Position numbers and translations under genes: made by a program. The notes under the pieces were generated by a model. It saw only the letters and a list, made by a program, of their open reading frames with translations, had not been told where the DNA came from and did no database searches. From NCBI GenBank assembly GCA_021850985.1, contig JAJZJX010000006.1, positions 1-64,000 of the forward strand: a DNA stretch of 64,000 nucleotides, in the 5' to 3' direction. Below, piece after piece: positions 1 to 64,000 of this stretch. How positions within the stretch are numbered: the first letter of the stretch is position 1; every line of letters starts with the position of its first letter. The DNA comes from a bacterium. GTDB lineage: Bacteria; SZUA-79; Acidulodesulfobacterales; Acidulodesulfobacteraceae.

Positions 1-78
1 ACGGAAGGACAGAAAGTAGAGTTCGAAATCACCAACGGTGCAAAAGGACCGCAGGCTGTCAACGTAACCAAGGGTTAA
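1..78 (+). CDS. Cold-shock protein, C-terminal fragment (cut by window edge)
   Basis: The first 25 codons in frame 1 read through to a TAA at 76-78. They match the last beta strand of CspA-type cold-shock proteins (EGQKVEFEI, then GPQAVNV). This family binds single-stranded nucleic acid as an RNA chaperone in the cytoplasm. Only the C-terminus is visible because the gene begins before the window. The reading frame is too short for the ORF track. The hairpin at 210-250 is probably its terminator. Confidence 0.8.
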   Translation, partial: TEGQKVEFEITNGAKGPQAVNVTKG

Positions 79-209
79 TCCCTAGTTTATCGTTTTAAGC
101 GGAGTATGCGCGCCACTTGCATTAAATAATAGTATAATTAAAAAAATCAAAAAAATTATAATATATATAAGTTAGCAAGCGAATAAAAGCATACCGTTTT
201 AAAATCATT

Positions 210-250
210 TACCCCAGTAAATAAATTAAATTTATTGGGGTATTTTTATT
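210..250 (+). terminator. Rho-independent terminator between csp and typA
   Basis: TACCCC at 210-215 pairs with GGGGTA at 237-242, and the stem extends through AT pairs (AGTAAAT with ATTTATT). A T-rich tail follows. It lies 25 nt before the typA start, so it ends the csp transcript. A -10-like TATAAT at 157-162 upstream of the hairpin leaves open a role as an attenuator in a typA leader. Confidence 0.7.
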
Positions 251-274
251 TAAAAAAAATCGGAGGATAAATAA

Positions 275-2116
275 TTGAATTTTCAAGAAAAAATTAGAAA
301 TATAGCAGTAGTTGCCCATGTCGATCACGGCAAAACGACGCTTATCGACAAAATGTTAAAAGAAAGCATAAGCAAAAGAGACTTTGAAGCTCTTTCCGAA
401 AGGGCGATGGACAGCGACGAATTAGAAAAAGAAAGAGGAATAACCATTTTATCGAAGTGCACCGGCATTAAATATAAAGATTACAGAATTAACATAGTCG
501 ATACTCCCGGTCACGGAGATTTCGGCAGCGAAGTAGAAAGGGTACTTGCAATGGTGGACGGAGTTCTGCTTCTCGTCGACGCTTTCGACGGACCTATGCC
601 TCAGACCCGGTTTATTCTTAAAAAATGTTTTGAATACAACCTTCACGTACTGCTTGTCATTAATAAAATAGACAGACCCGGGGCGAGACCGGAAGAAGTG
701 CTGGAAATGGTTTACGATCTTTTTTTAGAGCTCGGCGGGGAAAACGTAAATTTGGATTTTCCGGTAATTTATGCTTCCGCAAAAGAAGGTTACGCTATTA
801 AAGATTTAAAAGTTCAAGGCGAAGAAAGATTTAAAGACAAGCTTAATCCTCTTTTCGATGCGATAATAGATTTTATACCCCATCCTCCTATACTTAATAA
901 ACCGGAACTTGAATTTTTAGTCACTAGCATAGGCCACGACGATTTTCTCGGAGCTACGGCTATAGGCATAGTTAAAGCCGGAAAGCTCAAAGTAAACGAT
1001 TCGGTTTATCTTTATAACGCCAAGGATGAATTGATAAAAACAAAACCCAACAAGATTTTTCTGTTCGACGGATTAAAAAGAACTGAAACCGATGAAATTA
1101 ACGAAGGAGACATCGCCTTAGTGGCAGGTTTAACGGGCGTAAATGCAGGAGATTATATAGTTAACGACAAACCGATAGCGCCTCTTCAGAGAATAAAAAT
1201 AGACGAGCCTGTAATACTCGTTAATTTTATAGTAAACAAAAGCCCTTTCTGCGGAAAAGAAGGAAAATTGGTAACAACGAGACAGCTAAGGGAAAGACTC
1301 TTCAAAGAAGTGTCTAACAACGTCGGATTAAAAGTAGTCGAAACCGGAGACGAAACGGTATTCGACGTTTACGGCAGGGGGCTTCTTCATCTTTCGATTT
1401 TAATAGAAAAAATGAGAAGGGAAGGTTTTGAATTTGCCGTTTCTAAGCCTAAGGGCGTGATAAAAGAGATAGACGGCAAAAAAATGGAACCTTACGAGCT
1501 TTTATACATTACGGTAAAAGACGAATTTACCGGAGGAGTTCTTGAAAGGCTTTCTTCCATGAAAGGCAATCTTCTCGATATGACTAAAGACGATAACGGC
1601 AATACTTACCTAGAATTTGTCATACCTTCGAGAAGCATAATGGGATTTCATAATGAATTTCTCACTATGACTAAAGGTACAGGCACTATGAATCATAATT
1701 TTTATAAATTCGACGAATATGCTTTCGATATTTCCCCAAGGAAAAACGGAGTAATGATTTCAATGGAAAACGGAGAAGCCAATTCCTACGGTTTGTTTAA
1801 TCTGCAGGACAGAGGAAGCCTTTTTGTTTCCCCGCAGGACGAAGTTTACGAAGGGATGTTAATAGGAATACATTCCAAGCCCGGAGATATAACTGTAAAT
1901 CCCTGCAAGAAAAAACAGCTTACTAATATGAGGTCGAAGGCGTCGGACGAAATGATAACGCTTACTCCGCCTATAAAACTGTCGATAGAATATGCGTTAG
2001 AATTCATAGAAGACGACGAGCTTGTGGAATTTACGCCAAAGTCTATACGTCTTAGGAAAAAAATATTAACCGAAAACGACAGAAAAAAAGAATCAAGGGG
2101 ACTCCTTAAAACTTGA
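275..2116 (+). CDS. typA: Translational GTPase TypA/BipA
   Basis: This is a ribosome-associated translational GTPase of the EF-G-like family. It helps ribosome assembly and stress adaptation in the cytoplasm. The G1 loop AHVDHGKTT lies at residues 14-22, followed by the DTPGH switch and NKID specificity motif. EF-G-like domains III and V and the BipA C-terminal domain follow. At 613 aa the length is normal for the family. The start is TTG at 275, chosen because GGAGG sits 8 nt upstream (262-266). A hairpin with a long AT stem follows the stop codon, so the gene is probably transcribed alone. Confidence 0.97.
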   Translation: MNFQEKIRNIAVVAHVDHGKTTLIDKMLKESISKRDFEALSERAMDSDELEKERGITILSKCTGIKYKDYRINIVDTPGHGDFGSEVERVLAMVDGVLLLVDAFDGPMPQTRFILKKCFEYNLHVLLVINKIDRPGARPEEVLEMVYDLFLELGGENVNLDFPVIYASAKEGYAIKDLKVQGEERFKDKLNPLFDAIIDFIPHPPILNKPELEFLVTSIGHDDFLGATAIGIVKAGKLKVNDSVYLYNAKDELIKTKPNKIFLFDGLKRTETDEINEGDIALVAGLTGVNAGDYIVNDKPIAPLQRIKIDEPVILVNFIVNKSPFCGKEGKLVTTRQLRERLFKEVSNNVGLKVVETGDETVFDVYGRGLLHLSILIEKMRREGFEFAVSKPKGVIKEIDGKKMEPYELLYITVKDEFTGGVLERLSSMKGNLLDMTKDDNGNTYLEFVIPSRSIMGFHNEFLTMTKGTGTMNHNFYKFDEYAFDISPRKNGVMISMENGEANSYGLFNLQDRGSLFVSPQDEVYEGMLIGIHSKPGDITVNPCKKKQLTNMRSKASDEMITLTPPIKLSIEYALEFIEDDELVEFTPKSIRLRKKILTENDRKKESRGLLKT

Positions 2117-2133
2117 CGAAAGATTGTAAATAT

Positions 2134-2180
2134 ATTACAAAATATATACAATATACAATATTGTGTATATTTTGTAATTT
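2134..2180 (+). terminator. AT-rich hairpin after typA
   Basis: A 19-bp inverted repeat (2134-2152 against 2160-2178) with a single T-G wobble and a 7-nt loop, followed by a few T residues. It is a plausible terminator for typA. It is weak by GC content but long. Confidence 0.5.
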
Positions 2181-2210
2181 TAAAATTATTTAAAATTTAA
2201 AATCGGGCAT

Positions 2211-3038
2211 ATGAGAATTAAAATTTGCGGCGTACAGATGTTTCCTTCCGCGGATATACATTCATCAGCTGTTAAAGCTATAGATTTCTTGGCTATGGCG
2301 GCTAAAAATAAAGCCGATATAGTCTGCTTTCCTGAGCTTTTTCTAATGAACTGGTTTTTGCAGAATACTTCTATCGACGATATGGAGGCGCACTATAAAA
2401 CGGCCGAAGATTTAAGCGGAAAAACTATAAGTTTATTCAGGGAACAGGCAAAAAGATTTAATATCGTAACGATAGTTCCTTTTTTTGAAAAATTAGAAAA
2501 CAAATATTACAACAGCTCCGCCGTTATAGATGAAGAAGGCGGGCTCATAGGCGTTTATCGCAAGATACATCTTCCGGAATTAGAATATTATAAGGAAAAG
2601 TCTTATTTTTCGAGCGGCGCCGAAATTCCCGTTTTTAAAACTAAATACGGCAATATCGGAATACAGATGGGCTGGGATAATTTTTACCCTGAATCGGCAA
2701 GGATTTTGGCGCTTAAAGGAGCGGATATTATTTTTGCTCCGACGGCATCGGCATTTAATACTAACGGTAAATGGTTTTTGTCTATATCGGCTACGGCTTT
2801 TCTTAACGGTTTATATATCTTAAGGGTTAACAGGGTAGGCAGGGATAAGCCTCTGGATTTTTACGGAAAGTCTTTTTGCGTTTCCCCCGACGGAAGCATA
2901 ATAAACGATTTTGCCGGAATAAACGAATGCGCCGTTATTTATAACATCGACACTAATGAAGTCAAATCGGCGAGAGAAAACTGGCCGTTTATTGAAAACC
3001 GCGCTAAGACATCATATAAAGATATCGTTAATTATTAG
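2211..3038 (+). CDS. Nitrilase-superfamily amidohydrolase homologue lacking the catalytic cysteine
   Basis: This is a carbon-nitrogen hydrolase fold of 275 aa. Family members cleave amides or nitriles with a Glu-Lys-Cys triad. The glutamate (FPELF, E42) and lysine (YRKIHLPE, K118) are present. The nucleophile motif that normally reads I-C-W-D reads QMGWDNFYPE, with Gly154 (codon GGC at 2670-2672) where Cys should be. The rest of the fold looks intact. It is therefore either a non-catalytic homologue or the victim of a one-base change. It opens a tight run with rimI (6 nt gap) and pyrKD. The closest functional relatives by context are carbamoylputrescine or omega-amidase types, but the substrate cannot be assigned. 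Confidence 0.85.
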   Translation: MRIKICGVQMFPSADIHSSAVKAIDFLAMAAKNKADIVCFPELFLMNWFLQNTSIDDMEAHYKTAEDLSGKTISLFREQAKRFNIVTIVPFFEKLENKYYNSSAVIDEEGGLIGVYRKIHLPELEYYKEKSYFSSGAEIPVFKTKYGNIGIQMGWDNFYPESARILALKGADIIFAPTASAFNTNGKWFLSISATAFLNGLYILRVNRVGRDKPLDFYGKSFCVSPDGSIINDFAGINECAVIYNIDTNEVKSARENWPFIENRAKTSYKDIVNY

Positions 3039-3044
3039 AAAGAC

Positions 3045-3629
3045 GTGAAAATAAATTTTTTAGACCTGAAAGAATTAAATTCGATGCCTTCGGGAAATAA
3101 CGGAGGGAACGATATTCTGACGGAATATCTTATCGGCAGGATGTTCGATATACACATGGAGTCTTCGCAGACCGTATGGGACAGAAAAATGTTTGACGAA
3201 GAGCTGAAACGCGAAGGCTCGGGATTTTTAATATGCTATTCCGATTCAGGCGATGCAGACGGCGGCGATAACCGGCTTGCTTTAAAAAAATTCACCGAAA
3301 AAGACATAGATCCCGCCTTAAAAATAGGATTGCAATCGTTAATCGCCGGTTTTTTTATTTATTATAACGTTTTAGACGAAATGCATATACTCGATATAAC
3401 GGTTTCTAAAGAAATACAGTCTAAAGGCGTAGGCTCTTTAATGTTAAGCACGGTAATAAAAAAAAATTCGGAAGCAGCCGGAATAAAATATTTCTTTCTA
3501 GAAGTCAGAACCTCAAACATTACCGCAATTAATTTATATAAAAAATTCGGTTTTAAGATATTTATGTTAAGAAAAAACTATTATGAAGACAACGGAGAAG
3601 ACGCTTTATGCATGGTAAAAGAATCGTAA
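3045..3629 (+). CDS. rimI: GNAT acetyltransferase, RimI-like
   Basis: This is a GCN5-family N-acetyltransferase, probably of the RimI class that acetylates the N-terminal alanine of ribosomal protein S18. The acetyl-CoA loop is visible as EIQSKGVGSLML. The RimI-type tail NLYKKFGF followed by YYEDNGEDALCM is also present. The start is GTG at 3045, 6 nt after the previous stop. At 194 aa it is longer than typical RimI (about 150 aa) because of an N-terminal extension with a glycine/aspartate-rich stretch. It overlaps the following pyrK-pyrD gene by 22 nt, which suggests translational coupling. Confidence 0.85.
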   Translation: MKINFLDLKELNSMPSGNNGGNDILTEYLIGRMFDIHMESSQTVWDRKMFDEELKREGSGFLICYSDSGDADGGDNRLALKKFTEKDIDPALKIGLQSLIAGFFIYYNVLDEMHILDITVSKEIQSKGVGSLMLSTVIKKNSEAAGIKYFFLEVRTSNITAINLYKKFGFKIFMLRKNYYEDNGEDALCMVKES

Positions 3630-5617
3630 GCGAAAAATGTCTCGTTACCGTAAATAGAAAAATAAAAGATACCGAAGGCACTTATATTTTAAGAATAAAA
3701 GACGATTTTATCGCGGCAAATTTTAAGCCGGGGCAGTTTGTTATGCTTAAAATTAACCCGGACGGACTAAACCCCCTTTTGAGCAGGCCTTTTTCGATAT
3801 TCAATAAATTTAACGATTCGGAATTTGAAATTTTATACAGGGTTTTCGGAAAAGGCACGGAGATATTAAGCAATATTAAGGAAGGAGCCTATTTAGACGT
3901 TACCGGTCCTTTGGGAAACGGGTTTAAAAACGAAAACGCCGGCATTAACGTTCTGATCGCCGGAGGCATAGGCATAGCGCCCCTGCATACTATTCCGCTT
4001 TTTTTAGGAGAACCCTTATCTTCGGCAGTTCAATCTCCCGCTCAAGACAAAGAATCCGTAAGTTGCGGCAAAACCGTTTTATACTACGGAGCGAAAAAAG
4101 CCGAAGAACTTTATTTCAGGCACAGCATTCACGCTATGTTCGACGAAGTTTACTTTGCTACCGACGATGGCTCTTTCGGCTATAAAGGCAATGTCGTAGA
4201 TTTGCTTTACGAAAATATAGGCGCTTATAAAAATTCGGAAAATACGTCTTTTTATGTCTGCGGACCTAAACCTATGCTTAATTACGTAATTTCCAAATTT
4301 TCCGCGGACGGGCTTTCCGGAAAACTGCAGGTATCTCTCGAAGAAAGTTTCGGATGCGGCATAGGCGTATGTTTAGGATGCGTAGTGAAAACTAATATAA
4401 ACGAAGGCATAACTTCGGACGGCGGCGGCAAAAGCGTTGAATTTCAGTATAAAAGAGTATGTAAAGACGGACCCGTTTTTTACGCCTCCGAAATTTTCAT
4501 TCCGGAAAATGAAAATAACCCCGATTCTATCAGCAAAACCGGAAAAACAGGTAAAGACGGCGGCACCGATTCTGGCCAGCCATTGCTAACGCAGGGAATC
4601 AGTCATTCCGATGCCGGCTCGGAGCAGTCATTGCGAGCAGAGCGAAGCAATTCCCGCACGTATTCATCGGCTATAGACGGTGTTCAGAATATTATCCCCG
4701 ACGTTTCCGTAAAACTCGGAAAATTAAAATTGGACTATCCCGTTATGCCTGCCTCAGGCACATTCGGATACGGAGAAGAATTTTTCGATATTATAGAATA
4801 TAATAATTTCGGAGCTCTCGTCACTAAAGGAATTTCTCTTAATCCGTCTAAAGGAAACGAAATGCCGCGAATTTGCGAAACTTCATGCGGCATGATTAAT
4901 TCGATAGGACTTCAGAACGTCGGATACGATAAATTTATAGAAGCTAAAATGCCGTTTTTAAAAACTTTAAATAAACCCGTAATAGTTAATTTTTACGGAA
5001 GCAGCATAGAAGAATATGTCATACTCGCAAAAAAATTGGCGGAAACTGAAGGTATAAGCGCCATAGAAGCAAACATATCATGTCCCAATATAAAGGAAGG
5101 CGGCAGGTCTTTCGGTTCCGATCCTGAAGTAGTTTATGAACTCGTTTCTTCCGTAAAGGAAAGCACCGCCGGCAAAATTCCGTTAATAGTAAAGCTGACT
5201 CCTATGGTTGCCGATATATCCTTTATAGCGGAGGTTTGCGAAAAAGCCGGAGCGGATATTATTTCTTTAATAAATACTCTGCCTGCGGCAAGCATAGACA
5301 TAAAAACCAAAAAATTTAAACTTAGCAGGGGATACGGCGGACTTTCGGGAGCGGCAGTTAAACCCGTAGCTATTAAACTTGTAGGCGATGTTTATAACGC
5401 AGTAAGAATCCCTGTTATAGGCATGGGCGGCATAAGTTCATGGCAGGATGCCGCAGAATTTTTTCTTGCAGGAGCTGCGGCGGTAGCCGTCGGAACCTAC
5501 TCTTTCGTAAATCCAAAAATAATACCGGAAATTTCCGCCGGATTAAAAAATTATTTGGCGGAAAACGGATTTGACGGTATTTATCAAATAATAGGATTGG
5601 CGCACGGCAGGCGCTGA
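3608..5617 (+). CDS. Fused dihydroorotate dehydrogenase: PyrK electron-transfer and PyrD (type 1B) domains
   Basis: This single 669-aa chain carries both subunits of the NAD-dependent dihydroorotate dehydrogenase of pyrimidine synthesis. Residues 1 to about 300 are PyrK: a ferredoxin-reductase fold with the FAD motif SRPFSI and a 2Fe-2S cysteine set (GCGIGVCLGC, then CKDG). Residues about 365-669 are PyrD, with PASGTFGYG near the FMN site and the class 1 catalytic cysteine in NISCPN. PyrK and PyrD are normally separate neighbours. The linker (about residues 300-365) is hydrophilic and is partly encoded by a dispersed palindromic repeat (4580-4657). The start at 3608 overlaps rimI by 22 nt. 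RmuC follows after 7 nt. Confidence 0.93.
   Translation: MHGKRIVSEKCLVTVNRKIKDTEGTYILRIKDDFIAANFKPGQFVMLKINPDGLNPLLSRPFSIFNKFNDSEFEILYRVFGKGTEILSNIKEGAYLDVTGPLGNGFKNENAGINVLIAGGIGIAPLHTIPLFLGEPLSSAVQSPAQDKESVSCGKTVLYYGAKKAEELYFRHSIHAMFDEVYFATDDGSFGYKGNVVDLLYENIGAYKNSENTSFYVCGPKPMLNYVISKFSADGLSGKLQVSLEESFGCGIGVCLGCVVKTNINEGITSDGGGKSVEFQYKRVCKDGPVFYASEIFIPENENNPDSISKTGKTGKDGGTDSGQPLLTQGISHSDAGSEQSLRAERSNSRTYSSAIDGVQNIIPDVSVKLGKLKLDYPVMPASGTFGYGEEFFDIIEYNNFGALVTKGISLNPSKGNEMPRICETSCGMINSIGLQNVGYDKFIEAKMPFLKTLNKPVIVNFYGSSIEEYVILAKKLAETEGISAIEANISCPNIKEGGRSFGSDPEVVYELVSSVKESTAGKIPLIVKLTPMVADISFIAEVCEKAGADIISLINTLPAASIDIKTKKFKLSRGYGGLSGAAVKPVAIKLVGDVYNAVRIPVIGMGGISSWQDAAEFFLAGAAAVAVGTYSFVNPKIIPEISAGLKNYLAENGFDGIYQIIGLAHGRR
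4580..4657. repeat. Dispersed CATTGCGAG-type palindromic repeat inside pyrK-pyrD
   Basis: The core GTCATTGCGAGCAGAGCGAA followed by GCAATTCCCG resembles the intergenic repeat near 53148-53190, which carries ATTGCGAGCAATAG and GAAGCAATC. Here the repeat is in frame and contributes residues such as SLRAERSNSR to the linker between PyrK and PyrD. Short elements of this type are common between genes and rare inside them. Confidence 0.7.
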
Positions 5618-5624
5618 ATTTAAA

Positions 5625-7112
5625 ATGCTTATTACATACCTTTTTTTATCGCTGTTTGTTATTTTTTTTGCGGCTTCGGTTATTCTTGCCGTTTATTTTG
5701 TTTTGTACGTAAAAAAGAGTAAAAAGACCGTCGACGGATTAATAGACGCAAGCCGCGATGAAAAAGACGGACTTATAAAAAAAACTATAACGCAGGAAGA
5801 AGAACTTAAATCATTAAACTCAAGGCTTGAGGCTTTGGGCGCCGAGCTTAATTCGGCAGCCGTTCTAACCGAAAATCTTAGAGAAGAAAATAAAAATTTG
5901 TTTGCAAAAATTTCGGAAATATCAACCGAGAACAAAAACCTTCTTGAAAAAATAGAAAATATTAAATCCGATTACGAAGACAGATTAAAACGCCAAAAAG
6001 ATGAATTTATAGATTCTAAACAGGCTTTTGAAAATTTGTCCTCAAAAATACTGGAAGAAAAAAGTAAAAAACTTATAGAAATAAATAAAGACAGCATTAG
6101 CGGCATACTCAGCCCTCTTTCCGAAAAAATTCTGGAGTTCCAAAAAAAAGTTGAGGAAACCTACGATAAAGAGTCTAAGCAAAGGTTTTCGCTTCAAAAC
6201 GAAATTAAAAAACTCATAGATACTCAAGACGTTATGAAGCAGACGACCGACAATCTGACTTCGGCGCTTAGAGGCAGCGGAAAGGTTCAGGGCGACTGGG
6301 GCGAGATGATACTGGAACAGCTCTTGGAATATTCAGAACTCATAGAAGGAATGCAGTACGAAATCCAGAAGACCGTAAAAACCGTAAACGAAATGGACGA
6401 AAAAATAAATTTGAGGCCTGACGTTATAGTGCATCTTCCCAAGGACAGGGATTTAATAATCGACTCAAAAGTTTCTTTAACGGATTACGAAAAATATATG
6501 AGTTTGGCATACGGAAGCGGTGCAGATTCTTCGGCGGTTTACGTTAAATCCGATTCTAATTCGGATGACGACCCCGAAAAATTTCTTAAATCGCATATTC
6601 TTTCAATTAAAAGGCATATAAACGAGTTAAGCGACAAAAAATATACCGCTCTATACGGATTAAAAAGCTTAGATTCGGTTATTATGTTTATACCGATAGA
6701 GTTTGCATATACCGCAGCCGTAAACTACGATAGGGATCTTTTGGCATACGCATACGGAAAAAAAGTTATAATAGCTACACCCTCCATTATTTTGCTGATT
6801 TTGAAAATAGTTTATAATTTATGGATTCAGGAAAAAAGCCAGGAGAAAGCGGCCGAAGTAATGGTGCTCGCCGGTCATCTCTACGATAAGTTTTGTTCTT
6901 TCGCTAAAAGCATGGAAGATATAGGAACTTCTATAGAAAAAACGTCTGCATCCTATAATAACGCAAAAAGTCTTCTTTCGTCCGGAAAAGGCAATATAAT
7001 GTCCAGACTTGAAAAAATGAGGCTTCTCGGCGCAAAAACTTCTAAAACGATAGATGCCTCTAAGTTCGACAAAGACGATATTCCTTCAATCGAGCAAAAG
7101 GTGTCAGATTAA
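5625..7112 (+). CDS. rmuC: DNA recombination protein RmuC
   Basis: RmuC-family protein of 495 aa, a putative nuclease-like factor that limits inversion at short inverted repeats. Residues 3-28 form one membrane helix. A long coiled coil follows to about residue 150. The RmuC domain then contains QGDWGEMILEQLLE and HLPKDRDLIIDSKVSL. The last residues (KVSD and stop) are encoded by the left arm of a family A palindromic repeat that starts at 7096, so the repeat has replaced or extended the original C-terminus. It is the last gene of the run that starts with the nitrilase homologue. Confidence 0.92.
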   Translation: MLITYLFLSLFVIFFAASVILAVYFVLYVKKSKKTVDGLIDASRDEKDGLIKKTITQEEELKSLNSRLEALGAELNSAAVLTENLREENKNLFAKISEISTENKNLLEKIENIKSDYEDRLKRQKDEFIDSKQAFENLSSKILEEKSKKLIEINKDSISGILSPLSEKILEFQKKVEETYDKESKQRFSLQNEIKKLIDTQDVMKQTTDNLTSALRGSGKVQGDWGEMILEQLLEYSELIEGMQYEIQKTVKTVNEMDEKINLRPDVIVHLPKDRDLIIDSKVSLTDYEKYMSLAYGSGADSSAVYVKSDSNSDDDPEKFLKSHILSIKRHINELSDKKYTALYGLKSLDSVIMFIPIEFAYTAAVNYDRDLLAYAYGKKVIIATPSIILLILKIVYNLWIQEKSQEKAAEVMVLAGHLYDKFCSFAKSMEDIGTSIEKTSASYNNAKSLLSSGKGNIMSRLEKMRLLGAKTSKTIDASKFDKDDIPSIEQKVSD

Positions 7113-7184
7113 TTTTCCGCAATGAATTTTATGCGTTAATATTGACTTTTCCGGATGCGGAAAATAAAATCCGACGCCTTTTGC
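7096..7184. repeat. Family A palindromic repeat, copy 1
   Basis: The left arm AAAAGGTGTCAGATTAATTT and the right arm, whose complement reads AAAAGGCGTCGGATTTTATT, both end in TTCCGC toward the centre. The arms are about 26 bp and the centre about 36 bp. Near-identical elements occur at 20225-20316, 31840-31928 and 59831-59922. A half copy lies at 9375-9401. No coding sequence lies inside, so it resembles a MITE or REP element. It could also act as a terminator for rmuC. Confidence 0.8.
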
Positions 7185-7276
7185 CTTAATTTGATTCCTG
7201 CATTTCAGCGAAAGCAAGTATTATTGAAACTTAAAGAAATTAGCAATATATCGGTAATTTTGGGTAATTCCCCCGT

Positions 7277-7306
7277 TTGTTTTAAAACCGCCAAAAATGT
7301 TATAAT
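7277..7306 (+). promoter_or_regulatory. Promoter of uvrB, probably leaderless
   Basis: TTGTTT (7277-7282), an 18-nt spacer and a perfect TATAAT (7301-7306). The ATG of uvrB follows only 8 nt later, so transcription would start at or within about 2 nt of the start codon. No Shine-Dalgarno sequence is present. Confidence 0.65.
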
Positions 7307-7314
7307 ATAGCATT

Positions 7315-9318
7315 ATGGATTTATTTAATCTTGTTTCCGAAAACAGTCCCGCAGGCGATCAGCCCGCAGCTATTAAAGCGTTGACCGACGGGATAGAAAA
7401 GAAAAATTTTCGTTATCAGACGCTTTTAGGGGTAACCGGTTCAGGTAAAACTTTTACGATGGCTAACATCATAAAAGAACTGCAAAGGCCGGCTCTTATA
7501 ATAGCGCCCAATAAAACCCTTGCCGGACAGCTATATTCAGAATTTAAAGACCTATTTCCGGAAAACGCGGTAGAATTTTTTATAAGCTATTACGATTATT
7601 ACCAGCCTGAAGCCTACGTTCCTTCCAAAGACCTTTATATCGAAAAAGATTCTGCTATTAACGACCAGATAGATAAAATGAAACATTCCGCTACAAGGTC
7701 TATACTTTCCAGAAGAGACGTAATAGTGGTTGCTTCGGTATCCTGCATTTATGGTTTAGGTTCGCCGGAAAGCTACGCCAATATGCTGCTTGAGGTGAAA
7801 AAAGGGGATGAGATAAATTTAAGCGATGTACTCGGCAAGCTGACGGATATAAGATACGAAAGAAACGATATCGATTTTCATCGCGGCACGTTCAGGGTGA
7901 GGGGAGATATAGTCGATGTTTTTCCGGCGTACGAAGAAGAGACTGCCATAAGAATAGAATTTTTCGGCAGCGAAGTTACGATGATTGCGGAAATAGATCC
8001 GTTAAGAGGGGTTATAACCCGCAGGCTTTCCAAAGTTGCCGTATATCCGGCTTCCCATTACGTGGCGGATGAAGTTACTATGAAAAGCGCGGTTAAAACC
8101 ATAAAAGAAGAATTGAAGGAAAGGCTTATGGAGCTTAAAGCCCTCGGCAAACTTGTAGAAGCTCAAAGGTTGGAACAGCGGACGATGTACGATCTTGAAA
8201 TGATGCAGGAGATGGGGTACTGCTCCGGAATAGAAAACTATTCGAGGCATTTGACCGGAAGAAAAAAAGGAGAACCGCCGCCGACGCTTTTAGACTATTT
8301 TCCCGAAGATTTTATAATTATGATAGACGAATCCCATGTCAGCATTCCGCAAATAAGAGGGATGTATAACGGAGATATTTCGAGAAAATCTACATTGGTC
8401 GAATACGGTTTCAGGCTGCCTTGCGCTTTAGACAACCGCCCTCTTAATTTCGAGGAATTTTCGTCGCATATAAAAAATCTTATTTTCGTTTCCGCGACTC
8501 CGGCAGACTACGAACTTAGCGTAAGTTCACAGGTAGTCGAGCAGATAATACGCCCTACCGGATTAATAGATCCGGAAGTAGAAGTCAGGCCGGAAACAAA
8601 TCAAGTTGACGATATAATAGGGGAAATAAAAAAAACGGTTGCAGGAGGCGGCAGGGCGCTAGTAACCACGCTCACCAAAAGGATGTCCGAAGACCTTTCC
8701 GAGTTTCTTATCGACAGCGGCATAAAGGCAAAATATCTTCATTCCGATATAGATTCTTTAGAAAGATTTAAAATAATAAGAGAGTTAAGACTTGGAGAGT
8801 TTGACGTACTCGTGGGCATAAACCTGCTTAGGGAGGGACTTGATATTCCGGAAGTAGAACTAATCGGAATTTTAGATGCGGATAAGGAAGGTTTTTTGCG
8901 CTCCAAAACTTCGCTTGTCCAGACTATAGGCAGGGCGGCAAGAAATATTAAAGGAAAAGTAATACTTTACGGCAATAATATTACGGATTCTATGAAATTC
9001 GCAATTTCCGAAACCCAAAGAAGAAGGAAAATTCAGGAAGCTTATAACAAAGAAAATAATATTACTCCGAAAACTATTAAAAAAAACATAGCGGGACTTT
9101 TGACTACGATATTTGAGCAGGATTACATAGATTTATCCGGCGGTTTCGACGAAAATTCACCCCTTATAATAGATACTAAAGAAGCCGAAAAACTTATTAA
9201 AAATTTAACCAAAAAAATGAAAAAAGCGGTAAAAGAGCTTAATTTTGAAGAAGCGGCGCGCGTTAGAGACGAAATCAACAACATCAAAAAAAATATGCTT
9301 TTAATGGATAAGGTTTAA
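7315..9318 (+). CDS. uvrB: Excinuclease ABC subunit B
   Basis: UvrB is the helicase-like damage verifier of nucleotide excision repair and works with UvrA and UvrC. The Walker A motif is GVTGSGKTF near residue 40. The beta-hairpin segment contains [15 protein letters not shown]. The Walker B type motif is MIDESHV. Helicase motif VI is QTIGRAARN. The C-terminal UVR motif ([12 protein letters not shown]) contacts UvrC. At 667 aa it is full length. uvrC lies directly downstream, separated by a family D repeat and half of a family A repeat. No LexA box was recognised upstream. Confidence 0.98.
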
Positions 9319-9401
9319 TAGCTCCCCTCCTTTGAAAAAGGAGGGGTGTCGGCTAAAGGCCGACGGGGTGGTTCGCGAAAAATTAATCTGACGCCTTTTC
9401 T
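9319..9401. repeat. Family D double hairpin plus half of a family A repeat
   Basis: CCCCTCC pairs with GGAGGGG (9324-9346), and GTCGG pairs with CCGAC (9348-9365). The element ends in GGGGTGG. It matches the tandem copies at 18154-18278. It is followed at 9375-9401 by a right arm of family A (AATTAATCTGACGCCTTTTC). The first hairpin may terminate uvrB transcripts. Confidence 0.7.
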
Positions 9402-9422
9402 CAGAATTAGGTATATATATTT

Positions 9423-11492
9423 ATGAACGAAGATTTACTTAGCAAAATTAAAGGCATTTCTGGTTCGCCAGGCGTTTATATTATGAAAAATATAAACGGA
9501 GAAGTAATTTACGTAGGTAAAGCAAAAAATTTAAAAAAAAGAGTTTCCCAGTATTTTTCCGGCAAAAATTCAGGCGTAAAAACGGAGCATTTAGTTTCAA
9601 AAATAAACGATATAGAAACTATAATCTCCGGCAACGAATTGGAAGCCTTTTTACTGGAAAACACTCTTATAAAGCAATATAAGCCGAAATACAATATAAG
9701 CCTTAAAGACGATAAGTCATATCCTTACATAAAAATAGCCGATTCAAAAACCGGTTTTCCTTATATAATTAAAACAAGAAGTTTCAAAAAAGGCGACGGA
9801 CTTTATTTCGGTCCGTATTCAAGCGCTTTTGCGGTAAACGAAACCATAAAAACCGTCAACAGAATTTTTAAAATGCGGACTTGCACCGACAATAAGTTTA
9901 ATTCCTGCGCCGCCAAGAAAAAACCTTGCCTTTATTATCAAATTAAAAGATGTTCCGGGCCGTGCTGCGGCTTTGCAGATATAAACGCATACAAAAAATC
10001 TATAGAGGGCATTACGATGCTTTTAGAGGGCAAAAACAGGCAGTTAATAAGAGATATGAAACAATCGATGGATAATCGCGTTAAAGAATTAAATTTCGAA
10101 GCGGCGATAAAATTAAGGGATAAAATAAACGCTATAATTAAAATAAACGAAAAACAGGCCGTAGTGTTTAACGAAGAAAAAGATATAGACGCGGCCGGTT
10201 TTTATTCGCAAAACGACAAAATAGACATAACCGTGCTTATTATAAGGAACGGCAGGGTTACCGGCACGAAAAATTTCTTTTTTAAAAATGCTTATCTTAA
10301 CGACGCCGAAATGCTTTCCGCCTTTTTGGACAGATACTACGTTAAAAATTTAGAAATTAATGCCGATATTCCCGACGAGATATATGTTTCCGTTATAATT
10401 GACGAAGAGAATAAAAAAAGCCTTTACGGGTATATTAAAAAATATTCGGGAAAGAAAGTCAAAATAGTCGATTCAGAAAGTTTAAAGAGAAATAAAAACA
10501 GATATGACACGGTAATCCAAATGGCTTCCGAAAACGCAAAAAAGAATTTTTTTGAAAAAAACGGAGAAGATTCGGAAACCGGCAATGCGTCTGACGCAAA
10601 GCCCGCTTACAAAACGGAAGAAAACGCCGGGTCGGCTGGAGCAGTTAACGATAGAGATATAAATAAAAGGCATTATATAAACAGTAAAGATAACGCTAAT
10701 TCTAAGAAACTGTTAATATTAAAAGATATTTTGCGCTTAAACAAAATTCCCGAAATCATAGAATGTTTCGATATATCCAATATTTCAGGCACATATGCCG
10801 TAGCTTCGAAAGCCGTTTTAAAAAACGGCGAAAAAGATACCTCTTTATACAGGCGTTACAGGATTCAAACCAAAAATACTCCGGACGATTATGCCATGAT
10901 GTATGAAGCGTTAAGCAGGCGTTTTAAAGGCGCCGCGTCGGGAAAAGACCCTCTTCCCGACGTAATTATGGTTGACGGTGGAAAAGGGCAGCTTAACGTT
11001 CTCGTTAAAGCCGCTAAAGAGTTTACAGAGTCGGAGAATATAAAAAAAGAAGATATGCCGGCGCTTATTGCGATTGCAAAGTCAAAAGACGCTTATACTT
11101 ATAATAATTATGCAGGACATAATCATAACAATTTAAAAAGCAAAACAGACCCTTACGAAAAAGGCGGCATCGATAAAATTTATCTTCCTAACAGGAAAAA
11201 CGAGGTGAATTTCGGCAAAAACAAAGAACAGATTTTAATGCTTATGGGACTAAGAGACGAGGCGCACAGGTTTGCGGTTTCTTATTTTTCTAAAATTAAG
11301 GCAAAGTCCCTGATTACTTCTGATTTGCTAAATATAGGCGGAGTAGGAAAAAAAATTTACGGCAATTTAATAAAAGAGCTTGGAAGCGTAGAAAGTATAA
11401 AAAAATGTTCAATAGAAGAATTGTCTGCGATTGAAGGCGTAAATAAAACGACGGCAAAAAATATTTACGACTATTTTCATTCAAATTTTTAA
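9423..11492 (+). CDS. uvrC: Excinuclease ABC subunit C
   Basis: UvrC makes the dual incisions in nucleotide excision repair. The GIY-YIG nuclease domain is at the N-terminus (SPGVYIM, then IYVGKAKNLKKRV). A four-cysteine segment and a UVR motif (LNFEAAIKLRDKI) follow. The RNase H-like second nuclease contains ECFDISNISG and VMVDGGKGQLNV, and a helix-hairpin-helix ends the protein. At 689 aa it is longer than usual because of a hydrophilic insertion at about residues 380-425, just before the RNase H-like domain. A TATATA stretch lies just before the ATG and no Shine-Dalgarno is visible. It overlaps the convergent cobD-like gene by 12 nt. Confidence 0.97.
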   Translation: MNEDLLSKIKGISGSPGVYIMKNINGEVIYVGKAKNLKKRVSQYFSGKNSGVKTEHLVSKINDIETIISGNELEAFLLENTLIKQYKPKYNISLKDDKSYPYIKIADSKTGFPYIIKTRSFKKGDGLYFGPYSSAFAVNETIKTVNRIFKMRTCTDNKFNSCAAKKKPCLYYQIKRCSGPCCGFADINAYKKSIEGITMLLEGKNRQLIRDMKQSMDNRVKELNFEAAIKLRDKINAIIKINEKQAVVFNEEKDIDAAGFYSQNDKIDITVLIIRNGRVTGTKNFFFKNAYLNDAEMLSAFLDRYYVKNLEINADIPDEIYVSVIIDEENKKSLYGYIKKYSGKKVKIVDSESLKRNKNRYDTVIQMASENAKKNFFEKNGEDSETGNASDAKPAYKTEENAGSAGAVNDRDINKRHYINSKDNANSKKLLILKDILRLNKIPEIIECFDISNISGTYAVASKAVLKNGEKDTSLYRRYRIQTKNTPDDYAMMYEALSRRFKGAASGKDPLPDVIMVDGGKGQLNVLVKAAKEFTESENIKKEDMPALIAIAKSKDAYTYNNYAGHNHNNLKSKTDPYEKGGIDKIYLPNRKNEVNFGKNKEQILMLMGLRDEAHRFAVSYFSKIKAKSLITSDLLNIGGVGKKIYGNLIKELGSVESIKKCSIEELSAIEGVNKTTAKNIYDYFHSNF

Positions 11493-12674
11493 TTTTTTTA
11501 ACTGCTTTATAAAATAATCGTTTTCCGATTTTTTTCTTACGGCTATCCTGAAATATTTGTCGTTTAAACCTCTGTAGCCGCCGCAGTTTCTTATTAAAAT
11601 ACCGCTTTCTAAAAGATAACTTTTAAGGTTTTCCGCATTTAAGCCTTCATCATTTATTTTAATTAAAAAAAAGTTAGCAGCGCCGGGTATTATTCTTAAA
11701 AACCCTATTTTTTTTAATTTATTTTCAAAATCTTTTTTTAATTCTTTAATTTTCAATCTGGAGCGTAAAATATAATCGTCGTCGCATATTGATAAATAAG
11801 CTGTCTGTTCGGATAGAGACGTGATTTTCCATGGGACGGACGATTCAGACAGCCGTTCGGTTAGAAACGGGCTTGCAAATGCGTAGCCTATCCTAAGTCC
11901 GGGCATAGCAAAAAACTTAGTCATAGACCTGATTATTATTAAGTTGTCGAATTTATCCGTTCCGTTTAATTCTTTATCGTCCAAACTTGTTCCCTCAATA
12001 AAATGTTTTGCCGAAAAATCTTCGCAAAAATCCATAAATGATTCGTCTAATATCAAAAAAGCTTTTTTTTCTTTAAGTTTTTTTAATATTGCGGTTATGG
12101 TTGGAAGCGGAGTTATATTTCCTGCAGGATTTGAAGGGCTTGCTATGAATACGGCATCGTTTTCGCCTATATTTTCGCTTATGCAGTTAGTCAGCTTAGA
12201 TAAACTTTTTTCTTTCAGTTCAAAATTTTCAGATAAATATGTATTTATATGAAAAATTTTTGGCTTTGAAATTATTGAAAGAGCTGCTCTTTCATATTCA
12301 TAAAATGAAGGTTCTACTATTATTACGTTTTTAGGATTTAATTGTGCGGTAATATTAAATATAAGTTCCGAAGCTCCTGCGCCCTCGCATATAAACTGTT
12401 TTTCTATGCCGTGATAAAACGATAAGGCATTTATGAAAAGTCCGGGATAGTTTTTTGGATAATTTTCCGTAAAAAATTTTAATTTTTTGAAATCTTTTAA
12501 AATTTCCGATGCTTTTTGGCTTAATCCAAGCGGGTTTATATTGGCTGAAAAGTCGATTATGCCGCTTTCGTATCCGTAGTCGAGAATATTTCCGCCGTGA
12601 ATTTCGTTATATTGATAATTTATAGGATAATTTTCTTTTACGGGAACAAAAGTCGCCGGTTTTTTTTTAAACAC
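11481..12674 (-). CDS. cobD: PLP aminotransferase-fold enzyme, probable threonine-phosphate decarboxylase CobD
   Basis: This is a class I/II PLP enzyme of 397 aa. The N-terminus has the CobD/HisC-like signature HGGN, then DFSANINPLG. The PLP lysine motif is SMTKFFAMPGLRIGY. CobD makes (R)-1-aminopropan-2-ol phosphate for the nucleotide loop of cobalamin. A corrinoid cluster (cobU, cobT, cobS, cbiA) lies 31 kb away in this window, which supports CobD over histidinol-phosphate aminotransferase. The start is GTG at 12674. A TATAAT lies only 4 nt before it on the minus strand, so the mRNA may be leaderless. It overlaps uvrC tail to tail. Confidence 0.82.
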   Translation of the reverse strand: MFKKKPATFVPVKENYPINYQYNEIHGGNILDYGYESGIIDFSANINPLGLSQKASEILKDFKKLKFFTENYPKNYPGLFINALSFYHGIEKQFICEGAGASELIFNITAQLNPKNVIIVEPSFYEYERAALSIISKPKIFHINTYLSENFELKEKSLSKLTNCISENIGENDAVFIASPSNPAGNITPLPTITAILKKLKEKKAFLILDESFMDFCEDFSAKHFIEGTSLDDKELNGTDKFDNLIIIRSMTKFFAMPGLRIGYAFASPFLTERLSESSVPWKITSLSEQTAYLSICDDDYILRSRLKIKELKKDFENKLKKIGFLRIIPGAANFFLIKINDEGLNAENLKSYLLESGILIRNCGGYRGLNDKYFRIAVRKKSENDYFIKQLKKLKI

Positions 12675-12725
12675 GGTTATTATACATTCTTTAAACTTAA
12701 TATTTTTTGTAAATATATCGCTTGT

Positions 12726-13427
12726 TTAGCGCTTTTGCAGTTTCGCGGCTTTATTTGCGAAAAGTTCGAGAAAACCGGCGGAAGTTTTTACGGCTTCAGG
12801 TAAAATTCTGTTCATTGCGTTAAAATATTCCAATTTGGTCTTTGTGTACAGCAACTCCGGCAAATAAAGCGAAGAATTGTGGGCATTATAATCCACCCAT
12901 CCGAAAGGATGAGCATCCCTGTAATGCCCTCTTAAAGGCTTAAATTTATATACTCCCTTTTCTAATTTTAAATTTGTTTCTAAATAGTGAGAAGACATCC
13001 ATCTTTCAAAAAGAACGTGTTTTTTTAGCGCAAGATTTGTTGTATGAAAAGGGATGCATAAATCTTGAACAAGATGAACCGCGCCGCCGAGGTTTATAAA
13101 CGATTTTTTAAATTTCCCTTTCTCCCAATCTTTCAGTGCTATATTGAAAAGCTGAACGCATTTGGTTCCGGCATCGGAAAAACCGCTGATATATCCGGCA
13201 TGGGAGTGCGGATAAAGATAATGCCCTCCGAACCAATGAACTCTTAGTTTTTTTATAGCAAGCCTGTCTATTATGTATGAGCCGTGATGCATAAGTTTGA
13301 TTCTTTCATCCGCTTTAATGCCGGAAATGCGTTTATCGAGAAGAGTATCGATAACGCTGAATTTAGAATCGTTGTAAAGAAGCTCGAACGTCTTATCTAT
13401 GCAATAATTATGTAATTTTGGCTGCAT
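12726..13427 (-). CDS. Zinc-dependent phospholipase C / S1-P1 nuclease-like protein
   Basis: This 233-aa protein has the signature of the zinc phospholipase C and S1/P1 nuclease fold: GGAVHLVQDLCIPFHTTN in the centre, a histidine near the N-terminus (LMHHGSY), then HYLYPHSHAG and a downstream SSHYLE. These His and Asp residues would bind the trinuclear zinc site. No signal peptide is visible, which is unusual because most characterised members are secreted. The gene is divergent from the selenoprotein gene, with about 190 nt of shared intergenic DNA. The substrate is unknown. Confidence 0.7.
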   Translation of the reverse strand: MQPKLHNYCIDKTFELLYNDSKFSVIDTLLDKRISGIKADERIKLMHHGSYIIDRLAIKKLRVHWFGGHYLYPHSHAGYISGFSDAGTKCVQLFNIALKDWEKGKFKKSFINLGGAVHLVQDLCIPFHTTNLALKKHVLFERWMSSHYLETNLKLEKGVYKFKPLRGHYRDAHPFGWVDYNAHNSSLYLPELLYTKTKLEYFNAMNRILPEAVKTSAGFLELFANKAAKLQKR

Positions 13428-13474
13428 GTTATATTTATATCATATTTCAAAAAAAAATCAATAAATATTTGCTT

Positions 13475-13542
13475 AAAATTGCCGATAGAAAGTTGTAAAG
13501 TTAGATAAAATAAAGCAATAATGAATGAAAATCGGCAATTTT
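13475..13542. repeat. 12-bp perfect inverted repeat in a divergent intergenic region
   Basis: AAAATTGCCGAT (13475-13486) and ATCGGCAATTTT (13531-13542) are exact inverse copies 44 nt apart. The right arm ends 4 nt before the -35 box of the selenoprotein promoter. A similar string, ATCGGTAATTTTGGGT, lies upstream of uvrB at 7251-7266. It could be a regulator site that supports looping. Confidence 0.5.
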
Positions 13543-13546
13543 GGGT

Positions 13547-13576
13547 TTGCAAAATAAGTATCAAAAATAGTATAAT
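13547..13576 (+). promoter_or_regulatory. Promoter of the selenoprotein gene
   Basis: TTGCAA (13547-13552), an 18-nt spacer and a perfect TATAAT (13571-13576). Transcription would start near 13583, leaving a leader of about 39 nt. A clear Shine-Dalgarno (AAGGAG) lies before the ATG at 13622. Confidence 0.7.
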
Positions 13577-13621
13577 ATTAATTACAGCTTAAAATTTAAT
13601 AAATAAAAAAAAGGAGAAAAA

Positions 13622-14275
13622 ATGCCTCTATTAAGCGAACAGGATACCGAGTTCCTGAAAAAAGATTTTAGCGGAAAATTAAAAAATAACGTTAAGTTAA
13701 TTTTTTTTAAAGCCGAAGATGCCTGCCTTTATTGCAAAGAGGTTAAAGATATATTAACCGAGGTTGCAGGGTTAAGCGATAAATTAAGTTTGGAAGAATA
13801 CGACTTCGACAAAGATACCGATAAAGTTAAACTTTACGGCATAAAAAGAACTCCGGCTATAGTTATAGAAGGCGATAAAGATTACGGAGTCAGATTTTAC
13901 GGTATGCCGGCAGGCCATGAATTCATGACCTTAGTAAACGGAATAATTAACGTTTCTACCAAGGAAACCGGTCTCTCTGAAAAAACCGTCGAAAAATTAA
14001 AAGAAATAATTAAACCTTATAATATTCAGGTTTTCGTTACCCCTACCTGACCTCATTGTCCGCCGGCGGCGGTTCTTGCACACAATTTTGCTATAGTAAA
14101 CGAAAATATTACGTCAGATGTAATAGAAATTCAAGAATTTCCTAATCTTTCGGATAAATATGAGGTTTTCAGCGTGCCTAAAACGGTAATGAACGAATCC
14201 GCCGAAGTGGTAGGCGCGGTTCCGGAAGCGGTTTTTCTAGGTAAAGTCATGGAAGGATACGCTAATAAGCAATAA
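13622..14275 (+). CDS. Selenocysteine-containing protein disulfide oxidoreductase (in-frame UGA at 14048)
   Basis: The ORF track stops at a TGA (14048-14050), but the same frame continues for 75 more codons to a TAA at 14273-14275. The full product is 217 aa with two thioredoxin-like folds, the layout of the glutaredoxin-like PDO family. Domain 1 has DACLYCKE (C35, C38). Domain 2 has T-P-T-U-P-H-C, with Sec at position 143 where the family has the first cysteine of CPHC. The downstream cis-proline context SVPKTV is intact. The protein would be a cytoplasmic thiol or peroxide-linked reductant. A GC-rich hairpin directly after the UGA fits a bacterial SECIS. A damaged CPHC protein is the alternative, but the exact placement at the redox position argues for Sec. 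Confidence 0.85.
14055..14086 (+). promoter_or_regulatory. Putative bacterial SECIS element
   Basis: CCGCC (14060-14064) pairs with GGCGG (14068-14072) around a 3-nt loop. An outer ATTGT/ACAAT helix (14055-14059 with 14082-14086) encloses it. The structure begins 5 nt after the UGA, within the distance that SelB needs. It is inferred by eye only. Confidence 0.5.
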
Positions 14276-14329
14276 AAAAAGAGATAGATGTATATTATCG
14301 TTTGCAGAATTAAATTTTATTAATGTATA

Positions 14330-14377
14330 AAAAATGGAGGATCGTAACGCATATTTTGTTTACGCCCTCCATTTTTA
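14330..14377 (+). terminator. Terminator after the selenoprotein gene
   Basis: AAAATGGAGG (14331-14340) pairs with CCTCCATTTT (14366-14375), and an inner CGTAA/TTACG helix extends the stem. The stem ends in a T run. It lies between the selenoprotein gene and the convergent stress-protein gene. Confidence 0.8.
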
Positions 14378-14428
14378 TTATTACGATATTTGAAATTTAG
14401 AAAAATATTTTCAGAAATTATTTTGAAT

Positions 14429-14875
14429 TCAGCATTTTTGACCGGTGCAGTGGTATAAAAGCACAGGAATATTCGATTGCCTTACGATGCTTTCCGCCAT
14501 AGAACCCAGCACTAATCTGGTCAGTCCTTTTTTTCCGTGCGTTCCCATAACTATCAGGTCGAATCCGCCTTCTTTAATCTCGTTTAAAACTATATTGACC
14601 GGTTCGCCGTGCGTCAAAACGGTATTAACTTTTATGCCTTTTTTTTCGGCTTCGTCTTTAAGCTTGCTCAGTACCGGCTTTTCTTCTGCTACTAAAAGAT
14701 CAAGGTCGTTTATGCCGCCGCCGGATAAATCCGCTATATTTTGCAGAGTTTGAACATCTATAACGTGAATAAACGTTATTTCCGCTTTAATTTCGGAAGC
14801 AAATTTAATTGCGTTATTTGCGGCATCCATTGACGTGTCGCTGAAATCGACGGGGCATAAAATTTTTTTAAACAT
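14429..14875 (-). CDS. Universal stress protein, UspA family
   Basis: This is a 148-aa single-domain UspA protein, a cytoplasmic nucleotide-binding stress protein. The N-terminus KKILCPVDFSDTS and the ATP-binding pattern G-x2-G-x9-G-S (GTHGKKGLTRLVLGSMAES) are both present. Two additional cysteines sit in the C-terminal CTGQKC. A strong Shine-Dalgarno (AAGGAGAG) precedes the ATG. A promoter is visible at 14924-14953 on the minus strand. A second Usp (22902) shares the ATP-binding pattern. Confidence 0.93.
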   Translation of the reverse strand: MFKKILCPVDFSDTSMDAANNAIKFASEIKAEITFIHVIDVQTLQNIADLSGGGINDLDLLVAEEKPVLSKLKDEAEKKGIKVNTVLTHGEPVNIVLNEIKEGGFDLIVMGTHGKKGLTRLVLGSMAESIVRQSNIPVLLYHCTGQKC

Positions 14876-14923
14876 TTAATCTCTCCTTTTTATTTAAAAT
14901 TTGATTTGTTCTATATCATAATA

Positions 14924-14953
14924 TTTATATATCTTATTCAAATATAAAGTCAA
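14924..14953 (-). promoter_or_regulatory. Promoter of the universal stress protein gene
   Basis: Read on the minus strand: TTGACT, an 18-nt spacer and TATAAA. It lies back to back with the promoter at 14980-15009, so the two genes diverge from a 175-bp region. Confidence 0.55.
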
Positions 14954-14979
14954 GAAAAATATTGAAAAAAATATAAAAA

Positions 14980-15009
14980 TTGATTTTTACAGCCGATAAC
15001 GTATATAAT
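14980..15009 (+). promoter_or_regulatory. Promoter of the secreted protein gene at 15050
   Basis: TTGATT (14980-14985), an 18-nt spacer and a perfect TATAAT (15004-15009). The start codon is about 35 nt beyond the predicted +1, with GAGAGG as the ribosome binding site. Confidence 0.55.
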
Positions 15010-15049
15010 AAATATATAAAAAAATAAAATATTAAATAGAGAGGTAAAA

Positions 15050-15613
15050 ATGCGTAAAAGCGTGACGGATAGACCTATAAAATATTTTTTGTTTTTTGCA
15101 GCCGCCGTATCGATGTTTTTAATTTCGGTCTCATTTTACGTTATTCCGTCAGCGGAGTGTTCGGCATTTTCAGCCTCCGTGCTAAACGGGCATACGTCCG
15201 CAGTTAAGAAAAGCAAAAAAAAGAAATATTATACCGAAGGCAAGATGTATATAATACTCAAAATCTCCAAAAATTTAAAGGCGTATATAAACAAAAAAAA
15301 TCAAAAGGTTTATTATTTTTATAAAAAAAAATATTATTACTGGGCTAACGGTATATGGTTCGAAGCGGCAAGAATTAACGGAATGTATTCTATTACTCCG
15401 CAGAACGCGATACCGCATCCCCTCAAACACGGTCCGCTTTTGAGGGTCAAAAGAAAAAAGATTCCGGCCGGATTTGCCGCTTTAAAAGTGCCTCCAAGAC
15501 TCGTTAAGAAGGGATTGCCTAATGCGGCTACGGAACACTTATATAATCTTCCTCTTACTCTTCACGGACTTATAATTTATCAAAAAAGCCTGAATTTTAA
15601 TAAAATAAAATAG
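15050..15613 (+). CDS. Secreted protein of unknown function with YYxWxxGxWF motif
   Basis: The product is 187 aa, with a hydrophobic signal segment (residues 12-36) that ends near a plausible cleavage site (SAECSA). A very basic lysine/tyrosine-rich stretch follows. The mature part contains KYYYWANGIWFEAA, then a segment that ends GFAALKVPPRL. This pattern of aromatic residues, GxW and a proline-ended segment also occurs in the lipoprotein at 59300 (YYYLWREGNWLYS). I do not recognise a characterised family. It is probably periplasmic. It has its own promoter and lies 44 nt before def. Confidence 0.6.
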   Translation: MRKSVTDRPIKYFLFFAAAVSMFLISVSFYVIPSAECSAFSASVLNGHTSAVKKSKKKKYYTEGKMYIILKISKNLKAYINKKNQKVYYFYKKKYYYWANGIWFEAARINGMYSITPQNAIPHPLKHGPLLRVKRKKIPAGFAALKVPPRLVKKGLPNAATEHLYNLPLTLHGLIIYQKSLNFNKIK

Positions 15614-15657
15614 GCGGTAAAAATATATATAAGGGAGGTTATGCAGTAATTTCGGCA

Positions 15658-16224
15658 ATGGAATTTTTAAATATCTTAAAATATCCCGACCCAAAATTGA
15701 GGGTTAAAGCAAGTCCTATTGAAATCAGCGATATTAAAAACAATGTTTCTTTGATTAAAAGTTTAGTTTATACTATGTATAAAGCTGACGGTATCGGGCT
15801 TGCGGCTACGCAGGCGGGTATAAATAAACGTATAATAGTTTTAGACTTAGCCAGAAAAAAAGATAAGGAAATATCGTTTTCGCTCGGCGAAGATAATATT
15901 ATTACGGCAAATAAAGACTTAATAATAGCCGTAAATCCGGAAATAATATTTAAAGAGGGAAAGACGACCTATGAAGAAGGGTGCCTCTCTATCCCTAATT
16001 TTAATGCAGACGTAGATAGATTTTTTGAAATAAAAGTCAGGGCATACGATATTTCGGGAAATGAGTTTATAATGGAAGCAAAAGATTTACTTTCTATAGC
16101 TTTTCAGCATGAAATAGACCATCTCGACGGAATTTTATTTATAGATAAAGTTTCTCCGCTAAAACGTTCCTTATATAACGCTTCGCTTAAGAAAAAAAAG
16201 AAATTAGAGCATGCTGCCTCTTAA
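15658..16224 (+). CDS. def: Peptide deformylase
   Basis: Peptide deformylase removes the formyl group from nascent N-terminal methionine. All three metal-site motifs are present: GIGLAATQAG, EGCLSIP (Cys ligand) and QHEIDHLDG (two His ligands and catalytic Glu). At 188 aa it is slightly long because of an insertion around residues 60-85. The start is uncertain. GGGAGG (15633-15638) lies 19 nt before the ATG, and a 2-codon reading frame (ATG CAG TAA) sits in between. An in-frame ATT at 15649 is better spaced. The gene overlaps fmt by 14 nt in the classic def-fmt order. Confidence 0.96.
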   Translation: MEFLNILKYPDPKLRVKASPIEISDIKNNVSLIKSLVYTMYKADGIGLAATQAGINKRIIVLDLARKKDKEISFSLGEDNIITANKDLIIAVNPEIIFKEGKTTYEEGCLSIPNFNADVDRFFEIKVRAYDISGNEFIMEAKDLLSIAFQHEIDHLDGILFIDKVSPLKRSLYNASLKKKKKLEHAAS

Positions 16225-17311
16225 AACGGTTTTTATGGGGACGCCCAAAATTGCGTCATATTCACTGCTTGATATGTTGAAGCTTCAGGGAAACGGCATC
16301 GTAGATATACAGGCAGTTTATACAAAGCCCCCCGTATGGGATTCTAAAAAAAAAGAATACATTGAATCGCCGGTCGAAAAAATTGCCCGCGAAAACCGTA
16401 TTGATTTAAGGACGCCTAAAACATTTAAAAATAACGCCGAAGAAACGGATTTTTTAAAAACCCTTGCTCCGGATATTATAATCGTCGTCGCTTTCGGGCT
16501 TATTCTTACGCCGGATATTTTAAACATACCCATATACGGAGTATTAAATCTGCATCCTTCTCTTTTGCCGAATTTAAGGGGTCCAAGCCCCATACACTAT
16601 ACGATATTAAAAAGGATGAAATTCGGCGGAGTTACTATAATGGCTATGAATGAAGGCGTAGATACCGGCCCTTTAGCGGCTCAGCAAAGAATTCCTTTAG
16701 ACAAAAACGAAAACTTTTCCGGTCTTTACGAAAAATTATCATCAGCCGGTTCTCTTCTGCTTTCCGGAGTCGTAGAGACTGTATATAGCCATAGAATAAA
16801 TTTTTTTAAATGCGGATATGCTCAGGATTCGGCAAAAAAAGAAGGCGATACGGCGCATGATTTAACCGCTTTAATAAAGCAGGAAGAATTGCGCATAGAT
16901 TTTTCCAAGGAAGAACCTGATGCTATATATGCAAAAATAAGGGCTTTTTCCGAAGCGGGAGGAGCTTTTTTTATTTTTAAAAACAAAAACGTAAAAGTAT
17001 TGGAAGCAGAGTTAATAGTCGATGATGCGTGCGAAAAAAAAGACTTGCAACGCCCAACATTCGAATATTTTGATTATTGCGGCGGTTTTTCGGATATTTA
17101 TAAAAAAGAAATAGAAAAAATATCTTCTAAAGCCGATATTATTCCCGGTACGGCTGTCGTCGCAAACAAAACGGGACTTATTATTTCCACCCAAAAAAAA
17201 GGGGTTTATATACGGCTGGTAAAGCTTAAACCGGAAGGCAGGAACGTTATGGGCTATAACGATATCGTCAACGGATTTAGAATAAAACAGGGCGACTCAA
17301 TATGTCTTTAA
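16211..17311 (+). CDS. fmt: Methionyl-tRNA formyltransferase
   Basis: Fmt formylates initiator Met-tRNA with 10-formyl-THF, the step that def later reverses on the peptide. The motifs are VFMGTPKIASYSL at the N-terminus, NLHPSLLPNLRGPSPIHY in the catalytic loop and GVDTGPLAA. At 366 aa it is about 50 residues longer than E. coli Fmt. Extra hydrophilic sequence lies near residues 260-300, inside the C-terminal tRNA-binding domain. It overlaps def by 14 nt and the DUF116 gene by 10 nt, so the three genes form one operon. Confidence 0.95.
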   Translation: MLPLKTVFMGTPKIASYSLLDMLKLQGNGIVDIQAVYTKPPVWDSKKKEYIESPVEKIARENRIDLRTPKTFKNNAEETDFLKTLAPDIIIVVAFGLILTPDILNIPIYGVLNLHPSLLPNLRGPSPIHYTILKRMKFGGVTIMAMNEGVDTGPLAAQQRIPLDKNENFSGLYEKLSSAGSLLLSGVVETVYSHRINFFKCGYAQDSAKKEGDTAHDLTALIKQEELRIDFSKEEPDAIYAKIRAFSEAGGAFFIFKNKNVKVLEAELIVDDACEKKDLQRPTFEYFDYCGGFSDIYKKEIEKISSKADIIPGTAVVANKTGLIISTQKKGVYIRLVKLKPEGRNVMGYNDIVNGFRIKQGDSICL

Positions 17312-18075
17312 AAAAAGAACATGTTTATTTTTTGAAGATAATATCAGTTTCTCTCATTGTTATTTTATCCGTATTTCTGCTTCTTTTCTGGATAATATCC
17401 GGCGGGTTGGAAAAAATCAGCCCATATTTGCCGTTATATATTTTTTTTGCTTTAGATTTTGTACTGCTTTTGGTTATTCTGATTTTTTTTGCCGGTTTGA
17501 TAGGCAGGCGCAAAAACGGCGGAAAATCTTTTCTTGTTTATCCTGCGCGCTATATTTTGATAAAAATTCTTTATCCGATGGCATTTTTCATCACTTCCGT
17601 ATTCAGGATAAATAGAGATAAAATGCAGGCTTCGTTTGTCGAAATAAACAATTTTCTTCTTTTTTCGTTAAATAAAAACGTAGCTTTCGACAGAATATTA
17701 ATCCTGCTCCCCCACTGTCTTCAGCTCCATAACTGCAAGGCTAAAATTACCGAAGATATAAATAACTGCTTGAATTGCGGAAAATGCAACATAAAAGAGC
17801 TTGCGGCGCTTTCAAAAAAGAAAGGCATATTTATGGCCGTCGCTACAGGAGGTACGCTTGCTCGCAGGGTTATAGAGGAAAAGCGGCCTAAAGCCGTTAT
17901 AGCCGTTGCATGCGAAAGAGATTTAAGTTCGGGAATCATAGACAGTTTTCCGCTTTTTGTTTACGGTCTGCCCAATATGAGACCTAACGGACCTTGCAGG
18001 GATACCCTTGTCGATGTCGGCGCTCTATACGAGCTGATAGAAAAGATTTGCCCTCAGAAAGAGACATCGGTTTAA
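17302..18075 (+). CDS. DUF116 family membrane protein
   Basis: This 257-aa protein has two N-terminal membrane helices (about residues 10-34 and 40-66). The soluble part is cysteine-rich: LPHCLQLHNC, then CLNCGKCNI, then a Rossmann-like stretch with MAVATGG and VAVACERDL, and a final GPCRDTLVDV. This is the DUF116 family. It often follows def and fmt in Deltaproteobacteria and is uncharacterised. The cysteine pattern suggests metal or Fe-S binding at the inner face of the membrane. It overlaps fmt by 10 nt. Confidence 0.85.
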   Translation: MSLKKEHVYFLKIISVSLIVILSVFLLLFWIISGGLEKISPYLPLYIFFALDFVLLLVILIFFAGLIGRRKNGGKSFLVYPARYILIKILYPMAFFITSVFRINRDKMQASFVEINNFLLFSLNKNVAFDRILILLPHCLQLHNCKAKITEDINNCLNCGKCNIKELAALSKKKGIFMAVATGGTLARRVIEEKRPKAVIAVACERDLSSGIIDSFPLFVYGLPNMRPNGPCRDTLVDVGALYELIEKICPQKETSV

Positions 18076-18153
18076 TTTTTCGCAGATAGATGCGTAAAAC
18101 CTCCAAACTCAGACGCGAGTATGCAAATAAATAAATCCGGCACCTTTAAATAA

Positions 18154-18278
18154 TGGTTTTTAGCTCCCTCCTTTTTAATGAGGGATGCGGTTTTGGGACG
18201 ACATAGCTAAAATTGTGGTTTTTAGCTCCCCTCCTTTTTAAGGAGGGGAGGCGGCCTCTGGCCGCCTGGGGTGGTTTG
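18154..18278. repeat. Two tandem family D hairpin repeats
   Basis: Copy a contains CTCCCTCC and GAGGGA. Copy b has CCCCTCC paired with GGAGGGG, then GGCGGCC paired with GGCCGCC and a GGGGTGGTTTG end. The end abuts the 3' end of paaK, so the element could terminate transcripts from either side. The same element occurs once at 9319. Confidence 0.75.
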
Positions 18279-19601
18279 CTACAGCTTTTTCCTCAAGTCG
18301 TTTATTCTTTTGGCTTTACCCTGGCTTCTTTCGATAGTTTTAGGCGGAACGGCGGTTATTTTCGTCCTGATACCGATAAGTTCGTATATTTTGTGGGATA
18401 TTTCTTTCGTAGCCGCCTCTATTTTAGCTTCGCCGCCGTTAAAAATTTCTTCTTTGGGTTCAACTATTATGTTCATTTTATCCAAAAGATTTTCGGTATA
18501 TAATTCTATTAAATAGACGGGCTCTAAATAATCGAGCTTCAATAAAACGGATTCTATCTGAGATGGAAAAACGTTAACCCCTTTTAAAATTATCATGTCG
18601 TCGGTTCTTCCTTTTATTTTGTCCATCCTGACGAAAGTTCTGCCGCATCTGCACTTTTCTCTAGTAAGCCTCGTTATGTCTTTTGTCCTGAATCTTATTA
18701 GCGGCATTGCTTCTCTGTTAAGATTAGTCAGTACAAGTTCTCCCGTTTCGCCGTCTTTTAAAACTTCCCCCGTTTCGGGGTTTATTATTTCCGGAAAAAA
18801 ATTATCTTCGTTAATATGAAGTCCGTCTTTATAAATACATTCGTATGCCACGCCGGGGCCGATTATTTCGCTCAATCCGTATATATCGTAAGCATCTATT
18901 TTAAGCGAGCTTTCTATTTTTTGCCTGAGTTCGTTTGACCATGGTTCCGCCCCGAAAATACCTTTTTTTAATTTAATATTTGATTTATCGCTTATTTTTT
19001 TATTTATTTCCTCGGAGAGAAAAAGAGCGTAAGAAGGAGTGCAGAAAAGAACTGTTGCGCCGACGTCCTGCATCATGGTAAGCTGCCTTTCCGTGAAACC
19101 GGTCGACATAGGAATAATCATTAAACCTAATTCCTGCGCCCCGTAATGAAATCCTAAACCGCCGGTAAAAAGTCCGTAACCGTATGCATTCTGAGCTATA
19201 TCGTTTTTAGAAATACCGGCTGCGCAAAAAACTCTCGCCATTAACTTTGACCATATTTTAATATCGTTTTTTGTATATCCGGCTATAATAGGTTTTCCGG
19301 TCGTGCCCGAGGACGCGTGTATTCTTATTATTTTATTTAAGGGCTGAGAAAAAATTCCGAACGGATAATTGTTTACAAGATCTGATTTATATGTAAAAGG
19401 CATGTTCTTTAATTCATCGGTCGATTTTATTTTTTCGATATCGCCTGAATTTTTAATTCCGTATTCCTTTAATCTCTTTTTTAAGAAACCTCCGCCGGAA
19501 AATACAAGTCTTAAAGTTTTTTTCAATCTTTCCGTTTGAATCTGCGACAGTTCGGAACGGTCGATAGTTTCGTATTTTTTTTCGTAATATTTTATATTCA
19601 T
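18279..19601 (-). CDS. paaK: Phenylacetate-CoA ligase
   Basis: This is an AMP-forming aryl-acetate:CoA ligase of 440 aa. The adenylate motif SSGTTGKPIIAGYT is at about residues 97-110. It is followed by YGLSEIIGPGVAYEC, KGRTDDMIILKGVNVFPSQIE and the C-terminal catalytic lysine region (RSQGKAKRI). It is the last gene of the iorA-iorB-paaK operon and overlaps iorB by 4 nt. In this setting it probably activates aryl acetates, or works in reverse on aryl-acetyl-CoA from the keto-acid oxidoreductase to conserve energy. Confidence 0.94.
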   Translation of the reverse strand: MNIKYYEKKYETIDRSELSQIQTERLKKTLRLVFSGGGFLKKRLKEYGIKNSGDIEKIKSTDELKNMPFTYKSDLVNNYPFGIFSQPLNKIIRIHASSGTTGKPIIAGYTKNDIKIWSKLMARVFCAAGISKNDIAQNAYGYGLFTGGLGFHYGAQELGLMIIPMSTGFTERQLTMMQDVGATVLFCTPSYALFLSEEINKKISDKSNIKLKKGIFGAEPWSNELRQKIESSLKIDAYDIYGLSEIIGPGVAYECIYKDGLHINEDNFFPEIINPETGEVLKDGETGELVLTNLNREAMPLIRFRTKDITRLTREKCRCGRTFVRMDKIKGRTDDMIILKGVNVFPSQIESVLLKLDYLEPVYLIELYTENLLDKMNIIVEPKEEIFNGGEAKIEAATKEISHKIYELIGIRTKITAVPPKTIERSQGKAKRINDLRKKL

Positions 19602-20203
19602 AATGAAGCTCTTCCTTTCAGAAACGCTTTTATATTTAAATCCACCGTTTTTTCGGGCACGTTTTTTTCAATAGTTTTCAGCCAAATATTTTCTTCTATG
19701 TCCGTAAAAACGGATAACGCTCCAATGAGTATAATATTTGAAACTTTGATGTTTCCTATATTTTCAGCAATCAGTTTATCGTTCAAAAGAATCAAAGATT
19801 TAAAATTATCCTTTAAAAGCGATGCGGCGGAATATGTATCGGTAAAATTATTTCCGATTGTATCATTTTTGGTTTTAGAAGTCCACGCAGGAGTTTTGCC
19901 GTCGTTAGACGAAACTATTATCGTATCTTTGTTTGCGAAACTGCCGGTATATCTTAAAGTTTCATAAATATCGAAAGAAAGAATTGCCGTAGCGCTTTTT
20001 TCCGGTATGAGCGGGGAAAATATTTTTTTTCCGAATCTTATATGTGTCGAAACCGAACCTCCTCTCTGCGACATTCCGTGAACTTCAGAGGTTTTAATAT
20101 CCATACCGCTTTCAAATGCCGCGAAACTGATAATCCTGCCGGCAAGTACGACGCCCTGTCCTCCTATTCCGCAAATTAATATGTTTTTAGTTGAATTATC
20201 CAT
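19598..20203 (-). CDS. iorB: Indolepyruvate:ferredoxin oxidoreductase, beta subunit
   Basis: This is the 201-aa gamma/beta-type subunit of the 2-oxoacid:ferredoxin oxidoreductase family. Visible motifs are ILICGIGGQGVVLAGRI and SEVHGMSQRGGSVSTHIR. Together with IorA it oxidatively decarboxylates aryl pyruvates (from Trp, Phe, Tyr) to aryl-acetyl-CoA and reduces ferredoxin. The gene lies 136 nt downstream of iorA. That gap holds a family A palindromic repeat, which may lower expression of the distal genes. Confidence 0.93.
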   Translation of the reverse strand: MDNSTKNILICGIGGQGVVLAGRIISFAAFESGMDIKTSEVHGMSQRGGSVSTHIRFGKKIFSPLIPEKSATAILSFDIYETLRYTGSFANKDTIIVSSNDGKTPAWTSKTKNDTIGNNFTDTYSAASLLKDNFKSLILLNDKLIAENIGNIKVSNIILIGALSVFTDIEENIWLKTIEKNVPEKTVDLNIKAFLKGRASL

Positions 20204-20224
20204 TTATTTTATAAATTTTAATTA

Positions 20225-20316
20225 CGGAAAAGGTGTCAGATTAATTTTCCGCTAAAAACTTGTTATATTAATTTACCTTACTATATGCGGAAAATATAAT
20301 CCGACGCCTTTTCCGT
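20225..20316. repeat. Family A palindromic repeat, copy 2
   Basis: The outer ends are CGGAAAAGG and CCTTTTCCG. The arms carry GGTGTCAGATTAATTTTCCG and, on the other side, GCGGAAAATATAATCCGACG. It sits between iorA and iorB inside the operon. The sequence just outside (TCTATTTCAGGATTAAG) is also found beyond the copy at 59831, so the unit is longer than the palindrome. Confidence 0.8.
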
Positions 20317-20339
20317 ATATTTTCTATTTCAGGATTAAG

Positions 20340-22178
20340 TTATATTTCTTTTATAAAATTAAAAATACATATATCTCTGCATATAGAACATCCTATGCAA
20401 GACGAATCTATAAATGGAACGGGTTTTGCTGCGCCTGTTTTTCCATGGGGCAGGCGTATAGAGGGACACCCAGTCTGCATACACAAATCGCATCCAGTGC
20501 ATCCGTCCGATATTTTAAATTTTTTTCCCGTATCTATCTTTTTGGGATATAATACGCAAGGCCTGTTAGTAATAACGACATTCAGATTGTTTGAATCAAG
20601 CGCTTTTTTTAAAGTTTTAAGCGTTTCATTGTAATCGTAGGGGTCTACGGCGTAAATTTCATCGATGCCTATTCCTTCTATAATTTTTTTAATATCTATT
20701 TTGCATGAAACGGATTGATTAAAGGAGAGGTTTTTCCCCGTTCCCGGATGATCCTGCCCTCCGGTCATCGCCGTAGTGGAGTTGTCCAAAATAATAGCGG
20801 TAAATTTTGCGTTATTATACTTTGCGTCTATGAGAGATGTTATGCCGGAATGAAAAAATGTCGAATCACCCATAATTCCTACGGTTTTTTTATGCGAAGA
20901 TTTTGTAACCGACAAACCTTGCGCGGCGCCGAACGCAAGCCCCATCGAAATACAGCTGTCCATAGCATTAAGAGGCGGAAGAGCTCCAAGGGTATAACAC
21001 CCTATATCGCCCATAACGGGAACTTTTAATTTTTTAAGAGCATAAAATACCGAAGTGTGAGGGCATCCGCTGCACAAAGCCGGAAATCTCGGCGGCAGGG
21101 GATTAGGCAAACTAATGCGCACGTTTTTACCGGCATTTTTTTCTTTATCCGCCGTTTTTTTGTCTTTAAAAAAGCCGGCTTTTTTAAGTCCTGATAATAC
21201 TATGTCGGGATTTAATTCTCCGTCCCTCGGAAAATATTCTTTGCCTTTTAATTCTATGCCGAGCGCTGCGGTTTCGTTTTGGATAAAAGGCTCTAATTCT
21301 TCAATTATAACTATGTTTTTAACATTTTTTACAAAATCTTTAATTAATAAATCCGGAAGCGGATAAGAAAAAGACAGTTTTAAAAAAGAAGCGAAAGGCG
21401 CAATTTCTTTAGCGTATTGATAAGAAATACCGCTTGTAATTATACCGAATTCTTTATCGTTGTATTCAACGGTGTTTAATCCTGAGCCGTTAGAAAAATC
21501 TATAAGCCGTTTCAGCCTTTCTAAAGCTATTTTGTGTCTTTTTCTTGCGTAAACCGGAACCATAACGAATTTTTCTATATCTTTTTTGTAAGTATTTTCC
21601 GTATTTTTTCGTTCTCCGTCAAACGGAAATTTGCCGGAAAAAACGGCGATGCTTCTTGAATGGGATATTCTCGTAACGGTTCTTAAAATAACCGGAGTGT
21701 CGAATTCTTCGCTTACGTCGAAAGCTTTTGAAGTAAAGTCTAAACATTCCTGGCTGTCCGAAGGTTCGAACATAGGTATTTTGGCAAATTTTGAATAAAG
21801 CCTGTTGTCCTGTTCGTTTTGGGAACTGTGCATTCCGGGATCGTCGGCGGTAACTACGACTAATCCTCCTCTTACTCCAGTAAGCGCAAGAGTCATAAGA
21901 GGGTCGGAAGCGACGTTTAATCCGACGTGTTTAGTCGTAAACATTGCCCTTTTACGACCTATAGACGTTCCTGCGGCTATTTCTAACGCTGTTTTTTCAT
22001 TGATAGACCAGTTTACTATTGCGCCGCTGTTTAATTTAGATAAATAAGGAAGTATTTCCGAACTCGGCGTTCCTGGGTAGCCGACGGCCGTATAAACGCC
22101 TGCTTTTGCACCGCCTAAAGCTATTGCTTCATTTCCGGTAAGAAGTAATTTTGAAAAGTCTAAAGTTTTATTATGCAA
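20340..22178 (-). CDS. iorA: Indolepyruvate:ferredoxin oxidoreductase, alpha subunit
   Basis: This is the large thiamine-diphosphate subunit. The N-terminal transketolase-like domain has TGNEAIALGG and GYPGTPSSEI. The ThDP domain has LCSGCPHTSVFY and GDIGCYTLG. The C-terminal ferredoxin domain carries CTGCDLC and CIGCSICRDIC for two 4Fe-4S clusters. The ORF track starts at 22289, but the first 37 residues form a hydrophobic helix unlike any IorA. They are encoded in very AT-rich DNA. I chose TTG at 22178, which places the start just before the conserved sequence. No good Shine-Dalgarno supports either start. Confidence 0.93.
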   Translation of the reverse strand: MHNKTLDFSKLLLTGNEAIALGGAKAGVYTAVGYPGTPSSEILPYLSKLNSGAIVNWSINEKTALEIAAGTSIGRKRAMFTTKHVGLNVASDPLMTLALTGVRGGLVVVTADDPGMHSSQNEQDNRLYSKFAKIPMFEPSDSQECLDFTSKAFDVSEEFDTPVILRTVTRISHSRSIAVFSGKFPFDGERKNTENTYKKDIEKFVMVPVYARKRHKIALERLKRLIDFSNGSGLNTVEYNDKEFGIITSGISYQYAKEIAPFASFLKLSFSYPLPDLLIKDFVKNVKNIVIIEELEPFIQNETAALGIELKGKEYFPRDGELNPDIVLSGLKKAGFFKDKKTADKEKNAGKNVRISLPNPLPPRFPALCSGCPHTSVFYALKKLKVPVMGDIGCYTLGALPPLNAMDSCISMGLAFGAAQGLSVTKSSHKKTVGIMGDSTFFHSGITSLIDAKYNNAKFTAIILDNSTTAMTGGQDHPGTGKNLSFNQSVSCKIDIKKIIEGIGIDEIYAVDPYDYNETLKTLKKALDSNNLNVVITNRPCVLYPKKIDTGKKFKISDGCTGCDLCMQTGCPSIRLPHGKTGAAKPVPFIDSSCIGCSICRDICIFNFIKEI

Positions 22179-22356
22179 AAAAATACGTCCGTATTTATTA
22201 TTTACGTTATATATTTTTATACAGCAATATACAATATAGAAGATGCACAAAAAAATAAAGGAAAAACAAAGAAATATATATAATCGCATATTTTACAGAC
22301 AAAAAAAATAACTGCCTGCAGTATGTATAAAATATATGGATATATATAATGACAAA

Positions 22357-22457
22357 AGAGTAATCCGATTAAATACGCGCACCTTGAATCGATACCGTTG
22401 CTTTCTTTCGAACCTGGCGGGGTTTTCGGTCTTAATGCCGTACCGTCGGATTACTCT
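22357..22457 (-). ncRNA. ffs: Signal recognition particle RNA (small bacterial type)
   Basis: On the minus strand the terminal helix AGAGTAATCCGA/TCGGATTACTCT (12 bp, 22357-22368 with 22446-22457) closes a hairpin of about 101 nt. The tip carries the Ffh-binding pattern ACCCCGCCAGGTTCGAAAG, then AAAGCAACGGTA. This matches the conserved small SRP RNA arrangement (C-CAGG-loop-AGCA). The tetraloop reads GAAA rather than the common GGAA. A TATAAT lies 5 nt upstream of the 5' end. Together with Ffh this RNA targets membrane proteins. Confidence 0.85.
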
Positions 22458-22462
22458 ATAAG

Positions 22463-22468
22463 ATTATA
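22463..22468 (-). promoter_or_regulatory. -10 box of the SRP RNA gene
   Basis: A perfect TATAAT on the minus strand, 5 nt before the start of the terminal helix at 22457. No convincing -35 hexamer was found. Confidence 0.5.
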
Positions 22469-22500
22469 ACATAGGCGCAAGGTTTTAAAAAGCATTATTT

Positions 22501-22755
22501 TTAATCGTGATGAAGAAATTTGTCGTCCTGAACCTTGTCGTGTTTTCTTATATATTCCATAAGCATTGCGGCATGCTCTTTTTCTTCGTCCCTGTTATGC
22601 GCAAGAATATGTTTTAATTCTTCGTCCGCCGTATATTCAAATCTCTCCTGATACCAGTTAATTGCTTGAAATTCTTCAATAAGCGATTGCCTTGCCATTT
22701 CTAAATTTCTGGTTTCTTCGCTTAAAGCGTCGTCCAAATGGTGTTCTTCGCACAT
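22501..22755 (-). CDS. Encapsulated-ferritin-like (EncFtn-type) iron protein
   Basis: This is an 84-aa all-helical protein. It carries the EncFtn signature EEFQAINWYQERFEYTADEE, then LAHNRDEEKEHAAMLMEYIR. The Glu, Glu and His residues of these helices build the ferroxidase site at the dimer interface in the family. EncFtn normally works inside an encapsulin shell. No encapsulin gene lies in this window, and no C-terminal targeting tail (LGIGSL type) is visible after KFLHHD. The Shine-Dalgarno is AAGGGGGA. A 7-3-7 palindrome upstream (22778-22794) suggests iron-dependent control. A rubrerythrin-like role is the alternative. Confidence 0.8.
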   Translation of the reverse strand: MCEEHHLDDALSEETRNLEMARQSLIEEFQAINWYQERFEYTADEELKHILAHNRDEEKEHAAMLMEYIRKHDKVQDDKFLHHD

Positions 22756-22777
22756 TTTGCCGTCCCCCTTAATAATT

Positions 22778-22794
22778 GATTAATATGATTAATC
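22778..22794. promoter_or_regulatory. Fur-like 7-3-7 palindrome upstream of the ferritin gene
   Basis: GATTAAT-ATG-ATTAATC is a perfect inverted repeat between the -10 region (TATAAT on the minus strand near 22840) and the ribosome binding site. Its AT-rich sequence and spacing resemble Fur-family operators. Confidence 0.4.
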
Positions 22795-22866
22795 GGTTAT
22801 ATTAAATTCAATAAATTATTTCGTTTTTACAATTATAGCAGAACACTGCATAAATTAAAAGCCGCC

Positions 22867-22893
22867 TTGAAAAAAACGTTTCAATCGTATAAT
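22867..22893 (+). promoter_or_regulatory. Promoter of the stress-protein gene at 22902, probably leaderless
   Basis: TTGAAA (22867-22872) and a perfect TATAAT (22888-22893), with a short 15-nt spacer. The ATG follows the -10 box by only 8 nt and no Shine-Dalgarno exists. Confidence 0.5.
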
Positions 22894-22901
22894 ATTATTA
22901 T

Positions 22902-23393
22902 ATGGAAAAAGAAAAAAAAATTCTTTTAGCGGTTGATCTAAATTTTGAAACGGGATTCGTGCTTTCTTCTGCGGCATCTTTTTTCAGGGAATCCGCAGCG
23001 AAATTTCAAATACTGCACGTTATCCCTTACGATATTTTTTCTTTTTCCGGCAAAAAAAATTCTATAAAATCAAAAGCGGAGGAAGTGCATAAATCTATAG
23101 AGGATAAATTAAAAGAATCCGGCTTGTATTATTTAAATTATGAGATATTCGTATATACCGGCAATCCGCAGGAAGAGATTATAAATTTTGCAAAAAAAAA
23201 CGCTTCCGATATAATTGCGGTCGGAACTCATCAAAGAGTCGGAATTAAAGAGATAGTATCAGGTTCCGTTTCATTTTACGTCGCCAAACATTCCGTGTGT
23301 CCGGTGCTTTTAATTCCGCTTAAAAATACGTTGAAATTAACTGCAAAAGAGCTGATAAAAGAATCCGCCCTGTCTTTAATAAACCCTTCCTGA
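22902..23393 (+). CDS. Universal stress protein, UspA family
   Basis: This 163-aa UspA-fold protein begins with the strand KKILLAVDLNF. It carries GTHQRVGIKEIVSGSVSFYV, the G-x2-G-x9-G-S nucleotide-binding pattern with Q-R in the loop. It is divergent from the ferritin-like gene and lies 12 nt upstream of an FAD oxidoreductase. The start at 22902 is the first codon after a -10 box, so the transcript is probably leaderless. Confidence 0.88.
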   Translation: MEKEKKILLAVDLNFETGFVLSSAASFFRESAAKFQILHVIPYDIFSFSGKKNSIKSKAEEVHKSIEDKLKESGLYYLNYEIFVYTGNPQEEIINFAKKNASDIIAVGTHQRVGIKEIVSGSVSFYVAKHSVCPVLLIPLKNTLKLTAKELIKESALSLINPS

Positions 23394-23405
23394 CGCGATG
23401 TCTAT

Positions 23406-25241
23406 ATGATTCTTATTTATGATTTTAAAATACCGGCGGAAACTAAAAATCCTAAAATTGCCGGATTGGAAAAAGAAGAAGAAATTTTTCGGGATTATTT
23501 TTTGAAATATTTTAACGAAAAATTTTCAGAGAAAATAAACGATATTAATATTAAAGATTTTATAAGCAAAATAAAAATAATTAAAAAATCTCTCGATTTT
23601 AGGCAAAAAGAACCGAAAAACGTTTATAAGGTTTTAGTAAAATTAGATTTTTCGGGTAAATTTTCAGGTAAAGACGAAGACGAAATTATAAATATTTTAG
23701 ACGGTATAGATATAAAAGCAAGAAAAGCAAAGGACGAAGAAGAAAAACTTTTTTATGGAGAAAATTCGTTAGATTTTGATAACGTAAAGCAAAATAAAGA
23801 TAGCGGGAAAACCTATCAATATAAAAATAAAACAAAAAAAAATAACTCCGGTAAACCTGCGGTTTTAATAACAGGCATGGGTCCTGCGGGTATTTTTGCC
23901 GCGGTGTATTTATTGAAACAAGGTATAAAACCTGTTTTGATAGAAAAAGGAAAATGCGTAGAAGAAAGGATAAAAGACGTTGACGCATTGATGAATAAAG
24001 GAAAATTTAGCAAAAAAAGCAACGTTGTTTTTGGGGAAGGCGGAGCTGGAACTTTTTCGGACGGAAAATTAACGACGAGAAAAAACGATGCGGCGGTATC
24101 TTTCGTTTTAAATTTTTTGGTAAAAATGGGTGCGGATAAAAAAATTCTTGTGGAGCATAAACCGCATGTGGGCAGCGATATTCTAATCGATATACTCAAA
24201 AATACAAGAAATTATCTTATAAACGGCGGAGCGGAAGTATTTTTTGAAGAAGAATTGAAAGATTTTGAAACAGATGATAAGAGCAGCATAGTTTGCGCGG
24301 TAACCGACAAAAGAAAAATTCCTGCCGATTTTTTAATTTTAGCCTCAGGTTCTAACAGCTTAGGCACTTATGAAATGCTGAAAAATAAAAAAGTATTTTT
24401 AGAAAATAAACCTTTTGCCGTAGGATTCAGGATAGAGCATAAAAGAGAATTTATAGATTCTCTGTTTTTTAAAGGCGGCAGAGAAGAAAACGATTTAAAA
24501 TTCAGCGGAGTGTATTATAATATTTCGTCTAAGCAATACGGCGGTTATTCTTTTTGCATGTGTCCGGGCGGAGTAGTTATAAATTCCAGTTCAGGCGAAA
24601 ATATTCTTTCGGTTAACGGAATGAGCTATTCAAACCGCGATATGGAAAATTCTAACAGCGCTATCGTAGCAGCCGTCAGGGCAGATACGATAGCGCTGTT
24701 AGAAAAAAATGAGTATTGTTTGGACGGCGGTTTTCTATCATTTAGAAAAGACTTAGAAATTAAAGCCTTTAACGCAGGCGGAGGGGGCTACGGCGCGCCT
24801 TATCAATACACGCCTGAATATATAGCGGACGTAATAGGCAAAACAAAAACAGAAACAGAAACGGGATTTAATTTTAATTCCTTTTTCAAATCCGATAACG
24901 GTTTTAAAAGGAAAAATCAGATTCCTAATCCTTCATATAAACCGTCGGTAAAATATTTTAACTTGTTCGAACTTGTACCCGATTTTATTAATCGTTCTAT
25001 TGCAGGCTCTCTTATGGAATTTGAAAAGAAATATAAGGGATTTGTTTCAAATTCGGTTTTAACAGCGATAGAGACCGGAACGTCGTCTGCCGTTAGAATT
25101 AAAAGAGGCAATGATTACGAATCTATATCGGTAAAAGGTCTGTATCCTTGCGGAGAAGGTTCGGGCTATTCGGGAGGCATAATAACAAGCGCTATAGACG
25201 GTATAAAATGCGCATCTGCCGTAGCAGAAAAATTTTTTTAA
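23406..25241 (+). CDS. FAD-dependent oxidoreductase, COG2509 family
   Basis: This 611-aa protein has an N-terminal region of about 135 residues that leads into the dinucleotide-binding motif GMGPAGIFAA. The family hallmark VVFGEGGAGTFSDGKLTTR follows. Later motifs are SGSNSLGTYEML, GGYSFCMCPGG and GEGSGYSGGIITSAIDG. This uncharacterised dehydrogenase family is widespread in anaerobes. The lysine-rich segment at about residues 125-145 looks like a low-complexity insertion. It is probably co-transcribed with the upstream stress-protein gene (12 nt gap). Confidence 0.85.
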   Translation: MILIYDFKIPAETKNPKIAGLEKEEEIFRDYFLKYFNEKFSEKINDINIKDFISKIKIIKKSLDFRQKEPKNVYKVLVKLDFSGKFSGKDEDEIINILDGIDIKARKAKDEEEKLFYGENSLDFDNVKQNKDSGKTYQYKNKTKKNNSGKPAVLITGMGPAGIFAAVYLLKQGIKPVLIEKGKCVEERIKDVDALMNKGKFSKKSNVVFGEGGAGTFSDGKLTTRKNDAAVSFVLNFLVKMGADKKILVEHKPHVGSDILIDILKNTRNYLINGGAEVFFEEELKDFETDDKSSIVCAVTDKRKIPADFLILASGSNSLGTYEMLKNKKVFLENKPFAVGFRIEHKREFIDSLFFKGGREENDLKFSGVYYNISSKQYGGYSFCMCPGGVVINSSSGENILSVNGMSYSNRDMENSNSAIVAAVRADTIALLEKNEYCLDGGFLSFRKDLEIKAFNAGGGGYGAPYQYTPEYIADVIGKTKTETETGFNFNSFFKSDNGFKRKNQIPNPSYKPSVKYFNLFELVPDFINRSIAGSLMEFEKKYKGFVSNSVLTAIETGTSSAVRIKRGNDYESISVKGLYPCGEGSGYSGGIITSAIDGIKCASAVAEKFF

Positions 25242-25378
25242 AAATAATCAAAAATATAATAAAAACTCTTGCAATAAATTTTACAAAAATATAAAATCTT
25301 ATTAAATCGAAATTATTTTTTATATAATATTATAAAATTATAATTACTAAACTCATATTTTAAAAGCGGGTGCTTTAT

Positions 25379-26086
25379 ATGAAATTTTTATCAAGCGGCG
25401 AATACAAGAAATTAATCGACGAAATCAACGAACTTAAGAAAAAAAACGGCGAACTTGAAGTTTCTTTAAAACGGAAAGACGCCGATAACGCTTCGGCGAT
25501 AGACGGATACAAAAAAGAAATCGAGTCTTTAAGGATGAAAGCAGCTTCGCTTGAAGAAGATATCCGCAGCAAGGATAATCTATTAAACTCATGCGCAAAC
25601 GATTCCGAAGAACTTCCAAAAATCAACGAGCAGTTTAATCAGTTCAAATCAAAATGCCTTGAATCGAAAATCGGAATTAAAAATTTCGTAGATTCGCTAA
25701 CCCATATGTATTCAAGTTCTTTTTCTACGCTGGAAAAGACTTACCAGGATTCCGTAGAGCTTTATAAGCTGACTCTTTTTACCGATGAAATTTTAAGCGC
25801 GATAGTGTCTATTACCGACCAGATTAATCTGCTGGCGTTGAATGCCGCTATTGAAGCCGCAAGAGCGGGAGAAGCAGGAAGAGGGTTTGCCGTCGTTGCT
25901 GACGAAGTCAGAAAATTATCCGAAAAATCGTCAAGTTCTACTAAAGAAATATCCAACGTTCTTTTTGGAATAAGAAAAGTCAGCGCCAAGCTTAACGATA
26001 CGCTAAGAATAGACAGCAAGATGAACGAAGGACTTATGAAAACTATTAAAAATATTGACGGTAAAGTCAACGATATATGCGTTTAG
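25379..26086 (+). CDS. Soluble methyl-accepting chemotaxis-like protein
   Basis: This protein of about 235 aa has no membrane segment and no recognisable sensor domain. Residues 1-80 form a coiled coil. The C-terminal half carries the receptor hairpin tip ([20 protein letters not shown], then [11 protein letters not shown]), which docks CheA and CheW. The ATG at 25379 is preferred over the track's GTG at 25370, but neither has a strong ribosome binding site. The next gene, 42 nt downstream, encodes an ODP-type di-iron protein. Such pairs are proposed oxygen sensors for chemotaxis. Confidence 0.85.
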
Positions 26087-26128
26087 CATCAAGTATATTA
26101 TAAATTTATTATAAGAGGTATTCTAACC

Positions 26129-26890
26129 ATGGTGTCAGAAGTATTATACGAATCTCCAAATCATAAGTTCGTTTATATAGGAAAAGATGCCGACAGACCG
26201 GATTATATAATTGATACAAACCAGTATCTGCTCGTTCACGATAAAGTAGCGACGATTATGGATCCCGGAGGAATAGAAATGTTTTCTTCGGTTTCTTCAG
26301 CTTTTGCCGGAGAAGTAAGGATGTCGGACGTAAAATTTATATTCTGCTCGCATCAGGATCCGGACGTAAATTCCTCGCTTGCTTTATGGCTTTCGATTAC
26401 CGATTCAAAAGTTATTATAGAAAGGATTTGGTCGACTTTCATTACACATTATGGAGCAAGACCGGAAAATATGATAATGATTGATGACGGTAATACCGTA
26501 AAGTTAAACATGACCAAAGATTACGCTTTCGATATTATTCCGGCACATTATCTTCATTCGCCGGGACAGCTTAATTTATACGACCCGATATCAAAAATAC
26601 TTTTTACCGGAGATATAGGAGCCGCATTGCTGCCGAAGGAAGATTTGAAAGGCAAAAGAAAACCTAACGTTTTTGTACAGGATTTCGATTCTCATATAAA
26701 ATATATGGAATATTTTCACAAAAGATGGATGCCTTCTAACGAACCCAAAAAAGTATGGATAGATAGAGTGTCGAAATTAGATATAGAAATTCTGGCCCCG
26801 CAGCACGGTCTTCTTTTTAAAGGAAAAGATATGATAAACAGGTTTTTAAACTGGTTCGACGGTTTAAACGTAGGACTTTATTCTAAATAA
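26129..26890 (+). CDS. ODP-like oxygen-binding di-iron protein (metallo-beta-lactamase fold)
   Basis: This 253-aa protein has the flavodiiron-type beta-lactamase fold without the flavodoxin domain. The candidate metal ligands are H75, D77 and D79 (SHQDPDVNSS), H140 or H143 (PAHYLHSPGQ), D162 (TGDIGAA) and H226 (APQHG). This pattern matches the oxygen-binding di-iron proteins (ODP) that partner with chemoreceptors. It follows a soluble chemoreceptor by 42 nt, and a terminator follows it (26990). The protein would bind oxygen in the cytoplasm and change receptor signalling. A simple flavodiiron-like reductase is the alternative. Confidence 0.82.
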   Translation: MVSEVLYESPNHKFVYIGKDADRPDYIIDTNQYLLVHDKVATIMDPGGIEMFSSVSSAFAGEVRMSDVKFIFCSHQDPDVNSSLALWLSITDSKVIIERIWSTFITHYGARPENMIMIDDGNTVKLNMTKDYAFDIIPAHYLHSPGQLNLYDPISKILFTGDIGAALLPKEDLKGKRKPNVFVQDFDSHIKYMEYFHKRWMPSNEPKKVWIDRVSKLDIEILAPQHGLLFKGKDMINRFLNWFDGLNVGLYSK

Positions 26891-26989
26891 ATATAGAAAA
26901 ATTTAAAATAATAACTTATAAAATTATAAAATATTTGGCAATGTAAAACTGTACTATAAGTTATAAAAAATTTTTTAAAATTTATATAC

Positions 26990-27022
26990 GGGAGCCGGAT
27001 TTAAAGTCCGACTCCCTTTTTA
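26990..27022 (+). terminator. Terminator after the chemoreceptor/ODP operon
   Basis: GGGAGCCGGA (26990-26999) faces TCCGACTCCC with one mismatch and a short loop, followed by TTTTT. Confidence 0.8.
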
Positions 27023-27058
27023 CGTTTTATAATATATGCATGGGTATGGATCGCTTTT

Positions 27059-27697
27059 ATGACGAACCGAATATTGCTTAATAATTACGGCGACGATTTC
27101 GATTCTTTGGCTCCTGCTATAGAAGCCGTTATTTTTGCTTCTGAAGAACCGGTTCCGTTAAAGAAATTAACGGATTTATTTAAAGTAAAAAAAGAAGAAA
27201 TATTAAAAGCCGTTGAATCGATAAAACTGGAATTTAACGAGAAATCGAATCACGGAATATACCTTTCCGTAAACGATAACGGTATAAGTTTTAAGACTAA
27301 GCCCGAATATTTCGATGCAATATCCGGCAGTTTGGAGATAAAACCTATAAAATTTACCGGTCCCCAGCTTGAAACGCTTTCTATTATAGCTTATAAGCAG
27401 CCGGTTACCAAAAATGAAATAGACGCCGTAAGGGGATTCGATTCATCCGGCACCCTAAAATTTCTTCTTGAAAAAAACCTTATTAAAGTCGCGGGAAGAA
27501 AAGAGATAGTGGGAAGACCGCTGATATATAAAACCAGCGATTATTTTCTGGAAGTTTTTAGTCTTAAAAATCTTAAAGATTTGCCTTCCGTCAAAGAAAT
27601 GGACGATTTTGGCAGGAAAAGCGTGTTAGAAGCGCTGAACGGCAATGATAACGGCTCCAACGACGAAACGAAGGAAGAACCGGCTTTGTTTGAATAG
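27059..27697 (+). CDS. scpB: Segregation and condensation protein B
   Basis: ScpB is the winged-helix kite subunit of the SMC-ScpAB condensin. The 212-aa product shows LAPAIEAVIFASEEPVPLKK at the N-terminus and the family core ETLSIIAYKQPVTKNEID, then IKVAGRKEIVGRPLIYKTS. The C-terminal tail (NGNDNGSNDETKEE) is acidic and disordered. A TATAAT at 27028-27033 is the likely -10 box, leaving a leader of about 20 nt. scpA is not adjacent, which is unusual because the two genes are generally paired. Confidence 0.94.
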   Translation: MTNRILLNNYGDDFDSLAPAIEAVIFASEEPVPLKKLTDLFKVKKEEILKAVESIKLEFNEKSNHGIYLSVNDNGISFKTKPEYFDAISGSLEIKPIKFTGPQLETLSIIAYKQPVTKNEIDAVRGFDSSGTLKFLLEKNLIKVAGRKEIVGRPLIYKTSDYFLEVFSLKNLKDLPSVKEMDDFGRKSVLEALNGNDNGSNDETKEEPALFE

Positions 27698-27899
27698 TTT
27701 TTATTTTTAAAGTGTTTTTGCTTATATGTTTTATGAATGTTTTAGCAGGATTAAATTTTTTAAAAGTTTCTTGGCTTATAATAATGACCGCATAAATTTG
27801 TGGTATAATTAATTAACAAATATAAATTTACGCCGCTAATTAAATATATAATACAATAAATAATATAAATAATATAAAAATTTTAACAGGAGGAAAAAA

Positions 27900-28550
27900 T
27901 TGAAAAAGATTGCGCCTTCGATATTATCGGGCGATTTATTAAATCTTTCCGAAGAGATAAAACGACTTGAAGAAGCCGGCGTAGATTTTTTACATATAGA
28001 TATTATGGACGGCATATTCGTTCCCAATATTACCGCTGGATGGAATATCGTGGAGGCAATTAAAAACCGTACCGATATTCCTTTAGACGTTCATTTAATG
28101 ATAGACCGTCCGGAAAGATATATAGAACAGTTTGTCAAAAGCGGCGCAGATATATTAACGGTTCATTTTGAAGGCACTACGCATCTTCACAGAGTAGTCG
28201 AAAGAATCAGGGAGTTGGAAGCAAGCCCCGGAGTAGCGATAAACCCGTCAACGCCGGTGGATTTTTTAAGCGAGATACTCAACGACGTAGACCTCGTTCT
28301 TATTATGTCCGTCGATCCCGGCTTCAGCGGACAGGAATTTATATATTCTGCTTTGTTCAAAATCGAGAAACTTCACTGCATAATACAGGAAAGAGAACTT
28401 CAAACCCAAATTGAAGTGGACGGCGGTATAAAAGTAATAAACATAGCCGAAGCGGCTAATTCAGGCGCTGATATTATAGTAAGCGGCTCAGGAATACTTG
28501 GAACTAAAAATTATATCGAAACTATAAACGAAATGCGCGAAAGAATTTAA
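27900..28550 (+). CDS. rpe: Ribulose-phosphate 3-epimerase
   Basis: Rpe interconverts ribulose 5-phosphate and xylulose 5-phosphate in the pentose phosphate pathway. The 216-aa TIM barrel has APSILSGD, the metal-site motif DFLHIDIMDG with FVPN, DVHLMI and MSVDPGFSGQ. The start is TTG at 27900, supported by GGAGG 6 nt upstream. The gene is preceded by about 200 nt of AT-rich DNA and followed by remnants of repeat families A, B and C. Confidence 0.96.
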   Translation: MKKIAPSILSGDLLNLSEEIKRLEEAGVDFLHIDIMDGIFVPNITAGWNIVEAIKNRTDIPLDVHLMIDRPERYIEQFVKSGADILTVHFEGTTHLHRVVERIRELEASPGVAINPSTPVDFLSEILNDVDLVLIMSVDPGFSGQEFIYSALFKIEKLHCIIQERELQTQIEVDGGIKVINIAEAANSGADIIVSGSGILGTKNYIETINEMRERI

Positions 28551-28558
28551 AAAAGAAT

Positions 28559-28757
28559 AGATGCCGGATTTTATTTTCCGCATAAAAAACAGCCGATTAA
28601 TGCTGAAAATTGTTTGCGTCCAATTTGTTACGGGGACAGAATTGTATTCCGTCCGCGTATTTAGATAATCAGGCACCTTTTCCTGACGGTTTCCGTCGGC
28701 AATGAACAGTATATTAATTTTAATCAAAAGCTGACATTTCTATTTTGCCTTGACAAA
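28559..28757. repeat. Cluster of partial repeats (families A, B and C)
   Basis: This gene-free stretch holds three repeat pieces. A half family A arm lies near 28560-28585 (GATTTTATTTTCCGCA). A family B palindrome with mutations lies at 28630-28658 (ACGGGGACAGAATTG and a decayed partner). A family C end lies at 28703-28755 (GAACAGTATATTAATTTTAA, then GACATTTCTATTTTGCCTTG). No open reading frame is credible here. Confidence 0.6.
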
Positions 28758-28821
28758 AAACAAAAAAATAATGGAAAAAAAATAAAATAAGTAATATAAT
28801 AATAATTTATACACTTCATTT

Positions 28822-28898
28822 CGGGACGTAGCGCAGCTCGGTAGCGCACTTGCTTCGGGAGCAAGGGGTCGCTGGTTCAAATCCAGTCGTCCCGACCA
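28822..28898 (+). tRNA. tRNA-Pro (anticodon CGG)
   Basis: The 77-nt cloverleaf has acceptor CGGGACG/CGTCCCG, D arm GCGC/GCGC, anticodon stem CTTGC/GCAAG with loop TTCGGGA, T arm GCTGG/CCAGT and an encoded CCA end. The middle of the anticodon loop reads CGG. Its 3' half serves as the attachment site of the element that follows. A TATAAT at 28795-28800 is the likely -10 box. Confidence 0.95.
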
Positions 28899-28900
28899 TT
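28848..28900 (+). other. attL-like site (3' half of tRNA-Pro)
   Basis: These 53 bp recur at 30629-30681 with only two differences. Tyrosine integrases commonly target tRNA 3' halves, and the integrase remnant begins 146 nt downstream, so this is the intact tRNA-side attachment site. Confidence 0.8.
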
Positions 28901-29001
28901 CAAAACCGCAGTAAATAAGCAGTTTCAGCAACATTCCGCTTGACAGCAATATGAATCTGGATGTAAAATTATGAATGAAAATGAGGCAAAATGTAAAAAT
29001 T

Positions 29002-29028
29002 TTACTACTTATTTACTACCATTACTAC
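29002..29028 (+). repeat. Three TTACTAC direct repeats upstream of the integrase fragment
   Basis: TTACTAC occurs at 29002, 29013 and 29022, about one helical turn apart. A further ATTTACTACC lies inside the integrase gene near 29234. They could be arm-type integrase sites or repressor sites. Confidence 0.45.
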
Positions 29029-29046
29029 CTTTAAGAGGAGTAGAAA

Positions 29047-29280
29047 ATGGCTTCTATTTACCGCAAGAAAGGCAACGATATCTGGTATTACAGCATAACC
29101 TACGGGGGCAAAAGATATCAGGGAACCACTAAAACCACCGACAAACAATCCGCAAAACTAATTGCAGAGGCAAAGCAAACCGACATAGCGCGGGAAAAGA
29201 ACTACCTGCCGGCTTTAAAAAAGACGGTAGTAAGATTTACTACCCTTAGGGATAAATATCTTAACTCCGACAGTGTTTGA
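29047..29280 (+). pseudogene. Tyrosine integrase, N-terminal fragment
   Basis: The 77 codons encode the arm-binding N-terminal domain of a phage-type integrase (ASIYRKKGNDIWYYSITYGG, then KTTDKQSAKLIAEAKQTDIA). The core-binding and catalytic domains (R-H-R-Y residues) are absent. A proper Shine-Dalgarno (AGAGGAG) precedes the ATG. The frame ends in TGA at the point where the next ORF begins, consistent with a deletion junction near 29270. Confidence 0.8.
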
Positions 29281-29746
29281 AGATGAAGAACTTAAATTGT
29301 CTTCTAACGATTTATATTTCTTATATGGAAAGTTCCTAAAAAAGGTTGATGTTGACCCAAGGAAAGACATTGAATTTTTACTGAAAGAGGGGGGGGGGTC
29401 CTATTACAACATATTTAAACTTTTCAATAATTCGTTATCCGGCGTAAGCGGCAGGGATTTCAGGACGATGACAAAAACATTCAAACGTCCGGATGCAAAA
29501 CCGCATAAACAGAAAGCCAACGAAGAAGCTATTAAAAAAATAATTACAGAAAGCAAAATGAATGCCAATATCGTCAATGCGGTAAGATTAGTTCGATTCT
29601 TTTCAAAAAGGGATGCAAACAACATAGTCCAAATACTATTAAAAAATTCTTCCGATTGTTCAAGCACGGAGGTCGAGAAAAAAATAGAAATCCCAATGGA
29701 TGTCCTGTTTAAAGTCGGATTGTGCGTATTATACGACAAAATTTGA
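29273..29746 (+). CDS. Hypothetical protein with a G10 tract
   Basis: This 157-aa frame overlaps the end of the integrase fragment by 8 nt and starts with GTG. No known domain is recognised. The N-terminal 60 residues look like a small helical domain. The middle is basic (KTFKRPDAKPHKQKANEEA), and helices follow. A run of ten G residues at 29389-29398 encodes three glycines (EGGGS), and loss or gain of a G would shift the frame. It may be the 3' part of a longer gene joined to the integrase by deletion. Confidence 0.45.
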   Translation: MFEDEELKLSSNDLYFLYGKFLKKVDVDPRKDIEFLLKEGGGSYYNIFKLFNNSLSGVSGRDFRTMTKTFKRPDAKPHKQKANEEAIKKIITESKMNANIVNAVRLVRFFSKRDANNIVQILLKNSSDCSSTEVEKKIEIPMDVLFKVGLCVLYDKI

Positions 29747-29816
29747 TTTTCCGTAAGATTTTACATTCATTTTTAATTTTTATATAATATAATTATACAC
29801 AGATATTGTTACATAT

Positions 29817-30155
29817 TTGTATAAAATATGTAACAATGATATTACGAATTTTGAATGGGACAAGTCTAAAAGCAACGCAAATAAAAGTAAACACGGTATT
29901 GATTTTGAAACCGCAAAAAATATATTTTTAGATGAAAACCGTGTTGAAATTATAGCCCCGTATCCAATAGAAAATAGATTTATTAACATAGGAAAACTTA
30001 AGGGATAATTATGGACCGTCATTTTTACAATAAAAGGAGATGCTATAAGAATTATTTCCGCAAGACGTTCAAGAAAAAAAGAGGTAAAACTATATGGAAA
30101 TAACGTTTGTAAACGTCGGGGCAGGGAAAAAAAATATATGTTTATATCCCCTTAA
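29817..30155 (+). pseudogene. brnT: BrnT-type toxin gene with an in-frame stop
   Basis: The frame begins with the BrnT hallmark FEWDKSKSNANKSKHGIDFE. It then reaches IGKLKG and a TAA at 30006-30008. In the same frame the sequence resumes directly with LWTVIFTIKGDAIRIISARR and SRKKE, the conserved second half of BrnT ribonuclease toxins. The single TAA therefore splits one gene. A TTG at 29817 is the track's start. An inverted repeat (GTTACATAT/ATATGTAAC, 29807-29833) overlaps the start and resembles an autorepression operator. No BrnA antitoxin is recognised downstream. Confidence 0.75.
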
Positions 30156-30228
30156 ACCCACTGAAAAATCGAGAATAAGAATGAAGAAAAAATCCTTTAT
30201 TATTTTAAAGAACGGCGGTATAATTTAA
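30094..30228 (+). CDS. Possible small protein (44 aa)
   Basis: A short frame with AGAGG ten nt before its ATG sits in the position where a brnA antitoxin is expected. Its product (GAGKKNICLYPLKPTEKSR in the centre) shows no resemblance to BrnA. It overlaps the tail of the brnT pseudogene in another frame. It is likely decayed sequence. Confidence 0.2.
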   Translation: MEITFVNVGAGKKNICLYPLKPTEKSRIRMKKKSFIILKNGGII

Positions 30229-30261
30229 TAAAGAATTAACTTAATTTAGGAGGTAAAATCG

Positions 30262-30543
30262 ATGGCGTCGGTTATTGTTTTGCCCGAAGCTTTGATTAAA
30301 AATACAAATAAAGAAGAGCAGAAGGAACTTGCCGAATTTTTTAATGGAATTAGTAAATCGGCAAGCGAAGCAACTATTTTGACCGTAGAAGAAAAGTTTG
30401 AAAGACGCTTAACGGAAGAAATATCTAAAGTTAATGCAAGAATTTCAGAAACAAAAACCGATATTATTAAATGGATGTTTATATTCTGGGTAGGACAGAT
30501 AGGCGTATTAGTGGCTATTTTAAGTCTGTTTTTTAAACATTAA
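30262..30543 (+). CDS. Small coiled-coil protein with C-terminal membrane helix (DUF1640-like)
   Basis: The 93-aa product has a short N-terminal domain, a coiled coil (EEKFERRLTEEISKVNARIS) and one C-terminal membrane helix (WMFIFWVGQIGVLVAILSLF). This resembles the CCDC90/DUF1640-type proteins found in many mobile and accessory regions. GGAGG lies 8 nt before the ATG. The protein at 62307 has the same architecture with a longer stalk. The function is unknown. Confidence 0.7.
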   Translation: MASVIVLPEALIKNTNKEEQKELAEFFNGISKSASEATILTVEEKFERRLTEEISKVNARISETKTDIIKWMFIFWVGQIGVLVAILSLFFKH

Positions 30544-30628
30544 AAATAACTTTTGTCTCAAATTTGTCCCATAACATTTTTTATAAAGAAAATTACTTAA
30601 TAATATTAATAAGTTATAATATGCAATA

Positions 30629-30681
30629 ACTTGCTTCGGAAGCAAGGGGTCGCTGGTTCAAATCCAGTCGTCCCGAACATT
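30629..30681 (+). other. attR-like site (duplicate of the tRNA-Pro 3' half)
   Basis: This copies 53 bp of tRNA-Pro with two substitutions (GGGAGC becomes GGAAGC, and GACCAT becomes GAACAT). It lacks the 5' half, so it cannot make a tRNA. It marks the right end of the integrated element. Confidence 0.8.
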
Positions 30682-30801
30682 TACAGACGTTAAAAATCAC
30701 CGTATAGGATTTTTCATCTATTTACTTACTTTTATTAGCGAAACATCTAAATATTTTTAATAAATAATTAAAGTTAGTTATTCCGATTATTGTCATTACG
30801 T

Positions 30802-30830
30802 TTTACAATTTTTTGTTTTTATGATATAAA
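30802..30830 (+). promoter_or_regulatory. Promoter of tRNA-Gly
   Basis: TTTACA (30802-30807), a 17-nt spacer and TATAAA (30825-30830). The tRNA begins 25 nt downstream. Confidence 0.55.
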
Positions 30831-30855
30831 TAAATAACACGCAAATACATAAAAA

Positions 30856-30931
30856 GCGGGCATAGCTCAGCTGGTAGAGTACAAGCTTCCCAAGCTTGGT
30901 GTCGCCGGTTCGAACCCGGTTGCCCGCTCCA
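30856..30931 (+). tRNA. tRNA-Gly (anticodon CCC)
   Basis: The 76-nt cloverleaf has acceptor GCGGGCA/TGCCCGC, D arm GCTC/GAGT, anticodon stem CAAGC/GCTTG with loop TTCCCAA, T arm GCCGG/CCGGT and an encoded CCA. The centre of the loop reads CCC, which decodes GGG. Confidence 0.93.
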
Positions 30932-31017
30932 TTAAAAACCGCAATTATAAGAAATATACTAAGACTGCTTTCATTGCTTAGGAAAGAATGACTAATAATA
31001 AAAAATAACATGACGGC

Positions 31018-31045
31018 TTGAAATTTCAAAAATATGCGTTATAAT
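31018..31045 (+). promoter_or_regulatory. Orphan promoter upstream of a structured region
   Basis: TTGAAA (31018-31023), a 16-nt spacer and a perfect TATAAT (31040-31045). No credible gene starts within the next 250 nt, and the HIT gene has its own promoter at 31304. Confidence 0.55.
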
Positions 31046-31051
31046 TAAATT

Positions 31052-31201
31052 AAAGAAGAAAAAAATAAGTTTAAGGCAAAGAAATTTTAGAGTATATGTT
31101 TTTATGCAGCATGCCGCCGTCAGTCAGTTTAATGCTTAACTTTAAGCACATTGGACGTTAAAAACCAGTGACTGCAACGGCGGTACTTTTATTTCTAAAA
31201 T
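31052..31201 (+). ncRNA. Candidate structured non-coding RNA
   Basis: Three nested helices can be drawn. The outer is ATTTTAGA/TCTAAAAT (31084-31091 with 31194-31201). The middle is GCCGCCGT plus AGTCA against TGACT plus ACGGCGG. The apical is AATG and CTTAA against TTAAG and CATT. A good sigma-70 promoter lies directly upstream, and a T-rich stretch (TACTTTTATTTC) follows the GC-rich stem. A 21-codon frame from ATG near 31094 has no ribosome binding site. This stretch of about 410 nt between tRNA-Gly and the HIT gene holds no other gene. Confidence 0.45.
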
Positions 31202-31303
31202 ACGAATTTGCCTTAATGCCTCAATCGTAATCCTGCCGAATATCAAATAAAGCAATTGTAATTTATCGTAATTCCGCACTTAAATTATAATCGTAAAATT
31301 TTA

Positions 31304-31332
31304 TTGTTTAAATTTCATAAATTATTTATAAT
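31304..31332 (+). promoter_or_regulatory. Promoter of the HIT-protein gene, probably leaderless
   Basis: TTGTTT (31304-31309), a 17-nt spacer and a perfect TATAAT (31327-31332). The ATG follows after 8 nt and there is no Shine-Dalgarno. Confidence 0.65.
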
Positions 31333-31340
31333 AAAAAATT

Positions 31341-31808
31341 ATGAAATTTAAAGAAGACTGCATTTTTTGTAAAATAGCGAATAAACTGATACCTGCCGAA
31401 ATAATCGAGGAAACGGACGGTTTTATCGTAATAAAGGATATGAATCCGGTAGCGCCGATACATCTTTTGATAATCTCCAAGTTGCACTACGACAGCGTTT
31501 TAGATGCCGGGTGTAAAGTTGACGCCGATAAAAACAGCGGTGATATAAGTGAAGAAGACGGCAGCAAAAATAAATCAAATCTCAGCGAAAATTATAAAAG
31601 CGGCGATACTGCCGATGACGATGATTTGGAAATCTGCGGCAGCGGTAAAGAACTTTTTGGAATATTAGGTTCGCTTGCCGACAAATTCAACGTTGCGGAT
31701 AAAGGCTTCAGGACGGTTATCAATACTAAAGAAGACGGAGGACAGACCGTCAACCATCTTCATATTCATTTTATGGCCGGCAGGGGATTCGGCTGGCCGC
31801 CGGGTTAA
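31341..31808 (+). CDS. HIT family nucleotide hydrolase
   Basis: This HINT-like histidine-triad protein is 155 aa long. It has CIFCKIANKLIPAEI at the N-terminus (CxxC zinc knuckle half) and the catalytic triad NHLHIHFMAGRG near the end. Family members hydrolyse nucleoside phosphoramidates. An insertion of about 45 residues rich in Asp, Ser, Asn and Lys (roughly residues 57-100) interrupts the domain. HINT proteins are usually about 110-120 aa. A family A repeat follows the stop. Transcription is probably leaderless. Confidence 0.92.
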   Translation: MKFKEDCIFCKIANKLIPAEIIEETDGFIVIKDMNPVAPIHLLIISKLHYDSVLDAGCKVDADKNSGDISEEDGSKNKSNLSENYKSGDTADDDDLEICGSGKELFGILGSLADKFNVADKGFRTVINTKEDGGQTVNHLHIHFMAGRGFGWPPG

Positions 31809-31839
31809 TCCAAATAGTTACTATACATGCCGAATATAA

Positions 31840-31928
31840 GGAAAAGGCGTCAGATTTTATTTTCCGCATATATAACGGTCAATTAACATAAAATTTATTT
31901 GCGGAAAATTAATCTGACGCCTTTTCCG
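31840..31928. repeat. Family A palindromic repeat, copy 3
   Basis: GGAAAAGGCGTCAGATTTTA on the left and, on the right, TTAATCTGACGCCTTTTCC, separated by about 35 nt. The arms are about 27 bp. It lies between the HIT gene and speE. Confidence 0.8.
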
Positions 31929-31973
31929 CTAAAAAAATAAAACTTGAAACATTAAAACAAATGGGAAAAATTA

Positions 31974-32837
31974 ATGGAAACTTGGTTTTTTGAGAATCAG
32001 ACGGGCAATTTCGGAATAAAAATTAGGGTTGAATCTATATTGTTTTATGAACATTCGGATTATCAGGAGATAGCGGTTTACGATACTTTAGAATTTGGAA
32101 AAGTACTCGTTTTAGACAAAGCGGTTATGTTTGCGGATAAAAATGAGTTTGTCTATCATGAAATGTTAGGTCTTGTTCCTTTATTTTCCCATAAAAAACC
32201 TGAAAGAATTCTTATAATCGGCGGCGGCGACGGCGGAGTAGTCAGGGAATGCCTAAAAAATCCTTTCGTCAAACACATAGACCTTGTAGAAATCGATAAA
32301 AAAGTAATAGAAGTTTCCAAAAAGTTTTTTCCTGAAATAGCCTGTAAGCTCGACGACGGCAGGGTAAGAATACTGGCGGAAGACGGCATAGAGTTTATTA
32401 AAAGAGTCGATTCCGGCGGCAGAGAAGAAGAAAAATACGATGTTATACTTATAGATTCAACCGATCCGGTAGGTCCGGCTGAAGGGTTGTTCAGGCGCGA
32501 TTTTTACGAAGCTGCGGCCGGCGCGCTTAAAGCAGACGGAATATTTGCGGCGCAGACTGAATCTCCGTTTTTTAATAAAAATTTAATTAAAGACATAGGA
32601 AAAATTATAAGGGAAATTTATGAAAAATCATCGCTTTATCTGGCTTCTATACCGGTTTATCCCAGCGGTTTATGGAGTTTTACGGCAGGCTCCAAAAAAT
32701 ATGATACTAAAGTTATAAACGAAAGCTACGATAATTTTGATTTTGCGGGTCTCGAGTCGGATTTAAAATACTATTCACGCGAAATACATCGCGCCTCTTT
32801 CGTTTTACCTAACTTTATAAGGGAGATATTAAAATAA
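31974..32837 (+). CDS. speE: Spermidine synthase
   Basis: SpeE transfers an aminopropyl group from decarboxylated AdoMet to putrescine. The 287-aa protein has the N-terminal beta domain (ETWFFE, then YQEIAVYDTLEFGKVLVLD) and the Rossmann motif IGGGDGGVVREC, followed by DVILIDSTDPVGPAEGLF. It is the first gene of a three-gene polyamine operon with speB (10 nt gap) and pdaD (83 nt gap). The AdoMet decarboxylase (speD) that it needs is not in the window. Confidence 0.95.
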   Translation: METWFFENQTGNFGIKIRVESILFYEHSDYQEIAVYDTLEFGKVLVLDKAVMFADKNEFVYHEMLGLVPLFSHKKPERILIIGGGDGGVVRECLKNPFVKHIDLVEIDKKVIEVSKKFFPEIACKLDDGRVRILAEDGIEFIKRVDSGGREEEKYDVILIDSTDPVGPAEGLFRRDFYEAAAGALKADGIFAAQTESPFFNKNLIKDIGKIIREIYEKSSLYLASIPVYPSGLWSFTAGSKKYDTKVINESYDNFDFAGLESDLKYYSREIHRASFVLPNFIREILK

Positions 32838-32847
32838 AAAAAATTAT

Positions 32848-33732
32848 ATGATAGAAACCAACTTATCGAAAACCTCTTCATTTTTTAATTCTGCTGATTC
32901 TTACGAAAAATCCGGCTTAATCCTTCTCGGAATTCCTATGGATTATACCGCAAGCAATATTCCCGGTTCCCGATTTGCTCCCAAAAGAGTAAGAGAATTG
33001 TCTTATACGCTTGAGAATTACAGTCCCATTTTTGACGATTTCATCGACGAAAAGTTTTACGATGCCGGAGATATAGTTCTGCCTTGGGGAAATACCGGTA
33101 AAAGCATAAAATTTATCGAAGAAACAGCAAAAGGAATTCTCGACGACGGCAAAAAAATCGTCAGTATAGGCGGCGACCATTTAATTACTTATCCGGTAGT
33201 AAAAGAGTATGCCGACAAATATAAAGATTTAGTAGTTTTACAGTTTGACGCCCATACCGATTTAAGGGAAGAGTGGAACGACGAAAAATATTCCCATGCT
33301 ACCGTTCTAAAACTTGTTCACGATATTATAAAAAAGGGCAACCTTTATCAGTTCGGAATTCGTTCAGGTTCTAAAGAAGAATTCGATTTTGCCAAAAAAC
33401 ATTGCCATATATATAAAAACGACGTTTACGAACCTCTTAAAAAAGTTTTGGGCAGTTTGTCGAACAAAGACGTTTATATTACTATAGACATAGACGTTTT
33501 AGACCCTGCTTTTGCGCCTGGAACGGGATATATAGAAGCCGGCGGAATATCCTCCAAAGAGCTTTTGGATTCCGTATCGCTTCTGTTGTCGGAATCAAAC
33601 GTAAATGTAGTAGGAGCGGACGTAGTGGAAGTTTGTCCTCCTACCGATAATTCGGACAGGACATCCGCTATTGCTGCAAAGCTATTGAGGGAAATAATTA
33701 TCGGAATGTCTAAGAACAACAAAACGAAATAA
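32848..33732 (+). CDS. speB: Agmatinase
   Basis: This ureohydrolase of 294 aa converts agmatine to putrescine and urea. The manganese ligands are in GGDHLI, DAHTDLRE and DIDVLDPAFAPGTG. The substrate loop near YSHATVLK fits agmatinase. It lies between speE and the arginine decarboxylase, so the operon encodes arginine to agmatine to putrescine to spermidine. The N-terminal extension of about 20 residues is serine-rich. Confidence 0.94.
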   Translation: MIETNLSKTSSFFNSADSYEKSGLILLGIPMDYTASNIPGSRFAPKRVRELSYTLENYSPIFDDFIDEKFYDAGDIVLPWGNTGKSIKFIEETAKGILDDGKKIVSIGGDHLITYPVVKEYADKYKDLVVLQFDAHTDLREEWNDEKYSHATVLKLVHDIIKKGNLYQFGIRSGSKEEFDFAKKHCHIYKNDVYEPLKKVLGSLSNKDVYITIDIDVLDPAFAPGTGYIEAGGISSKELLDSVSLLLSESNVNVVGADVVEVCPPTDNSDRTSAIAAKLLREIIIGMSKNNKTK

Positions 33733-33815
33733 AAAGTTAAAAGCAATAAATATTAAGTAAAACAAATTAAATTATTAAATTAATTAAATAAAAAAGTAAA
33801 ACGGAGGGAATAACA

Positions 33816-34289
33816 GTGTTTGAAACACCCGATATATATACTTTGGCGGCTGGTACGTCGGAGGGGACTTCAAAATTGGGGGCATTCGATAATGCCATTT
33901 TAAAAGCGGGGGTCGGCAATACTAATTTAATAAAACTCAGCTCAATTCTTCCGCCGAAAGCTGTTTATAAAGAAAAAATAATTTATCCCAGAGGTGTATT
34001 GGTTCCTATAGCATACGGGGCTATTTCCAGCGATAAAAAAGGAGAAAAAATCGCCGCCGCCGTGGCGATAGCCGTTTCGGTAGAAGACGGCTTCGGAGTA
34101 ATAATGGAATTTTCCGGCGTAACTTCCGCTCAAAATGCCGAAGAAACGGTCAGGAAGATGGCTGAAGATGCAATGAAACACAGGAATATAGGAATTAAAG
34201 AGATAGTTTCTAAAAGCTCGGAGCATACCGTAGAAAATTTCGGATGCGCGTTTGCTTCGGTTCCTATGTGGTATTCCAAGCTGATATGA
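33816..34289 (+). CDS. pdaD: Pyruvoyl-dependent arginine decarboxylase
   Basis: PdaD makes agmatine from arginine. The 157-aa proenzyme contains GVGNTNLIKLSSILPPKA. The Ser-Ser bond in this motif is the self-cleavage site, whose second serine becomes the pyruvoyl cofactor. This archaeal-type enzyme replaces the PLP-dependent SpeA. The GTG start at 33816 has GGAGGG 10 nt upstream, which decides the start. It closes the speE-speB-pdaD operon. Confidence 0.94.
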   Translation: MFETPDIYTLAAGTSEGTSKLGAFDNAILKAGVGNTNLIKLSSILPPKAVYKEKIIYPRGVLVPIAYGAISSDKKGEKIAAAVAIAVSVEDGFGVIMEFSGVTSAQNAEETVRKMAEDAMKHRNIGIKEIVSKSSEHTVENFGCAFASVPMWYSKLI

Positions 34290-34373
34290 TATAATAAGTT
34301 CTCGTAATGCTTTGTTCTTTCGTCGATTAATTATATTCGATTAAGCATCTTAAGATAATTAAACAATGGGGGA

Positions 34374-34435
34374 TTAAGGCGCGGCAAAATCGGTGCTTTC
34401 AGTTTTTTATGCATCGCCGTATGTCCGCGCCTTAA
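34374..34435 (+). promoter_or_regulatory. Long hairpin abutting the start codon of the gene at 34442
   Basis: TTAAGGCGCGG (34374-34384) pairs perfectly with CCGCGCCTTAA (34425-34435), with further pairing inside (CGGTGC near GCATCGCCG). The hairpin ends 6 nt before the GTG start and no T run follows. A Shine-Dalgarno is not visible. It could control translation initiation, or it may be a processed 3' end of the upstream operon. Confidence 0.45.
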
Positions 34436-34441
34436 AAAACA

Positions 34442-35461
34442 GTGAATAAAACCTTTATAATTTCGACGTTTCTCGGTTTAACGTTTGTCGTCGTTTTAGT
34501 AGTTTTAGTAGGTCCTAAAAATATAATTCAGATGGTTGACCGCCTGAATTATATCGATTTTCTTATTTTATTTTTTCTATCTTATCTTGCGCTTTTTTTG
34601 TCGGCTCTTTCATTTAACAACGCTTTAAACGTATATGATTCTAAAATAGGTTTAATAGATCTTTTAAATATAAAGCTTATAGGATACAGCGCGAATTATA
34701 TAGCGCCTTCAGGTATTTTTGCAGGTTTTATAGGCGGAGACGCCATAATGGCGTTGATTCTTAAAAAAAGAACGTCGCTTGATTTTAAACGGGGTTTTTC
34801 TGCCGGTCTTGCCGCAAAGGTTATAGAATTTGCAATATTTCTTTTATTTATTTATCTTGGGCTTATATTAGGGTTTAAGTACTTTTATCTGCCGCCGGAA
34901 ATATGGTATCTGCTGTTAATCGCGGCGATATTCGTAGGAGTCGTAACTCTTATTTTTTTAATAAATCCGATAATAGACAACAGGTTTTTTACGAAATTTT
35001 TAAAATATTTGACGAGATATAAAGTTTTAAACAAAATAATTTTTAAAATACTGAAACATATAAATAATTTTGAAAAAGAGCTGCATCTTTTTTACGTTAA
35101 AGGTAAAAAGTATCTCTTTTTAAGTCTTTTTTTAAGTTTAATAGAAACAGTCTTCCTCATATTCCAAATATGGCTTTTGGTTCATTATCTTGGCGTAAAT
35201 ATGGGATTTTCTAAAACTTTATTGGTATTTTCCGTATCTATGCTGGTGTTTGCGCTGCCCCTTGCTCCCGGTTCGGCCGGAACATACGAACTTTCGCAGG
35301 TCGGCCTTTTCGATATACTCGGACTCGGTTCGGACGTCGGACTTGCTTTTAGTTTAATAATGAGGGCTATAAATATACTCATGGTAGCGATATCTTTCTT
35401 TCTCGTGCCGCATTACGGTTTTCATTTTTTTAAAAAAAGAGACGGTAAGGAGGCAGTTTGA
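34442..35461 (+). CDS. LPG-synthase-like (UPF0104/AglD-type) membrane protein
   Basis: This 339-aa polytopic protein has about eight membrane helices and belongs to the lysylphosphatidylglycerol-synthase transmembrane family (UPF0104). Motifs include GYSANYIAPSGIFAGFIGGD near residues 75-95 and LPLAPGSAGTYELSQVGLF near residue 275. The family moves or modifies lipid-linked molecules, and relatives sit in glycolipid loci. The start is GTG just after a strong hairpin. It overlaps the next gene by 4 nt (TTGA). Three glycosyltransferase genes follow. Confidence 0.85.
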   Translation: MNKTFIISTFLGLTFVVVLVVLVGPKNIIQMVDRLNYIDFLILFFLSYLALFLSALSFNNALNVYDSKIGLIDLLNIKLIGYSANYIAPSGIFAGFIGGDAIMALILKKRTSLDFKRGFSAGLAAKVIEFAIFLLFIYLGLILGFKYFYLPPEIWYLLLIAAIFVGVVTLIFLINPIIDNRFFTKFLKYLTRYKVLNKIIFKILKHINNFEKELHLFYVKGKKYLFLSLFLSLIETVFLIFQIWLLVHYLGVNMGFSKTLLVFSVSMLVFALPLAPGSAGTYELSQVGLFDILGLGSDVGLAFSLIMRAINILMVAISFFLVPHYGFHFFKKRDGKEAV

Positions 35462-36525
35462 AAATAATATATTCTCTATGCAGTTGGGGATTGGGACATG
35501 CTACGAGAGGACTTCCTGTTATCAGACGGCTTGTAAAAGAAGGGCATGAGGTAATTATTTATACCTCAGGCAGAAGCCTTGAACTTTTGAAATCCGAAAT
35601 TGGCGGCAATGCAAGATATATTCCTTCCGTCCCCTATCCTTCGCCGTATTCCGATAAAATAGGGTTTGCATTCAGATTTCTTAAAACCGCGCCTAAAATT
35701 TTGGCGCTTATAAAAGAAGAAGAGAAAGATATAGCTAAGATAGCGCAGGAAAACAAAATAGACATTATTATTTCCGACTCCCGTTTCGGTTCGCACTGCA
35801 AATTTGCGCCGTCCTACCTTCTGTTTCATCAGCTAAGATTTATCGCTCCTTTTAGGCTTCGACCCGCGGAGATGTTTACCGAATATTATAATCATTTTTT
35901 ACAGGATAAATTTGAAAAAATAATAGTTCCGGATTATGAGGATAATTCTCTTTCAGGCGATTTATCCCATAATCTAAGATATTTTAAAAAAGAAAAAGTT
36001 GAATATATAGGCATACTTTCCGATTTTGAAAAAATACAGACCGACGACGACATAGACTATCTTTTTTCTATTTCTGGTCCCGAACCTACGAGAACTATTC
36101 TTGAAGAAAAGCTTTTTTCGCAGATAGACCGCCTAAAAGGAAATATAGCCGTTTCGCTTGGAAAGCCAGGAAAGTTTACGAAAGAAACTATAAAAAACGC
36201 CGTCGTGTATTCTTTTCTTGAAAAAAAGAGAAGAGACGAACTTATGAACAGGGCTAAAATGGTTGTTTCCAGATCCGGATATACGACTATTATGGACGTA
36301 GCGGAAATAGAAAAAAAAGCTTTTTTCATTCCAACGCCCGGACAGACGGAACAGCTATATCTTGCAAGCCATTTGGAGAAGGCAGGCTTTTTTCATTCGG
36401 TAAAGCAAAATAAATTAAAGATTGACATTGATACAGAAGAAGCTTTAAAATATAAAGGTTTCACGCCTCCTTGGAGAACCGCCGAAAGCATAGAAAGGTT
36501 TCTTAAAATAGTAGGCGTTAATTAG
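35458..36525 (+). CDS. MurG/UGT-like glycosyltransferase (GT-B fold)
   Basis: This 355-aa protein opens with a GT-B donor-side motif, KIIYSLCSWGLGHATRGLPV. The C-terminal half has SRSGYTTIMDVAEIEKKAF, then IPTPGQTEQLYLASHLEKAG, the nucleotide-sugar binding region of GT28-like enzymes. The start is TTG with GGAGG upstream, overlapping the LPG-like membrane protein by 4 nt. It probably transfers a sugar to a lipid acceptor. The exact substrates are unknown. Confidence 0.85.
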   Translation: MKIIYSLCSWGLGHATRGLPVIRRLVKEGHEVIIYTSGRSLELLKSEIGGNARYIPSVPYPSPYSDKIGFAFRFLKTAPKILALIKEEEKDIAKIAQENKIDIIISDSRFGSHCKFAPSYLLFHQLRFIAPFRLRPAEMFTEYYNHFLQDKFEKIIVPDYEDNSLSGDLSHNLRYFKKEKVEYIGILSDFEKIQTDDDIDYLFSISGPEPTRTILEEKLFSQIDRLKGNIAVSLGKPGKFTKETIKNAVVYSFLEKKRRDELMNRAKMVVSRSGYTTIMDVAEIEKKAFFIPTPGQTEQLYLASHLEKAGFFHSVKQNKLKIDIDTEEALKYKGFTPPWRTAESIERFLKIVGVN

Positions 36526-36574
36526 TTTTATTTTAAATATATATATATTATTTTAATTTAAATTTTTAAACTAA

Positions 36575-37333
36575 ATGGTTTCGATAATAATACCTGCGCA
36601 CGAAGAAGAAAAATATATAGGAATTTCAATAGAAAGACTTTTAAGTCAGAGCGGGACGGTTTTTTTAAAAAAAGACGACAAAAACGCCCTGCATTCACAA
36701 TCACGACTAAACAGCTCGGGTAACTCCGAATATACCGGAAAAGTTTTATGCGAATTGACGGTCGTTGTAACCCACGGCAAAGACGATACCGAGGGCGTCG
36801 TTGCAAAATATAGAGAAGCAGGCGTTAATCTTATATCGGGAAATTTCAGCGGAGTATCGGAAGCGAGAAATATCGGCGCATCCGCTTCCGAAGGCGACGT
36901 TTTCTTGTTTTTAGACGCCGACACTCTTTTAAACGACGGTTTTATAAAAAGGCTCGACGACTTTAAAAATAAGTCCGATTTCATAGGGACATCTAAGCTG
37001 CTGCCCGATATTAACACGCTTAAAGCGCGTATCTTTATGTTCTGCAATAATATAGCTCATATAATAACCAAAACGTCTATGGCTTTAATATTCTGCCACA
37101 GGGACGTTTATAAAAACGTCGGAGGTTTCGACGAAAGTATGCAGGCCGGCGAAGACCTTAAATTTATCAATTTAGCGGTAAAAAACCGATTCGGCAGGTT
37201 TAAATATCTCGGAGACATAAGCGCCGTTACGTCGATGAGAAGATTTGAAATTAACGGATATTTCAAAACCGCCATTGAATGGATGGGCGGATATTTTTTT
37301 AAACCGCCGGAACATTACGACGTTGTAAGATAA
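36575..37333 (+). CDS. Family 2 glycosyltransferase
   Basis: This is a GT-A fold protein of 252 aa. MVSIIIPAHEEEKYIG opens the nucleotide-binding domain, and FLDADTLL is the DxD metal site. GGFDESMQAGEDLKF is the acceptor-side motif. An insertion of about 30 residues (after LLSQSG) separates the first beta strands and contains serine/asparagine-rich sequence. The gene lies between the GT-B enzyme and a DPM1-like enzyme and is likely part of the same pathway. No Shine-Dalgarno is visible. Confidence 0.87.
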   Translation: MVSIIIPAHEEEKYIGISIERLLSQSGTVFLKKDDKNALHSQSRLNSSGNSEYTGKVLCELTVVVTHGKDDTEGVVAKYREAGVNLISGNFSGVSEARNIGASASEGDVFLFLDADTLLNDGFIKRLDDFKNKSDFIGTSKLLPDINTLKARIFMFCNNIAHIITKTSMALIFCHRDVYKNVGGFDESMQAGEDLKFINLAVKNRFGRFKYLGDISAVTSMRRFEINGYFKTAIEWMGGYFFKPPEHYDVVR

Positions 37334-37337
37334 CGAT

Positions 37338-38204
37338 ATGAAAGTATTAATAGCTATACCGACTTATAACGAAAAAGAAAATATAAGCCGGATGATAAAT
37401 TCCGTTTTAAATCTTAACGAAACCGCAAAAGCCGCAGGCGGTTCAATTTCCTTGCCTCTGCATATTAACGTTTTAATAATAGACGATAATTCTCCAGACG
37501 GCACTGCAAAAATAGTTAAAGAATATATTAATTCGCATAAGCGGTTAGCCGCAAACGCCGATATAAACACAAATGCAGCAACAAACGTAAACGTAAAAGA
37601 CGGCGGAAATAAAAATGCTAATTTAATTTCAAACGCAGACGTCAATTCAGATGAACGCGTTTTTATTATAGAACGCGAGAAAAAACTCGGGCTTGGAACG
37701 GCATACGTAGCGGCGTTTAATTTTGCTTTAGATAACGATTACGACTACGTTATCACCATGGATTGCGATTTTTCGCATAATCCTGAAGAAATTGCGGGAT
37801 TTATAAGCCATATGCAGTCCGAAAAATGCGGAATGATAGTCGGTTCGCGTTATTCGGGCGGAGTACGCGTAATCAACTGGAGTATGAAGAGGCTTTTAAT
37901 TTCGTATTCCGCAAATATTTATGCAAAATTTATTACCGGCATTAAAATTACGGATTTGACCGGCGGTTTTAATATGTACGACGTAAACTGTCTGAAAAAA
38001 ATAAATTTAAACGGCATAAGTTCGCGCGGATATGCTTTCCAGATAGAAATGAAATACAGAATGGTAAAAGAGGGAAAATGCAATTTTAAAGAGCATCCTA
38101 TAATATTTTACGAAAGAACTTCCGGCAGATCAAAAATGTCCAAGGGTATTATTTTTGAGGCTTTTTTCAGGGTCATAAAACTGAGGCTCGGGCTTTTTAA
38201 ATAA
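37338..38204 (+). CDS. Dolichyl-phosphate mannose synthase-like glycosyltransferase
   Basis: This GT2 enzyme of 288 aa has a DPM1-like profile. The N-terminal motif KVLIAIPTYNEKENIS is followed by IDDNSPDGTAKIV, TMDCDFSHNPEE and GSRYSGGVRVINW. The C-terminal portion has RGYAFQIEMKYR. It would load a sugar (mannose or glucose) onto a polyprenyl phosphate. An Asn/Ala-rich low-complexity insertion of about 35 residues sits before ERVFII. It follows the previous gene by 4 nt and ends at a strong terminator. Confidence 0.9.
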   Translation: MKVLIAIPTYNEKENISRMINSVLNLNETAKAAGGSISLPLHINVLIIDDNSPDGTAKIVKEYINSHKRLAANADINTNAATNVNVKDGGNKNANLISNADVNSDERVFIIEREKKLGLGTAYVAAFNFALDNDYDYVITMDCDFSHNPEEIAGFISHMQSEKCGMIVGSRYSGGVRVINWSMKRLLISYSANIYAKFITGIKITDLTGGFNMYDVNCLKKINLNGISSRGYAFQIEMKYRMVKEGKCNFKEHPIIFYERTSGRSKMSKGIIFEAFFRVIKLRLGLFK

Positions 38205-38214
38205 TCGTCAAATA

Positions 38215-38245
38215 ATACTTGACTAATTTAGTCAAGTATGTTTTA
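38215..38245 (+). terminator. Terminator of the glycosyltransferase operon
   Basis: ATACTTGACT (38215-38224) pairs perfectly with AGTCAAGTAT (38230-38239) around a 5-nt loop, followed by GTTTT. Confidence 0.85.
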
Positions 38246-38305
38246 ATCAATATATAAAACATTAAATATTATTAACATTAAATATAAATAAAGCGGAGGT
38301 ATATT

Positions 38306-38752
38306 ATGCCTGTATATTCGGAAAAAGTAATGGATCACTTTCAGAATCCAAGAAACGTAGGGGAAATAGAAAATGCGGACGGCGTAGGTGAACTTGGAAA
38401 TCCTACGTGCGGCGATATAATGAAAATATATATTAAAGTTAAGGACGATAAAATAGAAGACGTCAAATTTAAAACTTTCGGATGCGGAGCGGCCATAGCT
38501 ACGAGCTCTATGGTAACCGAACTCGTAAAAGGCAAGACTCTCGAAGAAGCCGAAAAAATATCTAATGAAGCAGTTGCAGAAGCGTTAGACGGACTTCCTC
38601 CGGTAAAGATGCACTGTTCAAATCTTGCCGCCGATGCGCTTCATCTTGCCATAGAAGATTATAAAGCCAGAAAAGAGGGCAAAGGTCCTATAGGCAGAGT
38701 TGAAACGCCGGAGCACGACGAAGACGAACACGATCTGCTCGAACAGGCTTAA
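38306..38752 (+). CDS. iscU: Fe-S cluster scaffold protein IscU/NifU-like
   Basis: IscU carries nascent Fe-S clusters. All three cysteine ligands are visible: GNPTCGD, FGCGAAIATSS and VKMHCSN, with the conserved Asp in TCGD. At 148 aa it has an acidic C-terminal tail (EHDEDEHDLLEQA) beyond the usual end. GGAGG precedes the ATG by 8 nt. It is the first gene of an iscU-tusA-iscS cluster, in which the partner desulfurase lacks its PLP lysine. Confidence 0.95.
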   Translation: MPVYSEKVMDHFQNPRNVGEIENADGVGELGNPTCGDIMKIYIKVKDDKIEDVKFKTFGCGAAIATSSMVTELVKGKTLEEAEKISNEAVAEALDGLPPVKMHCSNLAADALHLAIEDYKARKEGKGPIGRVETPEHDEDEHDLLEQA

Positions 38753-38827
38753 ACGAAAGGTCTGCTAATTTATACAAGCAGCTAATTAATATAATATCAT
38801 ATATATACAGGCAATATAATAATTATT

Positions 38828-39052
38828 ATGGATTACGATTACGATCTCGATACTTTCGGTCTGATGTGTCCAATGCCGATTATGGAAGTTGCCGAAGAGT
38901 TTAAAAAAATACCGGACGGTTCGGTATTAAAAGTGACGGCGTCCGACGAAGGTATTATAGAAGACTTAAAGAGTTACTGCAAAAAAACCGGACATGAATT
39001 TCTGTCTTACGAAATTAATTTGCCCGAATACATAGTTTACGTTAAAAAATAA
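38828..39052 (+). CDS. TusA/SirA-family sulfur carrier
   Basis: This 74-aa protein has the TusA fold and the CPMPIM motif (C14), whose cysteine carries persulfide in the family. The sequence runs on to ASDEGIIEDLKSYCKKTGHE, a second conserved segment. Placed between iscU and iscS, it may deliver sulfur to the Fe-S scaffold or exchange sulfur with other pathways. No ribosome binding site of standard strength is seen. Confidence 0.88.
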   Translation: MDYDYDLDTFGLMCPMPIMEVAEEFKKIPDGSVLKVTASDEGIIEDLKSYCKKTGHEFLSYEINLPEYIVYVKK

Positions 39053-39121
39053 AAACGATAATATATAAAATAATTATATAAAATATAGATTGCTGCATAT
39101 TTTTTAAATTTGGAGGCAAAA

Positions 39122-40306
39122 GTGAAAATAATAAATTTCGACCATTTTGCTGCTACGAAAATGAGGCAGGAAGTAAAAGATGCAATGGAACCTTACTTTA
39201 TTTCCGAATACGGTAATCCCCAAAGCATTCATACCTTAGGCGACGAGCCCAGAGAAGCCTTATCTAAAGCCAGACTGCAGGCCGCCGAACTTTTAAACGC
39301 TTCAAGCAATGAAGTTATATTTACCGGAAGCGGTTCCGAATCGAACAACCTGGCAATAAAAGGAACGGCTTTTGCTAGAATGGACAAAGGCAGACATATA
39401 ATAGTTTCTAAAATAGAACATTTCAGCGTTTTAAATGCCGTTAAATCTTTAGCGAAGCTAGGTTTCGAGTTCAGCGAAGTTCCGGTTGACAAATACGGTA
39501 CGGTCGATCCGCAGGAAGTTAAAAACGCTTTAAGAAAAGATACCGTACTGGTAAGCATCGGACAGGCATCTAACGAGATAGGCACAATTCAGGATATTAA
39601 AGAAATTTCAAAAGTCGTTCATGAAAACTCGGCGGCGTATATGCATACCGATGCCAATACTTCATGCGGTTTTACCGAAACTGACGTAAAGGATCTCGGC
39701 GTTGATATGCTTTCTGCGGCGCCGCACAGATTTTACGGACCCAAAGGCACGGGTCTTTTTTACCTTAAAAAAGGGATACGCATAATGCCTTTGATAGACG
39801 GCGGGATTCAGGAATTCGGCCGCAGGGCGGGTACCGAAAACGTGCCTGCTATTGCCGGAGCGGGAGTTGCATGCGAACTTGCCAAAAAAGAGCTTAAATC
39901 CAGAACATCCCATCTACTGCCTATTCAAAAGGCCATCAAAGACGGAGTACTCAACAGTCTTGACGAAGTTTATTTAAACGGGCATCCCGAAAAAAGACTT
40001 CCTAACAATCTCAATTTTGTCGTAAAATATATAGAGGGCGAGTCTATGCTTATGTGGCTCAACAACAACGGGATTATGGTTGCGAGCGGTTCGGCCTGCA
40101 CGTCTAAAATACTAAAATCGTCGCACGTATTAAATGCAATCGGAGTCGATGCCGCGCTTGCCCAGGGATCTCTCCTGATATCCCTCGGTGAGGACAACAC
40201 CTTGGAAGATGCTGAATATTTCGTAAAAGAGCTTCCCGCCGTAGTCAAAAAATTAAGGGAGATGTCGCCTCTTTACGAAGAGGTTATGAAAAGGAATAAA
40301 AAGTAA
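39122..40306 (+). CDS. iscS: IscS-type cysteine desulfurase homologue with Arg in place of the PLP lysine
   Basis: This 394-aa protein has the IscS fold. It retains the mobile catalytic cysteine (SGSACTSK, C326) and the PLP-ring aspartate (HTDANTS). The motif that should read S-A-H-K reads SAAPHRFYGPKG, so Arg203 replaces the Schiff-base lysine. The C-terminal half (YLNGHPEKRLPNN, then KLREMSPLYE) resembles Archaeoglobus fulgidus IscS, which also lacks this lysine. The track's TTG at 39110 is rejected, because GGAGG (39112-39116) lies just before the GTG at 39122. It may work with IscU as a sulfur-receiving partner that uses external sulfide. Confidence 0.9.
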   Translation: MKIINFDHFAATKMRQEVKDAMEPYFISEYGNPQSIHTLGDEPREALSKARLQAAELLNASSNEVIFTGSGSESNNLAIKGTAFARMDKGRHIIVSKIEHFSVLNAVKSLAKLGFEFSEVPVDKYGTVDPQEVKNALRKDTVLVSIGQASNEIGTIQDIKEISKVVHENSAAYMHTDANTSCGFTETDVKDLGVDMLSAAPHRFYGPKGTGLFYLKKGIRIMPLIDGGIQEFGRRAGTENVPAIAGAGVACELAKKELKSRTSHLLPIQKAIKDGVLNSLDEVYLNGHPEKRLPNNLNFVVKYIEGESMLMWLNNNGIMVASGSACTSKILKSSHVLNAIGVDAALAQGSLLISLGEDNTLEDAEYFVKELPAVVKKLREMSPLYEEVMKRNKK

Positions 40307-40368
40307 AAACCAAGATGCTATTTGATTTTCGTTCATTTCTATTTGGCTGCAAATACTTGCGAAAATCC

Positions 40369-40397
40369 TTGAACGAATATATTTTAAATTGTATAAT
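40369..40397 (+). promoter_or_regulatory. Promoter of tRNA-Val
   Basis: TTGAAC (40369-40374), a 17-nt spacer and a perfect TATAAT (40392-40397). The tRNA begins 20 nt downstream. Confidence 0.65.
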
Positions 40398-40417
40398 AAT
40401 AAATTAAATAATAAACC

Positions 40418-40492
40418 GGGCGCGTAACTCAGGGGTAGAGTGCCACCTTCACACGGTGGAAGCCGCAGGTTCGAGACCTGCCGCGCCCACCA
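40418..40492 (+). tRNA. tRNA-Val (anticodon CAC)
   Basis: The 75-nt cloverleaf has acceptor GGGCGCG/CGCGCCC, D arm CTC/GAG, anticodon stem CCACC/GGTGG with loop TTCACAC, T arm GCAGG/CCTGC and an encoded CCA. The centre of the loop reads CAC. Confidence 0.95.
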
Positions 40493-40657
40493 CGCCAAAA
40501 TAAAGAAATAAAGCCTTTAGATTTTTCCGAATAATTCCTTTCGTTTAAATAACATTTTCAACCTAAACTTTCGCAGATGCCGGATGAAAAATGAATCCAT
40601 GCGCAAACTCTTTCGCTAAGCTTCAAGAGTATTACTACGGGTTTTCGTCCGCCCTTA

Positions 40658-40745
40658 ACAGTATATTAATTTTAATATTAATTTTAACCTAAAGGGGACA
40701 TTTCTACTTTGCTAAGAAGGGGACATTTCTATTTTGCCTTGACAC
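40658..40745. repeat. Family C repeat with two copies of the GGGGACATTTCT end
   Basis: AAAGGGGACATTTCTACTTT and AAGGGGACATTTCTATTTTG occur 27 nt apart, ending in GCCTTGACA. The upstream part (AACAGTATATTAATTTTAAT) is shared with 28703-28722. Multiple terminal repeats of this kind are typical of insertion-sequence ends, but no transposase is present. The rest of the stretch from 40493 to 40884 shows no gene. Confidence 0.6.
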
Positions 40746-40884
40746 AATCGTTAGAACAGAACGTTAGAACTATCTTGATTAAAATTACTTTAGTGATATA
40801 ATAAGAAATAATTAAAAAATAATAAAAATTATTTTTATTGCATATTTTATTCCATTTTATTGTGAATTTTAATTAATACAATTT

Positions 40885-43515
40885 ATGAACAATACTGAAG
40901 ATTTCAAACCTAAAAACCTCGACGCCTGCGGGCTTATCGAAGCATTGTTCGGTTCAAAGTCCCTGGGGGTTTTTATCTACCAGAAAGACTGCAGGATAAT
41001 CCATTCTAATAAAACATTCAGGGAATTTATAGGCTATTCCGAAGACGAACTTAAAAGATTGACGCCTTACGATATAGTAGCCGACGAATATAAAGAGGAA
41101 GTTAAAAAACTTAACGAAAGGAGAATAAAGGGAGAATTTTTTGCAGGCGAGCAGATTAATCATATGCACGTTACCAAAGAAGGCATGTTTAAACCTACCG
41201 TCGTTTTTGCATATACGGTGCTTTACGACGGCAAACCCGCAGGCTTGGTTATAGTGCAGGACGTTTCAAAGCAGAAAATGTACGACAGTTTGTTTAGTTC
41301 TTTTAAGTCGCTTCAAACTATGTACGCTACACTGTCTGAAGTTAACCAGATTATCGTAAGGGCAAAAGATGAAAGTATTTTATTTTCCGATATATCCAAA
41401 AAAATAATCGATAAAGGTTTATTCGTAGATTCTTTTATAGTTCTTTTCGATTCCAACCTTGATATAATTGCTTCCTTTTCTAACGAAAAAAGCAATTATT
41501 TAAACTATTTAAAAAATCACCTGAGTACGTCCGAAGCAAAAAAAGGACCGCTTATTACGTCATTTCTAAAATCAAAAATAGTTATCAACAACGATACCTT
41601 AAAAAATTCTTTAATGCTGCCTTGGAAAGAAGAACTTGCAAACAGAGGTTTTCTTTCAAGCGCCGCCGTGCCGGTTATAAAAAAAGGAAAAACGATAGGT
41701 GTTCTTTCGTTATATGCAAAAGAAAAAGAATTTTTTAAAAGAGATGCCTATAATTTGTTAAAAGAAATGATGACGGATATAAATTATGCCCTCGATAAAA
41801 TAGAAGACGGAAAATGGCATTTTATGATTCGCACCGCATTAAATTCCGGTTCGGATTTTGCTATCATTTTAGACAAATATTTTAAAATATTATTCGTAAA
41901 TGAAAGCTCATATAAAATATTCGGCTATATAGCGGACGAACTTATAGGCGAACATTATTCCAAAATATTTGAAGGCGGCTCGGGCAAAAAATCGATAGCG
42001 GAAAGATTTCTTGCCACGATTATTTCCGGGGAAATATTAACTGATATATTTGCTTATAAAACGAAAAACGGCGGCGATATATACTGCTACACGACGATTA
42101 CGCCTTTTAGCGCCGGTAATTTTTCAAACGGCAGCGGCAGCGGCGCAGGCGGCGTTATCGAATATTATATAGCGACGGGAAAAGACATTACCGGCGAGAT
42201 CAAGGCGGAGGAAACCATAGAGCGCTTGATAAATTTTGATCCTCTGACAGGTTTTCCGAATAAAAAACTGCTGAAAGAAAAGATAGACGAATATATAAAA
42301 GAAGCATGTTATGCCGGCGTTTCGTCACATTGCGCCTTTGCCATATTGAATCCCGTCAATTTATCTTTAATAAACCATACTTACGGCTTTGAAACCGGCA
42401 GCAGGATATTAAAGGAAGCAGGCGATAAGATAAAAAAAATTATAAAAAATTTCGATATTTTGGCAAGATGGGAAGCGGATAAATTTGCAGTGTTTTTAAA
42501 ACGGTTAAAATTCGATGAAGATGCGCTTCATATAATAAACAGAATTTTGGCGGTTATTAACGAACCGTATTATATGATGCAGGACGGCGAAAAAAAGATA
42601 AATATATCTTTTAACGCCGGAATATCCGTTTATTCTAAAGATACCGGCACCGCGCAGGCTATGTTCGACCAAGCCGAATCGGCGCTTCTTGACGCAAAAT
42701 CAAAAGGAGAAAATGCCGTAAGTTTTTTTAAAAAGGAGTTTGAGGAATCGGCACGAAAAAAAGTAGAGCTAAAAAACGGTCTCAGCGAAGCTTTTGAAAA
42801 AAATCAATTCATACTGTACTATCAGCCCTATTTCGACATAAAAACCGGTTCGATAAAAGGAGCCGAAGCTCTTCTACGGTGGCAGAAAGACGATAAACTG
42901 GTTCCGCCTATGGAGTTTATACCGTTCATGGAGCAGAGCGGGATAATTACCAAGGTTGAAAACTGGATTTTAGAAGACGTATCGCTCAATATCAGAAAGT
43001 GGTCGGACGAAGGGCTTAAAGTAGTACCTATTTCAGTCAATATATCCCCAGTCAGTTTTGCCGACCCTAATTTAAAAGACAATATGCATGCCGCGCTTAA
43101 TAAAAACGGCGTAAAACCGGGTATGTTTAATTTGGAAATCGTAGAAAGAACATTTATAAATAACTTAGACTACTCTTCAAAACTTCTGGGAAGTTTAAAA
43201 GAAAAAGGATTCGGACTTTCCATAGACGATTTCGGAACCGGATATTCTTCTCTTTCCTATCTTGCCGACCTTCCGTTCGATATACTTAAAATCGATATAT
43301 CTTTCGTCAGGAAAATGCTTGCGGATAAACATTCCAGATATATAGTCGAAACTATAATTTATCTTTCAAAGAAATTAAATATGCAATCTATCGCAGAGGG
43401 CGTAGAGACCGTTGAGCAGTTCAATCTATTAAAAGAATTAGGATGCGATTATATTCAAGGGTTTTTGCTCTCAAAACCATTAGAGATTGAAAAATTTAAA
43501 ACAATGCTGGTTTAA
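40885..43515 (+). CDS. PAS-GAF-PAS-GGDEF-EAL cyclic di-GMP signalling protein
   Basis: This 876-aa cytoplasmic protein has a PAS domain at about residues 20-130, GAF at 145-285, a second PAS at 300-430, GGDEF at 435-600 and EAL at 615-870. The diguanylate cyclase signature is degenerate (ARWEADKFAVF in place of GGDEF). The phosphodiesterase motifs are intact (GAEALLRW, DDFGTGYSSLSYL, QGFLLSKP). It therefore probably degrades cyclic di-GMP, with GGDEF as a GTP-sensing module. No membrane helix is seen. cobU follows after 6 nt, an unexpected neighbour. Confidence 0.93.
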   Translation: MNNTEDFKPKNLDACGLIEALFGSKSLGVFIYQKDCRIIHSNKTFREFIGYSEDELKRLTPYDIVADEYKEEVKKLNERRIKGEFFAGEQINHMHVTKEGMFKPTVVFAYTVLYDGKPAGLVIVQDVSKQKMYDSLFSSFKSLQTMYATLSEVNQIIVRAKDESILFSDISKKIIDKGLFVDSFIVLFDSNLDIIASFSNEKSNYLNYLKNHLSTSEAKKGPLITSFLKSKIVINNDTLKNSLMLPWKEELANRGFLSSAAVPVIKKGKTIGVLSLYAKEKEFFKRDAYNLLKEMMTDINYALDKIEDGKWHFMIRTALNSGSDFAIILDKYFKILFVNESSYKIFGYIADELIGEHYSKIFEGGSGKKSIAERFLATIISGEILTDIFAYKTKNGGDIYCYTTITPFSAGNFSNGSGSGAGGVIEYYIATGKDITGEIKAEETIERLINFDPLTGFPNKKLLKEKIDEYIKEACYAGVSSHCAFAILNPVNLSLINHTYGFETGSRILKEAGDKIKKIIKNFDILARWEADKFAVFLKRLKFDEDALHIINRILAVINEPYYMMQDGEKKINISFNAGISVYSKDTGTAQAMFDQAESALLDAKSKGENAVSFFKKEFEESARKKVELKNGLSEAFEKNQFILYYQPYFDIKTGSIKGAEALLRWQKDDKLVPPMEFIPFMEQSGIITKVENWILEDVSLNIRKWSDEGLKVVPISVNISPVSFADPNLKDNMHAALNKNGVKPGMFNLEIVERTFINNLDYSSKLLGSLKEKGFGLSIDDFGTGYSSLSYLADLPFDILKIDISFVRKMLADKHSRYIVETIIYLSKKLNMQSIAEGVETVEQFNLLKELGCDYIQGFLLSKPLEIEKFKTMLV

Positions 43516-43521
43516 AAAAAT

Positions 43522-44148
43522 ATGGCTAAAATTTTTATAACGGGCGGAATTTCTTCCGGCAAGTCGCAGTTTGCCGAAAATACGGCGCTTGCGCTTTATA
43601 AGTCCAATATTATTGCAGACGCCGGCATGTCGGGCGGAATGGCAGGAGGAGCGGAAACCGATGCCGATAATTTCCGGCTGCTTCATTTTATAGCTACCGC
43701 AAATACGAATATTAATATAAAAGACGGCGAAATGATTTTGAAAATTAAAAGGCATAAGGAAAAGCGGAATAAAGCTTTTGCCGTGCATGAAAATTTCGGC
43801 GATTTAACTGCCGAAATAGATGCAGTACGCAATTATTTTCCCGATGAACGGGTTGCGGAAAGGTGCGTAATATTAATAGATTCAATGACGTTATGGCTTT
43901 CGTCCGTTTTTACCGGCATAGAATATTTTGATTCTGCCGAAAAAACAGTCTTGAATTTTGCCGAATATATTTCCCGTATAAAATGTTCCGTAATAACGGT
44001 TTCCGATTCTCTCGGCTTTAATTTGGTTCCCGCAGATGCATACGTCAGAAAATTCGTAGAATTAAACGGTTTAATGGAGCAGAAACTTTCCTCCCTTTCG
44101 GATAAAGCCTACTGCGTTATCGCAGGAAATCCGCTTGCGTTGAAGTAG
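43522..44148 (+). CDS. cobU: Adenosylcobinamide kinase/guanylyltransferase
   Basis: CobU phosphorylates adenosylcobinamide and converts it to the GDP form, in assembly of the cobalamin nucleotide loop. The 208-aa protein has the P-loop FITGGISSGKSQFAE at the N-terminus, a RHKEKR motif and LIDSMTLWLSS. The segment at residues 30-55 (AGMSGGMAGGAETDADN) is an insertion not usual in CobU. It starts the run cobU-cobT-cobS-cbiA. The gene begins 6 nt after the EAL-protein stop. Confidence 0.93.
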   Translation: MAKIFITGGISSGKSQFAENTALALYKSNIIADAGMSGGMAGGAETDADNFRLLHFIATANTNINIKDGEMILKIKRHKEKRNKAFAVHENFGDLTAEIDAVRNYFPDERVAERCVILIDSMTLWLSSVFTGIEYFDSAEKTVLNFAEYISRIKCSVITVSDSLGFNLVPADAYVRKFVELNGLMEQKLSSLSDKAYCVIAGNPLALK

Positions 44149-44163
44149 AATCTAATTTATAAT
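44135..44163 (+). promoter_or_regulatory. Internal promoter of cobT, probably leaderless
   Basis: TTGCGT (44135-44140), a 17-nt spacer and a perfect TATAAT (44158-44163) lie at the end of cobU. The cobT ATG follows the -10 box by 9 nt. Confidence 0.5.
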
Positions 44164-44172
44164 TAATCTTAT

Positions 44173-45306
44173 ATGAACACGAAATTGAATCATAAGGAAC
44201 GTCTATTTTCTATTGCCGATCGAATTAAACCGGTCGATAAAAAAAAATTTTATAAAATTGCCGAAAACAGGCTGAATAAGCTGATTAAACCCAAGGGCAG
44301 CCTCGGCAGGTTAGAAGACTTTGCAAAAGACGTAGTGGCTATAACGGAGGAAGAAAGACCTTTTTCGGCTTGTTATAATAAAGAAAATAAATGCTTAAAT
44401 CTTAATAAATACGTCTGCGTTTTTGCCGGAGACCACGGAGTAGTCGAAGAGGGCGTCAGCTTGTTTAAGCAGGACGTTACGACCCAAATGGTCGTTAATT
44501 TTCTTAGCGGCGGAGCCGCAATTAATACGATAGCCGCTTCCGTAGGCGCCGATGTTTTAGTAATCGACGTAGGAATAAAAAACGATGCGCCGTTTCAAGG
44601 AGACAATTTCATAAGCGGAAAAATAAAAAACGGCACCTTTAATATTTGCAAAGGTCCGGCAATGACTGAAAACGAAGCCGCAGAATCTATTTTAAAAGGC
44701 ATAGAAACCGCCGATATAGTAATTAAGAAAAAAGGCGCCGATATATGCGCAACCGGCGATATGGGCATAGGCAATACGACGCCCGCCTCTGCGATTACCT
44801 GCTTTTATTCAAAAAAATCTCCGGAACTCGTCTGCGGAAAAGGGACGGGCGTGAGCGCCGCCGTAATTAAGAAAAAAGCGGCGATTATTAAAAAAGCCGT
44901 CGAATTCAATATAAAAGGCGGCGTAAAGGGCGATGCCGTGGACGTTCTTGCCGGCGTCGGCGGATTGGAAATAGGCGCTATAGCCGGATTTATAATAGGC
45001 TGCGCCCTAAACAGGACGCCGGTTGTAGTGGACGGTTTTATTTCTACGGCCGGGGCGCTGATTGCTTTAAATATTAACCCCGCAGTTTCCGATTATATGT
45101 TTATGGGTCATCTTTCCGAAGAAAAAGGACACAAGACCGCGGTTGCTATTATCGGCAAAACCCCTATATTAAATCTCTCTATGAGACTCGGCGAAGGAAC
45201 CGGAGCCGTTATTGCGATGAAAATAATCGAAACTGCGCTTAATATGTATAATAATATGCTTACGTTTGACGAAGCAGGCGTGAAAGCTTCTAAACTTAAT
45301 GTTTAG
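44173..45306 (+). CDS. cobT: Nicotinate-nucleotide:dimethylbenzimidazole phosphoribosyltransferase
   Basis: CobT activates the benzimidazole lower ligand to its alpha-ribotide. The 377-aa protein has PKGSLGRLEDFAKDV, FAGDHGVVEEGVS and GDMGIGNTTPASAI. The catalytic glutamate lies in MRLGEGTGAVIAM. A short insertion (NKENKCLNLNKY) lies before the FAGDHG motif. It sits 24 nt after cobU and 6 nt before cobS. A ThiC-family gene at 48009 in the same cluster may supply its substrate. Confidence 0.95.
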   Translation: MNTKLNHKERLFSIADRIKPVDKKKFYKIAENRLNKLIKPKGSLGRLEDFAKDVVAITEEERPFSACYNKENKCLNLNKYVCVFAGDHGVVEEGVSLFKQDVTTQMVVNFLSGGAAINTIAASVGADVLVIDVGIKNDAPFQGDNFISGKIKNGTFNICKGPAMTENEAAESILKGIETADIVIKKKGADICATGDMGIGNTTPASAITCFYSKKSPELVCGKGTGVSAAVIKKKAAIIKKAVEFNIKGGVKGDAVDVLAGVGGLEIGAIAGFIIGCALNRTPVVVDGFISTAGALIALNINPAVSDYMFMGHLSEEKGHKTAVAIIGKTPILNLSMRLGEGTGAVIAMKIIETALNMYNNMLTFDEAGVKASKLNV

Positions 45307-45312
45307 TCCTCT

Positions 45313-46173
45313 ATGTCTATATTGAGCGAATTTTTAGAGTCCGTAAATTTTTTGACCGTATTTAAATTCAAAAACAAAAAATACGCTGGTGTTACGCAGA
45401 CGGAACTTTTAATAAAATCTATTAAATATTTTCCCGCCGCAGGTCTTTTTATAGGCATTGCAACAGCTTTCGTCTTTTATGTATTTAATAAATTTTTGCC
45501 CTTATATCCCTCTGCTTTAATTTCTATTTTCTGCCTTTACGCCGTTACGGGCGGTCTTCATTTCGACGGTCTGTCGGATACTTCGGACGGTTTTTTCGCA
45601 TATCTGAAAAGCGGAGACAGAAACAGATTTTATAAAGCTATGAAGGACGTTAACGCAGGCGCAGCGGGAAACATTGCCGTTATTTTTTACGTTTTAATTA
45701 TGTGGTCGCTAATTATATCGGCAAATCAAACATACAGCCTTTACGCTTCAATGCCGCCTTTTTTAGCTTTAAAACATTTTACCGGAATTTTTAGCTTTCT
45801 TGATTTTAAGTTTAATTTTGTATATTTAGTTTTACTGCTTTTTCCTGCAGCCGGAAGATATTCCATAGTAGTTGCATCTTATTTTTCGGAAACTCCGGAA
45901 AATTTTAAAGGAATAGGAACGGTTTTTACCGAAGGAACAGATACGAAAACTTTTTTGTTTGCCTCCTTCATCGCTTTTTTAATTATATGCCTTCTTTCAG
46001 GGCTTGCCGGTTTTTTTTCTATTTTAATTACTATTCTTGCCGTTTTTCTGATATCGCTGTATTTCAGAAAAAAATTCGGCGGCGTAAACGGAGATATGAT
46101 AGGTTTTACGGTTAAATTATCCGAGCTTGTTTTTGTAGCGGCTTTGCTGGGATTTCATAAAGCGCTGTATTAA
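45313..46173 (+). CDS. cobS: Adenosylcobinamide-GDP ribazoletransferase (cobalamin synthase)
   Basis: This 286-aa integral membrane enzyme joins adenosylcobinamide-GDP and alpha-ribazole. The cytoplasmic signature TGGLHFDGLSDTSDGFFA is followed by KDVNAGAAGNIAV. It has six or seven membrane helices, and GGVNGDMIGFTV lies near the C-terminus. No independent promoter is evident. A decayed family B palindrome separates it from cbiA. Confidence 0.94.
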   Translation: MSILSEFLESVNFLTVFKFKNKKYAGVTQTELLIKSIKYFPAAGLFIGIATAFVFYVFNKFLPLYPSALISIFCLYAVTGGLHFDGLSDTSDGFFAYLKSGDRNRFYKAMKDVNAGAAGNIAVIFYVLIMWSLIISANQTYSLYASMPPFLALKHFTGIFSFLDFKFNFVYLVLLLFPAAGRYSIVVASYFSETPENFKGIGTVFTEGTDTKTFLFASFIAFLIICLLSGLAGFFSILITILAVFLISLYFRKKFGGVNGDMIGFTVKLSELVFVAALLGFHKALY

Positions 46174-46185
46174 TTTGCGACGAGA

Positions 46186-46225
46186 ACAGATTTGCGACTG
46201 GGACAGAATTGCATTCTGTACCAGT
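46186..46225. repeat. Family B palindrome, copy 2 (imperfect)
   Basis: ACTGGGACAGAATTG and CATTCTGTACCAGT form a near palindrome (46197-46225). It is preceded by a partial extra copy (GCGACGAGAACAGATTTGCG). It lies between cobS and cbiA. Confidence 0.65.
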
Positions 46226-46247
46226 AATATAATATAAGAGGATTTTT

Positions 46248-47954
46248 ATGTTTGCTGTTTATTTTGCTTCCGACAGGTCGTCTTCGGGAAAATCCACGGT
46301 TACTCTTGCTTTTTCGAGAAAATTAAAAGACGAAGGATATTTTTTAAGCCTTTATAAAACTGGACCTGATTTTATAGACCCCGTCATATTGTCGAAAGCT
46401 TTAAACTCCGAAATTCGGGTTAAAAATTTAGATCCGTTTTTAATTCCCGACCGATTTTTAAAGGAATGGTTCTTTAAGGAAATTTCCCCCGAATTTGGTT
46501 CAGCCGTTAACGGAACTAACGCCGGCTTAAATTTTAACGCCGGTGAAAGCAAAAAAGCGTTCATAGCCGAAAGCGCAATGGGGCTTTACGACGGAAACTC
46601 TTTTGCGGTAGCAAAAAAGTTTAAATTTCCGGTCGTATTAATAATGGACTGCAAAAAAATTTCTTCTACTATGGCTTCCCTTATTTACGGTTTGAAAAAT
46701 TACAAAAAAGGCATAAATGTTTGCGGCGTTATCCTTAATAATATTTCTTCCGAAAGGCATTATGAAATAATCCGCGATGAAATTAAAGAAAATATAAGCG
46801 GAGTAGAGGTTTTCGGCTATATTAAAAACGACGAAAATATTTTTTCAATTAAAGAACGCCATCTTGGACTTATAGTTCCGGAAGGTGAAGGCGGATATAA
46901 AACCGGAGGCTGGCATAAAGACGCAGGCGTATCCGGAGGCGAAATACGAAAAGAAATAAAAATAAGCGGGTTTGAAAAAACTGTTATAAATATAAAAGAT
47001 GCGGTATTTAAAAATGTTGATTTTAACTTTATGGTAAATATACTGGAAAAAAATTCCAAAGATTTCATCGGGTTGATTTACGGCAAAAAGCCGGAATATA
47101 AAAAACAGACATACAAAAAATACGCCGGCAAAAATAACGACGGCAACGAAAATGAAAATAGCGGGGGCGGCAAAGATAACAAAGACGGCGCCGGCTGTAA
47201 CGGCATAAGTAATAATAAAATAGATAAAAAAGCTTCAAAAATAAAAATAGCCGTGGCTTTCGACGAAGCCTTCTTTTTTTATTATAATTTCAACTTTGAA
47301 ATACTGAAAAGTTTCGGAGCGGAAATAGTTTTTTTCAGCCCTTTAAAAGACAAGATGCTGCCTTCGGGAATAAAAGCGGTTTACATTGGCGGCGGATATC
47401 CGGAAATTTACGCCGCCGCTTTGGAAAGCAATAATTCCATAAAAAAAGAAATTTATGAATTCCATAAAAATAATGGTATAATATATGGCGAGTGCGGCGG
47501 TCTTATGTATCTGTGCGAAAAAATTTCCTATAAAGGGGAAAGTTACGGCGCATGCGGAATTTTTCCCTTTGAAGCCTCTATGGATAAAGGGGGATTATCC
47601 CTTGGCTACAGAACGGTAAGGCTGAAAGAAAATACGTTTCTTGGGAAAGCCGGTTTAACTGTTAACGGGCATGAATTCCATTATTCAAAACTTCTGCCGT
47701 CGGCGACACATCAAACCGTCGTGCCGGTTGCTAATGAGCATGCCGGTTCAACGGAGTTGAAGACGGCGTTTCCGCCGGAAGTAAAGGTATCGGCGGTCAA
47801 AACCGTTACGGAATACGCAAGTTTAAGCGCTCCTGGGATATGGAAACAGGAAGGATATAACATTTTGAATACTATAGGCAGCTACGTACATCTGTCTTTT
47901 TATTCAAACAAGATTGCGGCGGAAAGTTTTGTGAAATCGGCTAAAAATTTATAA
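46248..47954 (+). CDS. cbiA: Cobyrinic acid a,c-diamide synthase
   Basis: CbiA (CobB) amidates cobyrinic acid at positions a and c. The N-terminal ATP-binding domain has DRSSSGKSTVTLAFSR. The C-terminal glutamine amidotransferase domain has YIGGGYPEIYA, the cysteine nucleophile motif GECGGLMYL and NGHEFHYSK. At 568 aa it exceeds the usual length (about 450-460) because of a Gly/Asn/Lys-rich insertion between the domains (about residues 285-330) and a longer tail. AGAGGA precedes the ATG. Confidence 0.95.
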   Translation: MFAVYFASDRSSSGKSTVTLAFSRKLKDEGYFLSLYKTGPDFIDPVILSKALNSEIRVKNLDPFLIPDRFLKEWFFKEISPEFGSAVNGTNAGLNFNAGESKKAFIAESAMGLYDGNSFAVAKKFKFPVVLIMDCKKISSTMASLIYGLKNYKKGINVCGVILNNISSERHYEIIRDEIKENISGVEVFGYIKNDENIFSIKERHLGLIVPEGEGGYKTGGWHKDAGVSGGEIRKEIKISGFEKTVINIKDAVFKNVDFNFMVNILEKNSKDFIGLIYGKKPEYKKQTYKKYAGKNNDGNENENSGGGKDNKDGAGCNGISNNKIDKKASKIKIAVAFDEAFFFYYNFNFEILKSFGAEIVFFSPLKDKMLPSGIKAVYIGGGYPEIYAAALESNNSIKKEIYEFHKNNGIIYGECGGLMYLCEKISYKGESYGACGIFPFEASMDKGGLSLGYRTVRLKENTFLGKAGLTVNGHEFHYSKLLPSATHQTVVPVANEHAGSTELKTAFPPEVKVSAVKTVTEYASLSAPGIWKQEGYNILNTIGSYVHLSFYSNKIAAESFVKSAKNL

Positions 47955-48008
47955 AATAATATAAAAATATATTTATAATAATATAAAAAATAAAAGGAAA
48001 ATAAAAAG

Positions 48009-49322
48009 ATGACAGAAAAAGAATATGCGCTAAAAAACGTCGGCAAGAATGTTTATTCAGAAGGAACGGCTTATGCCGCTTCTAAGGAAAATATAGAACA
48101 GGAAAATCTTAAAAAAAATATTATTAACGGCAAAGCGGTTATTCTGCACAACAAAGATAAGAATAAATTCGTCGGAATAGGAAAAGGCTTGACTACTAAA
48201 ATAAACGCAAGCATAGGAACTTCCACCAACCATATAAACATAGAAGAAGAGATAAGAAAAGCCGTTATAGCCGAAAAATCGGGAGCGGATACTTTAATGG
48301 AACTCAGCGTAGGCGGCGATTTAGACCTTATAAGAAGGGAAGTCCTTGCGAATACGTCCCTTCCGGTAGGAACCGTTCCGCTATATCAGGCATTCAGGGA
48401 GGCGATAGACGCTTATAAAAATCCAGTAAAAATGCCCGAAGAATTAGTTTTCGACGTGATAGAAAAACAGTGCGCCGACGGGATTTCGTTTATGGCTATC
48501 CACTCTGGTTTAAACATGATGTCTTTGGAAAGATTAAAAAAGCAGTCGTACAGATATGCGGGTCTCGTTTCAAAAGGCGGAGCCTACATGATTGCGTGGA
48601 TGATTGAAAACAACAAAGAAAATCCATTATACGAAAGATTTGAAGACGTGCTTAAAATTTTAAAAAAATACGATACCGTGCTCAGCCTCGGCAACGGTTT
48701 GAGGGCGGGAGCGACGGCGGATTCTTTCGACAGGGCGTATATGCAGGAGCTTCTTATAAACTGCGAACTTTGCGATATTGCAAGAGATTACGGAGTTCAG
48801 GTTATAGTCGAAGGTCCCGGGCATATTCCCATTGACGAAATAGAAGCGAACGTGAAAATTCAAAAGAAAATGTCCGGAGATGCCCCTTTTTATGTTTTGG
48901 GTCCTTTGGTAACCGACGTGGCTGCAGGTTACGACCATATATCATCGGCTATAGGCGGAGCCCTTTCGTCTTCTTTCGGGGCCGATTTTCTTTGTTACGT
49001 TACTCCGGCCGAACATCTTGGTCTGCCTTCCGAAGAGGACGTGGCTATAGGCGTAAAATCGGCAAAGATTGCGGCTCATATAGGAGATATGATAAAATTA
49101 AAAAAGACGGACGACGACTTAAATATATCCAAAGCCAGAAGAGACGTTGACTGGGAGGGACAGTTCAGACACTCTATAGACCCTGAATATTCAAGGAGTA
49201 TTTTTGAATCTAAAAATAATAAGGACGAAATAGCAGGCTGCAGTATGTGCGGCGAGTTCTGCGCTCCTTTAAGGGTTAAAAAATATTTTAGATATGAAAT
49301 CAAACAAGGAAAAAAAGCATAA
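48009..49322 (+). CDS. ThiC-family radical enzyme, probable 5-hydroxybenzimidazole synthase (BzaF) or ThiC
   Basis: This 437-aa protein belongs to the phosphomethylpyrimidine synthase superfamily of radical SAM enzymes. Motifs are GTSTNHINIEEEIRKAV, GADTLMELSVGGDL, VEGPGHIPIDEIEANV and YVTPAEHLGLP. The cluster cysteines are CSMCGEFC (C-x2-C-x3-C). ThiC makes the thiamine pyrimidine from aminoimidazole ribotide. The paralogue BzaF makes 5-hydroxybenzimidazole, a lower ligand of cobamides. The position directly after cobT, cobS and cbiA favours BzaF, but ThiC itself cannot be excluded from sequence alone. It overlaps ftsB by 29 nt. Confidence 0.88.
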   Translation: MTEKEYALKNVGKNVYSEGTAYAASKENIEQENLKKNIINGKAVILHNKDKNKFVGIGKGLTTKINASIGTSTNHINIEEEIRKAVIAEKSGADTLMELSVGGDLDLIRREVLANTSLPVGTVPLYQAFREAIDAYKNPVKMPEELVFDVIEKQCADGISFMAIHSGLNMMSLERLKKQSYRYAGLVSKGGAYMIAWMIENNKENPLYERFEDVLKILKKYDTVLSLGNGLRAGATADSFDRAYMQELLINCELCDIARDYGVQVIVEGPGHIPIDEIEANVKIQKKMSGDAPFYVLGPLVTDVAAGYDHISSAIGGALSSSFGADFLCYVTPAEHLGLPSEEDVAIGVKSAKIAAHIGDMIKLKKTDDDLNISKARRDVDWEGQFRHSIDPEYSRSIFESKNNKDEIAGCSMCGEFCAPLRVKKYFRYEIKQGKKA

Positions 49323-49602
49323 TATTAAATACGCCCCGTTTATTATATTTTCGGCCCTATTTATTTTAATAATAATTTTCAGCGTAAAGGGCGTTATTAA
49401 AGTTTACACGCTAAGGTCGGAACAGCTTGCCGTACGGAAGAATATTGCCGAAATTAAGAAAAAAAACGAGAAAATAGAAAACAGGATACGCGAACTTACC
49501 TATAACAAGCAGTATATAGCCTATATAGCCCGAGAAAAACTAAATATGATCAGGCCGGGTGAAATCGTTTTTAAATTTATAGGCAAAAAGCATAAAAAAT
49601 AG
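49294..49602 (+). CDS. ftsB: Septum formation initiator FtsB/DivIC-like
   Basis: This 102-aa single-pass membrane protein has a helix at residues 14-36 and a coiled coil (AEIKKKNEKIENRIRELTYN). It ends with the conserved AREKLNMIRPGEIVFKF. FtsB bridges FtsL and FtsQ in the divisome. It overlaps the 3' end of the ThiC-family gene by 29 nt in another frame. It faces rng tail to tail with only 7 nt between. Confidence 0.88.
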   Translation: MKSNKEKKHNIKYAPFIIFSALFILIIIFSVKGVIKVYTLRSEQLAVRKNIAEIKKKNEKIENRIRELTYNKQYIAYIAREKLNMIRPGEIVFKFIGKKHKK

Positions 49603-49609
49603 CCTTACT

Positions 49610-51151
49610 CTATAAAATTTCAAAATATTCGGGATAAAATCCGTCCTGCATTTTTATATTTATCTTTTTCTTTATTTTAGATTCAAGGGCGTTAAGCATT
49701 TTTTCGTTTTCGTATAGTTTGCCCATAACGCCCGGATTAACGGTTACGGTTATTTTTCTTGCCTTAGTTTTTTTAGCAAATGCGGAAACCGCCCTTAATA
49801 CTTCAAAACATATTGTTTGAACGGATTTTATCATACCCGAGCCTTCGCACATAGGGCAGTGTTCCAGAAACATAGAGACGAGGCTGTTTCCTGTTCTTTT
49901 CCTCGTCATTTCGACGAGACCGAGTTCCGTTATTTTATTTATAGTTGTTTTAACCCTGTCTTTTTTAAGGTATTCTTCAAGCGTTCTGTAAACTTTTTCT
50001 TTATCCGCCTCTTTATTCATATCTATAAAATCTATAACTATAATTCCGCCGATATTTTTCAGCCTAAGCTGGAACGCAATTTCCTTTGCCGCTTCTAAGT
50101 TGGTTTTTAAAATAGTATCGTCAAAATTTCTTTTGCCGACGAATTTTCCGGTATTTACGTCGATAGCCGTAAGGGCTTCTGCGTGATCGATGATTAAATA
50201 GCCGCCGGATTTAAGCCATACCTTTTTGTTTAGCGCTTTAGCTATTTCCTTTTCTATGCCGTACGTATCGAAGAGCGATACGCCGTTTTTATTTTTATAA
50301 AGCTGGAGTATATCTATGTATTCAGGCGATTGAATCGAAAGGAAATCTACAATGTTTTGGTATTCGTCTTTATCGTCTATAATTATTTTATCGAATTTTT
50401 TATTCAGGAAATCCCTCAGGACTCTTAAAGAAAGGCTTATATCTTTGAATATAAGTTTAGGCGCTTTTGCGTCGGTCTGTTTTTTATATATATCGCTCCA
50501 TAGGTTTGTAAGAAATTTAATGTCTCTTTCTATGTCTATTTCGGAAGCGTTTTCGGCGGCGGTTCTTATAATAAAGCCCGTTCCTTCTCTCCTATATTTT
50601 TTAACTAAGCTTTTAAGCCTTTTTTTCTCTTCGTCGCTTTTGATTTTTCTGGAAATTCCTATGGACGAAGACGTCGGCATATATACCAGAAACCTTCCCG
50701 GCAGGGAAATATGGCTCGTCACTCTTGCGCCTTTGGTTTTTACGGGTTCTTTCGCGATTTGAACCAGTATCTCCTGATTTTTTTTAATCAGACGGTCTAT
50801 TGTAAGATGATTTTTTTTGCCTTTTTTAGCTTTACGGTTATTTTTTTCCGTTTCTATAACGTCACTGTCGCCGTCTTCGCTTAAGCCGCTTTCGGATTCA
50901 AAAAAATCGTAATCTGCGTTTTCTATTTCGTAAAAATCTCCCGCATAAAGAAACGCGGATTTTTCCCATCCTATATCTATAAAAGATGCCTGAATTCCGG
51001 GAAGCACCTGGGTTACCTTTCCTTTATAAATATTTCCGTGCTTGGGCGTAGATTCGTCGCGCTCTATAAATATTTCCGTAAGTATTCCTTCTTCTATCAA
51101 AGCTATTCTCGTTTCAAAATCGTCTTTACTTACGACAAGTTCCGTAGTCAA
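49610..51151 (-). CDS. rng: Ribonuclease E/G family endoribonuclease
   Basis: This 513-aa enzyme processes rRNA and mRNA 5' ends. The S1 domain is at the N-terminus (NIYKGKVTQVLPGIQASFID), interrupted by a strongly acidic then basic insertion. The 5'-sensor and RNase H-like region contains GARVTSHISLPGRFLVYMP. The catalytic Asp residues are in ALTAIDVNTG and IVIDFIDM. The zinc-link motif is CPMCEGSG. The length fits RNase G rather than RNase E. The start is TTG at 51151, with CGGAGA upstream. Confidence 0.94.
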   Translation of the reverse strand: MTTELVVSKDDFETRIALIEEGILTEIFIERDESTPKHGNIYKGKVTQVLPGIQASFIDIGWEKSAFLYAGDFYEIENADYDFFESESGLSEDGDSDVIETEKNNRKAKKGKKNHLTIDRLIKKNQEILVQIAKEPVKTKGARVTSHISLPGRFLVYMPTSSSIGISRKIKSDEEKKRLKSLVKKYRREGTGFIIRTAAENASEIDIERDIKFLTNLWSDIYKKQTDAKAPKLIFKDISLSLRVLRDFLNKKFDKIIIDDKDEYQNIVDFLSIQSPEYIDILQLYKNKNGVSLFDTYGIEKEIAKALNKKVWLKSGGYLIIDHAEALTAIDVNTGKFVGKRNFDDTILKTNLEAAKEIAFQLRLKNIGGIIVIDFIDMNKEADKEKVYRTLEEYLKKDRVKTTINKITELGLVEMTRKRTGNSLVSMFLEHCPMCEGSGMIKSVQTICFEVLRAVSAFAKKTKARKITVTVNPGVMGKLYENEKMLNALESKIKKKINIKMQDGFYPEYFEIL

Positions 51152-51383
51152 ATTTATCTCCGTATGTCCGCAATTTTATTTAAGTTTTATTAATTTATTA
51201 ATTATATCTTATCTGTAGATAATATTTTATCATATTTACGGTTAAGTTTTTATAAATTTATGCAGATATATAATATATATTTTTATAATATTTTTTTGTT
51301 TGGATTTTTTTTAATAATATGTGATATGATATAATAAAAGCATTAAATTATTTTATGTTTAAAAAAAAGAGGAAATATATATT

Positions 51384-51569
51384 ATGGACGAAAATGTGGT
51401 ATTATGCGCTGTATGCAGCTGGCGGAGCGTTTGCAAAAAGAAATACAGCATATCGGGAATCGAAATTTTTAACTGTCCGGATTTTTCAAGGGATGTTTCA
51501 ATTACTATCTCAGGCATAGAAGAACTTATGAACTTTATTAATAATTTTAAAAACGACAGGTTGAATTAA
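51384..51569 (+). CDS. Small four-cysteine protein of unknown function
   Basis: The 61-aa product contains VLCAVCSWRSVCKKKYSISG, then IFNCPDFSRDV. The four cysteines (C-x2-C-x5-C ... C) suggest a zinc or Fe-S knuckle. I recall similar short proteins in Deltaproteobacteria with the same CPDFxRD ending, without known function. Its promoter is probably the TATAAT near 51335. It ends 1 nt before an SPOR-domain gene, so the two are co-expressed. Confidence 0.75.
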   Translation: MDENVVLCAVCSWRSVCKKKYSISGIEIFNCPDFSRDVSITISGIEELMNFINNFKNDRLN

Positions 51570-51570
51570 T

Positions 51571-52248
51571 TTGAAAAAAGATAAAATTACCGCGGTAATA
51601 GTTTTTTTAACCGTTATATTTATTGTTTTCGTATTCGGGCTTTATATAGGAAAAAAGTTTTCGGCAAAAAGCCCTAAAGAAGGAATAATAAAAGAATCTG
51701 CGTTAAAAAAAGGAAGCGGATCTTTTTTTCAAGGAAACGGTAAAACGCAAAGCGGAGGCACCGCACCGGGAACTGCCGGCAAGATAAAATTTGCTCCGAT
51801 TTCCAAACTTTCGGCTTTAAAAAAAGGAAAAAAATTAAAAAAACCGGCGGAGAAAATTACGCATGAGAAACCGGCTCCGGTCAAACCGGTAGTAAAAACT
51901 AAGATAGTTTACGTAAAAAAACCGGTATATGTTTACAAATATAAATACATTAAAACTCTGCCATCCGCATCGGTATCTGCACCTAATCCTTTTAATTCTA
52001 AAGTTTACTATACGATACAGGTAGCGGCTCTTTCAAAATATTCGCAGGCTAAAGCTATGGCGGATAAATTAAATTCCATGGGTTTTTTTGCCTATATAGT
52101 TCCTATTTCGGTCAGCGGAAAATCTGGAAAAGCAGTTTATCAGCAGGTAAGAGTAGGAAAGTTCGCAACGGAACAAGGCGCAAATTCGGTAGAAGGCGTA
52201 ATTGCCAAAAAATTTAAAGTTAAGCCCTACGTAATAAAAGTAGATTAG
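51571..52248 (+). CDS. SPOR-domain membrane protein
   Basis: The 225-aa product has one N-terminal membrane helix (about residues 7-27), a long basic and proline/lysine-rich periplasmic linker, and a C-terminal SPOR domain (YYTIQVAALSKYSQAKAMAD). SPOR domains bind denuded glycan strands at the division site. The start is TTG at 51571, one nt after the previous stop. The lysine-rich linker resembles other FtsN-like proteins, and it may be the FtsN equivalent. Confidence 0.88.
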   Translation: MKKDKITAVIVFLTVIFIVFVFGLYIGKKFSAKSPKEGIIKESALKKGSGSFFQGNGKTQSGGTAPGTAGKIKFAPISKLSALKKGKKLKKPAEKITHEKPAPVKPVVKTKIVYVKKPVYVYKYKYIKTLPSASVSAPNPFNSKVYYTIQVAALSKYSQAKAMADKLNSMGFFAYIVPISVSGKSGKAVYQQVRVGKFATEQGANSVEGVIAKKFKVKPYVIKVD

Positions 52249-52317
52249 AATAACTTATTTTTAAGTCTATTTTTATAACACCCCAAATATTCTTTTTTAC
52301 TTTTCTTATTTTAACCC

Positions 52318-52346
52318 TTGACACTTTTTTAAAAATAATATATATT
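52318..52346 (+). promoter_or_regulatory. Strong promoter of the peroxiredoxin gene
   Basis: A consensus TTGACA (52318-52323), a 17-nt spacer and TATATT (52341-52346). Transcription would start near 52353, which places the PerR-like box and the palindromes in the leader. Confidence 0.7.
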
Positions 52347-52355
52347 AATTATTAA

Positions 52356-52372
52356 TTAATAATCATTACTAA
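52356..52372. promoter_or_regulatory. PerR/Fur-like operator
   Basis: TTAATAAT-C-ATTACTAA is an 8-1-8 inverted repeat with one mismatch, similar to the PerR consensus (7-1-7, AT-rich). It overlaps the predicted transcription start of a peroxiredoxin gene, where a repressor would act. Confidence 0.45.
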
Positions 52373-52381
52373 TATTATTAT

Positions 52382-52422
52382 ACGGCGACAGAATTCAATT
52401 ATGTAGCCGTCACAAATTTGTG
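52382..52422. repeat. Family B palindrome, copy 4, in the peroxiredoxin leader
   Basis: ACGGCGACAGAATTC and AATTATGTAGCCGT form an imperfect palindrome (52382-52410). A perfect CACAAATTTGTG (52411-52422) follows. Relative to copy 1, a G to C change on one arm is matched by C to G on the other, so pairing is kept. It lies in the 5' untranslated region. Confidence 0.65.
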
Positions 52423-52454
52423 ATTTAATAACAAAAAAAACAGGAGGTATTTTT

Positions 52455-53075
52455 ATGTGTGAAAGTTACGAAGAATTTGAAATTGCCGCTCTCGGAAAAC
52501 CGGTTCCTTCTTTCGGGGAAATTAACACTTACGAGCCTAAAACCGGAGGATTCGGAAAATTCAGCTTAGAAGAAGCCAAAAAAGATAAAAAATGGACTAT
52601 TTTAGTATTTTATCCTGCGGATTTTACCTTTGTATGCCCGACTGAACTTGCGGATTATGCGGAAAAACATGAAGAGATAGAAAAAATGGGCGGACGTATA
52701 GTTTCCGTCAGTACGGACACGCATTTTGTCCATATGGCATGGCAGAGAGACGAAAAACTTTTAGAAAACGTAAAGTTTTCTATGGGAGCCGATCCTACCG
52801 GAAAAGTTTCAAGGCTGTTCGACGTTTACGATGAAGCGTCGGGACTTGCGTTAAGAGGGACTTTTATTATAAATCCCGAAGGAATTCTCGTTGCGTCCGA
52901 AGTCAATTTTTATAACGTCGGAAGAAACGCAGACGAACTTGTCAGAAAATTAGAAGCCAACATATACGTTGCGGCGCATTCCGACGAAGTATGTCCGGCA
53001 AAGTGGCATAAGGGCGGAAAAACTATTAAACCGGGACCAAATGCCGTAGGCAAAGTTTACGAAGCATTGAAATAA
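52455..53075 (+). CDS. 2-Cys peroxiredoxin, AhpC/Prx1 type
   Basis: This 206-aa thiol peroxidase reduces hydrogen peroxide and organic hydroperoxides. The peroxidatic cysteine is in FYPADFTFVCPTEL, and the resolving cysteine is in SDEVCPAKWHKGG. The N-terminal extension (MCESYEEFEIAALGKP) is typical for this subgroup in anaerobes. GGAGG precedes the ATG. A consensus promoter and a PerR-like box upstream suggest oxidative-stress control. The reductant may be thioredoxin, an NADH:Prx system or the PDO selenoprotein. Confidence 0.95.
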   Translation: MCESYEEFEIAALGKPVPSFGEINTYEPKTGGFGKFSLEEAKKDKKWTILVFYPADFTFVCPTELADYAEKHEEIEKMGGRIVSVSTDTHFVHMAWQRDEKLLENVKFSMGADPTGKVSRLFDVYDEASGLALRGTFIINPEGILVASEVNFYNVGRNADELVRKLEANIYVAAHSDEVCPAKWHKGGKTIKPGPNAVGKVYEALK

Positions 53076-53097
53076 ATAATTAATTTTTTACCCTCGC

Positions 53098-53190
53098 CTG
53101 CGGCAAGAGCTAACCATGCCTGCCGCAGACACCTTTTCCTTCGCCCGCTATTGCTCGCAATGACATAATAGGCGTTATTGCGAGCAATAG
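53098..53190. repeat. Hairpins and CATTGCGAG-type repeat between prx and purC
   Basis: CTGCGGCA/TGCCGCAG (53098-53128) forms one hairpin. CTATTGCTCGCAAT (53148-53161) and ATTGCGAGCAATAG (53177-53190) form a second long palindrome. The second belongs to the same family as the repeat inside pyrK-pyrD. The first could terminate both convergent genes. Confidence 0.65.
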
Positions 53191-53237
53191 AGAAGCAATC
53201 TTAAATTGTTAAGAACATAATTCCTTATGTTTTTATT

Positions 53238-53966
53238 TTATATAGACGCCGTAATGTCGTAAACTCTTTTGTAAGCCTCTTCAACGCCTCCCAGATCTCT
53301 CCTGAACCTGTCTTTATCGACTTTTTCCAAGGTTACTTTGTCCCATAGCCGCATAGTATCGGGTGTTATTTCGTCGGCAAGCAGAACTTTGCCGTTTAAA
53401 GCGCCGAATTCCAGTTTGTAATCTACCAGCATAAGTCCGTTTTTATCGAAAAAATCTTTTAAAATTTCGTTGACCGTAATAGCAATTTTTTTAGCTTCTT
53501 CTACGTCTTCCGGTTTTCCGAGGTCGAATGCCTTAATGTAGGTATCGTTTATAAACGGGTCGCCGAGCTCGTCGCTTTTAAAGCACATCTCCACTACCGG
53601 CGAAATAAGTTTAACGCCTTCTTCCACGCCCATTTTTTTTGCAAGGCTTCCGGCGGTATAGTTTCTGACTATAAATTCTACCGGCAGCATTTTTAAATGA
53701 TGGACGAGCATTTCCCTTTCGGACAATTTTTCGATAAAATGACTTTCGATTCCTTTGCTTTTAAGCAGTTTAAAAAGAGAAGACGAAATTGCGTTGTTGA
53801 ATTCTCCTTTCTGCATAATTGTTCCTTTTTTCTGGCCGTTAAAAGCCGTGGCGTCGTCTTTAAAATACGTCACCAATTTTGTTTCGTCGCCGCCGTAAAC
53901 GTAAAGGATTTTAGCCTTGCCTTCGTAAATTTTTTTAAACCCTTTTTCTTCCGAAACATTTTTCAT
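53238..53966 (-). CDS. purC: SAICAR synthase
   Basis: PurC joins aspartate to CAIR in purine synthesis. The 242-aa protein has KIYEGKAKILY, then FKDDATAFNGQKKGTIMQKG, VEFIVRNYTAGSL and LVDYKLEFG. The track begins at a GTG (53972), but AGGAGG ends right at that codon. ATG at 53966, 5-6 nt from the Shine-Dalgarno, is the better start. The gene is convergent with the peroxiredoxin gene. Confidence 0.95.
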   Translation of the reverse strand: MKNVSEEKGFKKIYEGKAKILYVYGGDETKLVTYFKDDATAFNGQKKGTIMQKGEFNNAISSSLFKLLKSKGIESHFIEKLSEREMLVHHLKMLPVEFIVRNYTAGSLAKKMGVEEGVKLISPVVEMCFKSDELGDPFINDTYIKAFDLGKPEDVEEAKKIAITVNEILKDFFDKNGLMLVDYKLEFGALNGKVLLADEITPDTMRLWDKVTLEKVDKDRFRRDLGGVEEAYKRVYDITASI

Positions 53967-54105
53967 AAACACCTCCTATGTTTATAAAAATTTAAGTTAA
54001 ACTAATGCATATATTTTAAATCTAAATTAATTTAAAATCAATTTAAATTACGTTAAAATAATGCTAAAATAAAGATATAAATTTAAAAAATATAACTTAA
54101 TAAAT

Positions 54106-54966
54106 ATGCAGAGCAATAATAACAAAGTACTTGTATATGCCGTTATAATATCGGTTATAGTCCATTCGGCGCTTATTTTATTTTTACTGGAATATCTTAA
54201 TCATCCCAATAAGCATAAAAAAATCCGCAAATATACCAAACCTATTCTGGTGGAGCCGTATAAATTTATTAAAAATTTTGAAAAACTTAAAATAAAACAT
54301 CCTAAGTATGCAAGTATTAAGCCGCACTATGCCAAGAAAAACACAAGGCTTAACGCGCCGGCTTCTTACGCAAATTCGTCTTCTGCGCCGGTACCTTACG
54401 CGCCGCCGGCTTTTTTAAACAGGAATTACGCAAATAATTACAGGCGCAGGGTAAACGCGCCGAGATACAGCAGAGTTATGAGCAATTCCCATATAATTTC
54501 CGACAACAATTCCGTTCGTCCAAGACCCAGACGAAGACTGAGCAATCTTTTTCCCATGGGAAAGTTTTTTAACCAAACAGCGCCGAACGCGGCGGGACAG
54601 GGTATAAAAAATCCATCGCACGGAATTAAAACTGCTACGGTAAACCTTAATACGACTACGATAAAATATGCCTCTTATTTGCTGGGCGTAAAAAATAAAA
54701 TAGAAAATGTTTGGGAATATCCTTACAGGGCAAGAAGGGAAGGTTTATCGGGCGAGCTCGTTATAGAATTTTCGATAAACAGTAACGGTTCGCTGCACGG
54801 CGCAACTATTTTAAGATCTTCCGGAAAAAAAATATTAGACAAGGCGGCGGTTCAGGCGATATACAATGCGGCAAGATACAATCCTTTTCCTCGTCAATGG
54901 ACGATAAAAAGACTTAATATCGTAGGCACTTTTATTTACAGGCTTTCCGGTTTTTACGTTTACTGA
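54106..54966 (+). CDS. TonB-like protein
   Basis: This 286-aa inner-membrane protein has one N-terminal helix (residues 9-30). The long periplasmic stalk is rich in Lys, Pro, Asn and Arg, and a C-terminal TonB domain follows (YASYLLGVKNKIENVWEYPY, then GELVIEFSINSNGSLHG and DKAAVQAIYNAARYNPFP). No ExbB or ExbD is adjacent, so it may work with distant partners. TATAAC (54091-54096) lies 9 nt before the ATG, which again suggests a leaderless transcript. Confidence 0.87.
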   Translation: MQSNNNKVLVYAVIISVIVHSALILFLLEYLNHPNKHKKIRKYTKPILVEPYKFIKNFEKLKIKHPKYASIKPHYAKKNTRLNAPASYANSSSAPVPYAPPAFLNRNYANNYRRRVNAPRYSRVMSNSHIISDNNSVRPRPRRRLSNLFPMGKFFNQTAPNAAGQGIKNPSHGIKTATVNLNTTTIKYASYLLGVKNKIENVWEYPYRARREGLSGELVIEFSINSNGSLHGATILRSSGKKILDKAAVQAIYNAARYNPFPRQWTIKRLNIVGTFIYRLSGFYVY

Positions 54967-55097
54967 TTTTTACCGATTTATATTTATATTATTATGTATT
55001 TATCTTATTAATTTATTTTCATTCTGCTTTATGTTATGTTAATATAAACGATGTATATAATATTTATAATTAGAGAATTTATAGGAGATTCCGACTT

Positions 55098-56414
55098 ATG
55101 AAAATATCCATAGTAGGTACGGGCTACGTAGGTCTCGTTACCGGCGTCTGCCTTGCCGATTCGGGCAATACCGTTTACTGCATCGATAACGACGAAAGCA
55201 AAATTAAATCTTTAAAATCAGGCGTTATTCCGATATACGAACCGGGACTGAAAGAACTTACCGATAAAAACGTCAAGCTGGGCAGGCTTTATTTTACGAA
55301 AGATTTGAAAGAAGCCGTTAATAAAACCGACGTCGTGTTTATTGCCGTCGGAACTCCGCCTCAGGATAACGGAGAAGCCGATTTATCCAACGTATTTAAG
55401 GTAGCCGAAAGTATCGCCGATACTATTGACTGTTTTAAGGCTGTAGTAGTGAAAAGCACCGTTCCCGTCGGAACCTGCAGAAAAGTAGAAAACATAATAG
55501 CCAAAAAAACCAAAAACTTCTGCGTAGTATCTAATCCCGAATTTTTAAAAGAAGGCGCGGCTATAGAAGATTTCCAAAGACCGGACAGAATAGTGGTCGG
55601 GATTAATTTTAAAAAGGACGGCAAGAAAGAGGCGCAGGCGGCGAAAGAAATTATCGACGAAATTTACGAACCTTTCGTGAGAACCGGAGCGCCCATATAT
55701 TTTATGGACACCAATTCTTCAGAACTTACTAAATATGCGGCAAACGCAATGCTCGCCGTAAGAATTACCTTTATGAACGAAATAGCGAACTTGTGCGAAA
55801 AAACCGGCGCAAACGTGGACAGCGTAAGAATAGGCATAGGTTCCGATAAAAGAATAGGCAAGTCTTTCCTGTTTCCCGGAATAGGCTACGGCGGAAGCTG
55901 TTTCCCGAAAGACGTAAAAGCCTTGTATCAGACGGCTAAACAGCATAATTACGATTTTAAGCTTTTAAAAGCCGCGGACGAAGTAAATGCCTCCCAGAAA
56001 GAAATTATAGTGGATTTTATATTAAAGCATTTTAAAGGAGATATAGCGGGAAAGACTTTTGCCCTATGGGGACTTTCGTTTAAACCTAAGACCGACGATA
56101 TAAGGGAAGCTCCGTCTTTAGTTATAATATCTAAACTTCTTTCCTACGGCGCTAAAATAAAAGCTTACGACCCTATTGCCATGGATAATGCTAAGAAGAT
56201 TTTTTCCGAAATAGAATATGTCGAAGATATGTACGATGCCGTCAAGGGTGCGGAAGGACTTATAGTCGCTACCGAATGGAACGATTTCAGGGTGCCGGAT
56301 TTCGATAAAATTAAAGCGGCTATGATAACCCCTGCGGTATTCGACGGAAGGAATATTTACGATAAGAAAAGAATGGCCGAAAGCGGATTTGATTATTATT
56401 CCATAGGAAGATAG
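55098..56414 (+). CDS. ugd: UDP-glucose 6-dehydrogenase
   Basis: This 438-aa enzyme of the UDP-glucose/GDP-mannose dehydrogenase family oxidises UDP-glucose to UDP-glucuronate for envelope polysaccharides. The NAD motif is KISIVGTGYVGLVTGVCLAD. The catalytic cysteine is in GYGGSCFPKDVKALY. The C-terminal UDP-binding domain has LWGLSFKPKTDDIREAPS. AGGAG precedes the ATG. manC follows after a family B palindrome. Confidence 0.95.
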   Translation: MKISIVGTGYVGLVTGVCLADSGNTVYCIDNDESKIKSLKSGVIPIYEPGLKELTDKNVKLGRLYFTKDLKEAVNKTDVVFIAVGTPPQDNGEADLSNVFKVAESIADTIDCFKAVVVKSTVPVGTCRKVENIIAKKTKNFCVVSNPEFLKEGAAIEDFQRPDRIVVGINFKKDGKKEAQAAKEIIDEIYEPFVRTGAPIYFMDTNSSELTKYAANAMLAVRITFMNEIANLCEKTGANVDSVRIGIGSDKRIGKSFLFPGIGYGGSCFPKDVKALYQTAKQHNYDFKLLKAADEVNASQKEIIVDFILKHFKGDIAGKTFALWGLSFKPKTDDIREAPSLVIISKLLSYGAKIKAYDPIAMDNAKKIFSEIEYVEDMYDAVKGAEGLIVATEWNDFRVPDFDKIKAAMITPAVFDGRNIYDKKRMAESGFDYYSIGR

Positions 56415-56424
56415 ACAATTTGTG

Positions 56425-56453
56425 ACGGGGACAGAATTCAATTCTGTCCCCGT
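56425..56453. repeat. Family B palindrome, copy 1 (perfect 14-1-14)
   Basis: ACGGGGACAGAATT, a central C, and AATTCTGTCCCCGT form a perfect 29-bp palindrome between ugd and manC. The flank CAATTTGTG precedes it and also flanks the copies at 28630 and 52382. Confidence 0.8.
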
Positions 56454-56478
56454 ATTAAAATTAGGAGGCAGTTTTATT

Positions 56479-57969
56479 TTGACGAACGTCATTTTATGCG
56501 GCGGCAGCGGAACGAGGCTATGGCCTATTTCAAGGACATATTTTCCTAAACAGTTCTACAAATTTATTAACGACAAGTCGCTTTTTCAGCTTACCGTATT
56601 AAGAAACATAGATTTATGCTCCGATTTTATTATTGTAACAAATAAAGACCAGTATTTTATCGCTCTCGACCAGCTGGACGAAATAGGCGTTAAAAACTGC
56701 AGGTTTATTCTGGAGCCCATTCCAAGAAACACCGCCGCCGCGGTTGCGCTTTCCTGTATAGACGCCCTTAAAACAGGTTCGGAAACGGTTTTAATTACCC
56801 CTTCTGACCATCTCGTAAAAGACGAAAAAACGTATAAAAAGGTAATTAACAAGGGTGTTTCCGAAGCACTTAAAGGCGGTATTATCATGTTCGGCATTAA
56901 ACCGTCTTACCCTGAAACAGGCTACGGCTATATAGAAGCTCTTGATAAAGAGCAGGGCAGACTTGAAACCGATAATCAGTCTGATATATCCGATAAATCT
57001 AATGCGGCGCATAACGCCGCTTCTTTGGGCATGCAGACATCCAACCCCGTATCCCCCGTCGTTTCTTTTAAGGAAAAACCGGATGCGGAAACCGCCGAAA
57101 AATACATTTCGAAAGGAAATTTTTACTGGAACAGCGGCATGCTTTTAGTCAGACCTGAAATACTGTTGAGCGAACTTAAAGCCTTATGTCCGGCTATTTA
57201 CGAAAATTCCGAATACGCTTACGAAACCGCATCCAAGGACGGTTTTATGATAAGAGTAAAAGAAGAAGATATGCTTAAAATTGAAGAAAATTCAATAGAT
57301 TTTGCTCTTTTGGAAAAAACAAAATCCGTAAGAGTAATAGAATCCGATTTCGACTGGTCCGACCTCGGCAATTTCGACTCTATTTACGGCGAACTTGAAA
57401 AAGACGAAAACAACAATGCCGTAAATACAAAAGAAGATATAGTAGGAATTAACTCAAAAAACAATCTTATAATGTCCGGCGGTAAAATGATAGCCGCTAT
57501 AGACGTCGAAGATATGATAATAATAAATACAGACGACGCTATATTAATCTCTAAAAAAGGCTCCTCTCAAAACGTTAAAAAAGTGGTAGATGAGTTAAAA
57601 AAAAGAAATTCCGAACTCCATACGCATCATCTTACCGTCCACAGACCTTGGGGTTCCTATTCCGTTTTATTAGAATCCGCCCTTTATAAACTTAAAAAAA
57701 TTACCGTAAAGCCCGGCGCAAAACTTTCGCTCCAGAAGCACTTTCACAGGTCGGAACACTGGATAGTAACCAGCGGCACCGCTCTCGTCACTGTCGGGGA
57801 TAAAGAAACCCTTTTAAGGGCAAACGAATCGACTTATATACCCATGGGATTCGTGCATAGATTGGAGAATCCCGGGTTGATACCGCTTGTTATTATAGAA
57901 GCTCAGGTAGGGGAGTATTTAAAAGAAGACGACATAGTGAGATTGGAAGACGATTATAACAGGCTGTAA
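56479..57969 (+). CDS. manC: Mannose-1-phosphate guanylyltransferase / mannose-6-phosphate isomerase
   Basis: This bifunctional enzyme makes GDP-mannose. Its nucleotidyltransferase domain opens with ILCGGSGTRLWPISR and carries FWNSGM-type and EKP motifs (VSFKEKPDAETAEKYI). The C-terminal cupin (LTVHRPWGSYSVL, then LSLQKHFHRSEHWIV) is the isomerase. The track's start at 56422 lies in the family B palindrome. TTG at 56479 is preferred, because AGGAGG (56463-56468) lies 10 nt upstream and the conserved sequence begins right after it. An Asn/Ser/Ala-rich insertion of about 35 residues lies in the transferase domain. Confidence 0.94.
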   Translation: MTNVILCGGSGTRLWPISRTYFPKQFYKFINDKSLFQLTVLRNIDLCSDFIIVTNKDQYFIALDQLDEIGVKNCRFILEPIPRNTAAAVALSCIDALKTGSETVLITPSDHLVKDEKTYKKVINKGVSEALKGGIIMFGIKPSYPETGYGYIEALDKEQGRLETDNQSDISDKSNAAHNAASLGMQTSNPVSPVVSFKEKPDAETAEKYISKGNFYWNSGMLLVRPEILLSELKALCPAIYENSEYAYETASKDGFMIRVKEEDMLKIEENSIDFALLEKTKSVRVIESDFDWSDLGNFDSIYGELEKDENNNAVNTKEDIVGINSKNNLIMSGGKMIAAIDVEDMIIINTDDAILISKKGSSQNVKKVVDELKKRNSELHTHHLTVHRPWGSYSVLLESALYKLKKITVKPGAKLSLQKHFHRSEHWIVTSGTALVTVGDKETLLRANESTYIPMGFVHRLENPGLIPLVIIEAQVGEYLKEDDIVRLEDDYNRL

Positions 57970-58074
57970 ACCGAAAATTACAAGTAAAAGCTAAGGAGGA
58001 AAAGGCGTAAACAAAAAGAAACTATAAAATAAATTAGAATTTAGCTGCAAATCGTTATAGGCAATAGATTATCG

Positions 58075-58347
58075 TTACAGATTAAATTCGGACTCGTAAA
58101 TCTCTAAATCGCCTTTTAAATCTTTTAATCTGTCGTCTAATTTATAAGTTTCTCCGTTGTATTCGCAATATCCATAGTTTATAAGGGATTCAGCGGTGTT
58201 TTTATTCTTTGTTAAAAATATATGTACGGACAGCGGGTCGTCGATATTATAAAGCGAAACCGTAGAAACGTTACTTTTTGCCTTTTTGCCGTAAAATTGA
58301 CGCGCAAGTTCTCCCGTCTGCCTGTTTCTGATGCCGTAATATTTCAT
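58075..58347 (-). CDS. Hypothetical protein (90 aa)
   Basis: A small soluble protein with no recognised domain. It begins MKYYGIRNRQTGELARQFYG, contains DDPLSVHIFLTKN in the centre, and ends in an acidic tail. TATAAT lies 11 nt upstream of its ATG on the minus strand, which supports expression with a very short leader. It is divergent from the phage-like kinase gene. Confidence 0.55.
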   Translation of the reverse strand: MKYYGIRNRQTGELARQFYGKKAKSNVSTVSLYNIDDPLSVHIFLTKNKNTAESLINYGYCEYNGETYKLDDRLKDLKGDLEIYESEFNL

Positions 58348-58458
58348 GATTATTATTTATTATACTTAAAATTTGGGGCAGGCGCAAATAAGGCGGCGAA
58401 TGACGGTTAATAGCACATAAATTAACATTGTTTTTATTTAGTTTTAGCAAAGATAAAT

Positions 58459-59175
58459 ATGAATAAATTTAAATTTAAAGAAAAAACCGAAACGGCAATT
58501 ATCAACATAATGGGGAAAAAGGGTTCCGGCAAAACCTATGCGTCCGGCGAACTTGCAAAGTATCTCTTAAACGAAGGATATTCGGTTTATATGGATGCTT
58601 TCGGGACAGAGCTGAAAAAAATAGCGATGCTGTTTTTCGGCGTATCGAAAACTAATTTAGACAAAGCCGTTACCGGCGGAGCAGAACTGAAGGAAAGAAT
58701 AAAACGCCTATATTTATACGTATATAAAAATATCGGAAAAGAGCTTGATTATAATGATATAGATGCGGACAAATATATAAATAGAGAAATCGAAAAAGAT
58801 TCGGAATATTTAGACCGGTTTATAAAAGATAAAGACGTCAGAAAAATTCTGCAATATACCGGCACGGAAATAATAAGAAAAATATATCCCGACTTCTTTA
58901 CCGAAGCGTTAAAGCATAAGTTAAAAAAAATAAAAGACGAAGCCGATTACATAATTATATCGGATTGCCGTTTTATAAACGAATATGAAATGCTAAACAA
59001 AGAATTTCAAAACGTTAAAAATTTTTATATAAAGGCGGATGAAACCGACGATAGCGACAAACATATATCGGAAATTGAAATAAATCAAATAACGGCTATA
59101 TACGGAAACGAAATAATTTCCGTAAAAAACGATAAAAACAAGGTATTGGACTTAAATATATTTAAATTGTTTTAA
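58459..59175 (+). CDS. Phage-type deoxynucleoside monophosphate kinase-like protein
   Basis: This 238-aa P-loop protein (NIMGKKGSGKTYASGELAKY) resembles T4 gp1-like dNMP kinases. Supporting motifs are KILQYTGTEIIRKIYPDF and IIISDCRFINEYEML, which fit the family pattern of a GTE-R substrate motif and an R-F-x-N-E motif. It probably phosphorylates deoxynucleotides and may derive from a phage. It stands alone without other phage genes. The stop codon lies in a family C repeat hairpin. Confidence 0.7.
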   Translation: MNKFKFKEKTETAIINIMGKKGSGKTYASGELAKYLLNEGYSVYMDAFGTELKKIAMLFFGVSKTNLDKAVTGGAELKERIKRLYLYVYKNIGKELDYNDIDADKYINREIEKDSEYLDRFIKDKDVRKILQYTGTEIIRKIYPDFFTEALKHKLKKIKDEADYIIISDCRFINEYEMLNKEFQNVKNFYIKADETDDSDKHISEIEINQITAIYGNEIISVKNDKNKVLDLNIFKLF

Positions 59176-59208
59176 AGCGGACATTTCCGCTTTGCCTTGA
59201 CACAATTT
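59174..59208. repeat. Family C repeat, copy 3
   Basis: AAAGCGG and CCGCTTT form a hairpin around ACATTT, followed by GCCTTGACACAATTTT. The hairpin overlaps the stop of the kinase gene and could act as a weak terminator. Confidence 0.55.
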
Positions 59209-59218
59209 TGGGCTGTAT

Positions 59219-59247
59219 TTGACATTTAAAAAATCTAATTATATAAT
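59219..59247 (+). promoter_or_regulatory. Consensus sigma-70 promoter of the lipoprotein gene
   Basis: TTGACA (59219-59224), exactly 17 nt and TATAAT (59242-59247): both hexamers match the consensus perfectly. The start codon is at 59300, so the leader is about 46 nt. Confidence 0.8.
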
Positions 59248-59299
59248 TTATACATTATAGATTTTTATAAAATTAACTTAAATACTTAAAATTACGATT

Positions 59300-59800
59300 A
59301 TGAAGAAATTATTAATTTTAACGTTCGCAGTTATTCTTACGGTTTCAATTTTTGCCCTAAGCGGCTGCGCTCCTTTTAATCCGTCGCTGACTCAAGGCGG
59401 AGGACCTGTTTCCGTTAGCGCCGAAACGCCTAATTTTGCATTTTCCTATTCCAACGGCGTAAATGCATACTATGTTCCGTCATATCCTGGGTATGTCTAT
59501 AATTACAACGGATATTACTATCTATGGAGAGAAGGAAACTGGCTTTATTCGACTTTTTATAGCGGGCCGTGGTCGCCGGTTCCTCCAACTATGATACAGG
59601 TTTTACCGCCTTTATTTCAAGGACCGCCTCCTCCGCCTCCAGGACCTCCAGGACCGCCTCCGGGTCAACCTGGTCCTCCTCCAGGACCGCCTCCGGGTCA
59701 ACCTGGTCCTCCTCCAGGACCGCCGGGACCTCCTCCGGGTCAACCTGGTCCTCCTCCGGGACCGCCGGGAAGAGGATGGCATCGCGGCTGGTGGAGATAA
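59300..59800 (+). CDS. Proline-rich lipoprotein
   Basis: The 166-aa product has a lipoprotein signal peptide with lipobox LSGC (acylation at C23). The mature part holds the aromatic motif YNGYYYLWREGNWLYSTFYS, then GPWSPVPPTM. The C-terminal 50-60 residues are Pro/Gly/Gln repeats (PPGPPPGQPG). The aromatic part resembles the secreted protein at 15050. A consensus promoter suggests strong expression. The role is unknown, possibly a surface-exposed structural protein. Confidence 0.75.
   Translation: MKKLLILTFAVILTVSIFALSGCAPFNPSLTQGGGPVSVSAETPNFAFSYSNGVNAYYVPSYPGYVYNYNGYYYLWREGNWLYSTFYSGPWSPVPPTMIQVLPPLFQGPPPPPPGPPGPPPGQPGPPPGPPPGQPGPPPGPPGPPPGQPGPPPGPPGRGWHRGWWR
59627..59775 (+). repeat. Tandem repeats encoding the proline-rich tail
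   Basis: GGGTCAACCTGGTCCTCCTC occurs three times (near 59662, 59695 and 59737), embedded in CCTCC/GGACC-rich sequence. The units differ in length (33 and 42 nt), so copy number probably changes by slippage or recombination. The GC content is far above the neighbouring DNA. Confidence 0.8.
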
Positions 59801-59830
59801 AAAATGATTAAATGAATATTCATATTTAGA

Positions 59831-59922
59831 AGAAAAAGGTGTCAGATTATTTTTTTTCATAGAAAATAGTTAAATTAACAAGAAAATATTTTCAAAAAAA
59901 AATAATCTGGCGCCTTTTTTTC
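59831..59922. repeat. Family A palindromic repeat, copy 4
   Basis: AGAAAAAGGTGTCAGATTAT on the left and AATAATCTGGCGCCTTTTTT on the right. The inner TTTCCGC parts have decayed to T-rich sequence. It lies between the lipoprotein gene and the VWA-related gene and is followed by CTATTGCAGGATTAAG, as in copy 2. Confidence 0.75.
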
Positions 59923-60035
59923 TTAGATTAATTTCTATTGCAGGATTAAGATATAAAAATCTTGTATGTAAATTTGAGCGAAAAAACAAATTGTAATTAT
60001 TAATTATATAATTGTACTTATAAATATAAATAATT

Positions 60036-60800
60036 ATGCTTGATTTTAATATAAAACTTCACAGAAATTATTTGCCGGCCGATACGGAAGGTCAAAAACT
60101 GTTTATACTTTTTGAAATAGATTCAAAAAACAATGATGATTGTGTAAAACCTGCGCCTCAGAAGTTAAATAGCTATAAAGTTATTATGAATATAACAAAC
60201 ATAATAAAAAATATGAAAATAGAACGGGTATCCAAGGTTTATCCTGTACAGTCGGAGATAGACCCGTCGTCAAATCCTATCGTTCTCGGCGACGTCGAAG
60301 AGGAAGACTCATCTATATTTTTAATGGAAACGTCGGTTCCCGGAAATAAGCAGGGGAAAATATCTTTGTTTCGAGTAAATTTAGCGTGCAGCAGAAACGA
60401 CGGCAGCGTAATTTCGGATACTATTAAATCGCAGGATATAGAGATATCAGTAGAATACAGCAATTATAATGCTTTTGCCTACAGAACCGACAAAGAAGTC
60501 ATGCATTATATTCAACAGCGCAATATATATTCTATGATAGAACAGGCTGAAAACGAATCTGCAAATAACATTAATAAAGCGATAAAAATTCTTAAATCTG
60601 CTATGAAAACCGCCGCCTTATTAAATAATGCCTCGATGACAAAGATTTTGGGTTTTGCCATTAAAGACATTGAAGATAATAATGCTTTTAAAGAAGGTAC
60701 TATTAAAACTCTAAAATCAGATATAAGGACAAGAACCGTTAAATTCGATAAAAATATAATATTTACTGATGAAGAAATTAAAAAAATTACGGGTGTATAG
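60036..60800 (+). CDS. Protein resembling the flanks of VWA proteins but without a VWA domain
   Basis: The N-terminus (KLHRNYLPADTEGQKLFILF) resembles the segment just before the VWA domain in Ca-activated-channel-like VWA proteins. The C-terminal helical part (NINKAIKILKSAMKTAALLN, then TLKSDIRTRTVKF) resembles their end. The 200-residue VWA domain with its MIDAS motif is missing from between them. The 254-aa protein has no signal peptide. TATAAA lies 11 nt upstream of the ATG. It overlaps the HD-GYP gene tail to tail by 14 nt. The match is from memory and needs a profile search. Confidence 0.5.
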   Translation: MLDFNIKLHRNYLPADTEGQKLFILFEIDSKNNDDCVKPAPQKLNSYKVIMNITNIIKNMKIERVSKVYPVQSEIDPSSNPIVLGDVEEEDSSIFLMETSVPGNKQGKISLFRVNLACSRNDGSVISDTIKSQDIEISVEYSNYNAFAYRTDKEVMHYIQQRNIYSMIEQAENESANNINKAIKILKSAMKTAALLNNASMTKILGFAIKDIEDNNAFKEGTIKTLKSDIRTRTVKFDKNIIFTDEEIKKITGV

Positions 60801-62025
60801 AACCGTCTGAACCGTCACTATCGTTGAAAAGAGCGTTTCTATCTAAATCTAAATCTCTATCTATATTTTTTTTAATTTGGATAATTTCGTCTAAACTCCC
60901 TAAAAAAGCATTGAAGCAGTCGGGATCAAAGCATTTTCCCGGTTTCATTTCTTTTTCCATGATGCCTATTGCATTTTCTACCGACATTGCAGGTTTGTAG
61001 CACCTTTTGTTAACTAGAGCGTCAAATACGTCTGCTATCCTGCAAATCCTGCCTTCTATAGGAATTTTTTCGCCTTTTAATCCAAACGGATAGCCGCTGC
61101 CGTCAAAATTTTCATGATGAGAAACAGCGACAATAGAGCCGTCTTTCAAAATCAAAGAATTTGAATCTTTGAGTATGTCATAACCTATACTGCAATGCGT
61201 TTTCATTTTTTCGTATTCCTTTTCCGTCAGTTTTCCAGGTTTTAATAAAATATCGTCCGCAATTCCCACCTTACCTATATCGTGCATTTGGCTTGAATAA
61301 AATATGCGTTCCTGACGAATACCGTCCAAACCTATATTTTTAGCTATTATTTTTGAATAATTAGAAACCCTTGCGATATGATTTCCGGTATCTATATCTT
61401 TATATTCAGCTATCGACATAAGCATGCCTATAGTTTGCCGTTCCGATTTATAATTATCGTCCATAGACATTTTGTAATATGATTCTATTGCAAAAGCCGT
61501 ATCGACCGTTAATTTTTTTTGAATGGAATTTACCGTTTTAAGAGTGTCAACCAAACCGAATCCTTCTTTCTGGCAGCATTTTAATGCAAAAGACGAGACG
61601 ATATTAGCGTAATAACCATATATAACGATATATACGGAAGGCGAAATACCGAGGAGGGCATGAGCTAATCCTAAAGCTATGGTGTTTTTAAAATAATTTT
61701 CGTTATAGTTTAGATCGAAAAACGAATTAAGGTATTCTATATTGTTAAGTTTTAACTGCTCCTGAAGATTCGCGTTGATTTTTAGTTTTTCTTTTAATTC
61801 TTCTATTTCCGTAATGCGGTTATAAAAAATATCGGATATTTCGTTTGCAGAATTTTTCATGCAAGATTTTATTTTAGAAAAATTATCGATATCGTCGCAG
61901 TTGAAGTTAATCAAGCCGTTAAGAAGTTCTACGCGGCTTTTCGATAAAAGCCCGTTTAGTTCCTCCATTCCTTTTGCCGACAAACCGCAGTTTTCTAAAA
62001 TTTCTTTGAATTTTTCGTCATCCAT
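60787..62025 (-). CDS. Globin-coupled sensor with HD-GYP phosphodiesterase
   Basis: The 412-aa cytoplasmic protein has an N-terminal protoglobin-like domain (about residues 1-165). The candidate proximal histidine is H122 in ALGLAHALLGISPSVYIVIY. The HD-GYP domain follows, with GNHIARVSNYS, MHDIGKVGIADDILLKPGKL and HHENFDGSGYPFGLKGEKIP. The HD-GYP family hydrolyses cyclic di-GMP. The combination suggests heme-based oxygen control of cyclic di-GMP. The transcript overlaps the 60036 gene by 14 nt. Confidence 0.88.
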   Translation of the reverse strand: MDDEKFKEILENCGLSAKGMEELNGLLSKSRVELLNGLINFNCDDIDNFSKIKSCMKNSANEISDIFYNRITEIEELKEKLKINANLQEQLKLNNIEYLNSFFDLNYNENYFKNTIALGLAHALLGISPSVYIVIYGYYANIVSSFALKCCQKEGFGLVDTLKTVNSIQKKLTVDTAFAIESYYKMSMDDNYKSERQTIGMLMSIAEYKDIDTGNHIARVSNYSKIIAKNIGLDGIRQERIFYSSQMHDIGKVGIADDILLKPGKLTEKEYEKMKTHCSIGYDILKDSNSLILKDGSIVAVSHHENFDGSGYPFGLKGEKIPIEGRICRIADVFDALVNKRCYKPAMSVENAIGIMEKEMKPGKCFDPDCFNAFLGSLDEIIQIKKNIDRDLDLDRNALFNDSDGSDGSIHP

Positions 62026-62306
62026 ATAAATAAAAAAAATAAAAAAGTAATTTTTTTAACTTTAATTAATTAAGCTATTAATATTATATCATTAAAATAA
62101 AATCAAACAGATTAAAAATTAATGTTAATAACTTTTAAAATGTCTATTCCTTATTAATTCCCTTATTGTAACCAAAACGTAACATAAATTTAATATATTT
62201 GTAACAATATTGTCATAATCCTGCAACAATAGCCGTGTTATTATATATCAAGATTGAAATTGAAAAATTTAATTTTAATGTTATAATAAAAGGAGAAATA
62301 AAGAAA

Positions 62307-62828
62307 ATGGAAGAAATTAAAAAAAGTGAAGATTATATGAATATGAGTTTTTCTATATCGCCTGAAAAATATTTCGACAGCAGATTTGATGCGCAGGAGA
62401 AACTTTTCACCGAAAAGTTTAATTCTCTGCAAACTCAAATTAACTCTATCCAGGCCCAAATTGACGCTATGTCGGATAAGTCAGGTTCAGAATTTTCTAG
62501 CCTTGAGAATAAGATAGAATCTGAAGTGAAGGGGCTTGAGAATAAGATGGAATCTGAAGCCCAGAGACTTGAAAATAAGATAGAATCTGAAGTGAAGGGG
62601 CTTGAGAATAGATTAAATGAAAAATTAGAAACTAAAATAGATGCTTTAGATAAAAAATTCGAAACTAAAATAGATGCTTTAGATAAAAAATTCGAAACTA
62701 AAATAGATGCTTTAGATAAAAAATTTGAATCCAAAATAAACGCTTTAGATAAAAGACTCACATTCGGATTTACTATCATATTGGCAGTCCTTGCCGTTTT
62801 AGTGGCATTGCATTTTATAGGTCGATAG
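62307..62828 (+). CDS. Hendecad coiled-coil protein with C-terminal membrane anchor
   Basis: The product is about 173 aa. The track start (62235) is rejected in favour of ATG at 62307, which follows AAAGGAGA. The stalk consists of 11-residue repeats: LENKIESEVKG-like units, then four ETKIDALDKKF-like units. One membrane helix (FTIILAVLAVLVALHFIG) ends the protein. Eleven-residue periodicity predicts a right-handed coiled coil. It resembles the smaller protein at 30262. The function is unknown. It lies near a VapBC pair. Confidence 0.7.
   Translation: MEEIKKSEDYMNMSFSISPEKYFDSRFDAQEKLFTEKFNSLQTQINSIQAQIDAMSDKSGSEFSSLENKIESEVKGLENKMESEAQRLENKIESEVKGLENRLNEKLETKIDALDKKFETKIDALDKKFETKIDALDKKFESKINALDKRLTFGFTIILAVLAVLVALHFIGR
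62505..62750 (+). repeat. Two 33-bp tandem repeat arrays
   Basis: GAGAATAAGATAGAATCTGA units repeat three times, then AAAATAGATGCTTTAGATAA units repeat nearly four times. The period is 33 nt (11 codons). The near-identity between units of each array suggests recent expansion. Confidence 0.8.
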
Positions 62829-63004
62829 AATAGGCATTTCCTGACTTTGACACCCCATCCCATTCAAAGTCAATTTCTTCCCGAAGTATTGGATTTTATA
62901 AAATTTTTATTTGACGCCTTTTTTGGATTGATTTTTGATAAAAGTAATGCTAAAATAAAAAAGTAAGAATTTTAAATACAAATTTAAATATTTGGAGGCA
63001 TTAT

Positions 63005-63274
63005 ATGTCTATAAGCACTTTAACTAAAAAAGGCCAGGTTACGATACCTAAAGAGATAAGAAATATTTTAGGAATTAAAGAGCATGACAAGGTAATGTTC
63101 GTTAAAAAAGACGGCGATATAATCGTAAAACATATAAGCGGAGATATTTTCGATCTAAGGGGCAGTTTAAAACCCATAAAAGAACCCGAAGATTTTGAAA
63201 AGATTAGAAATATAGCAAGAAAATCAGCCGCAAAAAAAATTGTCGAAGAGTCGTTATCGTTAAATGATGAATAA
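63005..63274 (+). CDS. vapB: AbrB-type antitoxin, VapB
   Basis: This 89-aa protein has a SpoVT-AbrB swapped-hairpin DNA-binding domain (STLTKKGQVTIPKEIRNILG). A C-terminal helix would wrap the toxin. It has GGAGG upstream. It overlaps vapC by 11 nt, the typical antitoxin-first order. It probably represses its own operon. Confidence 0.9.
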   Translation: MSISTLTKKGQVTIPKEIRNILGIKEHDKVMFVKKDGDIIVKHISGDIFDLRGSLKPIKEPEDFEKIRNIARKSAAKKIVEESLSLNDE

Positions 63275-63686
63275 AAAGTTTTTTGTCGATACAAATATTT
63301 TTCTAAGATATCTCATAAACGATAATAAATCTATTTCGGATAAAATTGAAGAGATATTTAAAAAAGCTTCTTCAGGTGAGATTTTACTTATCGCAAATTC
63401 GCTTGTCATTATAGAAATTATATTTGTTTTAGAATCATACTACGATAAATCAAAAAAAGAAATAGAAACGGCTGTTTTAAAAATTATGAATACAAACGGT
63501 CTTGAAGTAAAAGATTCGGGTCTAATTTTAGACGCGCTTACTTTTTATGTATCTAAAAATATTGATTTCGTGGATGCATACAACGCTTTCTTTATGAAAG
63601 AACATAGTTTAACCGACATATTGACGCTTGATAAGAAACATTTTTCAAGAATTGATTGGTTAAATATAATAAACATTTGTCAATAA
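63264..63686 (+). CDS. vapC: PIN-domain ribonuclease toxin, VapC
   Basis: This 140-aa PIN-domain protein carries the acidic residues of the family: FVDTNIFLRYL (first Asp), IIEIIFVLE (Glu), DFVDAYNAFF (Asp) and TLDKKHFSRI. VapC toxins cut initiator tRNA or rRNA. The start ATG at 63264 lies within the last codons of vapB. Confidence 0.9.
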   Translation: MMNKKFFVDTNIFLRYLINDNKSISDKIEEIFKKASSGEILLIANSLVIIEIIFVLESYYDKSKKEIETAVLKIMNTNGLEVKDSGLILDALTFYVSKNIDFVDAYNAFFMKEHSLTDILTLDKKHFSRIDWLNIINICQ

Positions 63687-63887
63687 GCATGAATTTTGAC
63701 CCACTTAATAACCACCTCTTACGCAAGCAAAAAATCCTTACAGCGTCAAAAGATCTGTTTAAAGATATAGGAAAAGGTTTCAGCTGAGCCCTTTAATTGC
63801 TGCAAGCAAATAAATAAATCCCCCCCTTTAATCTTGCTCTATCCTAATCTATTTATATATTTGCTATTTCCAATCTAATTTTTGAAT

Positions 63888-64000
63888 GTTACAATTTTTG
63901 TCAATTAGTGACAATTTTTGTCACTTTCGAATTTAATAATAAAATTAAATAATTACAAAACATTTATCTAAAATTTTAATTTTATGTTGACAATTTTTGT
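63888..64000. promoter_or_regulatory. Array of TGACAATTTTTGTCA operators at the window end
   Basis: A perfect palindrome GTGACAATTTTTGTCAC lies at 63908-63924. A near copy (GTTACAATTTTTGTCAA) lies at 63888-63904, centred exactly 20 bp away. A third (TGACAATTTTTGT, cut by the edge) starts at 63988. The stretch from 63687 onwards holds no convincing gene. The sites are probably regulatory elements or mobile-element ends for the gene beyond the window. Confidence 0.5.

Follow-up and report, generated by a model that had tools for sequence, protein, structure and literature searches.

Background

Small RNAs derived from the 3′ ends of mRNAs have been described in enterobacteria and vibrios, among them SdhX, OppZ and CpxQ, the last matching the 3′ end of the mRNA of a stress gene, cpxP (PMC9438474). 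DnrH of Deinococcus radiodurans is described as a non-coding RNA that targets hsp20 and is linked with heat (PMC6798082), and in a metatranscriptome of Ca. Acidulodesulfobacterales, hsp20 was among the most abundant transcripts (PMC6776010). The locus analyzed here appears to be closest in kind to a 3′-UTR-derived sRNA such as CpxQ. It is likely to be a stand-alone non-coding RNA gene of ~140 nt that arose when hsp20-A, which encodes a small heat-shock protein, lost its open reading frame and its 3′ UTR remained.

Genomes and features of the locus

The window, meaning the whole 64,000-nt stretch of DNA that was analyzed, comes from a 1.9-Mb genome (81% complete) of genus g1. Comparisons were made within 30 genomes of a single family, which is the whole phylum in the set searched and contains six genera (g1–g6). 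The features of the locus are:

31018–31045, + strand: promoter TTGAAA-N16-TATAAT, found by consensus scan; homologous to the hsp20-A promoters of other genera
31046–31065, + strand: leader, aligning with the hsp20-A 5′ UTR of the sister genus g3
31060–31112, + strand: probable deletion scar, resembling the end of the hsp20-A ORF (TAA at 31066–31068) and the start of its 3′ UTR
31113–31184, + strand: core structured RNA, present in six genera
31113–31120 with 31177–31184, + strand: closing GC stem P1, kept by compensatory change across the six genera
31121–31124 with 31171–31174, or extended to 31126/31169, + strand: stem P2
31133–31148, + strand: hairpin H1, UGCUUA-NNNN-UAAGCA, with a stem invariant in six genera and a variable loop
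31149–31170, + strand: hairpin H2 (CAUUGG/CCAGUG in the window), differing in sequence and length between genera, foldable in all
31185–31194, + strand: T-run after P1, the intrinsic-terminator end; a terminator-like site in the scan, kept in g1
31341–31808, + strand: HIT-domain gene, the downstream neighbor, with its own upstream region and not part of the RNA

The promoter proposed in the sequence-only reading of this DNA is present, with the −35 element TTGAAA at 31018–31023, a 16-nt spacer and TATAAT at 31040–31045 (11/12 consensus matches in the promoter consensus scan). Only 8 equally good promoter sites occur in the 64-kb window, and in relatives the promoter is kept nearly base for base. 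Its −35 element lies within the palindrome TTGAAATTTCAA (31018–31029). Transcription would be expected to start near 31052 and, from the position of the terminator, the predicted transcript would span ~31052–31192 (~140 nt). The separate promoter for the HIT gene that the same reading placed at 31304 was borne out in part: TTGTTT-N17-TATAAT can be recognized by eye and is conserved upstream of HIT in relatives, but it was not returned by the consensus scan. The two conserved halves of the HIT protein are separated by an insert with many Asp, Ser, Gly and Lys residues, and the length of the whole protein ranges from 120 to 183 aa in close relatives.

Several other features were recorded in the window. 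The bacterial small SRP RNA (RF00169) is encoded at 22359–22452 on the − strand. The 3′ part of tRNA-Pro (28848–28900) is repeated 1781 bases downstream (30629–30681; 53 nt, 96%), and the two repeats bracket short ORFs lacking a convincing Pfam match, the first of which (29047) resembles the start of a truncated integrase; 28848–30681 thus looks like a decayed island in a tRNA gene. At 31842–31925 is an inverted-repeat element, AAAAGGCGTCAGATT...AATCTGACGCCTTTT, a 15-mer of which occurs 27 times in the genome (reversed control, 0), including three facing pairs ~70 bases apart and one copy upstream of hsp20-B; its repetition and arrangement mark it as a putative MITE- or REP-like family.

Folding and core structure

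The folding check suggested by the sequence-only reading came out in favor of a structured RNA: 31050–31225 (176 nt) folds with −48.3 kcal/mol (z −4.3), with 0/200 shuffles as good, and the 82-nt core 31109–31190 alone gives −29.4 kcal/mol (z −4.6). The reverse strand folds nearly as well, as any hairpin does, so the RNA was oriented by its promoter, its T-run and the hsp20 context. In the consensus structure, a three-way junction sits above an intrinsic terminator, which is formed by the GC-rich stem P1 and the U-run that follows it. The copy in the window has an unbranched alternative as its minimum-energy fold; the branched form is a comparative choice, made because three g1 relatives (L012, L014 and L026) fold in this way. 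H2 was predicted in every genus with H1 formed.

Of three nested helices previously claimed, the GC-rich middle stem, which is P1, and the T-rich 3′ stretch that follows it (31187–31194) are present, and the outer helix at ~31084/31201 did not hold up. This helix and another that the sequence-only reading had missed (31071–31080 with 31208–31217) both cross the T-run and extend past the terminator, and neither shows compensatory change in the comparison within g1; both were rejected. The element had no credible match in Rfam 15 at gathering or relaxed thresholds, which agrees with the earlier statement that it belongs to no recognized family. 6S RNA, a first guess from the long hairpin, was rejected because RF00013 has no match in the genome and the element matches no Rfam model.

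Distribution and conservation

Within g1, the element was detected in 12 of 16 genomes (E 1e-22 or better; 1–2 copies each, two genomes with two), and the four genomes lacking it are all incomplete (59–86%). Promoter, spacer and core are nearly invariant among these copies; the adjacent HIT protein is 61–83% identical. The neighboring gene is HIT at 5 loci and uvrB at 6, and otherwise a ccdA-like gene, a transposase, an ATPase or others. Because the neighbors differ between g1 loci, the element behaves as an independent gene and not as a leader. At one locus, L126 (G013:C4), two elements (3195–3276 and 4904–4985) lie 1.7 kb apart on either side of an opposite-strand gene for a 416-aa ATPase, and these copies differ too much for a recent duplication. 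Copies of the g1 type were also found in one g2 genome (G023:C74) and one g5 genome (G026:C125) and may be misbinned contigs or transfers; the former is on a 5.6-kb contig beside a g1-like HIT gene and spermidine synthase. The element was absent from 290 genomes of other families searched with stricter filters, and the one match in viral contigs, inside an ORF, was judged to be due to chance.

In g2–g6, the same three-way-junction core lies directly behind one orthologous gene, hsp20-A, the product of which is an Hsp20 protein of 144–146 aa (Pfam PF00011), a likely origin in a 3′ UTR that had escaped the sequence-only reading. The element was recognized by a covariance model in g3–g6, and by eye and motif in g2. 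In g4 and g5 it ends an hsp20-A gene that faces a convergent gene. The H1 stem is identical in all genera, with the loops ACUU, ACUA, GUUA, AUCA and AUUA; as the stem never varies, its pairing is not itself supported by covariation. The sequence of P1 differs between genera, but its pairing is preserved in all of them, and a U-rich run always comes after it. With the P1 arms aligned by hand from the closing pair, 72/72 cells of the outer six pairs are paired among 12 distinct sequences; shuffling the arms among the sequences left 46 cells paired on average and 64 at most. The motif TGCTTANNNNTAAGCA is practically unique to the element locus in each genome and is absent from two g2 genomes that have no hsp20-A.

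These comparisons strongly support the proposal of a non-coding RNA with its own promoter, as the promoter is conserved, P1 is compensated across six genera and the g1 core is near-invariant. Unconserved paired bases, which the sequence-only reading had named as grounds for abandoning the RNA, were not what was found: compensatory changes, which it had suggested looking for in related genomes, maintain the terminator stem.

Relationship to hsp20-A

The promoter and leader of the g1 RNA align with the hsp20-A promoter and 5′ UTR of g3 over 50 columns (44/50 identities, score 36); the maximum among ~2000 other window segments was 19, and the upstream regions of groES and hsp20-B scored at most 20. 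By this homology, the g1 RNA promoter appears to be the hsp20-A promoter. Hsp20 promoters of the clade have TTGAAA-N16-TATNAT or close variants in common. A heat-shock regulon shared with groES was considered and rejected; because groES has a CIRCE-type operator and a different promoter, the resemblance to the RNA promoter is confined to hsp20 promoters. A sigma factor of ~300–350 aa that is RpoH-like, matching rpoH_proteo well below the curated cut-off, is encoded in nearly all of the 30 genomes. Given Hsp20-type promoters together with this below-cut-off RpoH-like factor, stress control of the RNA is plausible.

When the 30 genomes were searched with the g5 hsp20-A protein, matches of 64–100% were obtained in g2–g6, except in two g2 genomes. 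No hsp20-A was found in g1, where the best match was a paralogue of 50–54%, likely orthologues of which coexist with hsp20-A in g3, g4 and g6. Immediately behind the leader, AAATAAGTTTAAGGCAAAG..AAATTTTA in the window is similar to the stop codon of hsp20-A and the start of its 3′ UTR in g3 and g4 (scores 15 and 13, respectively; 0/300 shuffles as high in both), a similarity that is short, is weaker in other g1 copies and is weak in most. In a midpoint-rooted GroEL tree, g3 is sister to g1 (support 96/95), and g5, g4 and g2+g6 branch outside. Because g1 nests beside g3, hsp20-A and the element would be ancestral and the ORF lost once. No gene neighborhood is common to the g1 elements and the hsp20-A loci of other genera, so that ORF loss rests on sequence homology and not on synteny; gene order gives no help, as hsp20-A neighborhoods differ among the genera examined.

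Most simply, the g1 ancestor would have lost the coding sequence of hsp20-A once and retained the promoter, the leader and the terminator element. In the ancestors, as in the other genera, the hsp20-A mRNA would end in a three-way junction composed of a variable GC stem doubling as intrinsic terminator, the invariant UGCUUA-NNNN-UAAGCA hairpin and a variable hairpin. With the coding sequence gone, the parts that stayed would have become joined, and the former hsp20-A 3′ UTR would now be transcribed directly. In support of this likely derivation, the sequences document a conserved promoter, a covarying terminator stem, a 3′-UTR position in five genera, the absence of hsp20-A from g1 and the homology of promoter and leader.

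Alternative explanations and possible function

The element could instead be a cis-acting leader, an attenuator or riboswitch-like conditional terminator upstream of HIT or uvrB, since most g1 copies are codirectional with the next gene (HIT at 5 loci, uvrB at 6), which starts ~80–150 nt past the T-run, and alternative pairing of the outer helices around the terminator is conceivable. We regard this as improbable, as the downstream genes are unrelated (HIT, uvrB, ccdA-like, transposase and convergent genes), with no constant association, the alternative outer helices lack compensatory changes, and in g2–g6 the element ends hsp20-A, with a convergent gene facing it in g4 and g5. It is also unlikely that the element is a mere conserved strong terminator, left over from hsp20-A and serving only to end transcription. 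P1 and the T-run do make a good terminator, and compensatory changes maintain P1 in every genus, but varying neighbors leave no constant gene to terminate. Termination alone would require neither an invariant hairpin inside the element nor a conserved promoter that transcribes no other gene, and for this reason the RNA probably does something itself.

At the DNA level, the conserved part is a perfect 6-4-6 palindrome, TGCTTA-N4-TAAGCA, with invariant arms and a free spacer, as might be expected of an operator for a dimeric repressor with half-sites one helical turn apart. Such a role is very unlikely: each genome contains about one copy of the palindrome, which lies almost exclusively inside the element. 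There it is always flanked by covarying RNA stems and a T-run, and it follows a promoter or a gene. Of the few other occurrences, those that were read (G016:C2, G027:C20 and G008:C78) lie in unrelated sequence, and a genome-wide operator role was rejected by the counts. A small protein of 21 or 16 codons is scarcely credible. The frame MPPSVSLMLNFKHIGR is open from an ATG in 13/16 g1 copies, or 14/16 if a GTG start is counted; however, it has no ribosome-binding site. The start of the 21-codon version, a peptide that the sequence-only reading had raised against its own proposal, is present in just 2/16 g1 copies, and L014 and L026 have no start at all. The frame is interrupted by an in-frame stop in g5 sequences and absent outside g1, and the invariance extends to third positions, as expected for RNA.

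In our preferred reading, a stand-alone RNA gene derived from hsp20-A, the persistence of selection after ORF loss argues that the RNA itself has a function. We infer that the element is transcribed, that its expression remains under hsp20-type (stress) control, and that the invariant hairpin serves as a binding site in trans, making the element a putative trans-acting stress RNA. Most likely, it would be a regulatory or protein-binding RNA that was already working within the hsp20-A message. Because the H1 stem is invariant and its loop is free, recognition of the stem by a protein or nuclease is favored over a kissing loop or loop seed. No match to Hfq (PF17209) was found in the 30 genomes of the clade, and a rough comparison of duplexes with 61 start regions, that of hsp20-B among them, gave nothing usable as a base-pairing target. 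A more specific and speculative possibility is that, in a phylum without recognizable Hfq, H1 is the binding site of an unrecognized RNA-binding protein or of Hsp20 itself, that the hsp20-A mRNA had this RNA function besides encoding its protein, and that the function of the RNA outlived the hsp20-A protein in one genus, giving a new stand-alone stress RNA by ORF loss.

Comparison with known systems

Like 6S RNA (RF00013), which is of similar size, the element is predicted to stand alone and to contain a long hairpin, but it has a branched core instead of an open central bubble and does not match the RF00013 model. DnrH, also a non-coding RNA from a bacterium, shares the link with Hsp20 and heat; compared by its description, it differs in not being known to descend from an hsp20 3′ UTR. 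MicL/MicX-type sRNAs resemble the element in having their own promoter at the 3′ end of an mRNA and a shared terminator. The MicL promoter lies within a neighboring ORF, which persists, whereas the promoter here would be that of the lost gene.

The likeness to CpxQ, SdhX and OppZ is that the RNA is a messenger 3′ end with its intrinsic terminator, and the parent of CpxQ is also a stress gene. Descent from a 3′ UTR is indicated by the position of the element in the hsp20-A 3′ UTR of g2–g6 and by promoter/leader homology in g1. In those systems the parental ORF is kept, the RNA is processed or started inside the gene, and many of the RNAs are Hfq-dependent; here, the ORF is gone, the parent's promoter would drive the RNA, and the clade has no Hfq match. 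In a narrow literature search, no published case was found in which the parent ORF was lost and its own promoter makes the 3′-UTR RNA, and the narrowness of that search leads us to state novelty with reserve. To our knowledge, the birth of new bacterial sRNA genes is largely an open question, and relatives are rarely close enough to show the step. The element would define an RNA family restricted to this phylum, with an invariant hairpin, in organisms that have no recognizable Hfq, and it would make it possible to ask directly whether the tails of mRNAs have functions that can be separated from that of the protein. In this one small phylum, all stages can be seen together: the RNA forms an mRNA tail in five genera, and a genus nested among them has the promoter and the tail but no ORF.
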